From Hydrogenovibrio kuenenii DSM 12350 (lineage in GTDB: Bacteria; Pseudomonadota; Gammaproteobacteria; Thiomicrospirales; Thiomicrospiraceae), in contig NZ_JAGP01000001.1 of the NCBI RefSeq assembly GCF_000526715.1, positions 744,001-808,000 on the forward strand: a stretch of 64,000 nucleotides of DNA, given 5' to 3'. The translations under genes and the position numbers were made by a program. How positions within the stretch are numbered: position 1 is the first letter of the stretch; each line of letters opens with the position of its first letter. A model generated the notes under the pieces. It did no database searches and had not been told where the DNA came from. It was given only the letters and a program-made list of their open reading frames with translations. This document shows, in pieces, positions 1-64,000 of this stretch.

Positions 1-2
1 GG

Positions 3-47
3 CAATCTCTAGAAGCTGAAATAACAAATTATTTTAATGAATTGTAA
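3..47 (+). CDS. hisS: 3' end of a gene cut by the window edge, probably histidyl-tRNA synthetase
   Basis: Fourteen in-frame codons (QSLEAEITNYFNEL) end in TAA at 45-47. The fragment is too short to identify by itself. The call rests on position: in gammaproteobacteria hisS lies directly upstream of yfgM, bamB and der, which is the order that follows here. The 26-nt gap to the next start suggests a shared transcript. Confidence 0.45.
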   Translation, partial: QSLEAEITNYFNEL

Positions 48-73
48 AGTTTATAAATCATAGGAAATGTCCA

Positions 74-715
74 ATGAATCGTTACGAAACAGATGATGAA
101 CAAGTTGCTGCGCTGAAAAATTGGTGGGATAAGAATGGCACCATGCTTCTTTCAGCTATATTGGTAGTTGCACTAGGTTGGGCTGGTTGGAACTATTATC
201 AAAAAACACAATTTGCTAAAGCATCAAACGCTTCAACAACGTTTGAAGTATTGCAATCCAAAGTACAGCAAAACGCTTTTGGGGATGTTGCGCGTGAAGG
301 TTTGAAACTGATGGAAAATCAGCCTAAAAGTCCTTATGCAACTGCAACAGCTTTAATGGAAGCTAAGTTTGAGCTTGAAAAAGGTCATACAGATAAAGCA
401 TTGGAAAATTTGCAGTGGGTTGTTAAACAAAATCTGGATTCTGCACTGGTGTTTATTGCAAAGCTAAGAATGGTTGGCATCTATATTGATCAAAAAAATT
501 ATGCTAAAGCTAATTCAACGCTTAAAACCATCGATGTTACGAAGTTAGCGGCAGCTGAAAAAGCCAATTTTGATTTCACATCCGGGTTTCTTGCATTACA
601 GCAAAACCAATTGGACACAGCTCGCAAACTTTTACAACAAGTTGTGGATAACAAAGCTGCAGCAGCAAACTTGCAAAATGTTGCGCGTTTGCAATTAGGC
701 GATTTGACGCCTTAG
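74..715 (+). CDS. yfgM: YfgM-type ancillary SecYEG translocon subunit
   Basis: The 213-residue protein has a short cytoplasmic N-terminus, one membrane segment at about residues 23-41, and a periplasmic alpha-helical part with the repeated helix pairs of TPR-like proteins. This is the layout of the YfgM family, which associates with SecYEG and periplasmic chaperones and handles newly exported proteins. A purine-rich AGGAAA lies 6 nt before the ATG. The gene sits between the putative hisS end and bamB, the usual family neighbourhood, and is separated from bamB by 28 nt. The identification rests on topology, length and synteny, because the family has no catalytic motif. Confidence 0.85.
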   Translation: MNRYETDDEQVAALKNWWDKNGTMLLSAILVVALGWAGWNYYQKTQFAKASNASTTFEVLQSKVQQNAFGDVAREGLKLMENQPKSPYATATALMEAKFELEKGHTDKALENLQWVVKQNLDSALVFIAKLRMVGIYIDQKNYAKANSTLKTIDVTKLAAAEKANFDFTSGFLALQQNQLDTARKLLQQVVDNKAAAANLQNVARLQLGDLTP

Positions 716-743
716 TTAATTATTAAATAGATAAGGTTTTCTT

Positions 744-2009
744 TTGAAGCGTCTTTCGTTTAACCGTCACTCTTTTTCAGCTCTGCTGCTACTATTTTTG
801 GCAGGGGTTTTACAATCGTGTTCTCAACCAGGTATTGTTCGAGATCCTACTCCGTTGGTGAAAATGTCATCGCCTTATGCCTTGCATAAGGATTGGCAAA
901 TTCAGCTGGATAAATTTAAGTATTCAGACAGTGAAGGCCTGTATTTTGCAGAGAATGACAAGGCAATCTTTTTTGCAAACCCAGATGGTGTTTTGACATC
1001 AGCTCTAAAAGCGAATCAAAGCCGTTGGACGGATCAGGTGAATTGGCAAAGAAAGTTCAATGAGCCGATTTTGTCAGGGCCAACTATTTATCAATCAAAC
1101 TTAATTATTGGTACCGCAAAAGGCAGTCTGTTGAGTGTTTCTCAGGCGTCTGGTGCCATTCAATGGCGTGCAGAATTATCCAGTGAAGTTCTGAGTTTAC
1201 CTGTAATCGAAAATGGACAGATTTTTGTACGTACAGTAGATGGTAAGCTTTATTCTGTGAATGCAGGAACGGGTAAAATTAATTGGACTGTCGATCACCA
1301 GCTCCCAAACCTTTCTTTGAGAGGGATTGCGCCAGTTACCTATTCTGACGGTACGCTTTATGTTGGTTGGGAGTCAGGATCGGTACAAGCCCTAGATGCT
1401 AAAACTGGGCAAACGAAATGGCAAACTCAGCTGTTGGTGCCAAAAGGTAGAACAGACTTAGAGAGAATGGTTGATATTCAATCTGAGCTGGTATTAAAAG
1501 CAGGGCGTTTGTATGTACTGGGCTATCACGGCAAGCTTGCTGCTTTGAATCCAGAAAATGGCAACCTTTACTGGGCTAAAGACGTTTCTGGATTTAGAGA
1601 TTTTTTAGTAGATGGCAAAGCAGTTTATTTGTCTGATGAAAATGATATTTTGCATGCTTATGACCTTTATACAGGTACAGAAATTTGGAAGCAAGAGCAC
1701 CTAAAATATCGTCGCTTAACCGATTTATCTTTTTATAACAATAATCAGATTTTAGTTGCAGATGGCTATGGCGTGGTCCACTGGATAGATAAGCTTGATG
1801 GGACTATTGTTGCACGTGCACGTCATAGTGCGGCAGATTCAGTTAGATCAAAACTTGTACGCGTTTGGTTTGATCATAAACGACTCTATTTACAAGATAC
1901 TGGTGGCTATATCACTGCTTACAATGTTGTCCCTTCTGATTGGTATGAATTTAATCGTCCAAATGACCCTATGGGTATTATGAAAACTTCACACAAAGAG
2001 AGTCACTAG
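744..2009 (+). CDS. bamB: Outer membrane assembly lipoprotein BamB
   Basis: The 421-residue protein has a lipoprotein signal with lipobox LQSC (Cys26). It continues with repeated PQQ-like beta-propeller blades, seen as recurring 'G-x-W' and 'LDAKTGQTKW'-type strands (for example LNPENGNLYW and YDLYTGTEIW). BamB is the periplasmic propeller scaffold of the BAM complex that inserts outer-membrane beta-barrels. Translation starts at TTG (744), the only start that leaves an intact signal peptide; AAGG lies about 10 nt upstream. The stop overlaps the GTG of der by one base, so the two are likely translationally coupled. BamC, another BAM lipoprotein, is encoded elsewhere in this window (19083). 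Confidence 0.93.
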   Translation: MKRLSFNRHSFSALLLLFLAGVLQSCSQPGIVRDPTPLVKMSSPYALHKDWQIQLDKFKYSDSEGLYFAENDKAIFFANPDGVLTSALKANQSRWTDQVNWQRKFNEPILSGPTIYQSNLIIGTAKGSLLSVSQASGAIQWRAELSSEVLSLPVIENGQIFVRTVDGKLYSVNAGTGKINWTVDHQLPNLSLRGIAPVTYSDGTLYVGWESGSVQALDAKTGQTKWQTQLLVPKGRTDLERMVDIQSELVLKAGRLYVLGYHGKLAALNPENGNLYWAKDVSGFRDFLVDGKAVYLSDENDILHAYDLYTGTEIWKQEHLKYRRLTDLSFYNNNQILVADGYGVVHWIDKLDGTIVARARHSAADSVRSKLVRVWFDHKRLYLQDTGGYITAYNVVPSDWYEFNRPNDPMGIMKTSHKESH

Positions 2010-3448
2010 TGAGTAAACCGGTTATTGCACTTGTCGGTCGTCCTAATGTCGGTAAATCGACTTTATTTAATCGTTTGACTCGTACGAGAGATGCTATCGT
2101 TGCCGACTATCCAGGTTTGACGCGTGATCGTCAGTATGGAACAGGGCGTACAGGTAGTTCACCTTATATTGTGGTTGATACAGGTGGTTTGAGTGGTGAG
2201 CAGGAAGGAGTTGACCCTTTAATGGCTGGTCAAGTTCGCTCTGCAATTGAAGAAGCTGATGCTATTTTGTTTTTAGTTGATGGGCGAGCAGGATTGATTC
2301 CAGCAGATGAGGCTATTGCTAACTATATCCGTCAATTTAACAAGCCAATTTATTTAGTCGTGAATAAGGCAGAAGGCCACAATCAACAGCTAATTTCGGC
2401 CGACTTTTTCCAAATGGGTCTAGGCCAGCCTTATGTCATTTCTTCTGCTCATGGCGATAACGTTACAGAAACCATTGAGCACGTATTGGAAGAGGTGGGG
2501 CATGAAGAGGAAGAAAAGCCTTTTGACCTTGATGAACACCCTGGGATTCGTGTTGCAGTTGTTGGTCGCCCTAATGTTGGAAAGTCCACACTAATTAACC
2601 GTATGATTGGTGAAGAGCGTGTTGTTGCTTTTGATATGCCAGGAACGACACGCGACAGTATTTTTGTACCCTTTGAGCGAGATGGTCAAGCCTATACTTT
2701 GATTGATACGGCAGGTGTTAGGCGTCGTAAAAACATCAAAGAAAAAATAGAAAAATTTAGTATCGTGAAAGCGATTGAAGCTATGGAATCATGCAACATT
2801 GTTGTATTGGTTATCGATGGTTCAGAAGGCATAACCGATCAAGATTTGACGTTACTTGGTTTAGCACTTGAGTCAGGTCGTGGTTTGGTGATTACGATTA
2901 ACAAATGGGATAACTTATCGGAAGATCAGCGTAACAAGATTAAACATGAGTTAGAGTTTAAGATGCCTTTTGTTGACTATGCCAAGAAACATTTGATTTC
3001 GGCATTGCACGGCTCAGGCGTAGGGGATTTGTTTAAAACGATTCGTGGTGTGTATCAAGCTGTAATGAAGAAAGTTTCGACGGCTGATTTGAATCGTGTT
3101 TTGGAACAAGCAATTCTGGACCATCAACCACCATTGATTGGCGGGCGACGTATAAAACTTCGTTATGCACATTTAGGTGGTTCCAACCCGCCGAGAGTGA
3201 TTATTCATGGTACTCAGGTTGATAAGCTGCCTCAGGCTTATACCAAATATTTGATGAATGTTTTCCGTAAAGCCTTTAAATGGGAAGGAACACCTGTATT
3301 TATTGAATACAAGGTAACGGCAAACCCTTATGAGAATAGAAAAAGTGAGTTTAAAGCTCGTCGAGGTAAATCTGAAACACAAGCAGAAAACCTTGCTTTA
3401 AAACGACGTAAAAAGAAAAATTCACAGCAAAAACGACGAACAAATTAA
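2009..3448 (+). CDS. der: Ribosome-assembly GTPase Der (EngA)
   Basis: The 479-residue protein has two tandem Ras-like GTPase domains, the hallmark of Der. Each has a P-loop GRPNVGKST (about residues 10-18 and 187-195) and downstream switch/G motifs DTGG, NKAE, DTAGV and NKWD. A KH-like domain and a very basic tail (KRRKKKNSQQKRR) follow. Der acts in the cytoplasm in assembly of the 50S subunit. Translation starts at GTG 2009, overlapping the bamB stop. It is the last gene of the yfgM-bamB-der run. A long gap with hairpins follows. Confidence 0.97.
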   Translation: MSKPVIALVGRPNVGKSTLFNRLTRTRDAIVADYPGLTRDRQYGTGRTGSSPYIVVDTGGLSGEQEGVDPLMAGQVRSAIEEADAILFLVDGRAGLIPADEAIANYIRQFNKPIYLVVNKAEGHNQQLISADFFQMGLGQPYVISSAHGDNVTETIEHVLEEVGHEEEEKPFDLDEHPGIRVAVVGRPNVGKSTLINRMIGEERVVAFDMPGTTRDSIFVPFERDGQAYTLIDTAGVRRRKNIKEKIEKFSIVKAIEAMESCNIVVLVIDGSEGITDQDLTLLGLALESGRGLVITINKWDNLSEDQRNKIKHELEFKMPFVDYAKKHLISALHGSGVGDLFKTIRGVYQAVMKKVSTADLNRVLEQAILDHQPPLIGGRRIKLRYAHLGGSNPPRVIIHGTQVDKLPQAYTKYLMNVFRKAFKWEGTPVFIEYKVTANPYENRKSEFKARRGKSETQAENLALKRRKKKNSQQKRRTN

Positions 3449-3756
3449 TCGTTGTTGCTTAAAGTACGAATCTATTGGGTTAGCTGAGTTGAGTAAAATA
3501 ATAAAAACCTACTAGTTTAGTATGAAGTTTATTTTATGGGGTTATTCAAATTGTTAGAATAGACTTTTTTTGATATGACATTAAGTTGTCTCAAAAAAAG
3601 CGGGTTGTTAACTTAATCTTCAAGTTGAAAAAAAACAACCATATCCGCCCTGCCTGGCAGATTTTTGCCAGCTATTCAAAGAAGATTTATGTGGTACTCA
3701 ATGTTTGAGTGCAGTTTTTGTTATCGACGCTAGACGTCGTAGCTTGGGATATTTTC
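3449..3756. other. 308-nt intergenic stretch with hairpins and a truncated dispersed repeat
   Basis: No gene is apparent. An inverted repeat CTTTTTTTGA (3564-3573) / TCAAAAAAAG (3591-3600) has an inner GACA/TGTC match. A second potential stem runs from GGTTGTT at 3603 to AACAACC at about 3640. At 3651-3672 there is a truncated copy of the 18-bp dispersed repeat that folds as CTGGCA/TGCCAG. The stretch must hold the end of the der transcript and the promoter of the following dehydrogenase gene, but no convincing -35/-10 pair stands out. Confidence 0.6.
3651..3672 (-). repeat. Truncated copy of the 18-bp dispersed repeat
   Basis: The sequence GCCTGGCAGATTTTT matches the reverse complement of the consensus AAAATCTGCCAGGCTGGG but lacks the GGG end. 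It can fold as a CTGGCA-GATTTT-TGCCAG hairpin using the flanking bases. It lies in the intergenic gap after der. Confidence 0.6.
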
Positions 3757-6700
3757 ATGGGTCATAGAATTAGAGAGATTCCTTACAACTACACCTCCTT
3801 TTCAGATAAAGAAATTGCTTTACGTTTCGTAGGAATGGACGGTTGGAAATGTATTGAATCTTTACGAGATTCCCGTAACACGGGTCGTTCAGCGCGCATG
3901 CTATTTGAAGTGCTGGGTGATATGTGGGTGGTGTCGCGTAACCCTTATATTCAAGATGATTTGATTGAAAGTCCGAAGCGTCGAGATGCTTTGATTGGAG
4001 CACTTGAACATAGACTTAAGCAAGTTGAAGCAAGGCTGAATGGTAATAAAAAAGCCGAAGAATTATTGCGTACCATTCGCAATGCGGTAGACAAGTTTAC
4101 AGAGTGGTTTCCGCATCAAATTCAATTGCGCAGCAAAGTCCGTAAAAAACTTGCCAAACATACGCGTTTAGACAATATAGACTTTGGTGGTTTGGCGCGT
4201 GTATCTCATGCAACTGATGCCACTGACTGGCGTGTTGAGCTGCCTCTGGTCGTTGTTTCCCCGGATACCGAAGAAGAAGTCGCCTATCTGGTTGATGATT
4301 GTATTCAACTTGGCTTAACCATTATTCCTCGTGGTGGCGGTACAGGTTATACCGGTGGCGCTATTCCGCTGTACCAAGATTCTGTTGTTATCAACACTGA
4401 AAAATTGGAATACATGAGTCTGGTTGAGCAGGTTGAGTTGTCAGGTATTGGTAAAGTGCCAACTATCCAAACTGGAGCAGGTGTTGTTACTCGACGAGTT
4501 TCAGAGCAAGCTGAGCGTTTTGGTTATGCTTTTGCTGTAGACCCGACCTCACAAGATGCTTCTTGTATTGGTGGTAATATCGCCATGAATGCCGGTGGTA
4601 AAAAAGCCGTTCTTTGGGGAACCACGCTCGATAATTTGGCGTCATGGAAAATGGTGACGCCTGATGCAGAGTGGTTAGAAGTTGAAAGAATTAATCACAA
4701 CTTAGGTAAGTTGCAAGATCAGCAGACGGTTTCTTTCCGAATTAATCGTTTTGAAAAGGATGGTAAAACCCCTGTTGGAGAGCCTGAAATGCTCGAAATG
4801 CCAGGTTCGGCATTCCGAAAAGCAGGGCTGGGTAAAGACGTTACCGATAAATTCCTAAGTGGTTTGCCGGGCGTGCAGAAAGAAGGGTGTGATGGGTTGA
4901 TTACTTCAGCGCGCTTTGTTGTTCATCGCATGCCGAGCCATACTCGTACCGTTTGTTTAGAATTTTTTGGTACTGACCTAAGTAAAGCGGTTCCTGCAAT
5001 TGTTGAGATTACCGAATACATTGAGTCTAAAAAGCTTCACGGTATTTTATTGTCTGGTCTTGAGCACCTAGATGATCGTTACATTAAAGCAGTAAACTAT
5101 AACACCAAAGCCAATCGTAAAGGTTTGCCTAAAATGATTTTGCTTGCTGATATTGCAGGTGAAAATGGTTTTGAAGTCGCGAATACCGCACAAGAGATTG
5201 TAGAGTTAGCAAAGCAGCGTGATGCAGAAGGGTTTATTGCTGTTTCAGAAGAGGCTAGAAAACGTTTCTGGGCAGATCGTTCTAGAACGGCAGCGATTTC
5301 CAAGCACACCAATGCCTTTAAGATCAATGAAGACGTGGTTATCCCGCTTGAAAATCTGAATGAATACAATACCGAAATTGAGCGTATTAATATCGAAGAG
5401 TCTATCAAAAACAAACTTCAGATATTAGATCAGCTTCATGCTTATTTTGCGGGTGAAATTCTTGAATATACCTTGGAAGATGATTTTGAAAATTCTGAAG
5501 GTCAGCCTGCTAGCTACTTCAAAGATAAAGTGTCTACTACGCTTGAGCATATTGATAAAACCAAAGCTAGATGGGCGGGTATTCTAGAAAGCCTAGATAC
5601 ACAAGTTTCAGCCCAACCGGATTTATTGCTGGAAGGCGAAGCGCTGAAATTAAGTGCAGATGATACCTTTGCTACTTTGTTGTTGAAACGTGAAATTAAG
5701 ATTTCTTACAAAGACGAGATAGTCACCTTCTTGCAAGAAGTCTTTATGGGGCACGATTTTGAAGCCTTGCATATACGTCTGAAGAAATTGCATTTTGATA
5801 TCCGTAATGCACGTTTGTTTGTTGCTTTACACATGCATGCTGGGGATGGAAATATTCACACCAATATCCCAGTACACTCGAATAATTATGAAATGGTTCA
5901 TCAAGCAGAAGTCCTTGTCGATCGTATTATGGAGATTGCCAAACGATTGAACGGAGTTATTTCTGGAGAGCATGGCATTGGTTTGACCAAATTCCAGTAT
6001 TTGGATGAAGACAAAGTTCAGGCATTTGTTGAATATAAAAACAAAGTTGATCCGCATGGACGATTCAATAAAGGCAAGTTAATGCCTGGTTCAGGTTTGG
6101 ATAATGCCTATACACCTTCCTTACATTTGGTTGAACAAGAAGCGTTGATTCTTGAAGCAAATGATTTGGATTTATTGAATAAAGACATTAAAGACTGTTT
6201 ACGCTGCGGTAAGTGTAAGCCAGTTTGTCAGACGCACATTCCTAGAGCTAATTTACTTTACTCGCCCCGTAATAAGATTTTAGCGACAGGGCAGGTGATT
6301 GAAGCCTTCTTGTATGAAGAACAAACACGTCGTGGTATTTCTTTGCATCACTTTGATGCGATGAATGATGTAGCTGACCATTGTACGACTTGTCACAAGT
6401 GTGAGTCTCCTTGTCCTGTTGATATTGACTTTGGTGACGTGTCCATCCGTATGCGTACGATTCTGACCAATATGGGGCAGAAAAAAACCAGCATTATGGT
6501 TAAGTTGGCGATTTATTTCTTAAATACTAAGAGCCCATTTACCATCGGTTTGTTGCGTAAAACGATGATTGGTTGGGGAGCGATTGCCATGACGTTGGGA
6601 CACCGTTTCGCTAAACTGTTTGGCTTGGTTGAAAGAAAAAATGCTTTGCCTGCAAGTACGAGTGAGCCTGCGCCACTTCAACAACACGTTATTAACTTTG

Positions 6701-7608
6701 TTCGTAAACCCTTAGATACTGGGCCGAATCAAAGCAGCTATCGTTCTGTACTCGGTTTGGAAGATGCAACGCAAGTTCCGATTGTTAGAGATCCGAATAA
6801 AACTACAGAAGATTCTGAAGCGGTGTTTTATTTCCCAGGCTGTGGTTCAGAGCGTTTGTTTAGCGATATAGGGTTAGCAACGATTTCATCACTTTACGAT
6901 GCGGGTGTGCAAACGATATTGCCGCCAGGTTATTTGTGTTGTGGTTACCCTCAGGCTGCTGCAGGTCTGGCACAAAAAAGTTCTCAAATTACGACTGAGA
7001 ATCGTGCGCTGTTCCACCGTGTTGCCAATACGTTGAATTACATGGATATTACAACGGTTATCGTTTCTTGTGGAACTTGTTATGACCAATTGACCAAATA
7101 TGAATTCGAGCGTATTTTCCCAGGTTGCCGTTTAATGGATATTCATGAATATCTAACTGAAAAAGGTTTAGGTCTGGAAAATGCGACAGGTAAGCAGTAT
7201 TTGTATCATGCACCATGTCATGACCCAATGAAGAAAATGGATGGAACACAAGTCGCAAAAGACTTGTTGAAGTCTGAGGTTCTTTTCTCAGATCGTTGTT
7301 GTGCAGAAGCAGGGACATTGGCAACCAGTCGTCCAGACATTGCAAATCAGCTTCGTTTTCGAAAAGAAGAAGAACTGACAAAAGGTATTGTCGAGTTGAC
7401 TGGTGAGTCAAAAGTGAAAAATGGTGAGGTGAAGCTTCTGACCTCTTGTCCTGCGTGTCAGCAAGGCTTAAACCGTTATCACGATAATACGGGGTTAGAT
7501 ACGGATTATATTGTTGTTGAGCTAATGAAGAACCGTTATGGCAAGGCTTGGAATAAAGAGTTCTATGAGAAGTTGAAAAACGGTGGTGTTGAGAAAGTGT
7601 TGTTGTAG
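3757..7608 (+). CDS. Large FAD-linked oxidase fused to 4Fe-4S and CCG (heterodisulfide-reductase-like) domains, DUF3683 type
   Basis: About 1283 residues. The N-terminal block [15 protein letters not shown] is typical of DUF3683. An FAD-binding PCMH domain follows ([11 protein letters not shown] at about 190) with its C-terminal oxidase part (HAGDGNIH at about 693, SGEHGIGL). Next come two 4Fe-4S motifs, [11 protein letters not shown] (about 812) and [12 protein letters not shown], and two CCG domains ([26 protein letters not shown]). It reads as a GlcD/Dld flavin dehydrogenase joined to a GlcF/LldE-like electron-transfer half, so it probably oxidises a 2-hydroxy acid and feeds quinones. The substrate cannot be read. 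A GTG start at 3709 is also open, but ATG 3757 places the conserved block at the N-terminus. A bidirectional terminator follows. Confidence 0.85.
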
Positions 7609-7631
7609 GCATTTTTTTAAATGCCAAATAC

Positions 7632-7660
7632 AAAAAAACCTCCAATTTGGAGGTTTTTTT
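7632..7660. terminator. Bidirectional intrinsic terminator
   Basis: The stem AACCTCC/GGAGGTT has a 5-nt loop and is flanked by an A-tract on the left and a T-tract on the right. It serves both the plus-strand dehydrogenase gene and the convergent cytochrome gene. Confidence 0.9.
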
Positions 7661-7678
7661 GTGTCTGAACTATTCTTC

Positions 7679-7981
7679 TTATTTTTGAGATGAATAGTAA
7701 GCAGCCAATTCCTTAATTTCGTCATCAGTAAGGCCTTTGGCGAACATTTGCATAGTAGCATTTCTGCGGAAGCCATCTCTAAAGTCTTTTAAAGCTTTTT
7801 CAATATACGCAGCATGTTGACCAGCAAGAACTGGGAAATTTGGAACCACACTATGACCGCCCTGACCATGACAGCCTACACAGGTTTTAACTTTGGCAGG
7901 CGCATCTGCTGCATTAGCCATGGAAGGTGCAAGTGTCAAAGTCGCTAAAGAGGTTACTAGGGCTAAAGTCGTTTTTTTCAT
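7679..7981 (-). CDS. Small periplasmic class I cytochrome c (c553/c4-like)
   Basis: The 100-residue precursor has a Sec signal peptide with a likely cut after ANA at about residue 24. It has one haem c attachment motif CVGCH (Cys34, Cys37, His38) and a C-terminal MQMFAKGLTDDEI segment that probably supplies the axial methionine. The FPVLAGQHAAYIEKALKDF stretch is typical of cytochrome c553 and of half of diheme cytochrome c4. It most likely shuttles electrons to a terminal oxidase in the periplasm. Location next to the large dehydrogenase may be chance, since the two genes are convergent. It probably has its own promoter in the 117-nt gap upstream. Confidence 0.88.
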   Translation of the reverse strand: MKKTTLALVTSLATLTLAPSMANAADAPAKVKTCVGCHGQGGHSVVPNFPVLAGQHAAYIEKALKDFRDGFRRNATMQMFAKGLTDDEIKELAAYYSSQK

Positions 7982-8098
7982 TTTGCTTTCTCATTTCATG
8001 TATTTAAACAAATAGTTTGCTTATTAGAAACTATCCGTGTGTGGAGGTCAAGCTTAAGACGATGGCTAAAGCTTGAATGAATGTTGGGCCTGTGCAAC

Positions 8099-8689
8099 TC
8101 AGTTATTAAAAAGAGTAAACTGCATTTCGGTAACGAGGCCATTTAATCTAACATCCCAAGGTTGGCTTTGCAGCTCTTTAACTTCCTGGCATTGGTGCGC
8201 CCAGCCAATTAATTTTGGGGAAGCGTTTTTAAAGTATCTTTTGAACTGAAACGTTTTGTCATAGTAGCCACCGCCCATGCCAATTCGGTTTCCTGATGCA
8301 TCAAAGCAAGCTAAAGGTGTAATGACCAAGTCTAAATGCTTTCCATCAATAAGTTCGTGTTTACCTACTTGAGGTTCGTGAATACCAAAGTACTTTGGTT
8401 CAAGTTTGGTTTTAGTCGTGAAAGGTGCAAACATCATTGGACGGCGATTGTACCGAGTTAAGACGGGTAGATAGATATTCACTTTCCTTTGCCATAATGC
8501 TTGTATTAATGGCATGGTATTCATTTCACCATCTTCAGACAGGAACACGGCAACTTTTCGAGCGCGCATAATGGTTCTGCTTCTTAAGATGAAACGAGCA
8601 GCCGTTTGCGCATGCAGTTGTTGAAGCTCAGGAGGTAATGATCTTCTTCTTTGACGGCATTGTTGGCGAAGAGTAGCTTGGGACGTCAT
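8099..8689 (-). CDS. ygfA: 5-formyltetrahydrofolate cyclo-ligase family protein
   Basis: The 196-residue protein has the family's N-terminal basic helix (LRQQCRQRRRSL), the motif LACFDASGNRIGMGGGYYD that binds ATP and substrate, and a C-terminal GWAHQCQEV segment. The enzyme converts 5-formyl-THF to 5,10-methenyl-THF using ATP. It lies downstream of 6S RNA and zapA on the same strand. This zapA-ssrS-ygfA order is a conserved gammaproteobacterial arrangement and supports both this call and the RNA call. Translation starts at ATG 8689. Confidence 0.93.
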   Translation of the reverse strand: MTSQATLRQQCRQRRRSLPPELQQLHAQTAARFILRSRTIMRARKVAVFLSEDGEMNTMPLIQALWQRKVNIYLPVLTRYNRRPMMFAPFTTKTKLEPKYFGIHEPQVGKHELIDGKHLDLVITPLACFDASGNRIGMGGGYYDKTFQFKRYFKNASPKLIGWAHQCQEVKELQSQPWDVRLNGLVTEMQFTLFNN

Positions 8690-8714
8690 GAGTAGAATTA
8701 GGTTTGTTAAGTGG

Positions 8715-8881
8715 ATACCGAGAAATTTTGGATACGGACTAGGTACGAACCCTGAACCGTTAAGTTCAGGTGGCAGCCTCCACTAAAATTTAGGCTTCTC
8801 GGACATAAGCGAGATGCGCACCATTTAAGTTTCTGGCCCGAGATCAAAGCTATCGGCAGGGGTTAAACCTAGCCCGTATGT
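8715..8881 (-). ncRNA. ssrS: 6S RNA
   Basis: Read on the minus strand, the region carries the 6S hallmark GTCCGAGAAGCCT and the upstream element GATCTCGGGCCAG. The ends pair: the 5' segment CATACGGGCTAGG (8880-8868) matches CCTAGTCCGTAT (8743-8732), which closes the long interrupted hairpin that mimics an open promoter and binds sigma-70 RNA polymerase. It lies between zapA and ygfA, its standard location. The 5' end is set at about 8881 from the -10 box; the 3' end is approximate. Confidence 0.92.
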
Positions 8882-8887
8882 GGGTTC

Positions 8888-8916
8888 ATTATAACAAGAA
8901 TTCAGCTGGAGCAAGC
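8888..8916 (-). promoter_or_regulatory. Sigma-70 promoter of 6S RNA
   Basis: A perfect TATAAT reads leftward at 8893-8888, with a weaker -35 (GCTTGC at 8916-8911) 17 bp upstream. It would start transcription at about 8881, right at the 5' base of the closing stem of 6S RNA. Confidence 0.75.
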
Positions 8917-8984
8917 TGTAAATTCATTAGAAAAACTGATTTCGAATTAGAGAATATAATGATGGCTAGAGAATTTTGGGTGTT

Positions 8985-9248
8985 TTATTTTCGAGATTGT
9001 GCGACTTGAGCAATGGTTTCATCAAGTTGATCTTCAAGCTGCAAGCAATATTGTGTTGTTTCCGTTTTAAGCTGTAAATACTCATAACACATATTCAGTG
9101 CAACCATAAGAACCTTACTTTCACCTTTAAGTCCCGACACCTGATCAAGTTTATCTTCCAATAAGGTGGCAGCTTCAATCAGTTTTTCTTTGTCTTCCGG
9201 TTCGCAAGGAACTTGGAAGGTATGATTCATTAAAGATAGGGTCAGCAT
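8985..9248 (-). CDS. zapA: Cell division protein ZapA
   Basis: The 87-residue protein has a small N-terminal beta/alpha domain (NHTFQVPCEPEDKEKLIEAA) and a C-terminal coiled coil, the ZapA pattern. ZapA binds and bundles FtsZ filaments at the division ring. It is shorter than the roughly 109-residue E. coli protein. Its position immediately before 6S RNA and ygfA on the same strand is the conserved order and strengthens the call. Confidence 0.88.
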   Translation of the reverse strand: MLTLSLMNHTFQVPCEPEDKEKLIEAATLLEDKLDQVSGLKGESKVLMVALNMCYEYLQLKTETTQYCLQLEDQLDETIAQVAQSRK

Positions 9249-9363
9249 AGGTTTCTCAAGGGGTCATTGGAATTAGTGATTTATGTTATTATTCATTATT
9301 TACGGCAATTACTCAAGGCAATTACTTGGCTTGTTTCACAATTTTTACTTAGGTTAGTCAACA

Positions 9364-9933
9364 ATGAATTTTGATCAAATTAGCGAAGCAATGGTCGCTT
9401 ACCCTGAACTTGAATCCCCTTCTTTTTTACAAGGTTTGCTGATGGGCCTTATGTGTGGCGATTCGGATTTAAAAGAAAGTGCTTGGGTCAAAAGAATTTT
9501 AGAAGAAGCAGATATTAAGTCTGTAAAAGAAAGTTTTTTACTGGTGTTGCATGAGCTTTATTTAGAAGCCGAAAAAGGGCTGAATGGTTCAGGATTTGAG
9601 CTGGAACTATGCTTGCCAGACGAGAATGAATCTTTGAAGTTTCGGGCAGCCATGCTCGGGCAATGGTGCGAAGGATTTTTATACGGTATGGGATTGGTCG
9701 GACAGGACGAAGGTAAGTTAACAGGAGATGTTAGCGAACTGTTCCGTGACTTTGGCGATATTGCCCGTATCGAAATTTTGGATTTGGAAGAACCAACGGA
9801 TGAAGAAGAGTCTGACTTTATGCAATTAATGGAGTTCGTTAGAATCGGTGTGTTGACGATTAACGAAGAGCTCAATCCTGTTGAAGGTTCTCCCGTTATG
9901 ACGCAACAACCACCGACGGATTCTTTGCATTAA
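9364..9933 (+). CDS. ygfB: YgfB / UPF0149 family protein
   Basis: The 189-residue, acidic, all-helical protein has the family signatures LQGLLMGLMCG near the N-terminus and WCEGFLYGMGL in the middle. UPF0149 proteins have no settled enzymatic role. The gene starts the ygfB-pepP-ubi run that is conserved in gammaproteobacteria and is divergent from zapA. The 115-nt gap to zapA must contain both promoters. Start ATG 9364; 21 nt separate it from pepP. Confidence 0.88.
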   Translation: MNFDQISEAMVAYPELESPSFLQGLLMGLMCGDSDLKESAWVKRILEEADIKSVKESFLLVLHELYLEAEKGLNGSGFELELCLPDENESLKFRAAMLGQWCEGFLYGMGLVGQDEGKLTGDVSELFRDFGDIARIEILDLEEPTDEEESDFMQLMEFVRIGVLTINEELNPVEGSPVMTQQPPTDSLH

Positions 9934-9954
9934 AATCATTAGGAAATAGTTTTC

Positions 9955-11334
9955 ATGAACCCCCAAAATTCTTTTGTGCAGAGAAGACAGAAAGTACTGG
10001 ATGCCATGGTTGATCATTCTTTGTTGATGATCTCTTCTGGTGAAGAACAGATCCGCAATCATGATGTTGAATATCCCTTTCGTGTGCAGTCAGATTTTTA
10101 CTATCTAACGGGTTTTGAAGAGCCTGATGCTGTGCTTGTGCTGATAAAACGTTCCTCAAATGACCATTTCGAACAGCAAAAAAGTGTGTTGTTTTTACGT
10201 CCGAAAGACATTGAAAAAGAAATCTGGCAAGGGCGTCGCCTTGGTGTCATAGATGCACCTTCAGCCCTTAAGATGGATGATGCTTTTTCCATAGAAGATT
10301 TTTCGGATGAAATGTCTGATCTGATTGAAGGTATAGAAAAGCTTTATTTTAGCTTTACGCAGTTGTCTGATTGGTCAGAGTTGTTAACAGGTTGGATAGC
10401 GGCACAAAAAGCGAAAGCGAGAAAAGGAATTGAAGCGCCTTCTAGTTTGTTAGATGCGGATGTGATGCTGCATGAAATGCGCGTTATTAAATCCGGTAGT
10501 GAAATCGACGTCATGAGAAAGGCTGCGCAAATTTCAGTGCAAGGTCATTTGGCAGCGATGTCTTGGGCGGCAAAACAGTTTATGCAAAAATCTGCCAGGC
10601 TGGGGTCGGAAGAACCTGTTTACGAATATCAGATGCAGGCTGCACTTGAACATAAGTTCAAAGAACAAGGTTCCATGCGAGTGGCTTTTAACTCTATTGC
10701 TGCTGGTGGAGAAAATGCCTGTATTCTGCATTACACAGAAAATAATGCACCATTAAAAGATGGTGATTTGGTGTTGGTCGATGCAGGTGCTGAGTATCAA
10801 GGTTATGCGGGTGATATTACCAACACTTTTCCATTGAATGGCCGTTTTTCAGAAGCGCAAAAAGCTTTGTATGAAGTCGTTTTGCAGGCTCAGCAAGCTG
10901 CGATTGCCGTTATTGCTCCTGGTGTTCGTTATGATGAGATGCATAAAGCATCGTCACAAGTATTAGTGGAAGGCCTGGTTTCACTGGGTATTTTAAATGA
11001 CGATATTGATAGCTTACTAAAAGAAGAAGCCTATAAACCTTTCTTTATGCACGGTACTGGCCACTGGTTGGGTATGGATGTGCATGATGTGGGGCGTTAT
11101 AAGATAGGTGGAGAGTGGCGACTTTTAGAACCTGGTATGGTGATAACGGTTGAGCCTGGTCTTTATATTTCTGCGGATGTTGGTAAAGAATACCAAGTTG
11201 ATCAAAAATTTTGGAATATAGGTATTCGGATTGAGGATGACGTGCTTGTCACGAGTTCAGGTCATGAAGTACTGACCACAGGCTTGCCGAGAACGCCGCA
11301 AGAAATCGAAAACTTTATGCAAAATGAGGTTTAG
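9955..11334 (+). CDS. pepP: Xaa-Pro aminopeptidase (aminopeptidase P)
   Basis: The 459-residue protein has an N-terminal creatinase-like domain (SDFYYLTGFEEPDAVLVL) and a C-terminal pita-bread metallopeptidase domain. The dimanganese ligands can be seen in order: VDAGAEY and GDITNTF (Asp), HGTGHWLG (His), EPGLY (Glu) and RIEDD (Glu). It removes an N-terminal residue preceding proline in the cytoplasm. Codons at 10586-10606 are formed by a copy of the 18-bp dispersed repeat, encoding KSARLG in a helix-connecting part that looks slightly expanded (SARLGSEEP). The stop is 5 nt from the GTG of ubiH, so these genes are co-transcribed. Confidence 0.95.
   Translation: MNPQNSFVQRRQKVLDAMVDHSLLMISSGEEQIRNHDVEYPFRVQSDFYYLTGFEEPDAVLVLIKRSSNDHFEQQKSVLFLRPKDIEKEIWQGRRLGVIDAPSALKMDDAFSIEDFSDEMSDLIEGIEKLYFSFTQLSDWSELLTGWIAAQKAKARKGIEAPSSLLDADVMLHEMRVIKSGSEIDVMRKAAQISVQGHLAAMSWAAKQFMQKSARLGSEEPVYEYQMQAALEHKFKEQGSMRVAFNSIAAGGENACILHYTENNAPLKDGDLVLVDAGAEYQGYAGDITNTFPLNGRFSEAQKALYEVVLQAQQAAIAVIAPGVRYDEMHKASSQVLVEGLVSLGILNDDIDSLLKEEAYKPFFMHGTGHWLGMDVHDVGRYKIGGEWRLLEPGMVITVEPGLYISADVGKEYQVDQKFWNIGIRIEDDVLVTSSGHEVLTTGLPRTPQEIENFMQNEV
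10586..10606 (+). repeat. 18-bp dispersed repeat, intragenic copy in pepP
   Basis: A full match to AAAATCTGCCAGGCTGGG, followed by GT. It is read in pepP as AAA TCT GCC AGG CTG GGG (K-S-A-R-L-G). Confidence 0.85.
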
Positions 11335-11339
11335 TCATA

Positions 11340-12545
11340 GTGTCTAAAGCAGCACCAAGTGAAGCCGAAAGAACATCTATAGATGCCTTCATCAATGGTG
11401 GAGGTCCTGTAGGATTGATTTTGGCGATAGGGCTGGCAGCGCAAAACAGGCAAGTAGTTTTGGTTGAAAAGTCGCTTCCCAAAAAAGGACCTTCTTTTGA
11501 TGGACGAGTTCTGGCACTAAGCTATGGCTCACGTTTAGTGTTGGAACAGCTTGGTATCTGGCAAAAACTTGAACCTTATGTGACAGAAATATTGGATATC
11601 CATGTTTCGCAAAAAGGTTTTATGGGTGTGACACATTTACATGCTTCTGAGGTGAAAGTGCCTGCACTTGGTTATAGTGTGACGGCATTTGACTTGGGGC
11701 AAGTGCTTTGGGAAATCGCTCAGCAAACACAAAATATACAGCTTTTTACAGAGTGTAGTTTGGAAGGCTTTGAGCAAAACGAAACTCGGGTATCGATTGA
11801 TATTCAATGCTCTAAAAATGAAAGTCGACCTTTGGCGTTTGACGCCAAGATTTTGGTGGGCGCGGATGGTACTTACTCAAAAGTAAGAGAAGTTCTTAAG
11901 CTTTCCTTAGAAGAAAGTGATTATGGTGCTTTCGGTTTTATTGCTAAAATTGAAACTGAGCTGAATCCAAATGGTTGGGCTTTTGAGCGCTTTACTTCTG
12001 AAGGTCCGGTAGCTTTGCTGCCTATGGGCGGCCATTTCCATAAGGCTGTTATGGTTGTGCCTAGTGCAAAAATGGATGAAGTAAAAGCTTTGAGTGATGA
12101 TGAGTTTATCGCTCGTTTCACTGAAAAAATGGGCGAAAGGCTGGGGCGTTTTGTCAGTGTCAGTGAACGAGTGGCTTATCCATTAAAAGAAACTTATGTG
12201 CCGCAAATGGTTGTAGGACGAGCGGTATTGATGGGCAATGCTTCTCATACTCAGCACCCAGTTGCGGCCCAAGGATTGAATCTAGGGATTAGTGATATCC
12301 AAGCGTTTTTGTCAGCGGTTGAGGCAGAGAATGATCTGGGGAATGCAGAGGCATTACTGAGTTATCAAACATCGCAACAAACGCATCATCAGAAGATTAT
12401 GGGTTTCACAGACAGTTTAATTCAGGTATTTCAAGCGCCCTCTTCAGTGGTGGGGCACATGAGAGGCATAGGCTTAATGGCAATGGAAGCTATGCCGAGT
12501 TTGCGGAAAAGATTGTCTAAAATGGCAATGGGTTTGGCAAAGTAA
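11340..12545 (+). CDS. ubiH: FAD-dependent ubiquinone-biosynthesis hydroxylase, UbiH type
   Basis: The 401-residue protein has an N-terminal dinucleotide-binding GGGPVG, the mid-protein VGADGTYSKVR motif and the C-terminal FAD/ribityl motif GNASHTQHPVAAQGLNLG. GN-(A/S)-H-x-x-HP rather than GDAAH is what UbiH proteins carry. UbiH hydroxylates the ring of the ubiquinone precursor. The usual D-V-x-I-V strand before GGGPVG is replaced by DAFIN, a mild deviation. GTG start at 11340. The next gene is a paralogous flavin hydroxylase, the familiar pepP-ubiH-ubiI/visC arrangement. Confidence 0.87.
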   Translation: MSKAAPSEAERTSIDAFINGGGPVGLILAIGLAAQNRQVVLVEKSLPKKGPSFDGRVLALSYGSRLVLEQLGIWQKLEPYVTEILDIHVSQKGFMGVTHLHASEVKVPALGYSVTAFDLGQVLWEIAQQTQNIQLFTECSLEGFEQNETRVSIDIQCSKNESRPLAFDAKILVGADGTYSKVREVLKLSLEESDYGAFGFIAKIETELNPNGWAFERFTSEGPVALLPMGGHFHKAVMVVPSAKMDEVKALSDDEFIARFTEKMGERLGRFVSVSERVAYPLKETYVPQMVVGRAVLMGNASHTQHPVAAQGLNLGISDIQAFLSAVEAENDLGNAEALLSYQTSQQTHHQKIMGFTDSLIQVFQAPSSVVGHMRGIGLMAMEAMPSLRKRLSKMAMGLAK

Positions 12546-12567
12546 GTGAGTTCAGTCAGGAAATAAG

Positions 12568-13839
12568 ATGGCAAAGACGAAGCAAGTTAAGAATCAATAC
12601 AATCAATCAGAAGATTCTCTTTACGATGTTGCAGTTGTAGGGGGTGGCATGGTTGGTGCGACGGTTGCACTTGGCTTGGCTAAAGGTGGATTTAAGGTAG
12701 CTTTGATTGAAAAGTCTCGTCCGTCTTTGGAATGGCAATCTTCGGATTCTTTTGAAACGCGTGTGAGTGCTCTGACGCGTGCATCGGAAAACATTTTAAA
12801 AAGTTTGGGCGCTTGGCCGGGTATTCTCAGCAAGCGCTATCACGCCTTTACTGATATGCATGTTTGGGAAGATATTTCCAATGCTCAGGTTCATTTTGCT
12901 GCGAAGGATATAGAGGAATCTAATCTGGGCTTCGTGGTTGAAAACAAAGTGATTCAAATTGCGTTATGGGAACAGTTGCTTGAGCAGCAAAACGTAACGA
13001 TCTTAACGGATGGTTTATTGGCTTCAATCCAAGTGGCGGTTCAGCCTGGGGGAATAAGTTCAACTTATCTAGAATTTGATAATGGAAACACTATTCAAGC
13101 TAGTCTAGTAGTTGGAGCTGATGGTGCTTTTTCTAAAGTGCGACAGATGTCTGGTATTGGCTTAGAATCTCATGATTATGAGCAATGTGCTGTGGTGGGG
13201 TGTGTCGAAACCGAGTTGAGCCATCAAAACACTTGTTGGCAACGTTATCGAGAGGAAGGACCTTTCGCTTACCTTTGCATGAATGGTAATATCAGTTCTA
13301 TTGCATGGTATATGCCTGTTGAGAAAATGGATTGGGCCATGTCATTAGATGATAAAGCATTTGCTGAAGAAGTGGAAAAGGCTTCGGGTGGCTGTTTGGG
13401 GAGAGTCATCAGTGTTAATAAGCGTGATGCTTTTCCTTTGACAAGACGTCATGCTTTGGAATACGTTAAGCCAGGTATTGCCTTAGTGGGTGATGCTGCA
13501 CACACAATCCATCCGCAAGCAGGCCAAGGTGTAAACTTAGGTTTGTTAGATGCAGCTGCACTTATTGAAACCTTGGTAAATGCCAAGCAAGAAAATGCAG
13601 TATCTTGGAGCCGTTTTTCTGTTTTGCGCCGATATGAGCGCTGGCGCAAAGGTGATAACCAAATCGTTCAACGATCGATGGAAGGATTTGACTGGTTGTT
13701 TGAACAAGACAATAATGCAAAAAATGCAGTAAGAAAAGCTTTGCTACCGATGGCAAATCGTATGCAAGCTGCAAAAAATTGGTTGATGTCACAAGCACTT
13801 AAAGGGCGACATGCTTTGCCTGAACTTGCTAGAGATTAG
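12568..13839 (+). CDS. FAD-dependent hydroxylase of the UbiH/UbiF/VisC (UbiI) family
   Basis: The 423-residue protein has the Rossmann motif VVGGGMVGATVALGL at about residues 24-38, the VGADGAFSKVRQ motif and GDAAHTIHPQAGQGVNLGLLDAA near the C-terminus. It belongs to the same family as its upstream neighbour but carries the GDAAH form, as UbiI, UbiF and VisC do. It probably performs another ring hydroxylation in ubiquinone synthesis. Which position it acts on cannot be told from the sequence. It begins 22 nt after ubiH, and the potassium-channel gene follows 8 nt later. Confidence 0.85.
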   Translation: MAKTKQVKNQYNQSEDSLYDVAVVGGGMVGATVALGLAKGGFKVALIEKSRPSLEWQSSDSFETRVSALTRASENILKSLGAWPGILSKRYHAFTDMHVWEDISNAQVHFAAKDIEESNLGFVVENKVIQIALWEQLLEQQNVTILTDGLLASIQVAVQPGGISSTYLEFDNGNTIQASLVVGADGAFSKVRQMSGIGLESHDYEQCAVVGCVETELSHQNTCWQRYREEGPFAYLCMNGNISSIAWYMPVEKMDWAMSLDDKAFAEEVEKASGGCLGRVISVNKRDAFPLTRRHALEYVKPGIALVGDAAHTIHPQAGQGVNLGLLDAAALIETLVNAKQENAVSWSRFSVLRRYERWRKGDNQIVQRSMEGFDWLFEQDNNAKNAVRKALLPMANRMQAAKNWLMSQALKGRHALPELARD

Positions 13840-13847
13840 ATGCGAAT

Positions 13848-14855
13848 ATGAGAGATGAAGATTTAGAGTCCCCGGGTCTGTTGAAGGATTCAGTGCAAGA
13901 AAGAATCAAGCAGGTTAACCTGAGAGCTATCCTTGGGGTAGAGAGCGTTAATGCGGATGAAAGTCAGTTAGCGATAACGGTGGGGCGAATATTTACAGTC
14001 GCGGTTGTTATAGCTCTAATTGCTGTTTTAATTCAACTGGTATTAGGGCTTGCTCGTGATCATCAAGGTGATTTTTATGTCACAGTAGGCGTTTGGGTGG
14101 TATTTGCTGCTGAGTTAGGTGTGAACCTTCTCTTGGTAAAAAATAGGAAACGCTATCTACTTCATAATTGGTTGAATGTTGCCATTGTCGTTTTTGCATT
14201 TCCATGGTTTGATTATGGAACAGAGTGGGCAGCTATTCTAAGAATATTGAGGTTTATGCTGCTCATTAGGGTTGTTGTGGATATTTTTTGGGATGTCGTG
14301 CTTGTCTTGAAACGCAATAACTTTTGGTTGGTGCTTTTAGCTGAAACTATTTTGATTATTGTTTCGGGTGCTATTTTTGCAGCATTGGAACACCGAGATT
14401 TCTCAACGGGTATCTGGTATTCATTGGTCACCATTACGACAGTAGGTTATGGAGATGTTGTCCCTTATACTGAAAAAGGGCGCATTTTTGGCGCGATTTT
14501 GATTGTATTTGGTGTGGTCTTCTTTTCACTGATTACGGCGAATATTTCAGCGTTCTTAGTTGGTGCGGAGCAAAGAAGAACTGAAAAAGAAATTTTAGAG
14601 TACGTTAAAATCACTAAGTTGCGCTTGGAAGAGCAGTCTGAGTTGCATGAAAAACGTATGAACCATATCTTGACGCAGTTAACCGAAAAGCTTGAAACGA
14701 TTGAGGATGAAATCGAAGAAAGGCAACATGCGCACCGACTGGCAAAACGTGTTAATGAATTTGAAGATAAACTGTCAAACGACTCAATGCATTTCCAGCG
14801 TCGGTTAGATGAAATTGAAAAGCATATTAATAGACGTGCTCAAGAATTAGAGTAA
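13848..14855 (+). CDS. Voltage-gated-type potassium channel with C-terminal coiled coil
   Basis: The 335-residue protein has about six hydrophobic segments. They include an S4-like stretch (ILRILRFMLLIRVVV) with few basic residues, a pore loop and the selectivity filter TVGYGD at about residues 196-202. The last 90 residues are a highly charged coiled coil (EEQSELHEKR through to RRAQELE) that could assemble the tetramer. The filter defines a K+ channel; gating by voltage is inferred from topology. It is closely attached (8 nt) to the ubi genes, which suggests co-transcription without an obvious functional link. Confidence 0.88.
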   Translation: MRDEDLESPGLLKDSVQERIKQVNLRAILGVESVNADESQLAITVGRIFTVAVVIALIAVLIQLVLGLARDHQGDFYVTVGVWVVFAAELGVNLLLVKNRKRYLLHNWLNVAIVVFAFPWFDYGTEWAAILRILRFMLLIRVVVDIFWDVVLVLKRNNFWLVLLAETILIIVSGAIFAALEHRDFSTGIWYSLVTITTVGYGDVVPYTEKGRIFGAILIVFGVVFFSLITANISAFLVGAEQRRTEKEILEYVKITKLRLEEQSELHEKRMNHILTQLTEKLETIEDEIEERQHAHRLAKRVNEFEDKLSNDSMHFQRRLDEIEKHINRRAQELE

Positions 14856-14889
14856 ATCGGCAGTTAAAGCAGGTTTTTAGTGAAAGTTT

Positions 14890-14918
14890 TTGACTTTTAG
14901 CGGCAATGGTTCTATAGT
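14890..14918 (+). promoter_or_regulatory. Sigma-70 promoter of the LysR-type gene
   Basis: TTGACT (14890-14895), a 17-bp spacer and TATAGT (14913-14918) lie about 75 nt before the LysR-type start. Both hexamers differ from consensus at one position. Confidence 0.75.
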
Positions 14919-14993
14919 CGAAACACTAAATTTTTTTATGAGACGGTTGAAAAAATTCATTTCACCGTTTCCTTGAACAAAGAGGCAAAATGA

Positions 14994-15962
14994 ATGGCAG
15001 ATAGAAGGCTCCAAGTTTTTTATACTGTTGCAAAAGTTCTAAGTTTTACAAAAGCAGCAGAAACCCTTCATATGACCCAACCAGCGGTCACATTACAAGT
15101 AAAGCAACTCGAAGAATTTTTTAATACTCGTCTCTTTGACAGAACGCATAACAAAATCTCATTGACGGATGCCGGCAAGATTGTCTATGACTATGCCGAG
15201 AAGATTCTCGATCACTACGATAAGATGAATAGTGAGGTGAGGGAGCTTACGGGTGAGGTGACCGGTAGCTTACTTATTGGGGCAAGTACCACGATTGCTG
15301 AATATATGTTGCCTAGCCTGCTTGGTGCGTTCAAGAAGCAATTTGAAGATGTTAATATTCGCCTGCAAGTTGGGAATACGGATGCTATCGTTGCTATGGT
15401 CGAGAACAATATGATTGATCTTGGCGTGGTAGAGGCACCTGTTTATAACAAAAACTTGGAAGTAGAAGTTTGCCGTTTAGATGAGATGGTGTTGATTGTT
15501 CCATTAGGGCATCCGCTTTCTAATCGAGACAAAATTTCAGTTGAAGATATTCGTAAGTATCACTATATCTCACGTGAAGAAGGTTCAGGTTCTCGTTCAG
15601 TGATTGATAGCTATATCCGTGAACAAGGTTTGAGTTACTCTGACTTGAGAGTGGTTATGGAACTTGGTAGTCCAGAAGCCGTTAAGATGGCAGTAGAATC
15701 AGATGTAGGGGTTGCGATTGTATCTAGAACAACCATTACCAAAGAACTGAAGTTAGGCACTCTAAAAGCTATTCCATTAGATCCGCCACTAGATCGTCCG
15801 TTCTCTCATGTGCGTCAAAAACACAAGTTTAGACATAGAGCAGTTGGTGAGCTTTTGGATTTTGCGGTAGATTACTGTAAAGAGAAAGCTGTTGAGCAAG
15901 GGTTTAAATTACCTTCTGAAGAAGATATGGAGAAGTATACTTCTAAGTCGTCATCAAATTGA
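14994..15962 (+). CDS. LysR-family transcriptional regulator
   Basis: The 322-residue protein has the LysR winged helix-turn-helix at residues 4-63 (FTKAAETLHMTQPAVTLQVKQLE) and a periplasmic-binding-protein-like effector domain (GSLLIGASTTIAEY onwards). It resembles the CysL/CbbR-like branch in its N-terminal half, but the effector and target genes cannot be read from the sequence. It has its own promoter and is followed by two stacked terminators. The neighbouring phoH-like gene is convergent, so no divergently transcribed target is evident. Confidence 0.88.
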   Translation: MADRRLQVFYTVAKVLSFTKAAETLHMTQPAVTLQVKQLEEFFNTRLFDRTHNKISLTDAGKIVYDYAEKILDHYDKMNSEVRELTGEVTGSLLIGASTTIAEYMLPSLLGAFKKQFEDVNIRLQVGNTDAIVAMVENNMIDLGVVEAPVYNKNLEVEVCRLDEMVLIVPLGHPLSNRDKISVEDIRKYHYISREEGSGSRSVIDSYIREQGLSYSDLRVVMELGSPEAVKMAVESDVGVAIVSRTTITKELKLGTLKAIPLDPPLDRPFSHVRQKHKFRHRAVGELLDFAVDYCKEKAVEQGFKLPSEEDMEKYTSKSSSN

Positions 15963-15989
15963 TGGATGGTGATTAAGGTTTAGAGCTTT

Positions 15990-16020
15990 AAAAAAAAAGC
16001 GGGCATTTGCCCGCTTTTTT
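15990..16020. terminator. Bidirectional intrinsic terminator
   Basis: An A-tract, the stem AGCGGGC/GCCCGCT with loop ATTT, then a T-tract, between the convergent LysR-type and phoH-like genes. Confidence 0.92.
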
Positions 16021-16036
16021 GTTATTGGCATTTTAA

Positions 16037-16098
16037 AAAAAATCTGCCAGGCTGGGTATGTAAAAAAACATCATTAACCCAGCCTGGTAGATTTTTTG
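16037..16098. repeat. Inverted pair of the 18-bp dispersed repeat, probable second terminator
   Basis: A plus-strand copy (AAAATCTGCCAGGCTGGGT, 16038-16056) faces a minus-strand copy (AACCCAGCCTGGTAGATTT from 16076). They are separated by about 20 nt and flanked by A- and T-runs. The pair can form a long stem just past the phoH-like stop. The second copy has the ACC variant (CTACC instead of CTGCC). Confidence 0.85.
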
Positions 16099-16112
16099 TT
16101 TCGATAGCCAGT

Positions 16113-17519
16113 TTAAAGGTTGTCCGAAGCAAACTCTGCCAAACGAGAACGTTCACCTTGTTTTAAGGTGATGTGTGCTGCATGAGGCCAGCTTTTAAAA
16201 CGGTCAACGATATAAGTTAAGCCCGTTGTCGTCTCCGTTAGGTAAGGAGAGTCAATTTGTCCGATGTTTCCTAAACAAACGATTTTGGTGCCTTCGCCTG
16301 CACGAGTGACCAGCGTTTTCATTTGTTTTGGAGTGAGGTTTTGCGCTTCATCTAAAATAATGTATTTGTTTTGGAAGGTGCGCCCACGCATAAAGTTTAG
16401 AGATTTGATTTTGATGCGTTTGTTTAGCAATTCCTGTGTGGTTTCTTTTTCCCAGTCGGTATGTCCTTCGGATTTGGTGAGAACCTCAAGGTTATCCATT
16501 AAGGCTCCCATCCACGGCGTCATTTTCTCTTCTTCCGTTCCAGGTAAAAAACCAATGTCATCACCAATTGGAATTGTCGCACGAGTCATAATGATTTCGT
16601 TGTAAACACCTTCGTCAAGCGTTTGTTGCAAGGCAGCAGCTAAGGCAAGTAATGTTTTCCCTGTACCTGCAACGCCTAATAGTGAAACAAAGTCGATCCC
16701 TGGGTCGAGTAAAAAGTTCAAAGCCATGTTTTGTTCGTGGTTTCTTGCACTAATGCCCCAAACATTATGTTTGTTGTTTTCAAAATTGTGCATGTATTCG
16801 AGCGTAGCCACACCATTGTGAATATTGCGAACAATGGCGCTAAACCCTGATTCGTTTTCACTGACTAAACATTGGTTTGGATACCAGTGGCTATTGTCTC
16901 CAACTTCAATTTCATAAAAGGTATTGTTGTTTTCTTGCCAGGACTTCATTTTGCTGAAATTGTCTTCAAAAAAGTTCTCAGGCAAAACTTCCCAGCCACT
17001 GAATAATAGATCAGCATCTTCTAGTACGCGGTCGTTGTAGTAGTCTTCAGAGTGGAGGCCTGCTGCAGAAGACTTGATGCGCATGTTAATATCTTTCGTG
17101 ACCAGTGTTACGCCACGATCTGGATACATGGCTTTCAGTGCTAAACCGGTTTGAAGAATATGGTTATCCGCTTTATGGCTAGGTAGTGATTTTGGTAGTT
17201 CTGCCAGTAATGGTTCAGTTTCAAAGAACAATTTGCCAAGATGAGAATTATCAGCGTCTTTATTAGGGTGTATGCGCTCTAAATCTAAGCCCTGTTTGAT
17301 TTCTTCAAAAGTTGCTTTGTTGATAATCTGATCAATCAAGCGGTTGGTTTCACGTACGTTTCGGGAAACTTCCGACATCCCTTTTTTGCCTGCATCTAAC
17401 TCTTCCAGCACGGTCATTGGCAAAAAGATGTCGTGCTCTTCAAAGTTGAACAATGCCATGGGATCATGCATCAATACATTAGTGTCGAGAATAAAAAGTC
17501 TTTTTACGGTATCAGTCAT
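16113..17519 (-). CDS. PhoH-family protein with N-terminal PIN domain (YlaK type)
   Basis: The 468-residue protein starts with a PIN nuclease domain (LFILDTNVLMHDP, MTVLEELDAGK, TKDINMRIKS with conserved acidic residues). It ends with a PhoH ATPase domain carrying Walker A GVAGTGKTLLA and Walker B YIILDEAQNL. PIN-PhoH fusions are thought to be RNA-unwinding or RNA-cleaving enzymes. The cellular substrate is unknown. It is 28 nt downstream of bcp, so the two are likely co-transcribed. Two hairpins past its stop provide termination. Confidence 0.9.
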   Translation of the reverse strand: MTDTVKRLFILDTNVLMHDPMALFNFEEHDIFLPMTVLEELDAGKKGMSEVSRNVRETNRLIDQIINKATFEEIKQGLDLERIHPNKDADNSHLGKLFFETEPLLAELPKSLPSHKADNHILQTGLALKAMYPDRGVTLVTKDINMRIKSSAAGLHSEDYYNDRVLEDADLLFSGWEVLPENFFEDNFSKMKSWQENNNTFYEIEVGDNSHWYPNQCLVSENESGFSAIVRNIHNGVATLEYMHNFENNKHNVWGISARNHEQNMALNFLLDPGIDFVSLLGVAGTGKTLLALAAALQQTLDEGVYNEIIMTRATIPIGDDIGFLPGTEEEKMTPWMGALMDNLEVLTKSEGHTDWEKETTQELLNKRIKIKSLNFMRGRTFQNKYIILDEAQNLTPKQMKTLVTRAGEGTKIVCLGNIGQIDSPYLTETTTGLTYIVDRFKSWPHAAHITLKQGERSRLAEFASDNL

Positions 17520-17547
17520 GAACTTTTCCTATATCAAAGTTTCATTT

Positions 17548-18021
17548 TTAATTGGATTGTAGTTGGCGAACTTGGTTGAGCACGTCATTGACGTGTTCTT
17601 TTACTCTGACTTTACGCCATTCGTAAATCAATTTGCCCTCAGGGTCGATCAAGAAAGTACTCCTTTCGATACCAAGATATTCACGACCGTAGTTCTTTTT
17701 AAGTTTGATAACATCGAAGATTTGACAGAGGACCTCGTTGTCATCACTGATCAATTCAAATGGAAAGCTGTATTTTGCTTTAAAGTTTTCATGTTTTTTG
17801 ATGCTGTCTTTTGAAACGCCGAAAATTTGCGTGTTTAGTGCTTGAAAGTCATCAAAGTGCTGAGTGAAATCTAGGCCTTCATTAGTACAGCCTGGCGTAT
17901 TGTCTTTGGGGTAAAAGTAAATGACTGTATAGTGGCCGAATAAAAGGTCTTGCGTTATAGTCTGGTTGGATGTGGCTTCTAAGTTAAACGTTGGAATAAC
18001 GTCCCCAATTTTCAGGCTCAT
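17548..18021 (-). CDS. bcp: Peroxiredoxin, Bcp/PrxQ type
   Basis: The 157-residue thioredoxin-fold protein has the PrxQ active site FYPKDNTPGCTNEG, whose cysteine attacks hydroperoxides. The nearby resolving cysteine of E. coli Bcp (five residues on) is absent: the segment reads GCTNEGLDF. The enzyme may therefore use the later Cys (in the CQIFDV segment) or an external thiol. It is the first gene of a bcp-phoH-like pair and is divergent from dapA. Confidence 0.92.
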   Translation of the reverse strand: MSLKIGDVIPTFNLEATSNQTITQDLLFGHYTVIYFYPKDNTPGCTNEGLDFTQHFDDFQALNTQIFGVSKDSIKKHENFKAKYSFPFELISDDNEVLCQIFDVIKLKKNYGREYLGIERSTFLIDPEGKLIYEWRKVRVKEHVNDVLNQVRQLQSN

Positions 18022-18130
18022 TTTGGCTCCTTTTTTTTAATCAGTATGCAATGAAAAAAAACATTGTTCAATGAAAATTTTGTGAAAACAAAAAAAGCGT
18101 GGAAAGCTGGTTGAAAGGCGAAAAGTCTGC

Positions 18131-18159
18131 TTGAAGAAAAGGGGGGGAAAAGGTAATAT
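18131..18159 (+). promoter_or_regulatory. Sigma-70 promoter of dapA with a G7 tract in the spacer
   Basis: TTGAAG (18131-18136), a 17-bp spacer and TAATAT (18154-18159). The spacer contains seven consecutive G (18141-18147). The leader to the GTG start is about 35 nt. Confidence 0.65.
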
Positions 18160-18200
18160 TATGCCTTTGCCCTTCGGTTATTTTTTTGGAGAATTTTACT

Positions 18201-19076
18201 GTGTTTAGAGGAAGTATGGTTGCTTTGGTCACGCCAATGTTGGCGGACGAATCCGTGGATTTCGATGCGCTTGAAAACTTAATTGAGCTACATGTCAAAT
18301 CCAAGACCAAGGCAATTGTCGCGGTCGGTACCACGGGAGAGTCTGCGACCCTTGATATGGAAGAGCACTGTCGAGTCGTGCGTTTTGTTGTTGAAAAGGC
18401 TGCGGGACGTATCCCGGTGATTGCTGGAACAGGCGCAAACTCGACTTCTGAAGCTATTGAGTTGACACAATGCGCTAAAGAAGCGGGGGCAGATGCTTGT
18501 TTGTTGGTGACGCCTTATTACAACAAGCCTACGCAAGAAGGGCTGTATCTGCATTATAAAAAGATAGCTGAAACGGTTGATATCCCTCAGATTCTATACA
18601 ATGTTCCTGGCCGTACTGCTTGTGATCTTTTGCCAGAAACGGTGGGTCGTCTAGCTTCTATTAAAAATATTATCGGTATAAAAGAAGCAACGGGCGATCT
18701 ATCTCGTGTTGCAAAAATAAAAGCCTTGGTTTCAGAGGATTTTGATCTTTATACGGGTGATGATGCAACCGGTATCGAATTTGTTTTATTAGGCGGGCAC
18801 GGAACTATTTCAGTAACGGCAAACGTTGCGCCTGCGATAATGGCGGAAGCTTTTGATGAAGCCTTAGCTGGTAATGCAGATAAAGCTAGAGCGCTTGACG
18901 CAAAAGTTGCTGAGTTACACTCCAAGTTGTTTGTGGAAGCCAATCCTATTCCTGTTAAATGGGCAATGTTTGAAATGGGGCTGATTGGCTCCGCAATACG
19001 TTTACCTTTAACTTCTTTATCATCAGCCTATCATGATGTTGTTAGACAGGCATTAAGAACCGCTGGGGCACTCTAA
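18201..19076 (+). CDS. dapA: 4-hydroxy-tetrahydrodipicolinate synthase
   Basis: The 291-residue (beta/alpha)8 aldolase begins FRGSMVALVTPM, as the family does. The catalytic Schiff-base lysine is in IIGIKEATGDLSRV, and the tyrosines are in TPYYNKPTQEGLY and ILYNVPGRT. It condenses pyruvate with aspartate semialdehyde in lysine and diaminopimelate synthesis. GTG 18201 is chosen as start because GGAG lies about 9 nt upstream and the protein then begins like its family; an upstream TTG at 18186 would overlap that ribosome binding site. bamC follows after 6 nt, the usual dapA-bamC pairing. Confidence 0.96.
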   Translation: MFRGSMVALVTPMLADESVDFDALENLIELHVKSKTKAIVAVGTTGESATLDMEEHCRVVRFVVEKAAGRIPVIAGTGANSTSEAIELTQCAKEAGADACLLVTPYYNKPTQEGLYLHYKKIAETVDIPQILYNVPGRTACDLLPETVGRLASIKNIIGIKEATGDLSRVAKIKALVSEDFDLYTGDDATGIEFVLLGGHGTISVTANVAPAIMAEAFDEALAGNADKARALDAKVAELHSKLFVEANPIPVKWAMFEMGLIGSAIRLPLTSLSSAYHDVVRQALRTAGAL

Positions 19077-19082
19077 ATTATT

Positions 19083-20231
19083 ATGAAATTTATTCACTTT
19101 TTAAAGCGTGCGGCTGTCATCATGATGGCAGCATTTTTTCTCGCATCTTGTTCATCCACAGCTTCTAAAAATGCCAACGATGTTTTAAATAATTATGACG
19201 ATACTGACTATCGTACAACTGAAACTAAGTTGGCACCGAATCTTGAAGTGCCACCTAATTTATTGGCACCACGCGCTGCCCCTGATGGTTTCGCTCAAGC
19301 GCTAAAAGAAGAAAAGGCTGACGAGCCTAAGCAAACGATTCCCACCTATAAGGCTCAAAATATAAAAGTGGAATCCAATTTTTCTGAACGTTGGCTGGTG
19401 ATTAAAAGCTTAAGTAGCGACCAGGTCTGGAAAGGTGTGACAGCATTTTTAACTTCCAGTGGCTTTAAAATTAAAGAATCTCGTAAAGATATAGGGTTAA
19501 TTAAGACGGACTTTACGCCTAGAAAAGAAATAGTGCCGCCAGATGCAATGAGTTCTATTACACGAGTCTTGAATAGCTGGCGCCCAGAGTTGGCAACAGG
19601 TGGTTATGATAGAGTGACCGCTAGAATTGTTTATGATGCAGACAAGAATGAAACTCGTGTCTACTTCTATAACACAACTATTTATGATGCGACTTCAATA
19701 AATGATAATGACTCGATTACGGTAGAAGATGCAACTGGCTGGCGAATCCGACATTATAGCCCGTTAGCTGAAGCGGTTACGCTATACCAGGCTTTGATCT
19801 TCTTTGGGACATCACAAGAAGATGCCTTAAAACAAATTCAGTCAGTTGAACAGCAGCGTCAGTTAGTGGGTGGCGATAGTGAGTTTGAAGGTGTTTTGTT
19901 CAATGCAGATAAAGATACTGTTTGGAATTATCTAATCGCGATGGTTTATCGTTCAGGTTGGCAGATTGACCATATGAAACCTAAATCCTATGCGCTTTGG
20001 GTGAAAATTCCTGAAGGTCTTAAAAAAGATAAGAGCTTTATGTCCAAACTGGCTTTTTGGAAGTCTGATGGCGTAGCTAAGCCAGTGGTCGTTAAATTAT
20101 CATTAAGTGATGTTAAAGATGCTAAAACGACGCAAAGCCTCTTGAGAGTTCAAGCTCTTGAATCGGCAACGCCATTAAATGCAGATCAACAGAAAGCGAT
20201 TGTTCAGTCGATGGGTCTGCTTACAAAATAA
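19083..20231 (+). CDS. bamC: Outer membrane assembly lipoprotein BamC
   Basis: The 382-residue precursor has a lipoprotein signal and lipobox LASC at about residues 20-23. An unstructured acidic segment that includes YRTTETKLAPNLEVPPNL follows, the part of BamC that lies on BamD. Two helix-grip domains come next (SSDQVWKGVTAFL and KDTVWNYLIAMVYRSGW). It is a component of the BAM beta-barrel assembly complex. It is encoded directly downstream of dapA, as in E. coli and relatives, and a short terminator follows. Confidence 0.93.
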   Translation: MKFIHFLKRAAVIMMAAFFLASCSSTASKNANDVLNNYDDTDYRTTETKLAPNLEVPPNLLAPRAAPDGFAQALKEEKADEPKQTIPTYKAQNIKVESNFSERWLVIKSLSSDQVWKGVTAFLTSSGFKIKESRKDIGLIKTDFTPRKEIVPPDAMSSITRVLNSWRPELATGGYDRVTARIVYDADKNETRVYFYNTTIYDATSINDNDSITVEDATGWRIRHYSPLAEAVTLYQALIFFGTSQEDALKQIQSVEQQRQLVGGDSEFEGVLFNADKDTVWNYLIAMVYRSGWQIDHMKPKSYALWVKIPEGLKKDKSFMSKLAFWKSDGVAKPVVVKLSLSDVKDAKTTQSLLRVQALESATPLNADQQKAIVQSMGLLTK

Positions 20232-20248
20232 TATTAAGTTTAATTAAG

Positions 20249-20272
20249 CCCCTGAAAAATGGGGTTTTTTTT
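20249..20272 (+). terminator. Intrinsic terminator after bamC
   Basis: A short stem CCCC/GGGG with an 8-nt loop, followed by eight T. The stem is weak, but the T-tract is long. Confidence 0.7.
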
Positions 20273-20296
20273 ATTGCCTCAATCTAAGGAATTGTC

Positions 20297-23200
20297 ATGC
20301 AAATTATTTGGGGAAATCCTGCACATTCTCAATATCGTTTAGAAAAACTATTGGCGAAACTTCGTCAAAAACAGACTGTCGAATCAATTCGTTCACAGTA
20401 TGTTTACTTTGTTGAAACCAATGAGGGTGTAGATCTTTCTGAAACGGATATTCGTAGTTTAAATGTGTTGTTAAATGAAACAGAACAGATGGTTTCAGGT
20501 GCGCTAGATGATTCATCATTTATCGTTGTACCACGATTGGGAACGATTTCTCCTTGGTCGTCTAAAGCAACGGATATTACCCACACTTGCGGAATTGAGT
20601 CGGTTCAGAGAATTGAACGAGGGATTGTCTATTTTGTTGAGGGTGTCGTTGGCGTTAATCAGCAAGAGATTGCTGCAGAAATTTATGATCGTATGATGGA
20701 GCAGGTTTTCTATAGCTTTGATGGTTTGTCAGGGTTGTTCTCTCATCAGTCCCCAAAACCTTACAACACGGTTGATGTTTTAGGTGGTGGTAGAGAGGCT
20801 TTGATTGCGGCTAATAGCGCAATGGGGTTGGCATTGTCAGTTGATGAAATTGATTACCTAGTAGATGCATTCACGAGTTTGAATCGAAATCCCGTTGATG
20901 CTGAGTTAATGATGTTCGCACAAGCCAACTCTGAACACTGTCGCCACAAAATCTTTAATGCGGATTGGACGATTGACGGTCAAAATAAGCCTAATTCGTT
21001 GTTTGGGATGATTCGTAACACTTATCAAAAAAATCCTCAGGGCGTGTTATCGGCCTACAGTGATAACGCTGCGGTTGTTGAAGGTTCTAAAGCATCGCGT
21101 TTTTACCCTGATCCATCAACAAGACGTTACAAATATAATGAAGAAAATGTTCATTTCCAGATAAAAGTAGAGACACACAACCATCCTACGGCAATTTCAC
21201 CGTGGCCTGGAGCGGCCACTGGTTCCGGTGGGGAGATTCGTGATGAAGGGGCAACGGGGCGTGGGTCCAAGCCTAAAGCAGGATTAACAGGTTTTACCGT
21301 TTCGAACTTGAATATTCCTGGCTACAAACAGCCTTGGGAAAGAGAGTATGGCAAGCCTTCTCGCATTGTGTCTGCGTTTGATATTATGGTCGAAGGACCA
21401 TTGGGTGCAGCAGGCTTTAATAACGAGTTTGGTCGACCTGCAATCAATGGTTATTTTCGTACTTATGAAAATGCCATGATTACCCATGATGGTGAAGAAA
21501 TTCGTGGTTACCACAAGCCAATTATGTTGGCAGGTGGTTTGGGTAATATCCGTGAGCAGCATATCCAGAAAAACGATATTCCTGTAGGTGCGAAATTAGT
21601 TGTGCTAGGCGGTCCTGCCATGTTGATTGGTTTAGGTGGCGGTGCAGCTTCCTCTGTGGATAGTGGGAAAGGCTCCGAAACACTTGATTTTGCTTCTGTG
21701 CAACGTGAAAACCCAGAAATGGAAAGACGCGCACAAGAAGTAATTGATCGTTGTACCTATTTAGGTGATGACTCTCCTGTTGCTTCAATTCATGATGTGG
21801 GGGCTGGCGGTTTGTCCAATGCTTTTCCTGAACTGGTGAATGATGCTGGTCGAGGTGGAAGCTTTAATTTAAGAAATGTACCAAATGACGAGCCGGGTAT
21901 GTCGCCAATGGAGATTTGGTGTAACGAATCTCAAGAACGTTATGTTATCGCCATTTACCCTGATAAATTAGAGGAATTTGAAGCGATTTGTCGTCGTGAA
22001 CGCTGTCTTTATGCTGTGGTTGGTGAGGCGACTAAAGAACAGAAGTTGGTTGTGAATGATACGGTGTTTGATAACAACCCTGTTGATATGCCGTTAAATG
22101 TTTTACTAGGTAAGCCACCTAAAATGCATCGTGCGGTAGAAACACGTCTTATTCCTCAACCAGGTTTTGAACCTGCAGTATTGAATATGGATGATGTTGC
22201 TGAGAGATTATTAAAATTACCGACAATTGCCAGCAAAAACTTTTTGATTACTATCGGAGATAGAAGTATCACCGGTATGGTGACAAGAGATCAAATGGTT
22301 GGCCCATGGCAAGTACCTGTAGCAAATGCGGGTATTACTTGTTCTGATTATCTTGGTTATACCGGTGAAGCGATGGCTTCAGGTGAAAGACCGCCTGTTG
22401 CATTAATTAATCCAAAAGCATCAGCGCGTTTGTCAATCGCCGAAGCAATTACTAATATTGCTTGTGCAAAAATTTCCGATATTAGTGAGATTAAAATTTC
22501 TGCAAACTGGATGGCAGCAGCAGGGCATCCAGGTGAAGATTCTGCTTTATATGATGCCGTTGAAACGGTCGGTTTGGAATTGTGTCCTGAGTTAGGTATT
22601 GCTGTGCCAGTTGGTAAAGACTCTATGTCGATGAAAACAGTTTGGCAAGATGATGATGGTGAGCAAAAGTCAGTGACGTCTCCAGTATCATTGAATATCA
22701 CTACTTTTGCACGTGTTGAGGATGTTCGCAAAACGGTTACACCTCAATTGAGAACAGACTTGGGCGATACTCGCATTCTTGCTATTGATTTAGGGAAAGG
22801 CCAAAACCGTTTAGGTGGAAGTTGCTTAGCTCAGGTTTATAACCAAATTGGTGATGAAGCAGCGGACTTGGATTCTGCGCAAGATTTGAAGAACTTCTTT
22901 GTCGCTATTCAGGCATTGATGGCGGATGATAAGTTATTGGCTTATCACGATCGTGCTGATGGTGGGTTCTTAATCACTGCGTTAGAAATGGCGTTTGCGG
23001 GTCATTGTGGTTTGGCTTTGGATGTCAGTCCTTTAGGTTCTGAGTCAGTGTCTGCACTTTGTGCTGAAGAAGTGGGTGCGTTGATTCAAGTTAAAGCTTC
23101 GGATTTAGAGGTGGTTAACGCAGTATTGTCTCAATATGGTTTGGCTGAAATGACGTTTGATATCGGCTCTACCACTTCGGATGATCGCGTTTCGATTCAA

Positions 23201-24175
23201 GCGCATGGAAAAACAGTGCTTCAAGGTGAGCGTAAGCAGTATCAATCTTGGTGGTCGGAAACTAGCTATAAGATGCAAGCTTACCGTGATAATGAAGAGT
23301 GTGCAAAACAAGAATTTGATGCGATTGTTAATGATGATAAGACTGAGATTAAGCCTTTCGTCAGCTTTGATCAAAATGAAGATATTACAATAGGCTTCAG
23401 TCGTGAAAATCGACCAAAAGTAGCTATTCTCAGAGAGCAAGGTGTTAATGGGCAGCAAGAAATGGCCGCAGCTTTTGAAAAAGCAGGTTTTGATGCTGTT
23501 GATGTTCATATGACAGATGTGTTGTCTGGAGAAGTGAGCTTTAGAGACTATAAAGGTCTTGTTGCTTGTGGTGGTTTCTCATATGGTGATGTGCTTGGTG
23601 CAGGTAGAGGTTGGGCAAATTCAATTTTGTTTAACCCTGTAGCAAGAAATGAATTTGAGAGCTTTTTTAACCGAGAAGATACTTTTACATTAGGTGTTTG
23701 CAACGGTTGTCAAATGCTGTCGAATTTGAAAGAAATTATTCCTGGTGCAGAAGGTTGGCCGAAATTTGTTCGAAATCAGTCAGAGCAGTTTGAAGCACGT
23801 TTTTCTCTGGTTGAGATTCAATCTTCCCCTTCGATTTTATTGCAAGGTATGGAAGGATCTAGAATTCCGGTTGCGGTAGCGCATGGTGAAGGACGAATGG
23901 ATTTTGGAGAAGGATCGTCTGCAAGTGTGGATGGTTTGGTTGGTGTGCGTTACATCAATGCCGATGGCGAACCAACAGAAACGTATCCTTTTAATCCAAA
24001 TGGTACGGAAGCAGGTATGACAGGTTTAACGACTAAAGATGGTCGTGTGACGATTATGATGCCACACCCAGAGCGAGTCTTTAGAACAGTACAAAATTCA
24101 TGGCATCCTGACGATTGGCAGGAAGATGCTCCATGGATGCGTTTGTTTAGAAATGCCAGAAAATGGGTTGGATAA
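20297..24175 (+). CDS. purL: Phosphoribosylformylglycinamidine synthase
   Basis: The 1292-residue single-chain enzyme of purine synthesis makes FGAM from FGAR, glutamine and ATP. The order is as in the gammaproteobacterial large form: an N-terminal PurS-like region, two AIRS-like halves ([56 protein letters not shown]) and a C-terminal class I glutamine amidotransferase with nucleophile GVCNGCQML and catalytic HPERVFR. The length matches the family, about 1295. It is a single-gene unit between the bamC terminator and the soxB promoter region. Confidence 0.98.
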
Positions 24176-24244
24176 AAGCGTTAAAACGTTTGTAAATGGA
24201 GTTTATTCCATAAAATTTAGTAGGAAAGCAATAATATGTCTTTA

Positions 24245-24272
24245 TTTGACTTTTATAGCGTATTTCTATAAT
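24245..24272 (+). promoter_or_regulatory. Probable soxB promoter
   Basis: TTTGAC (24245-24250), a 16-bp spacer and a perfect TATAAT (24267-24272). The predicted transcript would have a leader of about 85 nt containing the inverted repeat at 24310-24329. Confidence 0.65.
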
Positions 24273-24309
24273 GTTATCCGACTTTAAAAAAACTTATTAC
24301 TTATAGCGA

Positions 24310-24329
24310 TTATTAAAGAAATTTAATAA
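24310..24329. repeat. Perfect inverted repeat in the soxB leader
   Basis: TTATTAAA (24310-24317), GAAA, TTTAATAA (24322-24329): an 8-bp perfect inverted repeat around a GAAA loop, between the likely promoter and the ribosome binding site of soxB. It could be an operator or an mRNA stem-loop capped by a GNRA tetraloop. Confidence 0.6.
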
Positions 24330-24363
24330 CAATTTTCAATTTAGCAAAACGGAGTAGGAGACT

Positions 24364-26277
24364 ATGTCTTTAAATCGTCGTGAATTTCTTCATGTGATGT
24401 CTATGGCCGCTGCAGCAGGTATGTTACCAGGTACTGCAAGCGCTATGTCATCTAGCCCAGAAAAGAAAAAAGGTGCTGCGGCATCAATGGATATGTATAA
24501 CTTGCCTATGAAGGGTAAAGTTCGCTTGTTGCACATTACAGATACTCATGCACAGTTGAAGCCTATCTACTTCCGTGAGCCTAACGTTAACTTGGGTACT
24601 GGTCCAGCATTCGGTAAGTTGCCACATGTTGTAGGTCACAAGTTGATTAAAGAGTTAGGCATCAAAGAAAATACACCTTTGTCATATGCGTTTTCTTATT
24701 TGAACTTCCCTGATGCGGCTGCTCAATACGGTAAAGTTGGTGGTTTTGCTCACGTTAAAACTTTGTTAGACAAGTTGCGTGAAACTGCTGGTGGACGTGA
24801 TAACACTTTGACTATGGATGGTGGTGACTTGTGGCATGGTTCTGCTACAGCGCTTTGGACTCGTGGTCAAGATATGGTTGAAGCGTCAAATATCCTAGGT
24901 ATTGATATTATGACTGGTCACTGGGAGTTTACTTATAAAGAAGATGAGGTTTTGACTAACCTTGGTAAATTCAAAGGTGAATTCTTAGCGCAAAACATTC
25001 GTATTAAAGAAGATTCTTTATTTGGTGATGACTATAAAGATATGACGGATCGTCATAATGGTATTGGTCTTTACAATGAAGATGAAGCTCGTGCATTCAA
25101 ACCATATACTGTGAAGATTGTTAATGGTGAGCGTATTGCTGTTGTTGGTCAAGCTTTCCCACGTACGGCAAATGCTAACCCACAGTCTAACTTCCCAGAT
25201 TGGTCATTTGGTCTTCGTGAACAAGCGCTTCAAGAGACTGTTGATAAGATCCGTAAACAAGAAAAAGTTGCAGCTGTTGTAATGATTTCTCATAACGGTA
25301 TGGATGTTGATATCAAGATGGCTTCTCGTGTTAACGGTATCGATGCAATCTTCGGTGGTCATACACATGATGGTGTTCCAAAAACGATCGACGTAAAAAC
25401 ACCTGAAGGTGGTGTATGTTACGTAACGAACGCTGGTTCTAACGGTAAGTTCGTTGGTTGTATGGATTTGGATATTCAGAACGGTAAGTTGAGAGGTGTT
25501 AACTACTCACTATTGCCTGTTTTCTCTAACGTATTGCCAGCTGACCAAGAAGTAACTACTTTCTTGGATCACCTATATACTAAGAAATATGACACGAATA
25601 TCGTAGAATCTCGTGATCCTTCTCGCGCTTATAACAAAGACCGTCTAGGTAAAACTTACGGTGAGATTCTAAGTGAAGAGTTAGCTGTAGCTGAAGATAC
25701 ACTTTACCGTCGTGGTAACTTCATGGGTACTTGGGATCAAATCATCGTAAACTCACTACGTGAAGAGCATGATACTCAATTAGCTATGTCAGCTGGTGTT
25801 CGTTGGGGTACTTCCGTTCTAGCTGGTGAAACTATTACTATGGAGCGTGTAATGGATGAAACTTCTATGACTTATGGTGAAACTTATAAGTCTGAAGTAA
25901 CAGGTGCTCAAATGAAAGATATCCTAGAAGGTATCTGTGAAAACCTATTCCAAAAAGATCCATACCTACAATCTGGTGGTGATATGGTGCGTCTAGGTGG
26001 TATGGATTACACTTGTGAGCCAAACGCTTCACTTGGTAACCGTATCTCTAATATGCGTTTAGATGATGGTACACCTCTTGATCCAAGCAAAAAGTACAGT
26101 GTTGCTGGTTGGGCTCAAGTTGAGTCAGTTGGTAGTGGCCGTTTGATGTGGGATGTTGCTGCTGATTACCTACGTAATCATAAGAACGACATGAAGCTTA
26201 AGAAGGTGAATCACCCAACACTTAAGGGTGTTAAAAACAACCCAGGTATCGAAGCATACCCAGGTAAAATGCTTTAA
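24364..26277 (+). CDS. soxB: Thiosulfohydrolase SoxB
   Basis: The 637-residue precursor has a twin-arginine signal (NRREFLHVM, then an alanine-rich stretch). A calcineurin-like metallophosphatase domain follows with dimetal ligands in order: ITDTHAQLKP, DGGDLWHGS, GHWEFTY, MISHNGMD and GGHTHDG. A 5'-nucleotidase C-terminal domain ends the protein. SoxB hydrolyses the sulfonate from SoxYZ-bound thiosulfate in the periplasm, releasing sulfate. The TAGGAG ribosome binding site is strong. Codon choice is noticeably more uniform than in its neighbours (GGT, CGT, CTA, AAC), as expected for an abundant protein. No other sox gene lies nearby, so the gene stands alone. Confidence 0.97.
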   Translation: MSLNRREFLHVMSMAAAAGMLPGTASAMSSSPEKKKGAAASMDMYNLPMKGKVRLLHITDTHAQLKPIYFREPNVNLGTGPAFGKLPHVVGHKLIKELGIKENTPLSYAFSYLNFPDAAAQYGKVGGFAHVKTLLDKLRETAGGRDNTLTMDGGDLWHGSATALWTRGQDMVEASNILGIDIMTGHWEFTYKEDEVLTNLGKFKGEFLAQNIRIKEDSLFGDDYKDMTDRHNGIGLYNEDEARAFKPYTVKIVNGERIAVVGQAFPRTANANPQSNFPDWSFGLREQALQETVDKIRKQEKVAAVVMISHNGMDVDIKMASRVNGIDAIFGGHTHDGVPKTIDVKTPEGGVCYVTNAGSNGKFVGCMDLDIQNGKLRGVNYSLLPVFSNVLPADQEVTTFLDHLYTKKYDTNIVESRDPSRAYNKDRLGKTYGEILSEELAVAEDTLYRRGNFMGTWDQIIVNSLREEHDTQLAMSAGVRWGTSVLAGETITMERVMDETSMTYGETYKSEVTGAQMKDILEGICENLFQKDPYLQSGGDMVRLGGMDYTCEPNASLGNRISNMRLDDGTPLDPSKKYSVAGWAQVESVGSGRLMWDVAADYLRNHKNDMKLKKVNHPTLKGVKNNPGIEAYPGKML

Positions 26278-26301
26278 TATTTTATATATACTGAAGCTAA
26301 T

Positions 26302-26330
26302 AAAAAAACCCGCCTTGCGCGGGTTTTTTT
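26302..26330 (+). terminator. Intrinsic terminator after soxB
   Basis: The stem AACCCGC/GCGGGTT with a short loop, preceded by an A-run and followed by seven T, 25 nt past the soxB stop. Confidence 0.92.
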
Positions 26331-26583
26331 ATGCGCGTTAGAAAAAGGGGGAGCTGGTTAGGTGTTTAGTTGTTCATTGGTGTTGGAGATATATATGTAG
26401 GGAGTGATCTCAAGGCTTTGCTTGTGGTCTAAATGTGCTACGGTTTGTATTGTGTTAAGAGTGTTGTTAGGGTTGTAGCTATAATTTAATGAAATGTTTG
26501 TAAAAGAATAGAGGGGTGGAGTATTGAGGCAATGTCGAGTTTAAGCTATAGAATTTGGATGGGATTTAAAAGACAAAAGAAAG
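26331..26583. other. C-poor/G-rich spacer; on the minus strand a possible Rho-utilisation region after the tRNA operon
   Basis: No gene is evident in this spacer. Over 26341-26580 the plus strand has about 75 G but only about 14 C, so a minus-strand transcript running out of the tRNA operon would be rich in C and poor in G for more than 200 nt. No intrinsic hairpin with a U-tract follows the last tRNA on that strand. Confidence 0.5.
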
Positions 26584-26660
26584 TGGGGCGAATGACGGGG
26601 ATTGAACCCGCGACAACAGGAATCACAATCCTGGGCTCTACCAACTGAGCTACATCCGCC
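26584..26660 (-). tRNA. tRNA-His (anticodon GTG)
   Basis: The cloverleaf reads leftward. The acceptor stem GCGGATG pairs with CATTCGC, the anticodon loop is TTGTGAT, and the T-arm is GCGGG/CCCGT. The extra G at -1 and the C73 discriminator, both specific to tRNA-His, are present, and CCA is encoded. It is the last gene of the Pro-Arg-His operon. Confidence 0.97.
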
Positions 26661-26698
26661 ATAGTAGGTGTTTCAAAAGAGTATGACACACCTTAAAA

Positions 26699-26775
26699 TG
26701 GTGCGCCCATCAGGATTCGAACCTGAAACCCTCGCCTTAGAAGGGCGATGCACTATCCAGTTGTGCTATGGGCGC
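26699..26775 (-). tRNA. tRNA-Arg (anticodon TCT)
   Basis: The acceptor GCGCCCA pairs with its 3' partner. The anticodon stem TCGCC/GGCGA encloses loop CTTCTAA. Discriminator A and encoded CCA are present. It reads AGA codons and is the middle gene of the three-tRNA operon. Confidence 0.97.
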
Positions 26776-26826
26776 TCTTTCGAACCTTGTTGTATTCAAT
26801 TTATATAAAATCAAACACGGAATTAT

Positions 26827-26903
26827 TGGTCGGAGTAGAGGGATTTGAACCCCCGACCACTTGTACCCAAAACAAGTGCGCTACCAGGCTGCGCTATACT
26901 CCG
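26827..26903 (-). tRNA. tRNA-Pro (anticodon TGG)
   Basis: The acceptor CGGAGTA pairs with its 3' partner. The anticodon stem CTTGT/ACAAG encloses loop TTTGGGT, and the D-arm has GCAGCCTGGTAGCGC. CCA is encoded. It is the first gene of the operon, next to the promoter. Confidence 0.97.
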
Positions 26904-26917
26904 ATAAGATGCGGCGT

Positions 26918-26946
26918 ATTTTATAGAGCACTGCTAAAGCTGTCAA
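26918..26946 (-). promoter_or_regulatory. Sigma-70 promoter of the tRNA operon
   Basis: Read leftward: a perfect TTGACA (26946-26941), then TATAAAAT at 26925-26918 (15- to 17-bp spacer depending on which hexamer is used), then a GC-rich discriminator (ACGCCGC). GC-rich discriminators are typical of stringently controlled stable-RNA promoters. Confidence 0.8.
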
Positions 26947-27076
26947 CCTATAAAATAAGATTTTTTAAAAATAATAGAGTTAAAAAACAAAGTGGGAAGA
27001 GCTTCTTAGTTTTAGCTAGATTTTTTGAAATGCGTTATGATATGCGCCAAGAGAAAAATACGATGGAGAATTGTTT

Positions 27077-27925
27077 ATGGCGGCAAAAATTTTGGATGGA
27101 AAAGCCATTGCTCTTGAGTTGAGAGAGTCAATTGCTGAAGAAATAAAGAGTCAGGTTGCTAAAGGAAATAAAGCACCTGGATTGGCTGTTATTTTGGTGG
27201 GCGAAGATCCTGCATCACAAGTGTATGTAAGAAATAAAAAGATTGCTTGTGAGAAGGCTGGTTTTGTTGATGTATCAATGGAGTTACCTGCTTCGACCAC
27301 ACAAGAAGAATTATTAGCAAGAATTGATGAGCTGAATGCTAGAGATGATGTTCATGGCATTATTGTTCAATTGCCCGTGCCTAAACATATTGATCCTGAA
27401 GAATTGATCGAGCGCATTGATCCTAAAAAAGATGTTGATGGTTTTCATCCATATAATATGGGGCGTTTGGCAACACGTATGCCTGTATTGGCGCCTTGTA
27501 CGCCACATGGTGTGATGACGATGCTTGCAAAAACAGGTATTCCGTTAAGAGGATTGAATGCAGTAGTAGTGGGAGCATCTAATATTGTGGGTGTACCTAT
27601 GACACTTGAGCTGCTAAACGAGCGTGCAACGGTCACGGTTTGTCATAGCGCTACTAAAGACCTTGCGAAAAAAGTGAGTGAAGCGGATATTGTTGTAGTT
27701 GGTGTTGGTATCCCTGAGATGGTGAAAGGTGACTGGATTAAGGACGGCGCCATTGTTATTGATGTTGGTATTAATCGTTTGGAAGATGGTCGTTTAGTCG
27801 GTGATGTTGAATATGAAGTCGCTAAAGAAAAAGCCAGTTGGATTACGCCTGTGCCTGGTGGTGTAGGGCCAATGACCATTGCAACGTTATTACAAAATAC
27901 CTTGCAAGCAGCTTATGAATTGTAA
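27077..27925 (+). CDS. folD: Methylenetetrahydrofolate dehydrogenase/cyclohydrolase
   Basis: The 282-residue bifunctional enzyme has the conserved [24 protein letters not shown] segment (catalytic Lys), [21 protein letters not shown] and the NADP-binding [11 protein letters not shown]. It ends with the family's [16 protein letters not shown]. It interconverts methylene-, methenyl- and 10-formyl-tetrahydrofolate. ATG 27077 is preceded by GGAG 8 nt upstream; a TTG two codons earlier is less likely. The gene is a single unit with a strong terminator. Confidence 0.97.
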
Positions 27926-27940
27926 GTATGGAATTGAATA

Positions 27941-27970
27941 AAAAAAGCCCGGCAATTGCCGGGCTTTTTT
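27941..27970. terminator. Bidirectional intrinsic terminator
   Basis: An A6 run, the stem GCCCGGCA/TGCCGGGC with loop AT, and a T6 run, between folD and the convergent DUF5610-like gene. Confidence 0.93.
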
Positions 27971-27989
27971 GTAACAGATTTTTTATAGA

Positions 27990-28700
27990 TTAAGCATCTT
28001 TTTCATCAGTTTTTGAAGCATTGTCAGCTGCTGATTCGGTATCCGTTGAAGCTGTTTGAGTTGGTGTGATGCCTAAGTATTTGTTGGTGAAATCGGTCAT
28101 GCCTTTGGTAACTAAGTCCCACGTACTATTGAAGTTGTCTTTGATTTGACCATCAAAAACCTTGAGGTCACTCAAAATACCTTTAGCCTCATCAAACCCT
28201 TGTTTTAAACCGCCACCGACAACTTCATTGAATTTATCCATTAAAGCTTGCCCCTGCAATTCAGGGTGAATTTTTTGAAAGCCGTTTAAAAAGGCAGTTG
28301 AGCCTGAAACAATACGGTTTGCGGTGTTTTCTGGAGACCAGTATTCTATCCCACCTTGTTTTTTAAGGTTTTTTTCACTGATAGGCGCTGTGTCAGAATT
28401 ATTCTTGCTCTTGTCTGTACTTGTTTCACCAGTAGCTTTTGCATCAGCAGATAGGATTTCATTCAGTTTGCTAATTGCTGCTTGATAAGTCATTTTCAGC
28501 GCATCACTAGGCGCACTTTCTTTATTGCTAAACAGTGATGTTACAATGCTGGATTGTTGAGAGCTTTTAGAAGAGCTGATTTCAACACCATATTGTGCGG
28601 CTCTCTGCGCAGCAATATCCAATCCTTTTGCTTTGTTATTCGTTTGATTGGCATTGTTTTGGTAAGTCTGAACTAAGTCAGTAATAGTTGTGGCAGCCAT
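27990..28700 (-). CDS. DUF5610-like protein, probably flagellum-regulated
   Basis: The 236-residue hydrophilic protein is rich in Ser, Asn, Ala and Lys. It has a disordered N-terminal half (KSSQQSSIVTSLFSNKES), then a helical conserved part (GIEYWSPENTANRIVSGSTAFLNGF, and HPELQGQ followed by a G-L-K-Q-G-F-DEAKGIL region). This matches my recollection of DUF5610; the function is unknown. There is no signal peptide, transmembrane segment or enzymatic motif. A sigma-28-type promoter lies 100 nt upstream, which suggests late flagellar expression although the gene is 15 kb away from the flagellar block. Family assignment is moderate. Confidence 0.65.
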   Translation of the reverse strand: MAATTITDLVQTYQNNANQTNNKAKGLDIAAQRAAQYGVEISSSKSSQQSSIVTSLFSNKESAPSDALKMTYQAAISKLNEILSADAKATGETSTDKSKNNSDTAPISEKNLKKQGGIEYWSPENTANRIVSGSTAFLNGFQKIHPELQGQALMDKFNEVVGGGLKQGFDEAKGILSDLKVFDGQIKDNFNSTWDLVTKGMTDFTNKYLGITPTQTASTDTESAADNASKTDEKDA

Positions 28701-28799
28701 AATCTATTTCCTTCTGGTCAATGAAGAATTTTCTTCTAATGTTTTTTTATTTTACGCTTCTCATAAATGACTGAAAAGCTTTATATTTTTGTAAATAAG

Positions 28800-28826
28800 T
28801 TATCGGCCATAAGTGCTATTTCTTGA
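28800..28826 (-). promoter_or_regulatory. Sigma-28 (FliA) promoter of the DUF5610-like gene
   Basis: Read leftward: TCAAGAAA (28826-28819), an 11-bp spacer, then a perfect GCCGATAA (28807-28800). The -10 matches the FliA consensus in all eight positions. The -35 matches the TCAAG form common in flagellar class IV promoters. Confidence 0.82.
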
Positions 28827-28915
28827 GAAATGTTTCATTGTTAGGTGTATTTGGATTAAGTATGTAAGAATTGTGTTTTTTGTGCTGTAACATGGCTGAA
28901 TACTCTTGGCAAAAG

Positions 28916-28924
28916 TGATAAAAT
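28916..28924 (+). promoter_or_regulatory. Extended -10 promoter of prfB
   Basis: TG-A-TAAAAT (TG at 28916-28917, hexamer 28919-28924). No good -35 hexamer is seen at the proper distance, so the TGn extension may be what makes it work. It lies just before the short leader ORF. Confidence 0.5.
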
Positions 28925-28949
28925 TCTCCTTTTTTATTGGGGCAGCTTT

Positions 28950-29018
28950 ATGGCGAGGTCAAAAAAGATTTTTATCTTTGATCCGGATAAAGTCCTCATA
29001 GCCGTAAAAGACACCTAA
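28950..29018 (+). CDS. 22-codon leader ORF upstream of prfB
   Basis: The frame ATG GCG AGG ... ACC TAA encodes MARSKKIFIFDPDKVLIAVK plus DT. GGGG lies 9 nt before the ATG. The stop is 5 nt before the prfB start, which itself has no visible Shine-Dalgarno sequence (upstream bases ACACCTAACAACA). Translation of this ORF could deliver ribosomes to prfB. It could also be a chance ORF, as 22 codons prove nothing alone. Confidence 0.35.
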   Translation: MARSKKIFIFDPDKVLIAVKDT

Positions 29019-29023
29019 CAACA

Positions 29024-30119
29024 ATGGAATTAAACCCGATTTATAGCAAAATCAAAGATTACTCTGAGCGTACGCAAGTGCTTAGGGGGTATCTTTGACT
29101 TTGAAACCAAACAAGAGCGCTTAGTCGAAGTCGATAGAGAGTTAGAAGACCCTACGATTTGGAATGATCCAGAAAAAGCCCAAGCGCTAGGAAAAGAAAA
29201 ATCTCAATTAGATTTGGTTGTAAAAACTATCAATGACTTGGAATCTAGTCTTGAGTCTGTTCAAGAAATTCTTGAAATGGCGGAGATGGATGAAGATGAA
29301 GAAATGGTCAATGAGGTTGAAGAAGAATTATCCCGCCTTGAACAGATGCTTGATAAGCTGGAATTTCAGAGAATGTTCTCAGGCGAGTTGGATGCTAATA
29401 GTTGCTATCTCGAAATTCAGTCAGGTTCTGGTGGAACCGAAGCGCAAGATTGGGCAAATATATTGCTCAGAATGTATTTGCGTTGGGCCGAGTCACATGA
29501 CTTTAAAGCAGAAATTTTAGAAATTTCGGATGGTGATGTTGCGGGTATTAAAGGTGCGACTGTTCATGTGCAAGGTGATTATGCCTACGGTTGGTTAAGA
29601 ACAGAAACAGGTGTACATCGTTTGGTGCGAAAATCACCTTTTGATTCAGGAAATCGTCGACACACCTCTTTTGCATCCGTATTTATTTCACCTGAAATTG
29701 ATGACAGTTTTGAGATTGAAATCAACCCAGCCGATTTGAGGATTGATGTTTATCGTGCGAGTGGTGCAGGTGGGCAGCATGTCAACCGAACAGAGTCTGC
29801 TGTACGTATTACGCATTTACCGACAAATACGGTGACTCAGTGTCAAAATGGTCGATCACAGCATCAAAATAAAGCGGAAGCAATGAAGCAGCTACGAGCT
29901 AAGCTTTATGAATTAGAAATGCAAAGCCGTAATGCTGAAAAGCAGCAGTTAGAAGATAGTAAGTCCGATATTGGTTGGGGAAGTCAAATTCGATCTTATG
30001 TCTTAGATTCGGGACGAATCAAAGACTTGAGAAGTAATATCGAAACGGGAAATACCGGTGCTGTATTGGATGGTGATTTGGATCAGTTTATTATTCCAAA
30101 CCTGAAAGCGGGCGTTTAG
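29024..30119 (+). CDS. prfB: Peptide chain release factor 2, with programmed +1 frameshift
   Basis: The first 24 codons ([20 protein letters not shown], then RGYL) run to an in-frame TGA at 29096-29098. The slippery CTT before the TGA and the internal Shine-Dalgarno-like AGGGGG match the RF2 autoregulatory frameshift site. Skipping one T (29096) continues in frame as DFETKQERL to the stop at 30117-30119, giving about 364 residues, the normal RF2 length. The GGQ catalytic motif is in [18 protein letters not shown]2 ends translation at UGA and UAA. Low RF2 allows the frameshift and makes more RF2. lysS follows, the common prfB-lysS pairing. Confidence 0.96.
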
Positions 30120-30176
30120 CCAATAACTACCTGAAAGTAAATATTCTATACAGAGTTTAAGTTAATAGGAAATATC

Positions 30177-31703
30177 ATGTCAAAAAACGAGAATCAGTCC
30201 TCAGAACAAGCTAATGCAGTTGATGAGAATAAAATTATTGCCGAACGTCGTGCAAAATTGACGGCATTACGTGAAGAGGGGCATTCTTATCCGAATACTT
30301 TTCGACGTCAGGATATTTCAGTAGATTTGCAAGCCGAATATGGTGAGATTTCTAAAGAAGATTTGGCAGAAATGGAACCTGTTCGTGTGAGAGTTGCTGG
30401 ACGTATGATGTTGCGTCGTATTATGGGTAAAGCCAGTTTTGCAACCTTGCAAGATACTCAAGGGCGTATTCAAATTTATGTTACTCGTGATGAATTGCCG
30501 GAAGGTTTTTATAACACGCAATTCAAAAAATGGGATTTGGGTGATATTGTCGGTGCAGAAGGTTACTTGTTTAAAACGAATACAGGTGAGTTGTCGGTGC
30601 ATGTGCAAAGCATTGAACTGATTACCAAATCAATTCGTCCTTTGCCGGATAAGTTTCATGGTTTGCAAGACCAAGAAATCAAATATCGTCAACGTTATGT
30701 TGATTTAATTGTGAACGAGGAAAGTCGTAACCGTTTTGTTGTGCGCTCAAAAATCGTACAGCATGTACGTGAGTTTTTGATTGGTAAAGGCTTTATGGAA
30801 GTTGAAACGCCAATGATGCACGTCATTCCAGGTGGTGCAACGGCCAAGCCGTTTAATACACATCATAATGCGTTGGATATGCCCCTGTATTTGCGTATTG
30901 CACCAGAGTTATATTTGAAGCGTTTGGTTGTTGGTGGTTTCGAAAAAGTATTTGAAATTAACCGTAGTTTCCGTAACGAAGGGCTGTCTACTCGCCATAA
31001 CCCAGAGTTTACAATGGTTGAGTTTTATTCGGCTTACACCGATTATCATCAGTTGATGGATCATACGGAAGAGCTATTGAAAGAATTGGCTGAGCTGACA
31101 GTCGGCTCAACTAAAGTACCATATCAAGGTCAGGAATTTGACTTTGGTAAGCCGTTTGCTCGTATGACGATGAAAGAGTCGATTATGCATTTCTATCCAA
31201 ATGTAGCTGAAGCGCAATTAGCGGATTTAGAGTCTGCAAAAGCTTTGGCAAAAGAAATGCATGTTTCTATTGATGATTCTTATGGTTTAGGGAAAGTGAT
31301 TACCGAAATCTTTGAAGAGCATGTTGAAGAAAAGCTGCTTGATCCGACCTTTATTACAGAATATCCAGCAGAGGTTTCACCTTTAGCACGCCGTAATGAC
31401 AATGATCCATTCATCACTGATCGTTTTGAGTTGTTTATCGGTGGTAGAGAGTTGGCAAACGGTTTTAATGAGTTGAATGATGCTGAAGATCAGGCAGAGC
31501 GCTTTAGAGCGCAAGTAGAAGCTAAAGATGCTGGTGATGATGAAGCGATGCATTATGATGAAGATTATATTGTTGCGCTGGAACATGGTATGCCACCAAC
31601 TGCAGGAGAAGGGATTGGTATCGACCGTTTGGTTATGTTATTTACCGATTCGGCTTCTATTCGTGATGTGCTGTTATTCCCGCATATGAGACCAGCAGAG
31701 TGA
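30177..31703 (+). CDS. lysS: Lysyl-tRNA synthetase (class II)
   Basis: The 508-residue protein has an N-terminal OB-fold anticodon-binding domain ([19 protein letters not shown]) and a class II catalytic core with motif 1 ([16 protein letters not shown]), motif 2 ([22 protein letters not shown]) and motif 3 ([20 protein letters not shown]). It charges tRNA-Lys. It lies 57 nt after prfB with no terminator between, so they are probably co-transcribed. A strong terminator follows. Confidence 0.98.
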
Positions 31704-31728
31704 TTTGTAATTAGTTGTAGCAGTCAAT

Positions 31729-31761
31729 AAAAAAGCCTTTGCATTTTGCAAAGGCTTTTTT
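31729..31761. terminator. Bidirectional intrinsic terminator after lysS
   Basis: An A6 run, the stem GCCTTTGCA/TGCAAAGGC with loop TTT, then a T6 run. Confidence 0.94.
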
Positions 31762-31783
31762 GTTTTTACGCCGAAAGTTTTGA

Positions 31784-31828
31784 TACCCAGCCTGGCAGAT
31801 TTTCATCAAAATCTGCCAGGCTGGGGTA
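31784..31828. repeat. Inverted pair of the 18-bp dispersed repeat
   Basis: A minus-strand copy (TACCCAGCCTGGCAGATTTT, 31784-31803) faces a plus-strand copy (AAAATCTGCCAGGCTGGGGTA, from 31808) with only CATC between. The result is an almost perfect 20-bp stem with a 4-nt loop. It lies just past the ygfZ stop, between convergent genes. Confidence 0.9.
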
Positions 31829-31834
31829 GAGGCG

Positions 31835-32899
31835 TTATTCTTCCGCTAAGTCATAAGGCATAGGTTCAATGGTGGCGATTGAACCAGTAGCTGTTTTTAA
31901 ATCACCTTGTGCGGATTCTAGAGGCTTTAAAGTGGTTACTGCTAGGGCTATCGAGCCTTCATAGATATCTTGCCCAATAGAAATAATCGCAAACTTATAG
32001 TTACGATCAGCATCATCTTGTAGAACCAGTTCTTCACCAGAAGTTAAGGATAGTGGTTCATTAATATGAAGTCTTACCATGCGCTTGGTTGCTTTTCCAC
32101 GATAGTGCATACGCGCGATGATTTCTTGCCCTGGGAAACACCCCTTTTTAAAGTTGATGGCTTCAAGTTTATCCAAGTTTAGGAATTGAGCTATAAATTC
32201 ATTTGAAGTGTTTACAGTGACTTCTGGTTGACCTGAAACGATATTCAAAAGCGCCCAATCATTTTGTCCAACACCTTCACTGTTACCGCTTAGCGTGTTC
32301 CAAATTTGTTTGATGGTTTCGATATCACCGAATAAGCTATAACGATGATAAGGCCCTGGTAGCTTGATACCAATAACACCTTCTAATCCTTCTTTGGAAA
32401 CGCTTTCAACTTGGTAAGTTTCTTTGATTTTTGTGGAAAGGGCTCTTTGTAAATCTAAATCGGCAAACTCGCCGGCATAACCAATTTGTATCATTTGCTC
32501 GGAGACATCTTCAAGTTCAACCTTTGAACGTAGTTTGAACATGGTCAGGCGTTGCATGATTTGATCTTTTAAAGAACTATCAAAGCTTAAGTAGTAAGCT
32601 TCACCCTGCTTAAAAACAGTGATCAGCGCAAGCACTTTACCTTGAGGTTCACAGTAAGCAGTTAACTGACCTTTTGTGTCCGTTACGTCATTAAGATCGT
32701 TTGAGAACTGACCTTGAAGAAAAGTTGCTGTTTCTTCACCAGTTACTTTGATTAAGGTTTGGTGTGATAGGTCAGCTAGTATTGGTCCATGTTTAACTAG
32801 AAAATGCTCTAATTCAGGGTTGCCAAAGTCTTTGATGCTACCCTGTTCATTAAAATTAGCGCCTTGTTCTTGTAAAAAAGATTTCCATTCACTATTCAT
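31835..32899 (-). CDS. ygfZ: Folate-binding protein YgfZ (iron-sulfur cluster/tRNA modification factor)
   Basis: The 354-residue protein is related to the glycine-cleavage T-protein and carries the YgfZ signature KGCFPGQEIIARMHYRGKATKR with its conserved cysteine. YgfZ helps maintain certain Fe-S enzymes, including the tRNA-thiolating MiaB, in a folate-dependent manner. The gene stands alone: convergent to lysS and divergent from an orphan cheW, with promoters for both in the 116-nt gap. Confidence 0.93.
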   Translation of the reverse strand: MNSEWKSFLQEQGANFNEQGSIKDFGNPELEHFLVKHGPILADLSHQTLIKVTGEETATFLQGQFSNDLNDVTDTKGQLTAYCEPQGKVLALITVFKQGEAYYLSFDSSLKDQIMQRLTMFKLRSKVELEDVSEQMIQIGYAGEFADLDLQRALSTKIKETYQVESVSKEGLEGVIGIKLPGPYHRYSLFGDIETIKQIWNTLSGNSEGVGQNDWALLNIVSGQPEVTVNTSNEFIAQFLNLDKLEAINFKKGCFPGQEIIARMHYRGKATKRMVRLHINEPLSLTSGEELVLQDDADRNYKFAIISIGQDIYEGSIALAVTTLKPLESAQGDLKTATGSIATIEPMPYDLAEE

Positions 32900-33015
32900 T
32901 ATTACTTTAGTCCCGTTTTTTGGCGTTATTATACTATTGATATGTGCAAACTTAATCGGTAATATCTTTGAATAAAGATTAAGAGTGCACTAAGCATTAG
33001 TTTTGGAGATAGATT

Positions 33016-33567
33016 GTGTCTGAATCAAAAAAAGAATTTTTAACATTTAAGCTGGGTAAAGAAGATTATGCGGTTGAAATTAATCGTGTTCAAGAGATTC
33101 GAGGATGGCAAGAGCCAAGTCCTTTGCCAAATGTGCCTGCATTTGTAAAAGGAGTGATTGACCTTCGTGGTGAAGTGGTACCAATCCTTGACCTGCGAGA
33201 ACGTTTTCATTTGAACGTTAGTTATAACGCAACCACGGTAGTTATTGTTGTGAATGTTTCTACAAAAAATGGTGAGCGTATTGTTGGTTTTGTAGTGGAT
33301 GCGGTGTCTGATGTGCATCAGTTTGATTTAAACACTATTCAGCCTGCACCTGATGTTGCAGCTATTGATAATCAATTTATGATGGGATTAACAACTATTG
33401 TCGAGAAAAACCATGCTTCTAATTCCATGTCTCAAGCAGAAAAAGAAGGTGAATCCGCTGGTACCAAGCGAATGGTTATCTTGATTGATATTGATAAACT
33501 GGCTTCTGACGGAATGCTTGAACAAATCAGCGACAATGTTGATAACATGCCGTTACAAAACGGTTAA
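33016..33567 (+). CDS. Orphan CheW-domain protein
   Basis: The 183-residue CheW/SH3-like coupling protein has FLTFKLGKEDYAVEINRVQEIRGW, FVKGVIDLRGEVVPILDLRERF and VVDAVSDVHQFDLNTIQPAPD. CheW proteins join chemoreceptors to CheA. This copy lies outside the chemotaxis block and differs from the other two CheW proteins in the window by an inserted segment of about 18 residues before the last strand (ASNSMSQAEKEGESAG). It most resembles the copy at 57000-57536. It could serve a different receptor array. It is monocistronic. Confidence 0.9.
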   Translation: MSESKKEFLTFKLGKEDYAVEINRVQEIRGWQEPSPLPNVPAFVKGVIDLRGEVVPILDLRERFHLNVSYNATTVVIVVNVSTKNGERIVGFVVDAVSDVHQFDLNTIQPAPDVAAIDNQFMMGLTTIVEKNHASNSMSQAEKEGESAGTKRMVILIDIDKLASDGMLEQISDNVDNMPLQNG

Positions 33568-33576
33568 TTCAATATG

Positions 33577-33600
33577 ATGTTAGGCGGAACCGCCTAACAT
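33577..33600. terminator. Terminator-like hairpin between cheW and nadB
   Basis: ATGTTAGGCGG and CCGCCTAACAT form an 11-bp inverted repeat around AA, between convergent genes. A clean U-tract does not follow directly on either strand, so termination is less certain. Confidence 0.5.
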
Positions 33601-33617
33601 TATCGGCCTAAACAGTT

Positions 33618-35234
33618 TTAATTTTTCTTTTCGTGCTTAGGTAGTTTTTTCTTAGGCTTTAAAGTGGTTGGTTTGGATTTTAGCTTTGTTTTTGGATAAT
33701 CCAGATTGTAATGCAGACCTCTGCTTTCCTTGCGTTTGATTGCACTTTTTACCATCAAGTCCGCCACTTCAGTAAGATTTCTAAGCTCTAATAAATCACT
33801 TGTTAGTGTGTGTGCATAAAAGTATTCACGAATTTCTTGCTTTAGTATGCGGATACGTTTTAATGCTCGGTTAAGACGTTTATTAGTACGGACAATCCCG
33901 ACATAGTCCCACATCAATCGACGTAACTCATCCCAATCGTGGCTAATAAGTACTTTTTCTTTAGCCTGGGTGACAAAGCTGGTATCCCAGTTTTTTACAC
34001 AGAAAAAAGTTTCGGATGATACGGGTTCGAAATGCGTTTCTATCCATTCATAAGCTGTTTCGGCGAACACTAGTCCTTCTGCTAAAGAGTTGCTGGCTAG
34101 ACGATTAGCACCATGTAATCCTGTGTAGGCAGTTTCACCTATCGCGAAGAGTCTTTTTAGGTCGGTTTTGCCATTTAAATCCGTTTTAATGCCGCCGCAA
34201 GTATAGTGGGCAGCAGGGACGACGGGGATAGGGTCTTTAGTGATGTCGATACCAACTTTTAAGCAACGTGCATAAATGGTTGGGAAGTGATGAATAATAA
34301 AGTCCTCTGGACGATGAGAGATGTCTAAATAGACACAATCAATCCCGTGCTTTTTCATTTCATGGTCAATGGCGCGTGCAACAATATCTCTTGGTGCAAG
34401 GTCGGCTCTTGAGTCGTGTTCGGACATGAAAGCATGACCATTTGGTAGCTTAAGGATGCCGCCTTCACCACGAACCGCTTCGGAAATCAAAAAAGAACGA
34501 TCCTGAGGATGGTATAAACAAGTAGGGTGGAACTGGTTAAATTCCATATTCGTTACCGAGCAGCCAGCGCGCCATGCCATCGCAATGCCATCTCCAGTGG
34601 AGGTATCCGGGTTGCTGGTATAGAGATAGGTTTTGCTGGCACCGCCAGTTGCTAGCACAGTGTAGTGTGCAATTAGTGCTTCAACCTTATCTGTCTTTTT
34701 GTCTAGTACATAACTGCCTAAGCACTCAGTTCGGTCGCTGTTTAAAATCAGGTCAACCGTCATATGTTCTGGTAGTAATGTTATGTTTGGATTCTCTGTA
34801 ACTCTTTCAATAAGCGTTTCCGCGACTGTTTTACCTGTATGGTCAGCAGCGTGGATGACGCGGCGATGGCTGTGTCCACCTTCTTGTGTGAGGTGGTAAT
34901 CATCAGAAGAGGTGTCTTTGCTAAAAGGTACGCCTAACTCGATGAGTTCGTAGATGGCTTGAATGCCTTTGGTTGCGACTAAGCGAACGGCATTTTCTTC
35001 ACAAAGCCCTGCACCAGCTTCTAAAGTGTCTTTAATATGTGATTCCACTGAGTCAAAAGGATCAAGTACAGCAGCAATGCCTCCTTGGGCATACTGAGTA
35101 CTACCTTCTTGCAATGAAGCTTTTGCAACGACGGTGACTTGATAATGTCGAGCTAGTTTTAAGGCAATTGATAAGCCTGCAATTCCGCTACCAATAACCA
35201 AAATATCTGTTTGTTGCTTAAAAGCACTTGTCAA
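33618..35234 (-). CDS. nadB: L-aspartate oxidase
   Basis: The 538-residue flavoenzyme has the FAD-binding N-terminus ILVIGSGIAGLSIALKLA, the QGGIAAVLDPFDSVESH segment, HYTCGGIKTDLNGKTDL and GLHGANRLASNSLAEGLVF. It oxidises aspartate to iminoaspartate, the first step of NAD synthesis. The C-terminal end is a very basic tail (KTKLKSKPTTLKPKKKLPKH), probably an extension, since the E. coli enzyme is nearly the same length but lacks such a run. It is divergent from rseC, the known nadB/rseC neighbourhood in gammaproteobacteria. Confidence 0.96.
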   Translation of the reverse strand: MTSAFKQQTDILVIGSGIAGLSIALKLARHYQVTVVAKASLQEGSTQYAQGGIAAVLDPFDSVESHIKDTLEAGAGLCEENAVRLVATKGIQAIYELIELGVPFSKDTSSDDYHLTQEGGHSHRRVIHAADHTGKTVAETLIERVTENPNITLLPEHMTVDLILNSDRTECLGSYVLDKKTDKVEALIAHYTVLATGGASKTYLYTSNPDTSTGDGIAMAWRAGCSVTNMEFNQFHPTCLYHPQDRSFLISEAVRGEGGILKLPNGHAFMSEHDSRADLAPRDIVARAIDHEMKKHGIDCVYLDISHRPEDFIIHHFPTIYARCLKVGIDITKDPIPVVPAAHYTCGGIKTDLNGKTDLKRLFAIGETAYTGLHGANRLASNSLAEGLVFAETAYEWIETHFEPVSSETFFCVKNWDTSFVTQAKEKVLISHDWDELRRLMWDYVGIVRTNKRLNRALKRIRILKQEIREYFYAHTLTSDLLELRNLTEVADLMVKSAIKRKESRGLHYNLDYPKTKLKSKPTTLKPKKKLPKHEKKN

Positions 35235-35352
35235 AAGAGGTATCCTACTGCTTTGGGTTTGAGTTTAATCTGAACAATTTTTGTTCTGGTGTGAACTTGT
35301 CGAGTTACATTATTATACCCTTGGCATAGAATAGATTTATCAGGATGTTGTT

Positions 35353-35847
35353 GTGGAAGACCAAAATAGAATTTTGAGCCCTTTTTCTTTGGAAGCGGAA
35401 AAAGAAAATTATGCCAGTCAAGGCAAACTAGTTGCGCTAGGTACTGTTGTTGAGCAGCAAGAAGAAAAGATTTGGGTTGTAACTGAACAGGATGCTGGAT
35501 GTAAAGGTTGTGCAACAGAATCGGGTTGTGGAACCTCAGCTTTGGCTAAATTGTTTTCACCTAACAAGAATGCGCCTTTATTGATGTTGAATGATCTTGG
35601 AGTGAAAAAGGGAGATCTCGTCTTACTCTCAATAGATGAGTCAGACTTATTTAAACATTCTATGATGGCTTATGGCTTACCATTATTTTTAATGATTGGC
35701 TTGGCTTCGGTTGGTTTGGCAGTGACGCAATCAGATCAGTTTTCGATTTTGTTTGGTTTTTTTGGTTTGGGACTGGGCTGGTGGTCAGCTCGACATTTTT
35801 ACCATCCGAAACAACCTAAGTTGGAAAGAGTGATCCAAGCCGAATAA
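35353..35847 (+). CDS. rseC: RseC/MucC-type membrane protein (SoxR reduction/sigma-E regulation)
   Basis: The 164-residue protein has a cysteine-rich cytoplasmic segment CKGCATESGCGT near residue 55 that may bind an Fe-S centre. Two transmembrane helices (LPLFLMIGLASVGLAV; ILFGFFGLGLGWW) and a short tail follow, which is the RseC/MucC layout. Family members modulate RseA/sigma-E or reduce SoxR. The GTG start at 35353 is the only one upstream of the conserved region. A degP/mucD gene follows after 57 nt, as in the mucC-mucD order of other gammaproteobacteria, but no rpoE, rseA or rseB is seen here. Confidence 0.85.
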   Translation: MEDQNRILSPFSLEAEKENYASQGKLVALGTVVEQQEEKIWVVTEQDAGCKGCATESGCGTSALAKLFSPNKNAPLLMLNDLGVKKGDLVLLSIDESDLFKHSMMAYGLPLFLMIGLASVGLAVTQSDQFSILFGFFGLGLGWWSARHFYHPKQPKLERVIQAE

Positions 35848-35904
35848 CTAGAAATTTCAATGGGAAGTTTCGAACGCGTAAGTAAAAAATCTAAGGGAGA
35901 AAAC

Positions 35905-37305
35905 ATGTTTACAAGTAAACATAAGTTCTTATCTGCTATGTGGTTGGCAGTTTTGTTAAGTTTTTCGGCAACGGCATCGGCACAAACGCCAATGGTTTCT
36001 TTGCCAGACTTTTCGGTATTAGCGGCACAAAACAGTCCGGTTGTCGTAAATATTAGTACAACCAAACATGTTTCAACGGTGCCAAAACAGTTTCGAGGTT
36101 TGCCGGACGAAATGCTACGCCGTTTCTTTGGTATTCCTGAGGGGCAGAGTCCAGGAGCACAAGAGCGACAAGTAACTTCCTTGGGTTCAGGTTTTATTAT
36201 TAGTTCAGACGGTTATATTTTGACGAATAACCACGTGGTTGATGGTGCTGATGATGTGGTGGTCAAATTAAGTGACCGTAAAGAGCTTAAAGCAAAAATT
36301 ATTGGTCAAGATAAGCGTACAGATGTAGCGGTATTAAAAGTTGATGCCACTGGTTTGCCTGTCGCAAAAATAGGGTCATCTAAAAACTTGAAAGTAGGTC
36401 AATGGGTACTGGCTATTGGCGAACCATTTGGTCTTGACTATACAGTTACACACGGTATCGTTTCAGCTATTGGGCGTGCGTTACCAGATGATACCTATGT
36501 CCCATTTATTCAAACAGATGTACCTATTAATCCAGGTAACTCTGGTGGACCATTATTTAACATGAATGGTGAAGTTGTTGGTATTAATTCTCAAATTTAC
36601 AGCAGTAGCGGCGGTTCAATGGGGTTGTCTTTCTCAATTCCAATTGATATTGCTATGTCGGTTGCCGAACAATTAAAAGCGCAAGGGCATGTGACTCGTG
36701 GCTTCTTGGGTGTGAGCGTTCAAGATGTATCTGGTGATTTGGCAAAATCTTTTGGTTTAACTGTGCCAAAAGGTGCTTTGGTTGCAGAAGCTGTAAAAGG
36801 AACACCTGCTGAGAAAGCGGGGATTTTGGCCGGTGATATTATTCTTGCTTTCAATGGTCATCCAATCAATAAATCTGCTGACCTACCTCCAGTTGTAGGT
36901 GCTACACCAATTGGTAAGAAGGTAAAAGTTAAGCTGCTGAGAGCAGGTGATGTTAAGTATGTTTCGGTTAAGCTCAGAGCACTTGATAAGTTCGATGGAG
37001 TGAGCGAAGGTGCTGCCATTCACAATGCTGCATTGGGCGCACAAGTGAAAATGGTAAATCCTAAAGTTCTACATAAATTGAACCTGCCGTTTGGTATTCG
37101 TTTGGTGCATGTTGACAATGATGGTGCGGCAGCCAGAGCAGGTTTAAGAAATGGCGATATTTTAGTAACAGTTAATTTCCACTCAATAGAGTCTGTTAAG
37201 GGGCTCGAAAAAATCACAAAAGCTGTGCCTAAAGATAGAGCAGTGCCAGTGAGAATTGTGAGAGGGAGTCGCTCTATTTTCTTGCCAGTGAAGTTTGATA
37301 AATAA
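35905..37305 (+). CDS. Periplasmic serine protease/chaperone of the DegP/MucD family
   Basis: About 466 residues. A Sec signal peptide (HKFLSAMWLAVLLSFSATASA) is followed by a trypsin-like domain with catalytic His in TNNHVVDGADD (about 110), Asp in KRTDVAVLKV (about 140) and Ser in NPGNSGGPLFN (about 213), then two PDZ domains (GFLGVSVQDVSG; LRNGDILVTVNFHSI). It degrades or refolds damaged envelope proteins. The start is ATG 35905, because AAGGGAG lies just upstream and the signal peptide then begins correctly; an upstream ATG at 35860 is in frame. The lack of the long Q-linker favours MucD/DegQ over DegP. Confidence 0.93.
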   Translation: MFTSKHKFLSAMWLAVLLSFSATASAQTPMVSLPDFSVLAAQNSPVVVNISTTKHVSTVPKQFRGLPDEMLRRFFGIPEGQSPGAQERQVTSLGSGFIISSDGYILTNNHVVDGADDVVVKLSDRKELKAKIIGQDKRTDVAVLKVDATGLPVAKIGSSKNLKVGQWVLAIGEPFGLDYTVTHGIVSAIGRALPDDTYVPFIQTDVPINPGNSGGPLFNMNGEVVGINSQIYSSSGGSMGLSFSIPIDIAMSVAEQLKAQGHVTRGFLGVSVQDVSGDLAKSFGLTVPKGALVAEAVKGTPAEKAGILAGDIILAFNGHPINKSADLPPVVGATPIGKKVKVKLLRAGDVKYVSVKLRALDKFDGVSEGAAIHNAALGAQVKMVNPKVLHKLNLPFGIRLVHVDNDGAAARAGLRNGDILVTVNFHSIESVKGLEKITKAVPKDRAVPVRIVRGSRSIFLPVKFDK

Positions 37306-37421
37306 AACTCGGCTGACAAGATATTTTAATGAGTGAGTTTAAAGTCAAATTAGCGTAAAATACGCAGATTATTGAGTTGTTCTCGTATTTATTGCTGATT
37401 TGGCTTGTTTTGAATCACAGC

Positions 37422-37494
37422 GTAGCATGTATTTTTATGTGCTACAACGTTGAGGAAAGGGTGCAAATTCCGTCGGAATAAGCGCCCTTTTTTT
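37422..37494 (+). terminator. Two-hairpin leader ending in a terminator-like U-tract before lepA
   Basis: Hairpin 1 is GTAGCATGTA/TATGTGCTAC with loop TTTT (37422-37445). Hairpin 2 (37456-37494) has outer stem GGGTGC/GCGCCC and inner stem ATTCC/GGAAT and ends in seven T. It could terminate the degP-like transcript, or be the end of a short RNA or attenuated leader of lepA, which starts 55 nt later. Confidence 0.65.
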
Positions 37495-37548
37495 GTGGTG
37501 CTGAAGGTAAATACGAGATGAAAGAATTTGAAGGTTATCGAGGCTTAG

Positions 37549-39351
37549 ATGTCAGTAAATATTGACCACATCAGAAATTTTTCCATCATTGCGCACATTG
37601 ACCATGGTAAATCCACTATTGCAGACCGTTTTATTCATTTATGCGGTGGTTTAACTGACCGTGAAATGGCTGCCCAAGTGCTGGATTCTATGGATATAGA
37701 ACGTGAACGCGGTATTACCATTAAAGCGCAAAGTGTTACGTTAAACTATGAAGCTGATGATGGACAAGTCTATCAATTAAACTTTATCGATACGCCGGGC
37801 CACGTTGATTTTTCCTATGAAGTCTCACGTTCTCTTGCTGCTTGTGAAGGTGCATTGTTGGTTGTGGATGCTTCGCAAGGGGTAGAAGCTCAAACTGTTG
37901 CCAATTGTTATACCGCAATTGAGCAAGGGCTTGAAGTACTGCCTGTTTTGAATAAGATTGACCTGCCTGCTGCTGAACCTGACCGTGTGGTTGATGAGAT
38001 TGAAGAAATTATTGGTATTGAAGCACATGACGCGGTTCATGCTAGCGCCAAAGCGGGTGTTGGTATTAAAGAAACTTTAGAGCAAATTGTTCAGAGAGTA
38101 CCTGCACCGGAAGGTAATGCAGATGCACCACTAAAAGCTTTGATTATTGATTCTTGGTTTGATAACTATTTGGGTGTTGTCTCTCTCGTTCGTGTTGTTG
38201 ATGGCAGAATTGGTAAAAAAATGAAAATGAAGATTTGTTCAACCAAGGAAGAGTATATGGTTGATCAAGTCGGGATTTTTACACCAAAACATACACCAAC
38301 GGAGTATTTGTCTGCTGGCGAAGTTGGTTTTGTTGTTTCGGGAATTAAAGATATCGATGGTGCCCCGGTTGGAGATACCATTACCTTGGCGGGTAATGAT
38401 GTTGAACCACTCCCCGGATTTAAACCTGTTCAACCTCGAGTATTTGCCGGTCTTTTTCCGATTAGTTCCGAAGATTATGAAGACCTTCGTGAAGCTCTCA
38501 GAAAGCTAAGATTAAATGATGCGGCTTTGCATTTTGAACCTGAGTCGTCAGATGCTTTGGGATTTGGTTTCCGTTGCGGTTTCTTAGGAATGCTTCATAT
38601 GGAGATTATCCAAGAGCGTTTGGAACGTGAATATAACCTGGATTTGATTACCACTGCTCCAACCGTTATTTATGAAGTGCTGACTAAAAGTGGTGAGGTT
38701 GTTAAGGTAGATAACCCTTCTAGTTTGCCTGAAATTACTGTCATTGATGAAATACGTGAACCGATTATTCAAGCGAATATTTTGGTGCCAAACGAGTATG
38801 TCGGTGCGGTGATGAAGCTTTGTTTGGAAAAGCGTGGCGTTCAAAAAAATATGCAATATGCAGGAAATCAAGTATCTATCACTTATGAGCTGCCTTTGAA
38901 TGAAGTGGTTCTGGATTTCTTTGATCGCCTAAAATCTACCAGTCGTGGCTATGCTTCCATGGATTACGAATTTAAGCGTTTCCAGTCTGATGACTTAGTA
39001 AAATTAGAGTTTTTAATTAATGGTGAACCTGTAGATGCGCTGGCAATTATCGTTCACCGCTCTACGGCAGTTCAACGAGGTAAAGTCTTAATTGAAAAAC
39101 TGAAGGACATTATTCCGCGTCAGATGTTTGATGTTGCCATTCAGGCGGCCATTGGTGCTAAAATCATCGGCAGAACAAATGTGAAGGCACTCAGAAAGAA
39201 CGTAACGGCTAAGTGTTATGGTGGTGATGTGTCTCGTAAGAAGAAATTGCTACAGAAACAGAAAGAAGGGAAAAAACGCATGAAATCAATCGGTAGCGTT
39301 GAACTGCCGCAAGAAGCGTTTTTAGCTGTATTGAATACCTCAGACGATTAA
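37549..39351 (+). CDS. lepA: Translation elongation factor 4 (LepA)
   Basis: The 600-residue GTPase begins with [19 protein letters not shown], then [17 protein letters not shown] and NKIDLP. It has EF-G-like domains II, III and V ([14 protein letters not shown]) and the LepA-specific C-terminal domain with conserved basic stretch [20 protein letters not shown]. LepA acts on stalled or mispositioned ribosomes. It is the first gene of the lepA-lepB-rnc-era-recO-pdxJ-acpS run; spacing to lepB is 18 nt. Confidence 0.98.
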
Positions 39352-39369
39352 GGAAGACAGGATACGACT

Positions 39370-40140
39370 ATGAGTTTTGAATTGATACTGGTCATCGCAA
39401 CGGCTATAACAGGGGCGATTGCCTATGTCGATAAATTAGTATGGAAACCTAAGCGTGATCGATCTGTTACAACAGAAAGTGAGCCGCTGGTCGTTGAGTA
39501 TGCGCGTTCATTGTTTCCGGTGTTTTTAGTTGTATTGGTTCTACGTTCATTTGTGGTTGAGCCTTTTAGAATCCCTTCTGGTTCAATGTATCCTACATTG
39601 GAAATTGGTGACTTCATTATTGTGAATAAGTTTGCTTATGGCTTAAAGTTGCCAGTAACGCAGACTAAAATTGTGCCAATCGGTGAACCTAAACGTGGTG
39701 ATGTGGTTGTTTTTAAATATCCTAAAGATCCAGATGTGGATTACATTAAGCGCGTAATTGGTTTGCCTGGCGATAAAATTACCTATGTTGGACGTACAGT
39801 TTTCATTAATGGTGAGCCTTTGAAGCAGTCTTATATTGGTAGTTATAAAACTCATGGTGCGGGTGCAAATATGGATGGAACGTCTGAACTTTCAGAAACT
39901 TTTCCGTCTGGTAAAAAACACATGATTCTTTTGGATAAGGATAAATTTAGTCAGGATATGCAAACTGTTACAGTGCCGCCAGGACATTATTTTATGATGG
40001 GGGACAATCGTGACTATTCTAACGACAGCCGTTTCTGGGGCTTTGTTCCTGAACAAAATATTAAAGGTAAGGCTTTCGGAATTTGGATGAATTGGGATGA
40101 CGGTATTCACTTTGATCGTATAGGTAAGGGAATTAATTAA
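39370..40140 (+). CDS. lepB: Signal peptidase I
   Basis: The 256-residue inner-membrane protein has two N-terminal membrane segments. The catalytic serine is in RIPSGSMYPTLEIGDFI, the general-base lysine in DYIKRVIGLPGD, and the family's GDNRDYSNDSRFWGFV box is present. It cleaves Sec signal peptides at the periplasmic face. It is in the lepA-lepB-rnc order standard for gammaproteobacteria, 2 nt before rnc. Confidence 0.97.
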   Translation: MSFELILVIATAITGAIAYVDKLVWKPKRDRSVTTESEPLVVEYARSLFPVFLVVLVLRSFVVEPFRIPSGSMYPTLEIGDFIIVNKFAYGLKLPVTQTKIVPIGEPKRGDVVVFKYPKDPDVDYIKRVIGLPGDKITYVGRTVFINGEPLKQSYIGSYKTHGAGANMDGTSELSETFPSGKKHMILLDKDKFSQDMQTVTVPPGHYFMMGDNRDYSNDSRFWGFVPEQNIKGKAFGIWMNWDDGIHFDRIGKGIN

Positions 40141-40142
40141 CC

Positions 40143-40835
40143 ATGTCCGAATGGGAAAAAGAGGCTAAGTTAAAACGACTTTCAAAAGCGTTAGGCTACG
40201 AATATAAAGATTTAGGTTTCCTTGAAAAGGCTTTGACTCATCGAAGTGTGGGTTCTAAAAATAACGAAAGGCTTGAGTTTTTAGGGGATAGCCTTGTTAA
40301 CTTTATGATTGCGGATGCGCTGTTTCACCAGTTTGAAAAAATTTCGGAAGGTGATTTAAGTCGAATTCGTGCCTTTTTGGTAAAAGGAGAAACGCTTGCC
40401 AAAATAGGCAAAGAGTACCAGCTTTCAGATTATTTGATGCTTGGCCCCGGAGAGTTGAAAAGCGGTGGTTATCGACGTGAATCAATTATTGCGGATGCAG
40501 TTGAAGCAATTATTGCATCTGTTTATGAAGATGGTGGGTTAACGCCTTGTAGAGAGTTGGTATCACGTCTTTATAAAGAAAGGTTGAATGAGCTTGAGCC
40601 TGAAAAGGTGGGTAAAGACCCTAAAACACGTTTACAGGAGTTTTTACAGTCGCGTCACCAACAGTTACCTGAATATAGCGTGATAAGTGTTAACGGCCCG
40701 GCGCATGCACAAGAGTTTATTGTCAGTTGTTATGTTGGTCAATTAAACCGTAAGTTTGAAGCAACGGCAACTAATCGTAGAAAGGCAGAGCAACTGGCTG
40801 CTGAACAAGCTTTGGACGTTTTGGAGAATCAATAA
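40143..40835 (+). CDS. rnc: Ribonuclease III
   Basis: The 230-residue protein has the catalytic signature ERLEFLGDSLVNF, acidic metal ligands in IIADAVEAIIASVYED, and a C-terminal double-stranded RNA-binding domain (DPKTRLQEFLQSRHQQLPEY ... RRKAEQLAAEQAL). It cuts rRNA precursors and other duplex RNA. Its stop overlaps the era start by one base (TAATG), suggesting coupled translation. Confidence 0.98.
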   Translation: MSEWEKEAKLKRLSKALGYEYKDLGFLEKALTHRSVGSKNNERLEFLGDSLVNFMIADALFHQFEKISEGDLSRIRAFLVKGETLAKIGKEYQLSDYLMLGPGELKSGGYRRESIIADAVEAIIASVYEDGGLTPCRELVSRLYKERLNELEPEKVGKDPKTRLQEFLQSRHQQLPEYSVISVNGPAHAQEFIVSCYVGQLNRKFEATATNRRKAEQLAAEQALDVLENQ

Positions 40836-41749
40836 TGACGGAAGAGACGGATTTTAAAGCTGGATTTGTTGCTGTTATAGGCCGACCAAATGTTGGAAAG
40901 TCTACGCTAATGAATATGCTGCTTGGGCAAAAACTAAGCATTACCTCACCTAAGCCTCAAACCACGCGTCATCGTATTCATGGCATTCATTCTACAGATC
41001 AGTTTCAAATTGTTTTTGTTGATACTCCAGGAATGCACCTGGGTGGACAAAAGTCGATTAATCGTTATATGAACCGTGCAGCTACCAGTGCATTTGCAGA
41101 TGTAGATGTTGTGCTGTTTGTTGTTGAAGCTGGACGTTGGACAAAAGAAGATCAAGCGGTCGCTCAAAAATGTCAAAATTTAGATATTCCCGTTATTGTT
41201 TTAGTGAATAAGATCGATAAGATGCAGCAAAAAGAAGTCTTGTTGCCTTACCTGCACAAAATTGCAGAAAAGATTGATTTTGATGAAGTGATTCCTGTTT
41301 CGGCTTACAAGAAATCTGGTTTAGACATTGTAGAAAAAGAAGTCTTGAAGCACTTGCCGAATCAACCAGCCATTTTCCCAGAAGACTATATTACGGATCG
41401 TTCTTCTCGTTTTTTAGCATCGGAAATTGTGCGTGAAAAACTGATGCGAAGTCTTGGTGATGAAGTGCCTTATGGCGTGACAGTAGAGATTGAACAGTTT
41501 AAGTTTGAAGAAGACGAGGGGCGTTGGGTCATTCATGCACTGATTCTCGTTGAAAGATCAGGGCAAAAGCAAATCGTTATCGGTAAACAGGGGCAACTGA
41601 TCAAGCAAGTTGGTATTCAAGCGCGAAAAGACCTAATGAAAATGCTGGATGGCCGAGTGCATCTTGAGCTTTGGGTCAAAGTGAAAGAAAATTGGGCGGA
41701 TGATGATCGCGCTTTGGCAAGTTTGGGTTACACCGACGAAATAAATTGA
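40835..41749 (+). CDS. era: GTPase Era
   Basis: The 304-residue protein has P-loop GRPNVGKSTLMN, switch and G motifs TRHRIHGI, DTPGMH and NKIDK. The C-terminal KH RNA-binding domain includes GKQGQLIKQVGIQARKDLM. Era binds 16S rRNA during 30S maturation and couples it to growth. It overlaps rnc by one base and is followed by recO 18 nt later. Confidence 0.98.
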   Translation: MTEETDFKAGFVAVIGRPNVGKSTLMNMLLGQKLSITSPKPQTTRHRIHGIHSTDQFQIVFVDTPGMHLGGQKSINRYMNRAATSAFADVDVVLFVVEAGRWTKEDQAVAQKCQNLDIPVIVLVNKIDKMQQKEVLLPYLHKIAEKIDFDEVIPVSAYKKSGLDIVEKEVLKHLPNQPAIFPEDYITDRSSRFLASEIVREKLMRSLGDEVPYGVTVEIEQFKFEEDEGRWVIHALILVERSGQKQIVIGKQGQLIKQVGIQARKDLMKMLDGRVHLELWVKVKENWADDDRALASLGYTDEIN

Positions 41750-41767
41750 TGCATGGAGAAATAGGCT

Positions 41768-42499
41768 TTGGCTTTAGAAGTACAACAACAAGCCTATGTC
41801 TTGCATAAAAGACCCTACCGGGAAACGAGTTTGTTGGTTACCTTTTTAACATCAGAAAAGGGGCGACAAAATGCGGTTATCAAGGGCGTTAGAGGCCAGT
41901 CCAAGTCTAGTCGGATCAAACAAGCCTGGTTACAACCCTTTCAAAGCTTAAATATTAGTTGGTTAGAGCGTTCAGTTCATCAGTCAGACCTAGTTAACTT
42001 GAGATTGTTAGAACCTTCATCGGTTCGTTTTCCTCTGGTTGGCGATGCTAGTATTTGTGGTCTTTATCTCAATGAATTACTTTATCGTTTGCTGTATCCA
42101 AGAATTGCTTCTGAGTCGATTTATGAAGACTATCAGCAAGCTTTATTAGGGTTGGCAAAAGCCGGAACTCGATTTGAACAAGCATGGGTGTTGCGTAAAT
42201 TCGAATTTCAGTTGTTGGGTGATCTAGGTTATGGGTTTGATTTGTCAGTAGATGCCAATGGTCTGCCTATTGATGAAAATCGGGTCTATAGATTTATACC
42301 GGAAATGGGCTTTATTGAACATTTTCCTTCGCAAGATTTACAAACAACAATCCTATCAGGAAAGTGTATTTTGCAGTTTTTGGAGCAAAAGTATTCTGAG
42401 AACTGTCTTAATGAAATGAAAAAATTCTTTAGACAGGTATTGGCCTATTACCTGGGAGAAAAACCTGTTCAAGCCAGGGCTTTATTTCAAGGGGAATAG
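41768..42499 (+). CDS. recO: DNA repair protein RecO
   Basis: The 243-residue protein has an N-terminal OB-fold (VLHKRPYRETSLLVTFLTSEKGRQNAV is its opening region) and a helical C-terminal half with YLNELLYRLL. RecO loads RecA on SSB-coated DNA with RecR. Motif evidence is moderate, but its place between era and pdxJ is diagnostic. It starts at TTG 41768. Confidence 0.93.
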   Translation: MALEVQQQAYVLHKRPYRETSLLVTFLTSEKGRQNAVIKGVRGQSKSSRIKQAWLQPFQSLNISWLERSVHQSDLVNLRLLEPSSVRFPLVGDASICGLYLNELLYRLLYPRIASESIYEDYQQALLGLAKAGTRFEQAWVLRKFEFQLLGDLGYGFDLSVDANGLPIDENRVYRFIPEMGFIEHFPSQDLQTTILSGKCILQFLEQKYSENCLNEMKKFFRQVLAYYLGEKPVQARALFQGE

Positions 42500-42539
42500 G
42501 ATAAAAAATGGGCGCATATAGAGGTAAGAAGGAATAAAA

Positions 42540-43286
42540 ATGAATCCGATTTATTTAGGACTGAATATTGACCATGTAGCAACAATTCGTCAGGCAAGAG
42601 GAACGCGTTATCCTGATCCTGTTAAAGCTGCATTAGATGCTGAGATGGCCGGCGCAGATAGTATTACACTGCACCTAAGAGAAGATCGCCGTCATATTCA
42701 AGATGAAGATGTACGTCGAATTAGTGAAGCACGCCAAACTAAAGTAAATTTAGAAATGGCAGCCACTTCTGAAATGTTGTCTATTGCATTGCAGACTTGT
42801 CCAGAAGATGTTTGTTTGGTTCCAGAGAAAAGAGAAGAACTGACAACGGAAGGTGGACTTGATGTCGTTTCTCAGCAGGCATGGTTGACAGATTTTTGTG
42901 GTAAGTTAGCTGAAAATAAAACGCGAGTCTCTTTGTTTATTGATGCAGAAGAGTCGCAAATTCGTGCAGCAAAAGCCGTTGGTGTACCAGTTATTGAGCT
43001 TCATACGGGTACTTATGCCGAGCTAACAGATTCAACTGCAATTTCAGCTGAGTTAGAGCGCATTAAACAAGCGACTGCTCTAGCTAAATCTTTAGGATTA
43101 GTTGTTAACGCTGGTCATGGACTTCATTATCACAATGTTCAAGCGATTGCTGCGATTAAAGATATTGAAGAGTTAAATATCGGTCATGCGATTATTGCTC
43201 AAGCATTGTTTTCAGGTATGCCTGAAGCCGTTAGAGAAATGAAACGTATTATGGTGGAAAGCCGTAAACAAGCATACCTAGGATAA
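42540..43286 (+). CDS. pdxJ: Pyridoxine 5'-phosphate synthase
   Basis: The 248-residue (beta/alpha)8 enzyme opens with [20 protein letters not shown]. It then has [35 protein letters not shown] and the phosphate-binding [10 protein letters not shown], all strongly conserved in PdxJ. It closes the pyridine ring of vitamin B6. acpS follows after 16 nt. Confidence 0.98.
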
Positions 43287-43302
43287 TTGGGCTGGCTTCG
43301 GA

Positions 43303-43683
43303 ATGATTGTTGGAATTGGAACAGACATTGTAGAAATAGCAAGAATTTCCTCCTTGCTCTCCAAAAGAGGGGAGGTGTTTGCACATAAGATTCTTTCAAG
43401 CATTGAAATGAAGGAATTTGCAGCGCAAATGCATCCTGAAATTTATTTAGCGAAACGATGGGCTGCAAAAGAAGCGATCGCAAAAGCATTGGGTACAGGT
43501 TTTTCTAATGGTGTAACTTTTGGGGAGATGACTATTGGACATACTGATCTAGGACAACCTTTGGTGAAGTTACATGGTAAAACACTTGCTTTGTCTGAGG
43601 AAAGGCAGATAAAGTATTGGTCTATTAGTATTAGTGATGAAAAACATTATGCAATTGCTTTTGTCGTTGCAGAGGCTGATTAG
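43303..43683 (+). CDS. acpS: Holo-[acyl-carrier-protein] synthase
   Basis: The 126-residue protein has both AcpS signatures: IVGIGTDIVEIARI at the N-terminus (metal-binding Asp) and AKRWAAKEAIAKALGTGF. It transfers phosphopantetheine from CoA to acyl carrier protein. It is the last gene of the lepA operon. No obvious hairpin separates it from fliO, so read-through into the flagellar genes is possible. Confidence 0.97.
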   Translation: MIVGIGTDIVEIARISSLLSKRGEVFAHKILSSIEMKEFAAQMHPEIYLAKRWAAKEAIAKALGTGFSNGVTFGEMTIGHTDLGQPLVKLHGKTLALSEERQIKYWSISISDEKHYAIAFVVAEAD

Positions 43684-43767
43684 TTTCATAGATTGGTCTA
43701 GAAAAAAAATAAGGAAGAATACACGGATGAATTATTCCGCTTACACTTTTCAACAAGATTTAATACA

Positions 43768-44247
43768 ATGCTAGCTATGAAGCGATTAATGATTGTTTTT
43801 TCAAGAAAAATCTGCCAGGCTGGGGTGCTTGTTGTGAGTTGGTTTTCAGCCAATGTATACGCTTCGACAGCTGATAGCGTTGGTCTTTCAAAGAATAATA
43901 TAGAACCATCAAGTTATTTCGGACAAATTCTCATTTCTTTAATGTTTATTGTATTGGTTATTTTTGCCGGTGCATGGTTGCTAAAAAGATTTGGTAGAGT
44001 TAATGGGCTGGTGAGCAAAGATATGCGCATTCTGGGCAACATGGCCATAGGTCAGAGAGAGCGTATTTTGCTGTTACAGGTTGGAAAAGAACAGTTGTTA
44101 ATAGGGGTAACTTCTAGTCGAATATCGCTATTGCACGAATTAAAAGAACCTATTGAAGTTCGAGAGGTTACGACACCAATGAACAGTGCCTTTGCTCAAA
44201 AGCTTCAAGAAGCCATAGCCAATAGAAAAAAGCCGGAAAATGACTAA
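43768..44247 (+). CDS. fliO: Flagellar export assembly protein FliO
   Basis: The 159-residue protein has an N-terminal hydrophobic segment ([19 protein letters not shown]), a second membrane helix ([23 protein letters not shown]) and a cytoplasmic beta-rich part with [22 protein letters not shown], which is characteristic of FliO. FliO helps assemble the FliP ring of the export gate. A full copy of the 18-bp dispersed repeat (43806-43826) forms part of the N-terminal signal-like region (K-I-C-Q-A-G-V). The stop overlaps fliP by 8 nt. Confidence 0.9.
43806..43826 (+). repeat. 18-bp dispersed repeat, intragenic copy in fliO
   Basis: A full match to AAAATCTGCCAGGCTGGG followed by GT. It is read in fliO as AAA ATC TGC CAG GCT GGG (K-I-C-Q-A-G), a different frame from the pepP copy. 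Confidence 0.85.
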
Positions 44248-44998
44248 AAGACTACCTTTCTTACTCTTTATTTTTACCCTTCTTTTTCCTGTAATGGGGG
44301 CTGCTGCTGTCCCTGGAATTCCTGCTTTCACGGTTCAAACGGATGCGCAAGGAAATCAGGACTATACCTTAACCATTCAAATTTTATTGCTGATGACTGG
44401 CTTGACGCTGCTACCGGCAGCGCTTATTGCAATGACATCTTTTTTGCGAATAATCGTCGTGTTAGCCTTATTAAGGCAAGCACTAGGGGTGCAATCGACA
44501 CCTTCGAATCAAGTTTTGATTGGTTTGGCGCTATTTTTAACTTTGTTTGTTATGTCTCCCATACTCGATCAGATTTATAAAAACGCAGTTACCCCTTATC
44601 TTAATGAGCAAATTAAGTTTAAAGAAGCTATTGATGTCGGTGCTAAGCCTTTACATAAGTTTATGATCCAGCAAACACGAGAATCTGATCTTGGTATGTT
44701 TGCTCAGATGGCTGATGTAGAACTTAAAGACCCAGATACCGTGCCTTTCAAAGTATTGATTCCTGCATTTATGACCAGTGAATTGAAGACCGCCTTTCAA
44801 ATTGGATTTATGATATTTATCCCATTTTTGATTATCGATCTGGTCGTGGCCACATTGTTGATGGCGATGGGGATGATGATGTTATCTCCGATGATTATTT
44901 CTATGCCTTTTAAACTTATGTTGTTTGTTTTAATAGATGGGTGGGCATTGATTATGGGAACGTTGGCGAATAGTTTCGTAGTTGCAGGAGGTACGTGA
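44240..44998 (+). CDS. fliP: Flagellar export gate protein FliP
   Basis: The 252-residue protein has a cleavable signal, four membrane segments and the family blocks [19 protein letters not shown] and [19 protein letters not shown]. FliP forms the pentameric core of the export gate with FliQ and FliR. It overlaps fliO upstream, and its TGA shares a base with the fliQ ATG. Confidence 0.97.
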
Positions 44999-45267
44999 TG
45001 ACACCTGAATTTGTACTAACCCTAGGTCAAAGAATGCTGGAAGTTGTGACTATGTTGGCAGCGCCATTGTTGCTACCTGCATTAGCAGTAGGTTTGTTGG
45101 TTGGTATGTTTCAAGCAGCAACCCAGATTAATGAAATGACTCTGAGCTTTATCCCGAAAGTTGCTATCGTCGGCGTTGTTCTAGTTGTAGGTGGTCCTTG
45201 GATGCTAAACACCTTGGTTTCTTTTACCAAAGAGCTTTATGAAAATATTCCAGCACTGATTGGTTAG
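44998..45267 (+). CDS. fliQ: Flagellar export gate protein FliQ
   Basis: This 89-residue protein, the family's normal length, has two membrane helices and the conserved GLLVGMFQAATQINEMTLSFIPK loop. ATG 44998 is chosen over the GTG just before it because AGGAGG then sits 6 nt upstream. FliQ packs around FliP and FliR in the gate. Confidence 0.96.
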   Translation: MTPEFVLTLGQRMLEVVTMLAAPLLLPALAVGLLVGMFQAATQINEMTLSFIPKVAIVGVVLVVGGPWMLNTLVSFTKELYENIPALIG

Positions 45268-45272
45268 TCATA

Positions 45273-46052
45273 ATGTTGACATTCAACTATGATGATTTTC
45301 TTAGTTTATTAGGGCTTTATTTTTGGCCCTTTATTCGTATCACGGGCATGCTAATGATGGTGCCACTATTTTCTGCAAGTTATGTTTCGGTTAATATTCG
45401 TTTGATGTTGGCTGTTTTCATTACTTTAGCAGTTGCACCGTCTTTACCACTTCCTGATCCTATTGATCCTTTTACCTGGCATGGCGTTTTGTTGATTGTG
45501 CAGCAGTTTGGTATAGGTTTGGCAATAGGACTGATTTTTGCTGTTATATTTCAGGTGTTCGTTATAGCGGGGCATTTGGCTTCTATGTCAATGGGATTGG
45601 CAATGGCAACAATGGTGGATCCCTCGACAGGTGTGAATACGCCAATTATAGGGCGTTATTTTACGATTGTTGCCACTTTACTGTTTTTGTTGATGAACGG
45701 GCATGTGTTGGTTTTTAAAATGGTTATGGACAGTTTTCAAACGCTACCTGTGGGGTTACATTTTTTTGACACTATGAGCTTGAAGCAAATTTATAGTTTT
45801 GGGTCGATTATGTTTGAATCTGGTGTGTTATTGGCTTTACCTCTGGTAACGGCGCTTTTATTAGTAAATATTTCGTTTGGAGTGGTTGCGAGAGCTGCGC
45901 CAGCCCTTAATATTTTTGCGGTTGGTTTTCCAATTACTTTGACTGTAGGTTTGGTGATGTTGATTTTTATTACTCCATTGTTGTTGCCAACGATGCAACA
46001 TTTAATGGTTTCTGTTCACGATTTAATTGGTACTTTAAAATTGAATCAATAA
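45273..46052 (+). CDS. fliR: Flagellar export gate protein FliR
   Basis: The 259-residue protein has about six hydrophobic segments and the FliR features FWPFIRITGMLMMVPLFS, MGLAMATMVDPSTGVNTPIIG and ARAAPALNIFAVGFPI. It completes the FliPQR gate core. It starts 5 nt after fliQ; flhB follows after 29 nt. Confidence 0.96.
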   Translation: MLTFNYDDFLSLLGLYFWPFIRITGMLMMVPLFSASYVSVNIRLMLAVFITLAVAPSLPLPDPIDPFTWHGVLLIVQQFGIGLAIGLIFAVIFQVFVIAGHLASMSMGLAMATMVDPSTGVNTPIIGRYFTIVATLLFLLMNGHVLVFKMVMDSFQTLPVGLHFFDTMSLKQIYSFGSIMFESGVLLALPLVTALLLVNISFGVVARAAPALNIFAVGFPITLTVGLVMLIFITPLLLPTMQHLMVSVHDLIGTLKLNQ

Positions 46053-46081
46053 GGTGATAGGGTTCGCCTGAAGAGTGCTAG

Positions 46082-47245
46082 ATGGCTGAAAACGAAGACG
46101 GTACAGAAAAAACAGAAGACCCCTCCGACAAAAAACTCCGTGAAGCTAGGGAGAAAGGTCAGGTTCCAAGGTCAAAAGAGCTATCAACTCTTATGATGAC
46201 CCTGTCTGCAGCTATTTTTTTATATTTTTTTGGTCACTATATGGTCGCTCAGTTTGAGGAGATTATGACCAAAGGGCTACAGTTAGATCGAGCCCATGCT
46301 TATGACATTGGTATGTTGACAAACAGGGTACTGGGTATGTTGCTAGAGTCGATTTATATGTCGCTACCCTTTCTGACATTAATGGTCGTTGTAGCGGTGG
46401 TTTCTCCGCTGCTTTTAGGTGGTTGGAATTTTAGTACACATCCGTTAATGCCTAAGTTGAGTAAACTTAATCCTGTTAGTGGAATAAAGCGGATGTTTTC
46501 CAAGACAGCGTTAGTTGAACTTATTAAAGCAATTCTCAAATTTGTACTGATTGCGGCCGTGGCGGCATATTTTTTGTGGCATACCTACCATGAAGTCGTT
46601 TCTATTGGTCTGGAACCGTTAAAAATGGCTATGGCGCATTCCGCTAAGCTAGTGCTTGAAGCTTTTATTTTTGTAAGTTTGTCTCTGATAGTGATTGCTG
46701 CTATTGATGTTCCGTTTCAGGTGTATCAACATATCAGTCAATTAAAAATGACAAAACAAGAAGTAAAAGATGAGCATAAGCAACAAGAAGGGAGTCCCGA
46801 GGTTAAAGGGCGTATTCGTCAGCTACAAAGAGAAATGTCCCAACAGCGTATGATGCAGCGAGTACCAGAGGCTGATGTTGTTATTACCAACCCAACACAC
46901 TTTGCTGTGGCTTTAAAATATGATGCAGATGGTATGCAGGAACCAATTGTTCTTGCAATGGGGGCAGATTTTATGGCGGCACAAATTAGAACACTGGCGA
47001 CAGATAATAATATTCCATTAGTAGAAGCGCCACCCTTAGCACGTGCTTTATACTATAATGCAGATGTTGATAAACCAATACCTTATGAGTTATTTAAAGC
47101 TGTAGCAGCGGTATTGGCTTATGTCTATCAGCTGAAAGATGGACGAGTACCACAAGAGTTGGATTTTGAAACCTTGCCTATTCCTGATGGAATGAAAACG
47201 GAGTCGTCTTCAGAGAGTAGTGAACAGGAACTAACAGAACAATAA
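46082..47245 (+). CDS. flhB: Flagellar export switch protein FlhB
   Basis: The 387-residue protein begins with the family's EKTEDPSDKKLREAREKGQVPRS region. It has four membrane segments, then the self-cleaving cytoplasmic domain with NPTH (Asn at about 270) in VVITNPTHFAVALKYD. Autocleavage at N-P switches export from hook to filament substrates. The acidic/serine tail (SSSESSEQELTEQ) is an extension. A separate FlhB C-domain-like gene occurs at 55913-56194. Confidence 0.97.
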   Translation: MAENEDGTEKTEDPSDKKLREAREKGQVPRSKELSTLMMTLSAAIFLYFFGHYMVAQFEEIMTKGLQLDRAHAYDIGMLTNRVLGMLLESIYMSLPFLTLMVVVAVVSPLLLGGWNFSTHPLMPKLSKLNPVSGIKRMFSKTALVELIKAILKFVLIAAVAAYFLWHTYHEVVSIGLEPLKMAMAHSAKLVLEAFIFVSLSLIVIAAIDVPFQVYQHISQLKMTKQEVKDEHKQQEGSPEVKGRIRQLQREMSQQRMMQRVPEADVVITNPTHFAVALKYDADGMQEPIVLAMGADFMAAQIRTLATDNNIPLVEAPPLARALYYNADVDKPIPYELFKAVAAVLAYVYQLKDGRVPQELDFETLPIPDGMKTESSSESSEQELTEQ

Positions 47246-47249
47246 TTAG

Positions 47250-49346
47250 ATGAATTTTTCTCAGCTACTCAATCAGATCAAGCAATCATTTAAAAATGGG
47301 TTAGGGATACCTATCGCTATTTTAGCTCTGTTAGCGATGGTAGTTGTTCCTTTACCACCGTTTTTGCTTGATGTCTTTTTTACATTTAACATAGCTCTGT
47401 CGCTCGTTGTCTTGATGGTAACGCTTTACTCTAAGCGCCCTGTAGAATTTTCTATTTTCCCAACTATTATCCTATTAACAACACTATTTAGACTTTCTTT
47501 AAACATTGCTTCTACTCGAGTCATTCTTTTAGAAGGGCACAATGGTGGGGCATCAGCCGGTTATGTTATTGAATCATTTGGTGAATTTGTTATCGGTGGA
47601 AACTTTGCCGTTGGTTTGGTTGTTTTTGCCATTTTAGTTGTCATCAACTTTGTGGTTATCACAAAAGGTGCAGGCCGTGTCGCAGAAGTTAGTGCACGTT
47701 TTACTTTGGACTCCATGCCGGGGAAGCAAATGGCGATAGATGCGGACTTGAATGCCGGGTTGATTACTCAAGAGCAGGCACAAGAACGACGTGGTGAAAT
47801 TGCAACTGAAGCAGACTTTTACGGTTCTATGGATGGTGCGAGTAAATTTGTTCGAGGTGACGCCGTTGCCGGGATAGTGATTCTTTTCATTAACTTACTG
47901 GGTGGTTTTGCGATAGGGGTTGGGCAACATGATATGTCCTTTAGTGATGCGACACATGTATATACGATTTTGACTCTAGGGGATGGGTTGGTTGCGCAAA
48001 TCCCATCACTTTTACTCTCCACCGCGACAGCAATTATCGTTACCCGTGTTACTGGTGACAAAAAAGATATGTCGCAACAGGTGCAGATGCAAATGTTCGC
48101 CAATCCTAAAGCACTGGGAATGAGTGCAGGTATAGTAGGTATTTTTGGATTGGTTCCAGGTATGCCTAATGTTGCTTTTCTGTCTTTTGCCGCAGTTTCA
48201 GGGCTTGGCGCTTATTTAATCCATAAAAAACAACAAGAAACGCCGCCTGTAGAAGAATTATTGAATGATGCTGAAGGGGATACGGTAGAACAGGGTTCTG
48301 AGTTGAGTTGGGATGATGTTCAATCCGTCGATACACTTGGGTTGGAAGTGGGTTATCGTTTGATTCCAATGGTGGATCAGGCGCAAAATGGCCAGTTGTT
48401 AGAACGTGTTAAAGGCGTTAGGCGCAAGGTTTCACAGGAACTCGGTTTTCTTGTACCACCTGTACATATTCGAGATAACTTAGATTTAGCGCCAAATCAT
48501 TATAAAATTATGCTGTTAGGTGTTGCTGCCGGTGAAGGTGAAGTTTTTCCTGACAAAGAGTTGGCAATTAATCCAGGACAAGTATTTGGAGAGGTTCAAG
48601 GAACGCCTACAAAAGATCCTACGTTTGGTTTAGATGCTGTTTGGATTTCGTTGGCAGACCGTGAGCAGGCTCAAGCCCTCGGTTATACCGTTGTAGACTC
48701 TAGTACCGTTGTAGCAACACATATTAGCCAAATTATTCAAGATTATGCATCTGAACTGCTTGGTTATGATGAAACGCAAAAACTATTAGATAAGCTTAAA
48801 GAGGTTTCACCTAAGTTGGTGAGTGAGCTGATACCAGATAAATTATCTTTGTCTGCTGTAGTAAAAGTATTGCAGAATCTTTTGATAGAAAAAGTTTCAA
48901 TTAAAGATTTAAGAACAATCTTGGAAACCTTGACGGAAAATGCAGGTCGTTTACAGGATCCAGAGTTGCTGACTATGCAAGTTAGGGCTGCGTTGGGACG
49001 ATCTATCATTCAGAACCTTGTGGGCTCTGAAGGTGACTTGAAAGTGATTACTCTTGATCCAGGATTGGAACAGTTATTGCTACAAGCTTCTCAAGGGTCT
49101 CCAGAAGGACAGTTGGCTATAGAGCCAGGCTTAGCCGAAAGATTGCATGCGACTTTAAAAGAAGAGTCGCAAAAGGTTGAAATAGAAGGGCAGTCGGCAG
49201 TTCTTCTTGTCGCACCACAAATCCGAGCTCAATTAGCTAAACTGTTTAAGTTCAGTTTACCTAATTTGAATATATTGGCTTATTCAGAAGTGCCAGAAAA
49301 TCGTCAAATTAGTGTGGTTGCAAATGTTGGACAGGAGGCTAGCTAG
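47250..49346 (+). CDS. flhA: Flagellar export protein FlhA
   Basis: The 698-residue protein has eight N-terminal membrane segments and the FHIPEP-family block VVITKGAGRVAEVSARFTLDSMPGKQMAIDADLNAGL. A cytoplasmic nonamer-forming domain completes it (VRAALGRSIIQN near the end). FlhA uses the proton motive force and docks export substrates. Its TAG lies immediately before the flhF ATG. Confidence 0.98.
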   Translation: MNFSQLLNQIKQSFKNGLGIPIAILALLAMVVVPLPPFLLDVFFTFNIALSLVVLMVTLYSKRPVEFSIFPTIILLTTLFRLSLNIASTRVILLEGHNGGASAGYVIESFGEFVIGGNFAVGLVVFAILVVINFVVITKGAGRVAEVSARFTLDSMPGKQMAIDADLNAGLITQEQAQERRGEIATEADFYGSMDGASKFVRGDAVAGIVILFINLLGGFAIGVGQHDMSFSDATHVYTILTLGDGLVAQIPSLLLSTATAIIVTRVTGDKKDMSQQVQMQMFANPKALGMSAGIVGIFGLVPGMPNVAFLSFAAVSGLGAYLIHKKQQETPPVEELLNDAEGDTVEQGSELSWDDVQSVDTLGLEVGYRLIPMVDQAQNGQLLERVKGVRRKVSQELGFLVPPVHIRDNLDLAPNHYKIMLLGVAAGEGEVFPDKELAINPGQVFGEVQGTPTKDPTFGLDAVWISLADREQAQALGYTVVDSSTVVATHISQIIQDYASELLGYDETQKLLDKLKEVSPKLVSELIPDKLSLSAVVKVLQNLLIEKVSIKDLRTILETLTENAGRLQDPELLTMQVRAALGRSIIQNLVGSEGDLKVITLDPGLEQLLLQASQGSPEGQLAIEPGLAERLHATLKEESQKVEIEGQSAVLLVAPQIRAQLAKLFKFSLPNLNILAYSEVPENRQISVVANVGQEAS

Positions 49347-50510
49347 ATGAAGCTAAAACGTTATCTTGGGCCTAACATGCGGCAAGTAATGGCGTTAGTT
49401 CGTGATGAACTGGGCGACGATGCGGTCATTATGTCAACCCGAAATACGGATGAAGGTGTTGAAATAGTTGCTGCGATGGATCCAGATTCATCACCAAAAG
49501 AAGACAAAAATAATGCTGTAGCTAAGGCAAGTTTTGCTTCTCCTGAGTTATCACAGAATGCGCAGATGAGCGCTCGCGGTAACCAAGAAATACAAAAAAT
49601 GGCAGCAGAACTGCAGTCAGTCAAGACGATGCTGCAAGATCAGTTATCAGGCTTGGCCTGGAATCATTCTGAAAAAATGGAACCTGAAAAGGTCAGGTTG
49701 TTAAAACGGTTGGTTCAGTTAGGCATAGGTTGGGATTTAGCTCAGAACTTGGTAAATGGCATAGAAACAATTGATGAGAGTGCTTGGTCTGAAGTTTTAT
49801 TTGAACTAGAAAGACGTATTCCTTCAGGTGCTGGTGATGTAGTTGATTCAGGTGGGGTGGTTGCTTTAGTTGGACCCACAGGTGTAGGGAAAACAACGAC
49901 GATTGCTAAAATGGCAAGCCGTTTTGTAATGCGGAATAGTGCAAGTCAACTCGCACTTATTACCACGGATTGTTATAAAATAGGGGCTCAAGCGCAACTA
50001 AAGACTTTTGCTGATTTGTTGGGCGTGCCAGTTTATGTTGCTGCAACAGAAGGTGAACTATTGAACTTATTGGCATCATTAACGAGTAAGAAGTTGATAT
50101 TGATTGACACAGCTGGTTTAAGCCAAAAAGATGCATTAATTGACCAGCAACCAACAAAAACCAAAATGGGATTAGAAATGATTCGGAACTATTTGGTTAT
50201 GTCGGCGGCAACGCAACTTAGTGTGATGAAAGATATTGTTGGTTCCTTTGGTAGAGTAGGGCTCAAAGGATGTATTTTAACCAAATTGGATGAAGCTACT
50301 CAGCTTGGCAATGTGTTGACCGTTTTAATTGAACAAAAGTTAGCACCTGTTTATGCTTCTAATGGACAACGGGTTCCTGAAGATTTGGAACCAATAAAAA
50401 TAAGAGATTTAGTCGACAAAGCAATGGTACTAGGACAACAGAAATCAGTAAACGAAGAAGAAATGGCATTTCGTTTAGGTATGGGTAAGGATATTTCAGA
50501 TGCACAATGA
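49347..50510 (+). CDS. flhF: Signal-recognition-type GTPase FlhF
   Basis: The 387-residue protein has an N-terminal KLKRYLGPNMRQVMALVRDELGDDAVIMST block typical of FlhF, then an SRP-like NG domain with VGPTGVGKTTTIAKMASRF, LITTDCYKIGAQ, LIDTAGL and TKLDEATQLG. FlhF sets flagellum position, usually polar, together with FlhG. This suggests polar flagellation. It overlaps flhG by 11 nt. Confidence 0.97.
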   Translation: MKLKRYLGPNMRQVMALVRDELGDDAVIMSTRNTDEGVEIVAAMDPDSSPKEDKNNAVAKASFASPELSQNAQMSARGNQEIQKMAAELQSVKTMLQDQLSGLAWNHSEKMEPEKVRLLKRLVQLGIGWDLAQNLVNGIETIDESAWSEVLFELERRIPSGAGDVVDSGGVVALVGPTGVGKTTTIAKMASRFVMRNSASQLALITTDCYKIGAQAQLKTFADLLGVPVYVAATEGELLNLLASLTSKKLILIDTAGLSQKDALIDQQPTKTKMGLEMIRNYLVMSAATQLSVMKDIVGSFGRVGLKGCILTKLDEATQLGNVLTVLIEQKLAPVYASNGQRVPEDLEPIKIRDLVDKAMVLGQQKSVNEEEMAFRLGMGKDISDAQ

Positions 50511-51408
50511 TCAAGCAGCTGGTTTAAGAGCTATGCAATCTCATAATACTAGTCCGGTAAATGAAACCGAGCCGAAAAAAACTTCTGGGCGTCCATCAAA
50601 GCCAGTTAGAGTTCTAGCTGTAGCAAGTGGGAAAGGTGGTGTTGGTAAGACTAATGTCTCCGTAAATTTGGCTGTCTCTTTAGGTCAGTTAGGCAATCGT
50701 GTTTTGCTTATGGATGCAGATATGGGGTTAGCTAATGTAGATATCATGCTCGGCCTGCAAACGAAATATAATTTAGCCGATGTTTTGGATGGAGAAAAAA
50801 CGCTTAGAGAAGTCATGGTTGATGCCCCAGGTGGTATTAAGGTTATACCAGCCGCATCAGGTGTCAGGCGTATGGCTCAATTAACGCCAGCAGAGAATGC
50901 CGGCATAATTAACGCTTTTTCCGAGATAGATGGTTTTCTTGATGTATTAGTGATTGATACTGCTGCGGGGATTGCAGATAGTGTTGTGAGTTTTTGTAGA
51001 GCTTCTCAAGAAGTGATTGTTGTCGTAAACGATGAACCTGCATCAATGACAGATGCTTACGCATTGATAAAAGTATTAAGTAGGGAATATAATCTTACAA
51101 AGTTTAAATTGTTAGCCAACATGGTTAGGTCAGAAAAGCATGGTTTAATGCTATATGACAAGTTTTCTAAGGTTTGTGAACAGTTTTTGGATGTGTATAT
51201 TGACTATTTAGGAACAATTCCTTTTGACCATGATTTGAGAGAAGCAGTGCAACGACAAACACCGGTTACAATAGCAAAGCCGGATAGTGAGTCTGCTAAA
51301 GCTTTTAAAAAAATAGCAGTAGAAATTAATAACTGGCCAATACCAACGGGAGTAACGGGGTATTTACAGTTCTTTGTCGAGCGTTTGTTTCAAACGCAGA
51401 ACAGTTAA
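50500..51408 (+). CDS. flhG: MinD-like ATPase FlhG (FleN)
   Basis: The 302-residue protein has the deviant Walker A motif ASGKGGVGKTNVSVNLA, Walker B LLMDADMGLANVDIMLGL, and VLVIDTAAGI. FlhG restrains flagellar number and activates the FlhF GTPase. An N-terminal activating helix (DQAAGLRAMQ) is present. Its start overlaps flhF. fliA follows after 18 nt, the standard flhF-flhG-fliA order. Confidence 0.96.
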   Translation: MHNDQAAGLRAMQSHNTSPVNETEPKKTSGRPSKPVRVLAVASGKGGVGKTNVSVNLAVSLGQLGNRVLLMDADMGLANVDIMLGLQTKYNLADVLDGEKTLREVMVDAPGGIKVIPAASGVRRMAQLTPAENAGIINAFSEIDGFLDVLVIDTAAGIADSVVSFCRASQEVIVVVNDEPASMTDAYALIKVLSREYNLTKFKLLANMVRSEKHGLMLYDKFSKVCEQFLDVYIDYLGTIPFDHDLREAVQRQTPVTIAKPDSESAKAFKKIAVEINNWPIPTGVTGYLQFFVERLFQTQNS

Positions 51409-51426
51409 TTAAAGGTTGGGTAATTC

Positions 51427-52149
51427 ATGACGGGTACTCAAATTTATGCAAATATTCAAAAGCAATTGGGTCAACCTATTGATATTGAAGAATTTTTGCC
51501 GCTTGTCAATCGAATTGCTTATCACTTGAAAGGGCGTTTGCCAGATAGTGTCATGGTTGATGATCTTATTCAATCTGGTGTTATTGGGTTGATTGAAGCA
51601 TCACAGAAATTTGATGCCAGCCAAGGTGCTAGTTTCGAAACCTATGCCGGTATTCGAATTCGTGGTGCTATGTTAGATGAAATTCGTAGAGGTGATTGGA
51701 CGCCAAGGTCTGTTTATCGAAAATCTAGAGAAGTATCTGACGCTATTTCGAAAATTGAAGCGAGAGAGGGGCGAGAAGCAAAAGACCCAGAAGTCGCTAA
51801 AGAAATGCAGGTAAGTTTGGACGAATACTATCATATTCTCCAAGATACAAATTCGGTACAATTGCTTTCCATTGACCAACCTGACCACGATGAGTTGTCA
51901 GAAGACAGAATGGTTGGACAAATGAAATCTCAGTTATTAGAGATTTCTGAAGATGGGTTCCACAAGGAATTATCACGGGAAATTGATAATTTGCCTGAAA
52001 AAGAGAAGCTTGTGATGGCTCTTTACTATGATGAAGAGCTTAACTTAAAAGAAATTGGTGAAGTATTAGAAGTCAGTGAATCTCGTGTAAGCCAGATTCA
52101 TAGCCAAGCAATAAAAAGATTAAAAGCTAGGCTAAAAGATTGGATTTAA
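51427..52149 (+). CDS. fliA: RNA polymerase sigma factor for flagellar genes (sigma-28)
   Basis: The 240-residue sigma factor has region 2 (VDDLIQSGVIGLIEASQKFD, FETYAGIRIRGAMLDEIRRGDW), region 3 and region 4 (LNLKEIGEVLEVSESRVSQIHSQAIKRL). It lacks the large region 1 and is the right size for FliA. It would recognise the GCCGATAA-type promoter found in front of the DUF5610-like gene and perhaps one in front of the receptor gene in this window. Confidence 0.97.
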   Translation: MTGTQIYANIQKQLGQPIDIEEFLPLVNRIAYHLKGRLPDSVMVDDLIQSGVIGLIEASQKFDASQGASFETYAGIRIRGAMLDEIRRGDWTPRSVYRKSREVSDAISKIEAREGREAKDPEVAKEMQVSLDEYYHILQDTNSVQLLSIDQPDHDELSEDRMVGQMKSQLLEISEDGFHKELSREIDNLPEKEKLVMALYYDEELNLKEIGEVLEVSESRVSQIHSQAIKRLKARLKDWI

Positions 52150-52184
52150 AATTGAAAGGTCAGTGTTAACTGAAGGAATAAACA

Positions 52185-52598
52185 ATGCAAATTGATAGAA
52201 ATATGAATATATTGGTTGTGGACGATTTTTCTACCATGAGAAGAATTGTAAAGAACTTATTGAAAGAATTAGGTTTTAGTAAGTTTGATGAAGCAGATGA
52301 TGGCGCGACTGCCTGGCCGATGATTCAAAGTGGTAAATACGATTTTATTGTTAGTGACTGGAATATGCCTCAGATGACAGGAATCGATCTTTTGAGACAT
52401 GTTAGAGCAGATGCGGCACTAAAAGATACGCCATTTTTGTTGATTACTGCAGAAGCAAAAAGAAGTCAGATATTGGAAGCTGCTGAAGCAGGTGTTGATG
52501 GTTATATTGTTAAACCATTTACCGCGGCAACATTAAATGCCAAAATTCAAAAGATTTTTGAAAGAGTTGAAGAACGTAAAAAAGCCAATGCCGGTTAA
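52185..52598 (+). CDS. cheY: Chemotaxis response regulator CheY
   Basis: The 137-residue single receiver domain has an acid pocket at D13/D14, phospho-acceptor D58 in FIVSDWNMPQMTG, the switch threonine in LLITAEAK and lysine in GYIVKPFTAATL. These match E. coli CheY closely. Phospho-CheY binds FliM to change flagellar rotation. A terminator separates it from cheZ, so cheY is the most strongly transcribed Che gene of this stretch if read-through is partial. Confidence 0.96.
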   Translation: MQIDRNMNILVVDDFSTMRRIVKNLLKELGFSKFDEADDGATAWPMIQSGKYDFIVSDWNMPQMTGIDLLRHVRADAALKDTPFLLITAEAKRSQILEAAEAGVDGYIVKPFTAATLNAKIQKIFERVEERKKANAG

Positions 52599-52621
52599 AT
52601 TCACTTCGATAAAATCTATAG

Positions 52622-52663
52622 AAAAAGCCTTATATAATGTTAATTATATAGGGCTTTTTTTTT
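52622..52663 (+). terminator. Intrinsic terminator between cheY and cheZ
   Basis: AAGCC-T-TATATAA pairs with TTATATA-G-GGCTT around a short loop and ends in ten T. The cheZ ribosome binding site (AGGGGAG) begins right after, so termination probably reduces transcription of the following genes. Confidence 0.85.
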
Positions 52664-52680
52664 AACAAAGAGGGGAGAAA

Positions 52681-53334
52681 ATGGAGAGCATAAGTGTTGA
52701 ACAAGTAGAGTCTTTGTTAAAGTCGATAAAAGACAAAAATTATCAAGAAGCTGCTTCAATTATTGATGAATTGGTAAAAGTTAAAAATGAGAGCTTGGTA
52801 AAAGAAGTTCAAGAGTTATCAACCAGTTTACACAAATCACTGGAAAGCTTTGGAAATGATGCTGTTATATTGAAACATACCAAACATGATCTTCCTGATG
52901 CCTCTGAGAGGCTTAAATATGTTATCGATGCTACAGAAGAGGCTAGCAACAAAACTCTGGCAGCGGCTGAATCGGTATTGGAAAAAATCGAAGCCATAGA
53001 GTCTAAAACAACAGATAAGTCAATTTTGGATACGCTTTCCGCTGTTCAGTCGCAAATGACGGATATTATGGTTGCACAATCATTCCAAGACTTAACAGGT
53101 CAAGTTCTGAATCGTATTGTTGATTTGGTGACCAGTCTAGAAAAAAGTTTAAATGAATTAATTGTGAAAGCTGGTGTTGATTTGGATCTAATCACAAATC
53201 TGGAAGTTTCAGGCGATAAGAAACATTCAGATGAAATGAAAGGAATTGGTCCAAATGTGACTAAGGCAAGTAAAAAGGATGCTGTTTCTTCACAGGATGA
53301 TGTGGATGATTTGCTTGGAGATCTAGGGATATAA
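52681..53334 (+). CDS. cheZ: CheY phosphatase CheZ
   Basis: The 217-residue helical protein has the catalytic region DIMVAQSFQDLTGQVLNRIVDLV (the conserved acidic/Gln helix) and a C-terminal CheY-binding peptide QDDVDDLLGDLGI, just as in E. coli CheZ. It dephosphorylates CheY-P. It is preceded by a terminator and followed by a sigma-54-type promoter for cheA. Confidence 0.95.
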   Translation: MESISVEQVESLLKSIKDKNYQEAASIIDELVKVKNESLVKEVQELSTSLHKSLESFGNDAVILKHTKHDLPDASERLKYVIDATEEASNKTLAAAESVLEKIEAIESKTTDKSILDTLSAVQSQMTDIMVAQSFQDLTGQVLNRIVDLVTSLEKSLNELIVKAGVDLDLITNLEVSGDKKHSDEMKGIGPNVTKASKKDAVSSQDDVDDLLGDLGI

Positions 53335-53340
53335 CTTGAG

Positions 53341-53356
53341 TGGCATACTCGTTGCT
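53341..53356 (+). promoter_or_regulatory. Sigma-54 promoter in front of cheA
   Basis: TGGCATACTCGTTGCT matches TGGCAC-N5-TTGCT. The -24 GG and -12 GC are exactly 10 nt apart. It lies about 70 nt before the cheA start in the only gap between cheZ and cheA. Confidence 0.72.
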
Positions 53357-53427
53357 TTAAATTTCCTATATTTAAACTATTGGAAAATAGTCACTTTGTT
53401 GACAGGCATCTAGACGAGGACTGAATT

Positions 53428-55410
53428 GTGGATGAAGAAATTTTACAGGATTTTTTAGTTGAAGCGTCTGAGCTGGTAGAACAGCTCGATGAACAATTAA
53501 CAGATCTAGCCAATTCACCGACGGATTCTGATTTATTAAACGCAATTTTCAGAGGTTTCCACACAATTAAAGGCGGCGCAGGGTTTCTGGGCGTAACTGC
53601 CTTGATTGAAGTGTGTCATAGAGCTGAAAATGTTTTTGATAAAATTAGAAATGATGAGATAGCTTATGACCATGTTGCAAGTGATATCATCATGCGTGCC
53701 TTTGATGTTATTACAGACTATATAGAGCAGTTAAAGGATGGTGCAAGAGAGCTTGAAGATGCAGATCAAGGATTACTTGATGAGTTAGATGGTTTGTGGC
53801 GCGGACAGGCTGTCTCTTCAGGTGACGCATCGCAAGAGGAAGATGTTGCCACTCATGAGGCTGAAGTTGCCTCTGCACAACCAGAGGTTAAGCTTCAATT
53901 AGATGAAGGGCTTGATCCTGATGGTGAAATTAGTGATGATGAATTTGAAGCGTTACTGAATCAACGAGACGCACTCTCCGAAGGTGGGGCTGGCGGTACT
54001 GAGTCTGCGCCAGTTAAACTTGAGCTGGATGAAGGACTTGACCCTGATGGTGATATTACTGACGATGAGTTTGAAGCTTTATTGAACCAAAGGGATATGT
54101 TGAGTTCAGAGCCAGTTCAATCTTCACAACCACCTGAACCACCAAAAGTAGAAACACCTCCTCCTGCGCCAAAACCTACCGCAAAACCTGCTTCTAAGAC
54201 AGCAGAAGAAGGTAAATCTGATGATAAGCAACATTCTAAGGCTGCTGCAGAGTCAACAGTAAGGGTCGATACACGTCGTTTAGATGAGATTATGAATTTA
54301 GTCGGTGAGTTGGTATTGGTTCGTAACCGCTTGCTGACTTTGAAGTCGCTTGAGGACTCTCAGGAAGAGCTATCCAATGCTGTTGGAAACCTTGATCATG
54401 TCACTACGGATCTACAAAATTCAGTTATGAAAACACGGATGCAACCCGTGAAAAAAGTCTTTGGACGTTTTCCTCGTGTCGTAAGAGATTTAGCGAGAAA
54501 ACTGGGCAAAGAGATTGAGCTAGAGTTGCAGGGTGAAGAAACAGATTTAGATAAAAACTTGGTTGAAGCATTGGCTGATCCTTTAGTTCATTTAGTAAGA
54601 AACTCTGTTGATCATGGTGTTGAAATGCCTGATGTTCGTGAGCAAGCGAATAAACCGAGAAAAGGCACAGTAATTTTAGCTGCGGAACAGGAAGGTGATC
54701 ATATTCTTCTCTCTATTACCGATGATGGTAAAGGGATGGATCCAGATGTCTTGAGAAGAAAAGCTGTTGAAAAGGGCATGATGGATGAGGTTAGTGCCAA
54801 TCAGCTAGATGATAAGTCAGCGTTTGAATTGATTATGTCTGCTGGTTTTTCGACAGCAGAAGTAATTAGTGATATTTCCGGACGTGGTGTTGGTATGGAT
54901 GTGGTTAAAAACATGATTACCAAACTGAACGGCAGTATTGATATCCACTCTGTTCTTGGCAAGGGAACTCAGATTAATATTCGAGTGCCTTTAACCTTGG
55001 CTATTTTACCAACGTTAATGGTTGCCTTTGAAGAAGATAGTTATGCGATTCCTTTGACTAGCGTACAAGAAATTTTCGATTTTGACTCAAGTCAAACTAA
55101 CAAGATAGATGGACAAATGATGGTTCGTTTGCGTGAGAAGAGTATTCCTCTATTCTTCTTATCAGAGTGGTTGGCACCAGACAGTCAAAAAGAAGGTTTT
55201 GATGGAGACAAGGTTATTATTGTTTCTATTGGCAATCAAAGGGCAGGTTTTGTTGTTGATCAGGTTAATGGTCAAGAAGAAGTGGTTATCAAACCTTTGG
55301 GGGTTATGATGAAGCATATTGAAGGATATGCTGGCGCTACCATTACAGGTAATGGGAATATTGCTCTAATTCTGGATTTACCAGGTGTAATTCAACGTTT
55401 TCAATGTTAA
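53428..55410 (+). CDS. cheA: Chemotaxis histidine kinase CheA with a duplicated linker motif
   Basis: The 660-residue protein has a P1 domain with phospho-acceptor H45 in GFHTIKGGAG, dimerisation domain (RRLDEIMNLVGELVLVRNRL), an ATP-binding domain (LVRNSVDHGVE, DDGKGMD, GRGVGMDVVK) and a C-terminal CheW-like domain. Between P1 and the dimerisation domain lie two near-identical units of about 35 residues (starting at about 153 and 195). Each contains LDEGLDPDG-x-I-x-DDEFEALLNQRD. A Pro/Lys-rich linker follows. No clear P2 (CheY-docking) domain is seen. The start GTG 53428 gives the expected N-terminus. Confidence 0.96.
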   Translation: MDEEILQDFLVEASELVEQLDEQLTDLANSPTDSDLLNAIFRGFHTIKGGAGFLGVTALIEVCHRAENVFDKIRNDEIAYDHVASDIIMRAFDVITDYIEQLKDGARELEDADQGLLDELDGLWRGQAVSSGDASQEEDVATHEAEVASAQPEVKLQLDEGLDPDGEISDDEFEALLNQRDALSEGGAGGTESAPVKLELDEGLDPDGDITDDEFEALLNQRDMLSSEPVQSSQPPEPPKVETPPPAPKPTAKPASKTAEEGKSDDKQHSKAAAESTVRVDTRRLDEIMNLVGELVLVRNRLLTLKSLEDSQEELSNAVGNLDHVTTDLQNSVMKTRMQPVKKVFGRFPRVVRDLARKLGKEIELELQGEETDLDKNLVEALADPLVHLVRNSVDHGVEMPDVREQANKPRKGTVILAAEQEGDHILLSITDDGKGMDPDVLRRKAVEKGMMDEVSANQLDDKSAFELIMSAGFSTAEVISDISGRGVGMDVVKNMITKLNGSIDIHSVLGKGTQINIRVPLTLAILPTLMVAFEEDSYAIPLTSVQEIFDFDSSQTNKIDGQMMVRLREKSIPLFFLSEWLAPDSQKEGFDGDKVIIVSIGNQRAGFVVDQVNGQEEVVIKPLGVMMKHIEGYAGATITGNGNIALILDLPGVIQRFQC

Positions 55411-55416
55411 GGAAGG

Positions 55417-55923
55417 ATGCACATGGCTTTAGTTGCAGCAGGTCAAAATAAAGACGTCGATTTAGCTCTTATGAATGAAGAGGATCAGGAAAAGTATTCT
55501 GGTCCCAGTATTCGATGCGTTTTATTTGAATTAGACTCGGAAGTTTACGGTATCAATGTTAAGAAAATTCGTGAAGTATTGCGAGTAGGTTCTATCCGAA
55601 AAGTTGAAGGGTCAGGCTATAACGTGCTTGGCATTATTAATGTCCGCGGTGTTATTGTAACAGTTGTAGATACTCGACTTTCTTACGGGATTTCGCCTAA
55701 GCCTATCGATGATCTATCAAGAATCATTATTGTTGAAATGGATGAAGAAAATATTGTGGGAATGTTAGTAGATTGCGTTCTAGAAGTTAAAGATATTCCT
55801 GAAAAACAATTTGAACCTATGTCATCAACGAAAGAAGGTGCTTCACGTTATCTTCAAGGAATAGCGCATTTTAATGGAAATGTGATTATTCTTGTTGATG
55901 TTGACAGTATGTTTAAGGCTTAA
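55417..55923 (+). CDS. cheW: Chemotaxis coupling protein CheW
   Basis: The 168-residue CheW domain protein has RCVLFELDSEVYGINVKKIREVLRV, YNVLGIINVRGVIVTVVDTRL and VDCVLEVKDIPE. It is adjacent to cheA (6 nt), so it is the best candidate for the main coupling protein. Its 3' end overlaps by 11 bp the end of a convergent minus-strand gene. Confidence 0.94.
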   Translation: MHMALVAAGQNKDVDLALMNEEDQEKYSGPSIRCVLFELDSEVYGINVKKIREVLRVGSIRKVEGSGYNVLGIINVRGVIVTVVDTRLSYGISPKPIDDLSRIIIVEMDEENIVGMLVDCVLEVKDIPEKQFEPMSSTKEGASRYLQGIAHFNGNVIILVDVDSMFKA

Positions 55924-56194
55924 GGTCAAACTGTTTCCCAGAAAGTTGATAGGCAAAAATCAACACTTGAACGACAGCTTCATAGAGGGATTCAGGAATT
56001 TCGCTATCGAGTTCTACTTGTGATAGCAAAGAGACTAAGTTGTGATCTGAAGTAATTGGAATGTCATGTTCCTTGGCAATTTTAATAATCTCATCAGCAA
56101 TATATCCGTAGCCTTTCGCAGAAACTTTAGGTGCACTTGAGCCATCATATTCTAGCGATATCGCAACGGATTTATCTAATGTAATCTTTTCCAA
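55913..56194 (-). CDS. FlhB C-terminal domain homologue (FhlB/YlqH type)
   Basis: The 93-residue protein matches the cytoplasmic domain of FlhB alone: AISLEYDGSSAPKVSAKGYGYIADEIIKIAKEHDIPI and LLSQVELDSEIPESLYEAVVQVLIFAYQL. It has no membrane part and lacks the NPTH cleavage motif (the place reads as EYDGSSAPKV). Such stand-alone homologues, often beside a fliK-like gene, are proposed to affect substrate-specificity switching. It is last in the minus-strand group fliK-like, cheW-like, cheY-like, STAS. Confidence 0.88.
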   Translation of the reverse strand: MEKITLDKSVAISLEYDGSSAPKVSAKGYGYIADEIIKIAKEHDIPITSDHNLVSLLSQVELDSEIPESLYEAVVQVLIFAYQLSGKQFDLKP

Positions 56195-56285
56195 AAAATA
56201 CTCACTATCTGAAAGCGATTAAGCGTGATTAATTGGCTTTTACGAGATTGAATCTACCAATAAATAGTATAAAGTTTAGGTTTTT

Positions 56286-56564
56286 TTAAGAGAGCATAAG
56301 CTTTTCGGTTAAGCCTAATTTTGTTGCGCTTGTGGTTAATTGTTCTGACGGAGTAATCCACTGAATGGTTTTATTTTGAGATTGTGCCTGCTTTATGAGA
56401 GCCAATAACAACTGCAATCCTGAAGTGTCTATCGCTTCTATACTGGATGCTTCCAAGTTTAAAGTGTCGGCATCAGCTTGAAAGGCCATTCTTAAGTCCC
56501 CTAGATGACCTTCTATTTGATGAATCGTCAAGCTTTCAGGGAGAGTAATGCTGGTTTCACTCAT
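56286..56564 (-). CDS. STAS-domain protein (anti-sigma-antagonist type)
   Basis: The 92-residue STAS-fold protein has SIEAIDTSGLQLLLALIKQAQ, where the serine after DT is the usual phosphorylatable position. In chemotaxis clusters such proteins are found beside CheY and CheW and have no fixed role. It lies 30 nt after the response regulator gene on the same strand. Confidence 0.85.
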   Translation of the reverse strand: MSETSITLPESLTIHQIEGHLGDLRMAFQADADTLNLEASSIEAIDTSGLQLLLALIKQAQSQNKTIQWITPSEQLTTSATKLGLTEKLMLS

Positions 56565-56594
56565 GACGTTCTACTCCGGGGTTGAGATTAGGGG

Positions 56595-56954
56595 TTACAG
56601 TACGCGAGAAATGACAGATAGCAATTTTTCAGGGCTGAAAGGTTTAACAATCCACCCTGTTGCACCGGCTTCTTTACCCTTTTGCTTCATATCACCTGAT
56701 GACTCTGTTGTTAAACATAAAACAGGTGTGAATTTGTAATTTGGCATGCCTCTTAACGCCTGAATTAACTCAATACCATTCATATTTGGCATATTGATGT
56801 CAGTAACGACTAAATCAAACTGTTCACGTTTTGCAATATCAAGTGCAATGGCGCCGTCTTCAGCTTCAGTAACGTCGTGGCCAGCAGATTTTAAAGACAT
56901 ACTTACCATTTGACGCATTGATTTAGAATCATCTACTGCGAGAATTTTAGACAT
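56595..56954 (-). CDS. Second CheY-like single-domain response regulator
   Basis: The 119-residue receiver has D8/D9, phospho-acceptor D52 in LVVTDINMPNMNG, the Thr in LCLTTESS and Lys in GWIVKPFSPEKLL. It resembles the chemotaxis-type regulators next to STAS and CheW genes rather than the FliM-binding CheY at 52185. It may act as a phosphate sink or in a separate output. A TATAAT lies upstream in the gap after the cheW-like gene, so it may have a promoter of its own. Confidence 0.93.
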   Translation of the reverse strand: MSKILAVDDSKSMRQMVSMSLKSAGHDVTEAEDGAIALDIAKREQFDLVVTDINMPNMNGIELIQALRGMPNYKFTPVLCLTTESSGDMKQKGKEAGATGWIVKPFSPEKLLSVISRVL

Positions 56955-56999
56955 TTTTTTCCTCTCAAAAAAAATTAAATTTTAAAATGAATTATAACG

Positions 57000-57536
57000 T
57001 TATTCTTCTATACGCAAGCTTTTTTTAATGGCACTTAAGATGCCTTGAGTGATCAATTGATCGACATTCAAGACGATAACCATTTTTTCAGAAACGGTAG
57101 CCAGTCCTTTTACGTAATCAGAGTGAATAGAGCCATTTATATCAGGAGCACTTTGAATAGTATTATTATCTAATGTGTGCACATCTGAAACACCATCAAC
57201 CACAATGCCGATGATTTTTTGTGTTCCAGTATTTTCGTCGTTGGATCTCAAAATAATGACAACTGTACTGTCATCATAAGTGATATTTGGTAGGCCGAAA
57301 CGAACTCGCAGGTCTATAACTGGAACAACAGCACCGCGAAGGTTAATGACACCCTTAACATAATCTGGTGAGTTTGGAATACTCGTGGTTTTTTCCCAGT
57401 CTTTAATTTCTTGAACACGAAGAATATCAACGCCATATTCTTCTCCGCCCAGAACGAAGCTTAAGATTTGTTCATCAACGCCATCTGTAGGCTCATATTG
57501 GTTCGGACTGTTTTCAGTTTCTACTTCTGCATTCAT
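57000..57536 (-). CDS. Second CheW-type coupling protein in the chemotaxis block
   Basis: The 178-residue CheW-domain protein has an N-terminal acidic extension (NAEVETENSPNQYEPTDGVD), then ILSFVLGGEEYGVDILRVQEIKDW and VKGVINLRGAVVPVIDLRVRF. It is more like the orphan copy at 33016 than the cheA-linked one. It may pair with a receptor array of its own or with the same CheA. It is followed on its strand by the CheY-like and STAS genes. Confidence 0.92.
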   Translation of the reverse strand: MNAEVETENSPNQYEPTDGVDEQILSFVLGGEEYGVDILRVQEIKDWEKTTSIPNSPDYVKGVINLRGAVVPVIDLRVRFGLPNITYDDSTVVIILRSNDENTGTQKIIGIVVDGVSDVHTLDNNTIQSAPDINGSIHSDYVKGLATVSEKMVIVLNVDQLITQGILSAIKKSLRIEE

Positions 57537-57701
57537 AAAACACCATTAGTACCCGAAATCGTTTCGTATGCGTAAAAGTTAACCGATTTGAGTCAAAAGG
57601 TCTAGCCCATTTTGATGATAATTGATGTGAGGATTAGTAAATTTTAAGAGATGAAAAAATATGTTGTTGTTTTAACGTTAAAAAGCCAGTGGTTTTATTG
57701 A

Positions 57702-58769
57702 TTAAACTTTAATGTCAATCAACGCAATTTTTGTAGCTATTGGGTTGGGTTCGGGTTTCTGCTGGTTAATTAGAATATGCTTTACCTTTAACCCATTCTG
57801 GTTGAGCTGATGTCTGAATGTTTCTATTTGTGTTTCAAGCTCTGATTTTAAAATGGGTTTTTCAGCCCAGAATTGAAATCCAAATTCTTCATTTTGTAAC
57901 GTACATTTGCTAATTAGCGTACCCATGTCTTCGATTTCAAGCGAAATGATAGTCTCCCAAATAGCATCACTTTTAGTGGTTGTTTTTCGAATATCCAGTT
58001 GAAATTCGATTAATGAATGGTCTGGAGATGTGGGTATTTGAACGTGCCATGAGTTCGGGTTTTCGATTGCTTGAATCTGTTGATGAGTGATTTTATTTAA
58101 GAGCTGTTGTAGCGTTTTGGCAAGTGTTTTAAGCTCGGGTGACTGCGTTGATTCACTTTGTACCAGATTAAGGAGTTTTAAAAGGTTTGCTTTAAAGTCG
58201 TTTCGAGGTGGCTGTTTATTTTTGGCAATGGCGCTTTCTAAAAATAATCCACTGGATAAAAGGGCTGCTTGAAATTCTTCAGGTTTGACTCGTCCGCTAA
58301 GTTTAAAAAGACCGTCAAAGAGTTTGAATAAATACCCTTGAATTGCGGTGGGAAAGTTGCTCGTTTGTGTAAGCTGAACCAGTTGTGCCATGCCGTGTGA
58401 TATTGACGTTTGGTTGGGCAGTATCTGTGTGAGAAGTTGTTGCATAAGTTTTTCTGGCGCTATAGAGCTTGGAGTATTGGTAGTTGATATAGCTTGTGGA
58501 TTGGAAAAAGTTAAAACCACACTAGGTTTGATTTGTGTCACCTTTACTTGTAATTGTTGGCCTTCAGTCAATGTTTGTTGTGGCAGTTTTGCTGTTATGG
58601 TTTGTCCTGCTATATTGAGGAGTGCTTGGCCATTACTTATTTTAACGACCGTTGCAGCCAATTTTTGCCCTAGAACAATTTGTAGCCCCCCCTTATCTGA
58701 AGAGCTGGCTTTTCCAAGAGAAGAGAGTGTCTCATTTGTTTGAGGGGGAGTTGGTGGTGATAAAGCCAT
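57702..58769 (-). CDS. FliK-like flagellar hook-length control protein (C-domain)
   Basis: The 355-residue protein has an N-terminal OB-like stretch (GQKLAATVVKISNGQALLNIAGQ), a Gln/Thr-rich middle and a C-terminal domain of FliK type (WHVQIPTSPDHSLIEFQLDIRK, FGFQFWAEKPILKSELE). FliK-domain proteins beside FlhB-C-like genes are a recurring pair that is thought to refine the export switch. No true fliK is seen elsewhere in the window. The family assignment is moderate, since only the C-terminal domain is recognisable. Confidence 0.72.
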   Translation of the reverse strand: MALSPPTPPQTNETLSSLGKASSSDKGGLQIVLGQKLAATVVKISNGQALLNIAGQTITAKLPQQTLTEGQQLQVKVTQIKPSVVLTFSNPQAISTTNTPSSIAPEKLMQQLLTQILPNQTSISHGMAQLVQLTQTSNFPTAIQGYLFKLFDGLFKLSGRVKPEEFQAALLSSGLFLESAIAKNKQPPRNDFKANLLKLLNLVQSESTQSPELKTLAKTLQQLLNKITHQQIQAIENPNSWHVQIPTSPDHSLIEFQLDIRKTTTKSDAIWETIISLEIEDMGTLISKCTLQNEEFGFQFWAEKPILKSELETQIETFRHQLNQNGLKVKHILINQQKPEPNPIATKIALIDIKV

Positions 58770-58908
58770 AAATTAGTTCTCAAACGAGTGAATTTAATTA
58801 AATTGAAGTTTATTATCTTTTATATAATCTAACCATAGATAAAGCCTTGGTCAAAACAAAATTCTAAACTGCTATTAGAGTATATTTAGATCAAAAAGAA
58901 GGTGTAAG

Positions 58909-59739
58909 ATGAGTTCAGAAAGAGAATTTCACTATACAGATAATGATTTTTTGCGTGTAAAAAAACTGGTTTATGATTTTGCTGGTATTGATTTAAATGA
59001 ATCGAAAAAGAATTTAGTTTATAACCGACTAGCTAAGCGTATCCGTTTTCTTGAGCAAGATTCTTTTGATGAATACTTAACTTATGTCGAGGCACAAGGT
59101 GAGTCTGAATTCATTCATCTTATTAATGCAATCACTACCAATCTGACCTTCTTCTTCAGAGAAAATCACCATTTTGAGTTTCTGGCAGAAACGGTTGTTC
59201 CCGAGTTGCTACAAAAAAACCAGTCGAGTAAAAAAATTCGTATTTGGTCTGCTGGTTGTTCTACGGGTGAAGAACCTTATTCTTTAGCGATTGTATTGAA
59301 GGAAGCCGTTCCAAAAGATTGGGATGCCAAAGTTATTGCTACTGATTTAGATACTAATGTTGTCAACACAGCTCAGAAAGGTGTTTATAAAATCGACAGA
59401 TTGAAAGGGGTGTCTGAAGAGCGTAAAAAAAATTGGTTTCTGAAAGGAAAAGGCAGTAATAGTGGGTATGTCAAGGTTAAACCAGAAGTTCAATCTATTA
59501 TTGAGTTTGGCCAAATTAATCTGATGAATGACTGGCCAATTAAAGATCAAATAGATGTTATCTTTTGTCGAAATGTTGTGATTTATTTTGATAAAGAAAC
59601 TCAGTCACGCTTGTTTGATCGTTATGCGGACTTGTTGAGTGAAAAAAGATATCTATTTGTTGGTCACTCAGAGTCACTATATAAAGTCTGTGACCGCTTT
59701 GAGTTGCTGGGCAAGACCATTTATCAGAAAAAATATTGA
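58909..59739 (+). CDS. cheR: Chemotaxis protein methyltransferase CheR
   Basis: The 276-residue protein has an N-terminal helical domain and a C-terminal S-adenosylmethionine domain with SAGCSTGEEPYSLAIVL, and DVIFCRNVVIYFD. The motif TTNLTFFFRENHHF precedes it. It methylates glutamates of chemoreceptors. It is divergent from the fliK-like gene and 49 nt upstream of cheB. Confidence 0.96.
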   Translation: MSSEREFHYTDNDFLRVKKLVYDFAGIDLNESKKNLVYNRLAKRIRFLEQDSFDEYLTYVEAQGESEFIHLINAITTNLTFFFRENHHFEFLAETVVPELLQKNQSSKKIRIWSAGCSTGEEPYSLAIVLKEAVPKDWDAKVIATDLDTNVVNTAQKGVYKIDRLKGVSEERKKNWFLKGKGSNSGYVKVKPEVQSIIEFGQINLMNDWPIKDQIDVIFCRNVVIYFDKETQSRLFDRYADLLSEKRYLFVGHSESLYKVCDRFELLGKTIYQKKY

Positions 59740-59788
59740 GTTATATGACAGCACTCATACAAAAGAAAAAATTAGATAGGGTGGCAGT

Positions 59789-60916
59789 ATGTCAAAAGTA
59801 AAGGTACTCGTTGTTGATGATTCGTCGTTGGTAAGACAAATGTTGTCGGATATGTTGAGTTCAGACCCTTTTATTGAAGTGGTAGGAACTGCATCTGATC
59901 CTTATGATGCCAGAGATAAAGTAAAGTCACTTCGCCCAGACGTTCTGACCTTGGATATAGAAATGCCACGTATGGATGGCGTGACTTTCTTAAAAAACTT
60001 GATGCGTTTACACCCTTTACCAGTTGTGATGGTTTCAACTTTGACGGAGAAGGGTGCTGACATCACTTTTGAAGCGCTTGATTTAGGCGCTGTTGATTTT
60101 GTTACCAAACCTAAAATTGATTTAGAACATACCTTCGAAGCCTATTCATTAGAAATTCGTCGCAAGGTTAAAATTGCTGCCAAAGTTGAAAAAGAGCAAC
60201 TTGCAAGGCAGTATGAGCGTTACGTAAAAAACTTAGAGTCCAAGCCTAAATATCAACCAAATCGAGTTCAAACACCATCTTCTGTACCAGAGAAGTTAAG
60301 TGTGGATGCTATCTTACCGTCAAAGCCTGCGCCAAAAAGTTTTGGAAAAACACAACAAGTCATTGCACTAGGAGCGTCAACTGGTGGGACTGAAGCGATT
60401 AAAGAAGTTTTGATGCGCCTTCCTGAAAATACGCCTCCAATAGTGATTTCACAGCATATTCCAGCTGCGTTTAGTTTGCCATTCGCTAATCGTATGGATT
60501 CTATTTCGGCAATGAGAGTTGTTCAGGCGGAAGATGGACAAGAAATTCTGCCAGGCTGGGTTTATATTGCCCCAGGTGATAGGCATCTCTTAGTTGAAAA
60601 GCTAGGTGGGAAATATGTTTGCCGCTTAAATGATGGTCCACCTGTAAACCGTCATAAACCCTCTGTGGATGTCATGTTTCGTAGCGTATTGCAAACAGTA
60701 GGTACTAATGCTATCGGTGTTATCTTGACGGGTATGGGGGCTGATGGTGCTCAGGGGTTGAAAGAATTACGTGAAATTGGGGTACACACAATAGCACAAG
60801 ATGAAAAAACCAGCGTTGTTTGGGGAATGCCTGGAGAAGCCACTAAAATTGGTGCCGCAGAAGAAGTGTTATCTTTAGATAAAATATCGGAAAAAATTCT
60901 TAGTTGGGCGAAGTAA
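59789..60916 (+). CDS. cheB: Receptor methylesterase/deamidase CheB
   Basis: The 375-residue protein has a receiver with D56 (LTLDIEMPRMDG), a linker, then an esterase domain whose catalytic triad lies in LGASTGGTEA (Ser), ISQHIPAAFS (His) and GMGADGAQG (Asp). It removes methyl groups from receptors when phosphorylated by CheA. The codons for ILPGWV, just before the conserved YIAPGDRH, are formed by a copy of the 18-bp dispersed repeat (60545-60562). It is next to cheR and the receptor gene. Confidence 0.96.
   Translation: MSKVKVLVVDDSSLVRQMLSDMLSSDPFIEVVGTASDPYDARDKVKSLRPDVLTLDIEMPRMDGVTFLKNLMRLHPLPVVMVSTLTEKGADITFEALDLGAVDFVTKPKIDLEHTFEAYSLEIRRKVKIAAKVEKEQLARQYERYVKNLESKPKYQPNRVQTPSSVPEKLSVDAILPSKPAPKSFGKTQQVIALGASTGGTEAIKEVLMRLPENTPPIVISQHIPAAFSLPFANRMDSISAMRVVQAEDGQEILPGWVYIAPGDRHLLVEKLGGKYVCRLNDGPPVNRHKPSVDVMFRSVLQTVGTNAIGVILTGMGADGAQGLKELREIGVHTIAQDEKTSVVWGMPGEATKIGAAEEVLSLDKISEKILSWAK
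60545..60562 (+). repeat. 18-bp dispersed repeat, intragenic copy in cheB
   Basis: ATTCTGCCAGGCTGGGTT keeps the core TCTGCCAGGCTGGG; it differs from the consensus near its 5' end. It is read in cheB as ATT CTG CCA GGC TGG GTT (I-L-P-G-W-V), the third of the three frames used by intragenic copies. Confidence 0.75.
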
Positions 60917-60933
60917 AGTCTTAATCGGTTACT

Positions 60934-60949
60934 TGGCACGATGTCTGCT
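60934..60949 (+). promoter_or_regulatory. Possible sigma-54 promoter of the receptor gene
   Basis: TGGCACGATGTCTGCT has a perfect -24 half (TGGCACG) and GC at the exact 10-nt distance; the -12 half is CTGCT rather than TTGCT. It lies about 40 nt before the receptor ATG. Confidence 0.55.
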
Positions 60950-60950
60950 C

Positions 60951-60977
60951 TCAAAAATACATTGTTATTGTCGAAAT
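60951..60977 (+). promoter_or_regulatory. Possible sigma-28 promoter of the receptor gene
   Basis: TCAAAAAT, an 11-bp spacer, then GTCGAAAT, which resembles GCCGATAA at five of eight positions. The spacing is the same as in the strong sigma-28 site at 28800. It lies just 3' of the sigma-54-like site, very close to the start codon. Confidence 0.35.
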
Positions 60978-60988
60978 AAGGTCTCAAT

Positions 60989-62215
60989 ATGTTACGTGTA
61001 CTACAGCGTTTTTGGATTGCATGGTTGCTTACTATAATAGGTGTGGGCTTGTCTTTTACTGTCATACCTTATATCGGTGTTATCTTCCTTTTTATTGTTT
61101 CTATTACTTGGACGCTTTTAGCGGCAAATACTGCCGATAAAACTGAGAATGTATTGCTTGAAAAAGTAAGTAAGCCTATCGCTAAAGAAGCGGCTAAAGG
61201 CGGCGATATTGATATGATCGAAACGACGCTTGCAACGATTTTGGATGATATTGATTCAGTTATGGGGCAGGAAGTTGAAGTAGTTAGAGGTGAGCTAACG
61301 CAAGTTAAAACTCTAGTTGCTGAAGCAATAGAAACTTTAAATGATAGTTTCATGGGGTTGCACGAACAAACCCAGGCAGAATACCAGCTGGTATTATCAC
61401 TTTTAGATAACTTGGGTGGTGGTTCGGAAGGCATGAGTATCCAAAAGTTCTCTGAAGAGATCAAAATACTTTTAGCCTCTCTCATCGAACTTTTAACTGT
61501 TTCGAGTCAACGTAGTAATGAAACTGTCAACAAAATCGATAACATGGTTGAACAAATTGAATCAATCTTTATATTGTTGGAAGATGTAAAAGGTATTGCT
61601 GATCAAACTAACCTGCTTGCACTGAATGCGGCAATCGAAGCGGCAAGAGCTGGCGAAGCAGGTAGAGGGTTTGCCGTTGTGGCAGATGAAGTTAGAAAGC
61701 TCTCTCTAAACTCTAATCAATTGAATGAACAAATTCGTAAGCAAGCAGAAAAAGCGAAGCAAACTGTTGATCACGTACGTAAGCTGGTAAGTGATACAGC
61801 AGCTAAAGATATTCAAGAAGCCAATACTTCTCGAGATCTGGTTACCAACTTGTTGACTGATCTTGAGTCTATGAATACGGGGATTTCTACAAAACTGGGT
61901 GATGTATCAGGCTTGATTTCTGAAATTGAAGTTTCGGTATCTAATGCGATGCGTTCACTTCAGTTTGAAGATATTGTGAGACAGCTGGTTGAGCAAATTA
62001 CGCATCATTTAGATAATTTGCAATCTTTCTCGCAAGAGATTAATAAGCATGTGCATGAAGACTGTGAAACACCATCACTTTCGTTTGAAGAGTATAAAGA
62101 TAAAATGGCAGATTTCCGTGCGACTATCCATTCTCAGCGAGAGTCAATTGAAAGTCAGCGTATGAAACGCGTTACGTCGGCCTCTATGGATGAAGGTGAA
62201 GTTGACCTTTTCTAA
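60989..62215 (+). CDS. Small methyl-accepting chemotaxis protein without a periplasmic sensor
   Basis: The 408-residue protein has two closely spaced N-terminal membrane segments (about residues 8-28 and 30-48) with almost no periplasmic loop. A long helical cytoplasmic part follows, with the receptor tip [20 protein letters not shown] and [15 protein letters not shown] (about 200-237). No HAMP domain or ligand-binding domain is visible. It would sense through the membrane, the cytoplasm or a partner rather than through an external ligand. It follows cheB and has candidate sigma-54 and sigma-28 promoters. Confidence 0.88.
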
Positions 62216-62230
62216 AATAAGCTGAGAGAT

Positions 62231-62275
62231 AATGCCTAATAAAAAAGCCCTTGACGGGCTTTTTTATTAGGCATT
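62231..62275. terminator. Bidirectional intrinsic terminator with a perfect 20-bp stem
   Basis: AATGCCTAATAAAAAAGCCC (62231-62250), loop TTGAC, and the exact reverse complement (62256-62275). A-runs and T-runs on the stem itself serve both strands, between the receptor gene and a convergent small gene. Confidence 0.92.
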
Positions 62276-62288
62276 TTATTATTTTATT

Positions 62289-62576
62289 TTACATGCCACC
62301 CATTTGAGAATTCCAAAGGGTACCAAAAATTAAGCTAAAGAATAAGCCTGTAGCAAATACGATATACCAGTATTTTTTGTAGGTAGTAGCTTTGACTGCG
62401 ACTTCTGAGTTTTTGTCTTCATTAGCAGAAGGATCTTTAAAAAATACGACCATAAAACCAATTGCGGCAATAAAGCCAGCAATATTGGCGAAATAATGTA
62501 TTTTAGTAACCATTGAAAGAATACCCAGTGTAAGAATGACGGCATAGGTAATTAAAATTAATTTCATGGATTGCAT
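62289..62576 (-). CDS. Small membrane protein of unknown function
   Basis: The 95-residue protein has three hydrophobic segments (ILITYAVILTLGILSMV, IAGFIAAIGFMVVFF, YWYIVFATGLFFSLIFG) and a polar loop (KDPSANEDKNSEVAVKATTYKK) between the second and third. I do not recognise it. AGGA lies 8 nt before ATG 62576, which supports a real start. It is divergent from the NIF3-like gene. Confidence 0.7.
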   Translation of the reverse strand: MQSMKLILITYAVILTLGILSMVTKIHYFANIAGFIAAIGFMVVFFKDPSANEDKNSEVAVKATTYKKYWYIVFATGLFFSLIFGTLWNSQMGGM

Positions 62577-62651
62577 ATCAGTTGTCCTAACGCTTTTTTT
62601 TAAGAAGATTTATTGTATCCGCTATTGGTTGTTAAGGGGAGGGTAAGCAGA

Positions 62652-62966
62652 TTGTTAAAGTTAGTTTTTTATGTTCCCGAATCTCATTTAGAGCATGTTA
62701 AAACGGCATTATTTTCCGTTGGAGCAGGAAAAATAGGACATTATGATAGTTGTTGTTGGCAAGTGCAAGGTCAAGGGCAATTTCGTCCCTTAGAAGGGAG
62801 TCAGCCATTTTTGGGTAAACAAGATGAGGTTGAGACTGTTAGTGAATATAAGGTTGAGATGGTTCTAAAGGAAAGCTTGGTGAAAGTGGTTCAGACAGCA
62901 TTGTTAGAGGCTCATCCCTACGAAACGCCTGCCTATGATTTTTACGAAATTTTGGATGTAAATTGA
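62652..62966 (+). CDS. NIF3-like/CutA-fold small domain protein (YqfO C-terminal domain type)
   Basis: About 104 residues: LKLVFYVPESHLEHVKTALFSVGAGKIGHYDSCCWQ, then GQGQFRPLEGSQPFLG, and HPYETPAYDFYEI at the C-terminus. This is the domain that is inserted in some NIF3-family proteins and also occurs alone. The function is unknown. TTG 62652 is chosen because GGGGAGG lies about 10 nt upstream and the protein then starts at the conserved region; an earlier TTG at 62613 would add 13 unrelated residues. Confidence 0.82.
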   Translation: MLKLVFYVPESHLEHVKTALFSVGAGKIGHYDSCCWQVQGQGQFRPLEGSQPFLGKQDEVETVSEYKVEMVLKESLVKVVQTALLEAHPYETPAYDFYEILDVN

Positions 62967-63019
62967 TAAATAATAAGGCTATTTATTAGTCTTATCTATA
63001 GGTATAAAAGAATATTATA

Positions 63020-63130
63020 TTAGGAAGGGGTAAAGTATTGGCTTATGATGTGCGCCAGTTGAAACTTCAACTAATCCTCCCACTTGGTATTTAAGATAAT
63101 ACTGACCCCAGAATTTTCTGGGGTTTTTTT
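63020..63130 (+). ncRNA. Candidate small RNA with a C-rich single-stranded seed
   Basis: The 189-nt gap has three hairpins in line: GTTGA-AACT-TCAAC (63058-63071), GGTATT/AATACT (63086-63103) and a terminator (63106-63130). The 14-nt linker between the first two, which includes ATCCTCCCACTT, stays unpaired and is complementary to Shine-Dalgarno sequences. Such layouts occur in Hfq-type regulatory RNAs. No clear promoter was found; the 5' end is a guess. The alternative is just the 3' end of the NIF3-like transcript. Confidence 0.45.
63106..63130 (+). terminator. Intrinsic terminator
   Basis: CCCCAGAA-TT-TTCTGGGG followed by a T7 run. Confidence 0.92.
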
Positions 63131-63155
63131 ATTTCAGAGAAGTCAATTTCGTTGA

Positions 63156-63869
63156 TTAATGAGTAGGCTTATCTTTACTGTATGTAATCAGTTCAATTGT
63201 GAAGACTAATGTTTGGTTAGGTCCGATCACTTTCCCTGCGCCTTTTGATCCATAACCAAGTGAAGGTGGAACAAAAATTTTCCACTTAGAACCAGGTTTC
63301 ATCATTTTTAGAGCTTCAGACCAACCTGCAATGACATTACTCATTTGAATTTCAATAGGCGTTCCTCTTTGGTAAGAGCTATCAAAGACTTTACCATCAA
63401 TGGACGTCCCTTCATAGTTGGCAGTGATGTAATCTTTTTCAGAAGGAGGCGTGCCTTTACCTTTTTTTAGAACAATATACTGAAGGCCACTTTTAGTTAC
63501 TTTTACACCAGGTTTGGTTTTATTTTTTTCTAAGAAAGCTTGTCCTGCTTTGGCGTTTTGCTCACCTAGCATTTTGTGTGCTTCCATTTGTTTTTTCATC
63601 AAGTCTTTTTTAACTTTTTCGACAGCGGTTTCCATGTCTTTTTCAGTTAGACGGATTTTTTGTTTATTCATTACATCAGTCAAACCCAACATTAAAGCTT
63701 TGGAATCAATTTCTAATCCTTGTTTTTCAAAGCTTTTTGCCAAGTCAATTCCCAGTGCATAGCTTGCTTTTTGATTTGCAGTTTTAAGATCTACATTAGC
63801 ATCAGCGGCAAAAACGGCTGGCGCAAGCAAAGATGTGGTGAGTATTGAAATTAAGGCGGTATGTTTCAT
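63156..63869 (-). CDS. Periplasmic FKBP-type peptidyl-prolyl isomerase (FkpA/Mip-like)
   Basis: The 237-residue precursor has a signal peptide (cut after VFAA at about residue 21). An N-terminal helical dimerisation domain (YALGIDLAKSFEKQGLEID, MNKQKIRLTEKDME) and a C-terminal FKBP domain (YIVLKKGKGTPPSEKDYITANYEGTSIDG and GWSEALKMMKPGSKWKIFVPPSLGYGSKGAG) follow. It assists folding of envelope proteins. It is separated from the window end by a copy of the dispersed repeat. Confidence 0.94.
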   Translation of the reverse strand: MKHTALISILTTSLLAPAVFAADANVDLKTANQKASYALGIDLAKSFEKQGLEIDSKALMLGLTDVMNKQKIRLTEKDMETAVEKVKKDLMKKQMEAHKMLGEQNAKAGQAFLEKNKTKPGVKVTKSGLQYIVLKKGKGTPPSEKDYITANYEGTSIDGKVFDSSYQRGTPIEIQMSNVIAGWSEALKMMKPGSKWKIFVPPSLGYGSKGAGKVIGPNQTLVFTIELITYSKDKPTH

Positions 63870-63896
63870 ATCAATCCTTGGATGTGTTAGATAATA

Positions 63897-63926
63897 AAAT
63901 CTACCAGGCTGGGCCAGGTAGATTTA
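63897..63926. repeat. 18-bp dispersed repeat with an overlapping inverted copy
   Basis: AAAATCTACCAGGCTGGG (63897-63914, ACC variant), followed at once by CCAGGTAGATTT, the reverse complement of the AAATCTACC end. The resulting palindrome (AAATCTACC ... GGTAGATTT) lies upstream of the fkpA-like gene. Confidence 0.8.
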
Positions 63927-64000
63927 AGTGAAATTTGACTATACAAGAAGATGCATTCTTATTCAAACCCTTTTAAAAATTAGGATTTTTTTGACTCAAG

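Follow-up and report, generated by a model that had tools for sequence, protein, structure and literature searches.

Predicted sigma-28 promoter upstream of an orphan DUF5610 gene, a candidate member of the late flagellar regulon in Hydrogenovibrio kuenenii

A site resembling a promoter of the flagellar sigma factor sigma-28 (FliA), found in front of a gene that stands apart from the flagellar genes, raises the question of whether that gene belongs to the late flagellar regulon and, if so, what its product does there. The gene lies in the window, which is the whole 64,000-nucleotide stretch of Hydrogenovibrio kuenenii DSM 12350 DNA analysed here, and its description as "DUF5610-like" in the earlier note was substantiated by a match to DUF5610 (PF18433) with an E-value of 1.2e-21 and 77.8 bits, above the curated cut-off of 26.4. 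Its neighbours are the genes for FolD and, on the opposite side, a class I peptide chain release factor, in agreement with its reported placement between folD and prfB. As read from the sequence at positions 29024-29104 of the window, prfB apparently keeps its programmed +1 frameshift, with CTT TGA C preceded by a stretch of AGGGGG. The fliA gene of the window adjoins the genes for FlhB, FlhA, FlhF-type and FlhG-type proteins, CheY, CheZ and CheA.

The sigma-28 site and the gene downstream of it

Table 1. Coordinates, within the window, of the predicted promoter, the DUF5610 gene and fliA.
Feature	Position	Strand	Evidence
Predicted sigma-28 (FliA) promoter, TCAAGAAA-N11-GCCGATAA	28800..28826	-	Motif match; core kept in sister genomes, spacer diverged
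-35 element TCAAGAAA	28819..28826	-	Sequence
-10 element GCCGATAA, perfect octamer	28800..28807	-	Sequence
Ribosome-binding site AAGGA, 8 nt before ATG	28709..28713	-	Sequence
DUF5610 gene, 236 aa, no cysteine	27990..28700	-	Open reading frame, Pfam
DUF5610 domain, aa 66-204; confident helices aa 123-208	28089..28505	-	Pfam, predicted model
fliA, sigma factor expected to read the site	51427..52149	+	Pfam sigma-70 regions 2, 3 and 4; TIGR02479, 265 bits (cut-off 189.6)

The site has the layout of a sigma-28 promoter, with a TAAAG-like -35 element, the -10 element GCCGATAA and 11 nt between the two octamers. Sites were scored over 13 core positions, with the -35 pentamer allowed as TMAAG, and on that scale the site upstream of the DUF5610 gene matches at 13/13. 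The window contains the 27-mer TCAAGAAATAGCACTTATGGCCGATAA once as an exact match, at 28826..28800 (minus strand), and the ATG (28700) lies downstream of it, 99 nt from the -10 element. The earlier claims of a sigma-28 site with a perfect -10 element, located about 100 nt before the gene start, are thus borne out. A sigma-70-like match between the site and the DUF5610 gene was weak (9/12) and not above chance.

In the 2.45-Mb genome, the strict pattern TMAAG-N14-GCCGATAW occurs in nine copies, against none for the reversed pattern. A 3.4-kb contig on which part of the flgK region is repeated accounts for three of these copies, and the remaining six precede a YjfB motility gene, the DUF5610 gene, a gene for a secreted-looking protein, flgK and flgB, with one lacking a clear gene. 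A scan of the flagellin and flg regions, in which genes were named by Pfam, placed sites of the same class before four flagellin copies, fliD and flaG, and the DUF5610 site equals any of these in quality. Because the pattern is noisy when two mismatches are permitted, with 5 matches against 1.6 expected in the window and 181 against 114 in the control genome-wide, the strength of the site lies in its exact match and its conservation.

Other loci of the same genome were also noted. A perfect sigma-28 site at C1:24261-24287 of G000 (locus L027) stands before an orphan 86-aa frame that matches Pfam YjfB_motility with an E-value of 7.7e-14. A strict site at C1:1173357-1173383 (locus L029) precedes genes for two proteins without a Pfam match, one of 208 aa that looks secreted and one of 73 aa, and these are possibly two further late-flagellar genes. 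Contig C2 (3432 bases, L187) repeats pieces of the flgK region and carries a sigma-28-like site twice in opposite orientations, which suggests either an assembly artefact or an inverted duplication of local extent. A second, divergent copy of FliS (E 1.7e-18) is encoded at C1:2245775-2246116, well away from the flagellin locus, and a sigma-28-like site lies about 800 bases from it.

Conservation of the site and fate of the gene in relatives

Among the three closest genomes (G000, G001 and G010), identity is 100% over the 13 core bases, against 29% identity in the 14-nt spacer and 48% in the rest of the 330 nt, and a core that is kept while its spacer diverges is the pattern expected of a promoter. 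DUF5610 is present in 26 of the 34 genomes of the window's family, where a site scoring at least 11/13 was found within 500 nt at 21 of the 26 loci (shuffle mean 0.35; opposite strand 2) and the other 5 scored below 11. When named genomes were scanned with an alignment of DUF5610, 222 relatives emerged, the best 80 of which were retained; the genera represented include Methylotuvimicrobium, Methylophaga, Cycloclasticus, Psychromonas, Colwellia, Shewanella, Amphritea, Nitrotoga and Nitrosomonas. The carriers include cultured strains such as Methylotuvimicrobium buryatense 5G and Shewanella decolorationis S12, whose sites are of the 12/13 type. Within 200 nt upstream of these best 80 of 222 loci, the score was at least 11 in 50/80, at least 12 in 15/80 and 13/13 in 6, mostly 30-50 nt upstream of the ATG, and 30/80 scored below 11. 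The controls were far lower: shuffles gave 0.25 at a score of at least 11 and 0 both at 12 or more and at 13/13, the reversed pattern gave 3 and 0 at the first two thresholds, the opposite strand gave 2 and 1, and 453 other genes of the same loci gave 4, 0 and 0 at the three thresholds. A search of the phylum added 18 loci, with at least 11 at 8 of them (shuffle mean 0.2); four of the 18 belong to a family outside the class (f207) and have weak sites, scoring 8-10. Raw counts within 400 nt for 23 class loci were 8 at a score of at least 11 and 16 at a score of at least 10. The absence of the site from relatives, which the earlier note had named as an observation that would speak against its proposal, was checked, and the site was found to be kept at the majority of both the family and the named loci. 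The relaxed versions of the motif are common enough to make a chance match conceivable, but the exactness of the site, the nine strict copies against none in the genome and the conservation across the class render that explanation hardly credible.

The distribution of the gene follows that of FliA. Within the class, DUF5610 is encoded in 26/369 genomes and FliA scores over its cut-off in 208/369; FliA is found in 22/26 carriers of DUF5610 versus 186/343 non-carriers (one-sided Fisher p = 0.0017, with kinship ignored). The four carriers without FliA (G015, G347, G252 and G264) fall into two kinds. FliA, flagellin and FlhA were all looked for in G015 and G347 and none was found. In G015, a complete single-contig genome, the site is lost and a seven-A run near codon 29 of the DUF5610 gene carries a frameshift; the frameshift may be a sequencing error in that run, and it cuts off the native start of the gene, leaving a 171-aa open frame that spans the whole DUF5610 domain. 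In G347, an in-frame TAG falls within the DUF5610 match, and the protein (L054) was omitted from one protein set owing to this stop. G252 and G264 have matches to flagellin and FlhA, and are therefore likely to be flagellated, the lack of FliA probably reflecting the fragmentation of their assemblies; their sites score 13 and 12. Conversely, genera g2 and g7 of the window's family encode flagellin but no DUF5610 in all eight of their genomes (the flagellin of G027 being a single weak match), and DUF5610 is therefore dispensable for flagella, that is, accessory rather than core.

Taken with the site conservation, the co-occurrence with FliA and the two broken copies support, from sequence comparison, the link to late flagellar expression that the earlier note had drawn. 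We estimate a probability of about 85% that the DUF5610 gene, read from a functional sigma-28 promoter at this site, is a member of the late, FliA-class flagellar regulon, and DUF5610 as a whole is, very probably, an orphan late-flagellar gene family. Since relatives in many bacteria carry the same site, the protein is probably an undescribed flagellar accessory. No flagellar gene family recurred among the neighbours of DUF5610 at 18/20 loci (133/134 ORFs), a count that omitted one 2005-aa ORF and two loci. No plasmid match and no phage family was found, and a viral fold search gave no strong match.

The DUF5610 protein and its possible role in the flagellum

The predicted model of the window protein has a mean pLDDT of 70.4, and that of a Methylotuvimicrobium member 76.3; in both, confidence is high for a helical C-terminal domain and low for the N-terminal half. 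As modelled, the product is a soluble protein whose first 60 or so residues are disordered and whose C-terminal domain is helical, and no hydrophobic segment, signal peptide or membrane helix was found in the window protein. The model of the window protein superimposes on CV_1783 of Chromobacterium violaceum (PDB 3SJR), a structure without an assigned function, with a Z-score of 12.1 and 1.7 A over 84 residues, the next match having a Z of 8.0, and the Methylotuvimicrobium model does so with a Z of 12.4, again over 84 residues and 1.7 A and far ahead of the following matches. Because middling Z-scores are easily reached by helical folds, it also matters that the 3SJR sequence is linked to the Methylotuvimicrobium protein with an E-value of 2.4e-6. 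The structural match is confined to the C-terminal domain, and identity to CV_1783 is 17-20%.

Other forms of the protein occur. A long form of about 400 aa in other families (12 long forms, loci L042-L056) has a second, conserved C-terminal domain with TxDGDxV and GxLDExExxAI motifs, for which no clear Pfam, NCBIfam or PDB match was found. Many members (L104, L134, L151 and others) carry, N-terminal to the DUF5610 domain, two imperfect copies of a motif resembling FxQxVxxLAK ... GxxVSELAHxKN, and this two-copy motif is absent from the window's family.

Sigma-28 control, together with the decay of the gene along with the flagellum, would point to a late role for the protein, in assembling or using the flagellum. 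FlgM exits through the finished hook-basal body, and FliA is thereby released. Once freed, FliA would read the DUF5610 gene, which sits alone outside the flagellar cluster, and would switch it on with flagellin, fliD and flaG. The mechanism that we favour, at close to even odds, would make the product a late substrate for flagellar type III export that may join or coat the growing filament or be released. The main alternative, tentative but quite plausible with the odds somewhat against it, is that the product acts in the cytoplasm and assists either late assembly or the motor. We infer the dependence on FliA, the timing and the export, and the figure of 85% for the regulon does not cover export. 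The traits expected of an exported protein are seen, namely a disordered N-terminus, little cysteine and neither a signal peptide nor a membrane helix, but they are common to cytoplasmic proteins such as CheY. Cysteine is absent from all of the 80 named proteins (16,060 residues), 25/25 family proteins and 12/12 long forms, that is 117/117, against 1.17% cysteine in size-matched neighbour proteins; 2/10 short class members contain it. This lack was at first taken for a decisive sign of export, but 28/29 CheY, 21/29 FliS and 13/30 CheZ proteins are also free of cysteine, and on account of these controls it lends export weak support. FlhA, FlhB, FliA and CheY of this genome likewise have no cysteine.

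The cytoplasmic readings differ in what they assign to the protein. It might be a late-assembly chaperone related to or mimicking FliS, the flagellin export chaperone, with its last two helices binding FlhA or a substrate exported late, and would then remain inside the cell; this reading competes with export and leaves the promoter untouched, and it is worth serious consideration, if on the whole unlikely. A comparison of the profiles of DUF5610 (68 sequences) and FliS (31 sequences) scored 37.7, with a pairwise E of 4.3e-5 and a probability of 69% over 33 columns, and aligned EARDILKGLNVL-EGSIADNIDKTYDLVQEGL on the FliS helix pair ending GGEIAxNLDxLYDYMxRRL. The register was repeated with three other DUF5610 alignments, at scores of 36.4, 29.5 and 20.4, the last for the window's family alone (one family alignment comprised 23/26 proteins, G015, G018 and G019 being left out, and two others comprised 68/80 named loci). 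By comparison, 60 column-shuffled FliS controls reached at most 18.7, reversed FliS reached 15.2, and other flagellar profiles scored lower than FliS (CheZ 14.2, FliA 16.0, CheY 12.1, FliD 24.7). Yet the likeness is confined to the short helix pair, with 17 columns for the window's family, PDB profile searches from either side fail to recover the other, and no FliS is among the fold matches listed. A Pfam scan of the window protein at E-values up to 1 gave DUF5610 alone, with no match to FliS (PF02561), from which the protein also differs in length and N-terminus; to our knowledge, FliS-type chaperones lack a long disordered N-terminus of the kind seen here. Export is slightly favoured over a chaperone role because the likeness to FliS is weaker in the window's family and is missed by the PDB profile searches. 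In a more speculative and rather doubtful extension, DUF5610 would be a missing late part of polar flagella in wide use, a module derived from FliS that in some lineages has a second domain and that came to be exported itself or to serve as the dedicated chaperone of an exported protein; on that account, it would have escaped notice because it is carried outside the flagellar clusters.

Many sigma-28 genes located outside flagellar clusters encode accessory proteins of the motor or of chemotaxis, and the orphan position of DUF5610 in the loci examined and its dispensability for having flagella would suit a cytoplasmic brake, stator or receptor-array factor. Such a role seems improbable, since the same Pfam scan found no PilZ, CheW, response-regulator or MCP domain in the window protein and no chemotaxis family is among the 25 commonest neighbour families, save a generic response-regulator receiver domain in 2/133 proteins. 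The promoter might also be real and the protein serve a non-flagellar process timed with motility, such as surface sensing, adhesion or an envelope function, as the survival of the 171-aa frame with its whole domain in the non-flagellated G015 might hint; we consider this quite improbable, because an independent gene should not decay together with the flagellum, and in G015 the start is cut off and the site lost, just as the copy in G347 is broken.

Relation to known sigma-28 systems and to the literature

The promoter architecture of the DUF5610 gene is the same as that of the FliA late regulon (flaG, flgM and fliC), and flagellins, fliD and flaG share its promoter class in this genome, but the gene is unlike these members in standing alone between folD and prfB, in having no described function and in missing from some flagellated genera. 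The Fed and Cia proteins of Campylobacter are encoded by sigma-28 genes, and these products leave through the flagellum. Their likeness to DUF5610 lies in the sigma-28 control of non-structural proteins, which makes it a comparison of how the systems work, with no relation in sequence. A CiaI model matched 1/12 long forms (E 0.0021, far below the cut-off) and not the window protein, and this was treated as chance because it was not repeated in the other 11 long forms.

DUF5610 was absent from the literature searched, in which the queries CV_1783, 3SJR and PF18433 gave one unrelated match. The portions consulted of papers on the FliA regulons of Legionella and Pseudomonas (PMC5655016, PMC4866697, PMC4362757) name no DUF5610 protein, and PA3740 of Pseudomonas, once considered as one, was rejected, the papers describing it as a c-di-GMP receptor (MshEN or PilZ). 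In S. oneidensis, 169 sigma-28 sites were predicted (Wu 2011, PMC3120886). The promoter type and the regulon are thus known, and the membership of DUF5610 is undescribed in the literature searched, though the S. oneidensis list (PMC3120886) may include an earlier prediction.

As no flagellar family recurs beside DUF5610 in the loci examined, surveys based on gene clusters would miss it. If the reading of the gene as a member of the FliA-class regulon is right, a process would be assigned to a family without a described function that is present in 26/369 genomes of the class and 54/398 genomes of the phylum sample, and the late flagellar regulon would gain an orphan gene in bacteria ranging from methanotrophs to Shewanella.

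Follow-up and report, generated by a model that had tools for sequence, protein, structure and literature searches.

Within the window (the whole 64,000-nucleotide stretch of Hydrogenovibrio kuenenii DSM 12350 DNA analysed here), the genes flhF, fleN, fliA, cheY, cheZ, cheA and cheW follow one another, so that the locus displays the flhF-fleN-fliA-cheY-cheZ-cheA order by which F6-class chemotaxis systems are recognized (Table 1). As in F6-type loci, cheZ adjoins cheA, and its product ends as the initial annotation had described. The window CheA, for which the closest named relatives are found in Hydrogenovibrio and Thiomicrorhabdus, matches the Pfam domains Hpt (residues 4-104), H-kinase_dim (275-336), HATPase_c (384-523) and CheW (530-657). 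Downstream, a stand-alone ORF of 93 residues (window positions 55913-56194, minus strand) matches the C-terminal part of FlhB only.

Table 1. Chemotaxis genes of the window and features of the CheA linker (positions are those of the window)
Feature	Position	Strand	Remarks
cheY (F6 type), proposed client of the motifs	52185..52598	+	FliM-binding face kept, plus R92, Q94 and V103
cheZ	52681..53334	+	tail SSQDDVDDLLGDLGI, a known kind of CheY-binding C-terminus
cheA, P1-linker-P3-P4-P5 without P2 domain	53428..55410	+	660 aa, GTG start; Pfam and AlphaFold
Disordered linker in place of P2	53800..54258 (residues about 125-277)	+	pLDDT <50 outside the two helices
Motif unit, copy 1: VKLQLDEGLDPDGEISDDEFEALLNQRD	53887..53970	+	direct repeat; PWM score 22.8; helix at residues 170-184 (model)
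Core of copy 1, ISDDEFEALL	53929..53958 (residues 168-177)	+	
Motif unit, copy 2: VKLELDEGLDPDGDITDDEFEALLNQRD	54013..54096	+	direct repeat; PWM score 24.4; helix at residues 212-226 (model)
Core of copy 2, ITDDEFEALL	54055..54084 (residues 210-219)	+	
Second CheY	56595..56954	-	without FliM-binding face: W at 106, no K119

The linker of this CheA carries two copies of a motif with the common core pattern I[ST]DDEFEALLNQRD. The initial annotation had put the repeated unit at about 35 residues; the repeat itself is real, but the conserved unit spans 28 residues (25/28 identical between the copies at the protein level) and recurs with a period of 42. At the DNA level the copies lie in register, 126 nt apart, and are 81% identical over 83 nt. 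Both PWM scores far exceed the maximum of 1.0 attained in 1,740 shuffles of 87 CheA linkers, and the same matrix finds zero matches in the P3-P5 cores of 164 CheAs; a chance origin of the motif is excluded. A motif HMM run over the whole genome returns only the two window sites (E 1e-6 and 2e-6; next match, 0.45). Three residues of the copy 2 core, E214, F215 and L219, are invariant among 57 CheAs.

Twelve of the 17 nucleotide differences between the two copies fall on third codon positions, and with dN at 0.046 while dS is saturated, the protein sequence of the motif is evidently under purifying selection. The suggestion of an ancient duplication maintained by selection thus survives only in part: purifying selection stands, as does the general multi-copy state, but across the clade a copy shares more of its DNA positions with the other copies of its own protein (78%) than with the copy at the corresponding position of a different protein (69%) or with copies at different positions (70%). 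As close relatives in the clade also vary between two and three copies, units turn over or are homogenised; copies within one CheA co-evolve, rather than merely descending as two lineages that separated long ago. The unit of the Hydrogenovibrio clade has in addition gained an upstream LxLxEGVDPDG segment (window positions 53887-54096; loci L145-L157, L005 and L006), which is EF-hand-like without the first ligand and is absent from other F6 CheAs.

A survey of copy number in other CheAs, which the initial annotation had suggested, places the motif throughout F6-type linkers. For this, 276 genomes of the class were searched with the whole CheA, CheAs were taken from the fetched loci, and linkers were scored with a motif matrix of 15 columns, the cut-off being set higher than the 99th percentile obtained with shuffled linkers. 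All 87 F6-type (cheY-cheZ-cheA) linkers contain at least one copy and 82 contain at least two (one copy in 5 linkers, two in 38, three in 42 and four in 2), with a median spacing of 42 residues. The motif occurs in none of the 20 P2-type CheA paralogues of the surveyed genomes, nor in E. coli CheA. Among 77 named loci (including those of Vibrio, Aliivibrio, Photobacterium, Marinobacter, Methylophaga, Alteromonas and Serpens), every linker has two to four copies, a set slightly biased because one search word lay within the motif; survey counts are therefore taken from the 276-genome search. In a wider set of 174 CheAs drawn irrespective of the motif, 89 have the motif without P2, 68 have P2 without the motif, none has both and at most 17 have neither (Fisher p 1.4e-32). 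In at least four of the 17, a P2 like that of E. coli can be seen although the profile missed it, such that the true exclusion would, if anything, be stronger than these counts. Across the CheAs surveyed, motif and P2 are mutually exclusive.

No Pfam P2/CheY-binding domain is detected in 57 CheAs, including that of the window. An absent Pfam match proves nothing by itself, as the P2 in the second CheA of this genome escapes Pfam too; the P2-like domain of such gammaproteobacterial paralogues is invisible to Pfam and is identified by profile-profile comparison, in which it matches the E. coli type with a probability of 95%. Given this blindness of Pfam to some P2 domains, profile-profile comparison and a structure model were used. 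Whereas the two P2 profiles detect each other at 95%, F6 linkers align to them by hhalign with probabilities of 0.6% and 4%, and searches with NCBIfam and PDB profiles likewise found no P2 in F6 linkers. In an AlphaFold model built on 57 aligned CheAs, residues 125-281 mostly have pLDDT <50, except for two helices that coincide with the two motifs (Table 1), for which block pLDDT values are 77 and 88 (first helix) and 79 and 88 (second helix) in the unbound protein. The best Foldseek matches of this model are CheA P3-P5 structures. A clear P2 fold elsewhere in the linker, the observation named at the outset as one that would speak against docking by the motifs, was thus sought by both profiles and AlphaFold, and neither yielded one. 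Mean residue conservation is 0.31 in the linker outside the motifs versus 0.62 and 0.84 in the two cores, and the modelled linker has the look of helical linear motifs set within a disordered tether. Like the P2 of other CheAs (Pfam PF07194, PF09078), this linker lies between P1 and P3 and is proposed to do the same job; P2, however, is folded and some 65-90 residues long, as opposed to two 15-residue helices in a disordered segment.

The N-terminal peptide of FliM and the C-terminal tail of CheZ are a known pair of CheY-binding peptides, and by sequence pattern the CheA motif falls among linear motifs of this type. With BLOSUM-smoothed profiles of 11 columns scored over 5,284 ORFs, the CheA profile scores highest on the N-terminal peptide in each of 31/31 FliMs, at a median of 14.2 that lies near the 99.9th percentile of 4,839 other ORFs (14.55), a few unrelated ORFs scoring as high as FliM or higher. 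In the reverse search with the FliM profile, the CheA motif is the best window in 159 CheAs (median 13.0). FliM and CheZ score 14.6 and 15.7 against one another on this scale, and the CheA motif is accordingly about as close to the FliM peptide as the latter is to the CheZ tail. The resemblance to FliM proposed in the initial annotation is therefore real and measurable; that to the CheZ tail is present but weaker (about 8). A strict motif PWM missed FliM, and a HMMER profile retrieved neither FliM nor CheZ. Part of the likeness to FliM reflects a helix capping box, a general helix-start signal (I/L, S/T cap, E at N3) that also occurs in SHOCT and EF-hand sequences, and it thus supports a shared target without proving one.

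The FliM of this genome begins MEDILSQDEVDALLRGMGGG. Its peptide and the CheA motif both fit hydrophobic-[ST]-x-[DE]-E-hydrophobic-[DE]-x-L-L and lie in a disordered segment, the CheA copies being helical in the model of the unbound protein, but the FliM peptide is single and located at the extreme N-terminus, whereas the CheA motif is internal and repeated, carries F rather than I or V at its central position and has an acidic or LHG ending. The CheZ peptide (Table 1) has in common with the CheA motif its acidic character and a D-x-L-L core, and acts in trans on the CheY that is the proposed client of the motif; it differs in being C-terminal and single, in ending LGF or LGI and in its weaker sequence similarity. 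High scores with both the FliM and CheA-motif profiles are also displayed by L[ST][DE][DE]EWD[DE] at CheW C-termini of Vibrio and Alteromonadales (loci L191, L182, L222 and L217). A FliM-like segment in Aliivibrio ParP was dropped from consideration, being unconserved in other ParPs.

On the side of the presumed partner, 151 CheYs encoded alongside F6-type CheAs retain the FliM-binding face (A88, E89, K91, I95, Y106, F111, L116, K119 and K122), together with R92 (126/151), Q94 (150/151) and V103 (149/151). Recruitment of an F6 CheY to a P2-bearing F7 CheA was accompanied by the P2-facing changes R92K, Q94N and V103A (Ortega 2020, PMC7184735). From the residues involved, these changes would fit a switch of docking partner from motif to P2. 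The initial annotation had considered docking of both CheYs encoded in the window, which finds no support, as the FliM-binding face is present in the CheY at 52185 alone; the one at 56595 is without it and is not expected to bind the motifs. Its likely partner is the genome's second CheA, of P2 type, which has a P2-like linker and adjoins cheD. Adjoining the second CheA is also a gene for a 188-residue protein (locus L294, 5483-6049, minus strand) with a CheZ-like segment, AFQFYDKLSQRLDHV, and no Pfam match.

The likeness to FliM, the lack of P2 in the linker and the mutual exclusion of motif and P2 make docking of CheY in the place of P2 the best reading of these data, to which we would give a probability of roughly 0.7: tandem helical motifs in the linker of F6-type CheA would dock CheY, replacing P2. 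The two short linear motifs would engage the flagellar CheY (52185) via its α4-β5-α5 face, i.e., the face used by FliM, CheZ and the P2 of other CheAs. By raising the local concentration of CheY near phosphorylated P1, they would do the work of the missing domain; CheY would bind the helices weakly, stay within reach of phospho-P1 and then move on to the nearly identical peptides of FliM or CheZ. We infer all three elements of this scheme, namely the binding of CheY, the face used and the faster phosphotransfer.

FliM and CheZ peptides favour phosphorylated CheY (CheY~P), whereas P2 favours the unphosphorylated form. Given this preference, docking of the substrate by the CheA motif is not guaranteed, and whether the motif prefers CheY or CheY~P would decide between docking and a sink. 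As a sink or exchange site for CheY~P, the motifs would keep the product close to CheA and to the CheZ pool at the pole, thereby shaping signal decay instead of docking substrate. Resemblance to a CheY~P-preferring type of peptide, the several copies per CheA chain and the adjacency of cheZ and cheA in these loci would all suit such a role, which we nevertheless consider unlikely because a sink could coexist with P2, leaving the strict exclusion less well explained. That the motifs instead dock another partner (CheB, CheZ or a different response regulator) is improbable: E. coli P2 also binds CheB, and an additional client is conceivable, but what the motif resembles is a peptide specific for CheY, and the CheY encoded nearby carries the face to match.

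Two further readings were considered. DPDGEISDDEF resembles half of an EF-hand, and weak SHOCT scores appear in 56/57 CheAs, such that the repeat might be structural and devoid of any docking role, as a calcium loop or an oligomerisation helix. We regard this as very improbable. Loop position 1 is G in 39/45 clade units and A, S or G elsewhere, and the loop is missing from other F6 CheAs; the EF-hand reading was rejected for want of an acidic residue at that position. SHOCT was likewise rejected, the window CheA reaching 21.6 bits against a Pfam cut-off of 27, with 12/28 positions matched. The motifs might otherwise belong to LID, the region through which CheA binds ParP and arrays are anchored at the pole; LID is an element of the CheA linker before P3 and is said to occur only with ParC/ParP. 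The motifs have the same location, and Vibrio loci with parC and parP have three copies. They are, however, also present in Hydrogenovibrio, Thiomicrorhabdus and Methylophaga, and are kept in the window CheA with no parC/parP beside it and no ParP match in its own genome (E up to 1, in a search without its own positive control). As a general function of the motif, ParP binding was rejected on this last ground, and we hold it to be extremely improbable here.

F6-type systems run flagella in Pseudomonas, Shewanella and Vibrio. If CheY docking by the linker motifs is correct, CheY in such systems would be docked by repeats of a FliM-like peptide, a single CheY face would be contested by the kinase, the phosphatase and the motor through almost the same peptide, motif copy number could tune valency, and the CheY residue changes seen upon recruitment to an E. 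coli-type CheA would gain a concrete cause. A recent study (Berry et al. 2023, PMC10542144) describes more than half of CheAs as without P2 and with an unstructured linker, leaves CheY recruitment by these proteins unexplained and, in the text searched, mentions no linker motif. A search of the open literature (subscription journals lying outside its scope) found no earlier description of the motif.

More tentatively, with odds that we would place below even, several P2-less CheA lineages may have independently replaced a folded docking domain by tandem motifs of three types, i.e., DEFEALL (F6), [GA][FY]G[FL]F[DE] (E. coli-like core) and LDELExAF (some alphaproteobacterial), in which case P2-less CheAs would usually find CheY by multivalent motif docking. 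In the F6-to-F7 switch toward E. coli, docking by motifs would then have given way to docking by a domain. Two to four copies of [GA][FY]G[FL]F[DE], often followed by xAPGxP, occur in CheAs with an E. coli-like core (loci L225, L226, L227, L230, L234, L244 and L248), most of them apparently without P2. This pattern has only two unrelated matches in 1.02 million residues of other ORFs and is a possible second motif-type replacement of P2. Some P2-less, alphaproteobacterial-looking CheAs (loci L277, L282, L286 and L288) share EV[TSP]LD[ED]LExAFxxxPGP, which is loosely FliM-like.
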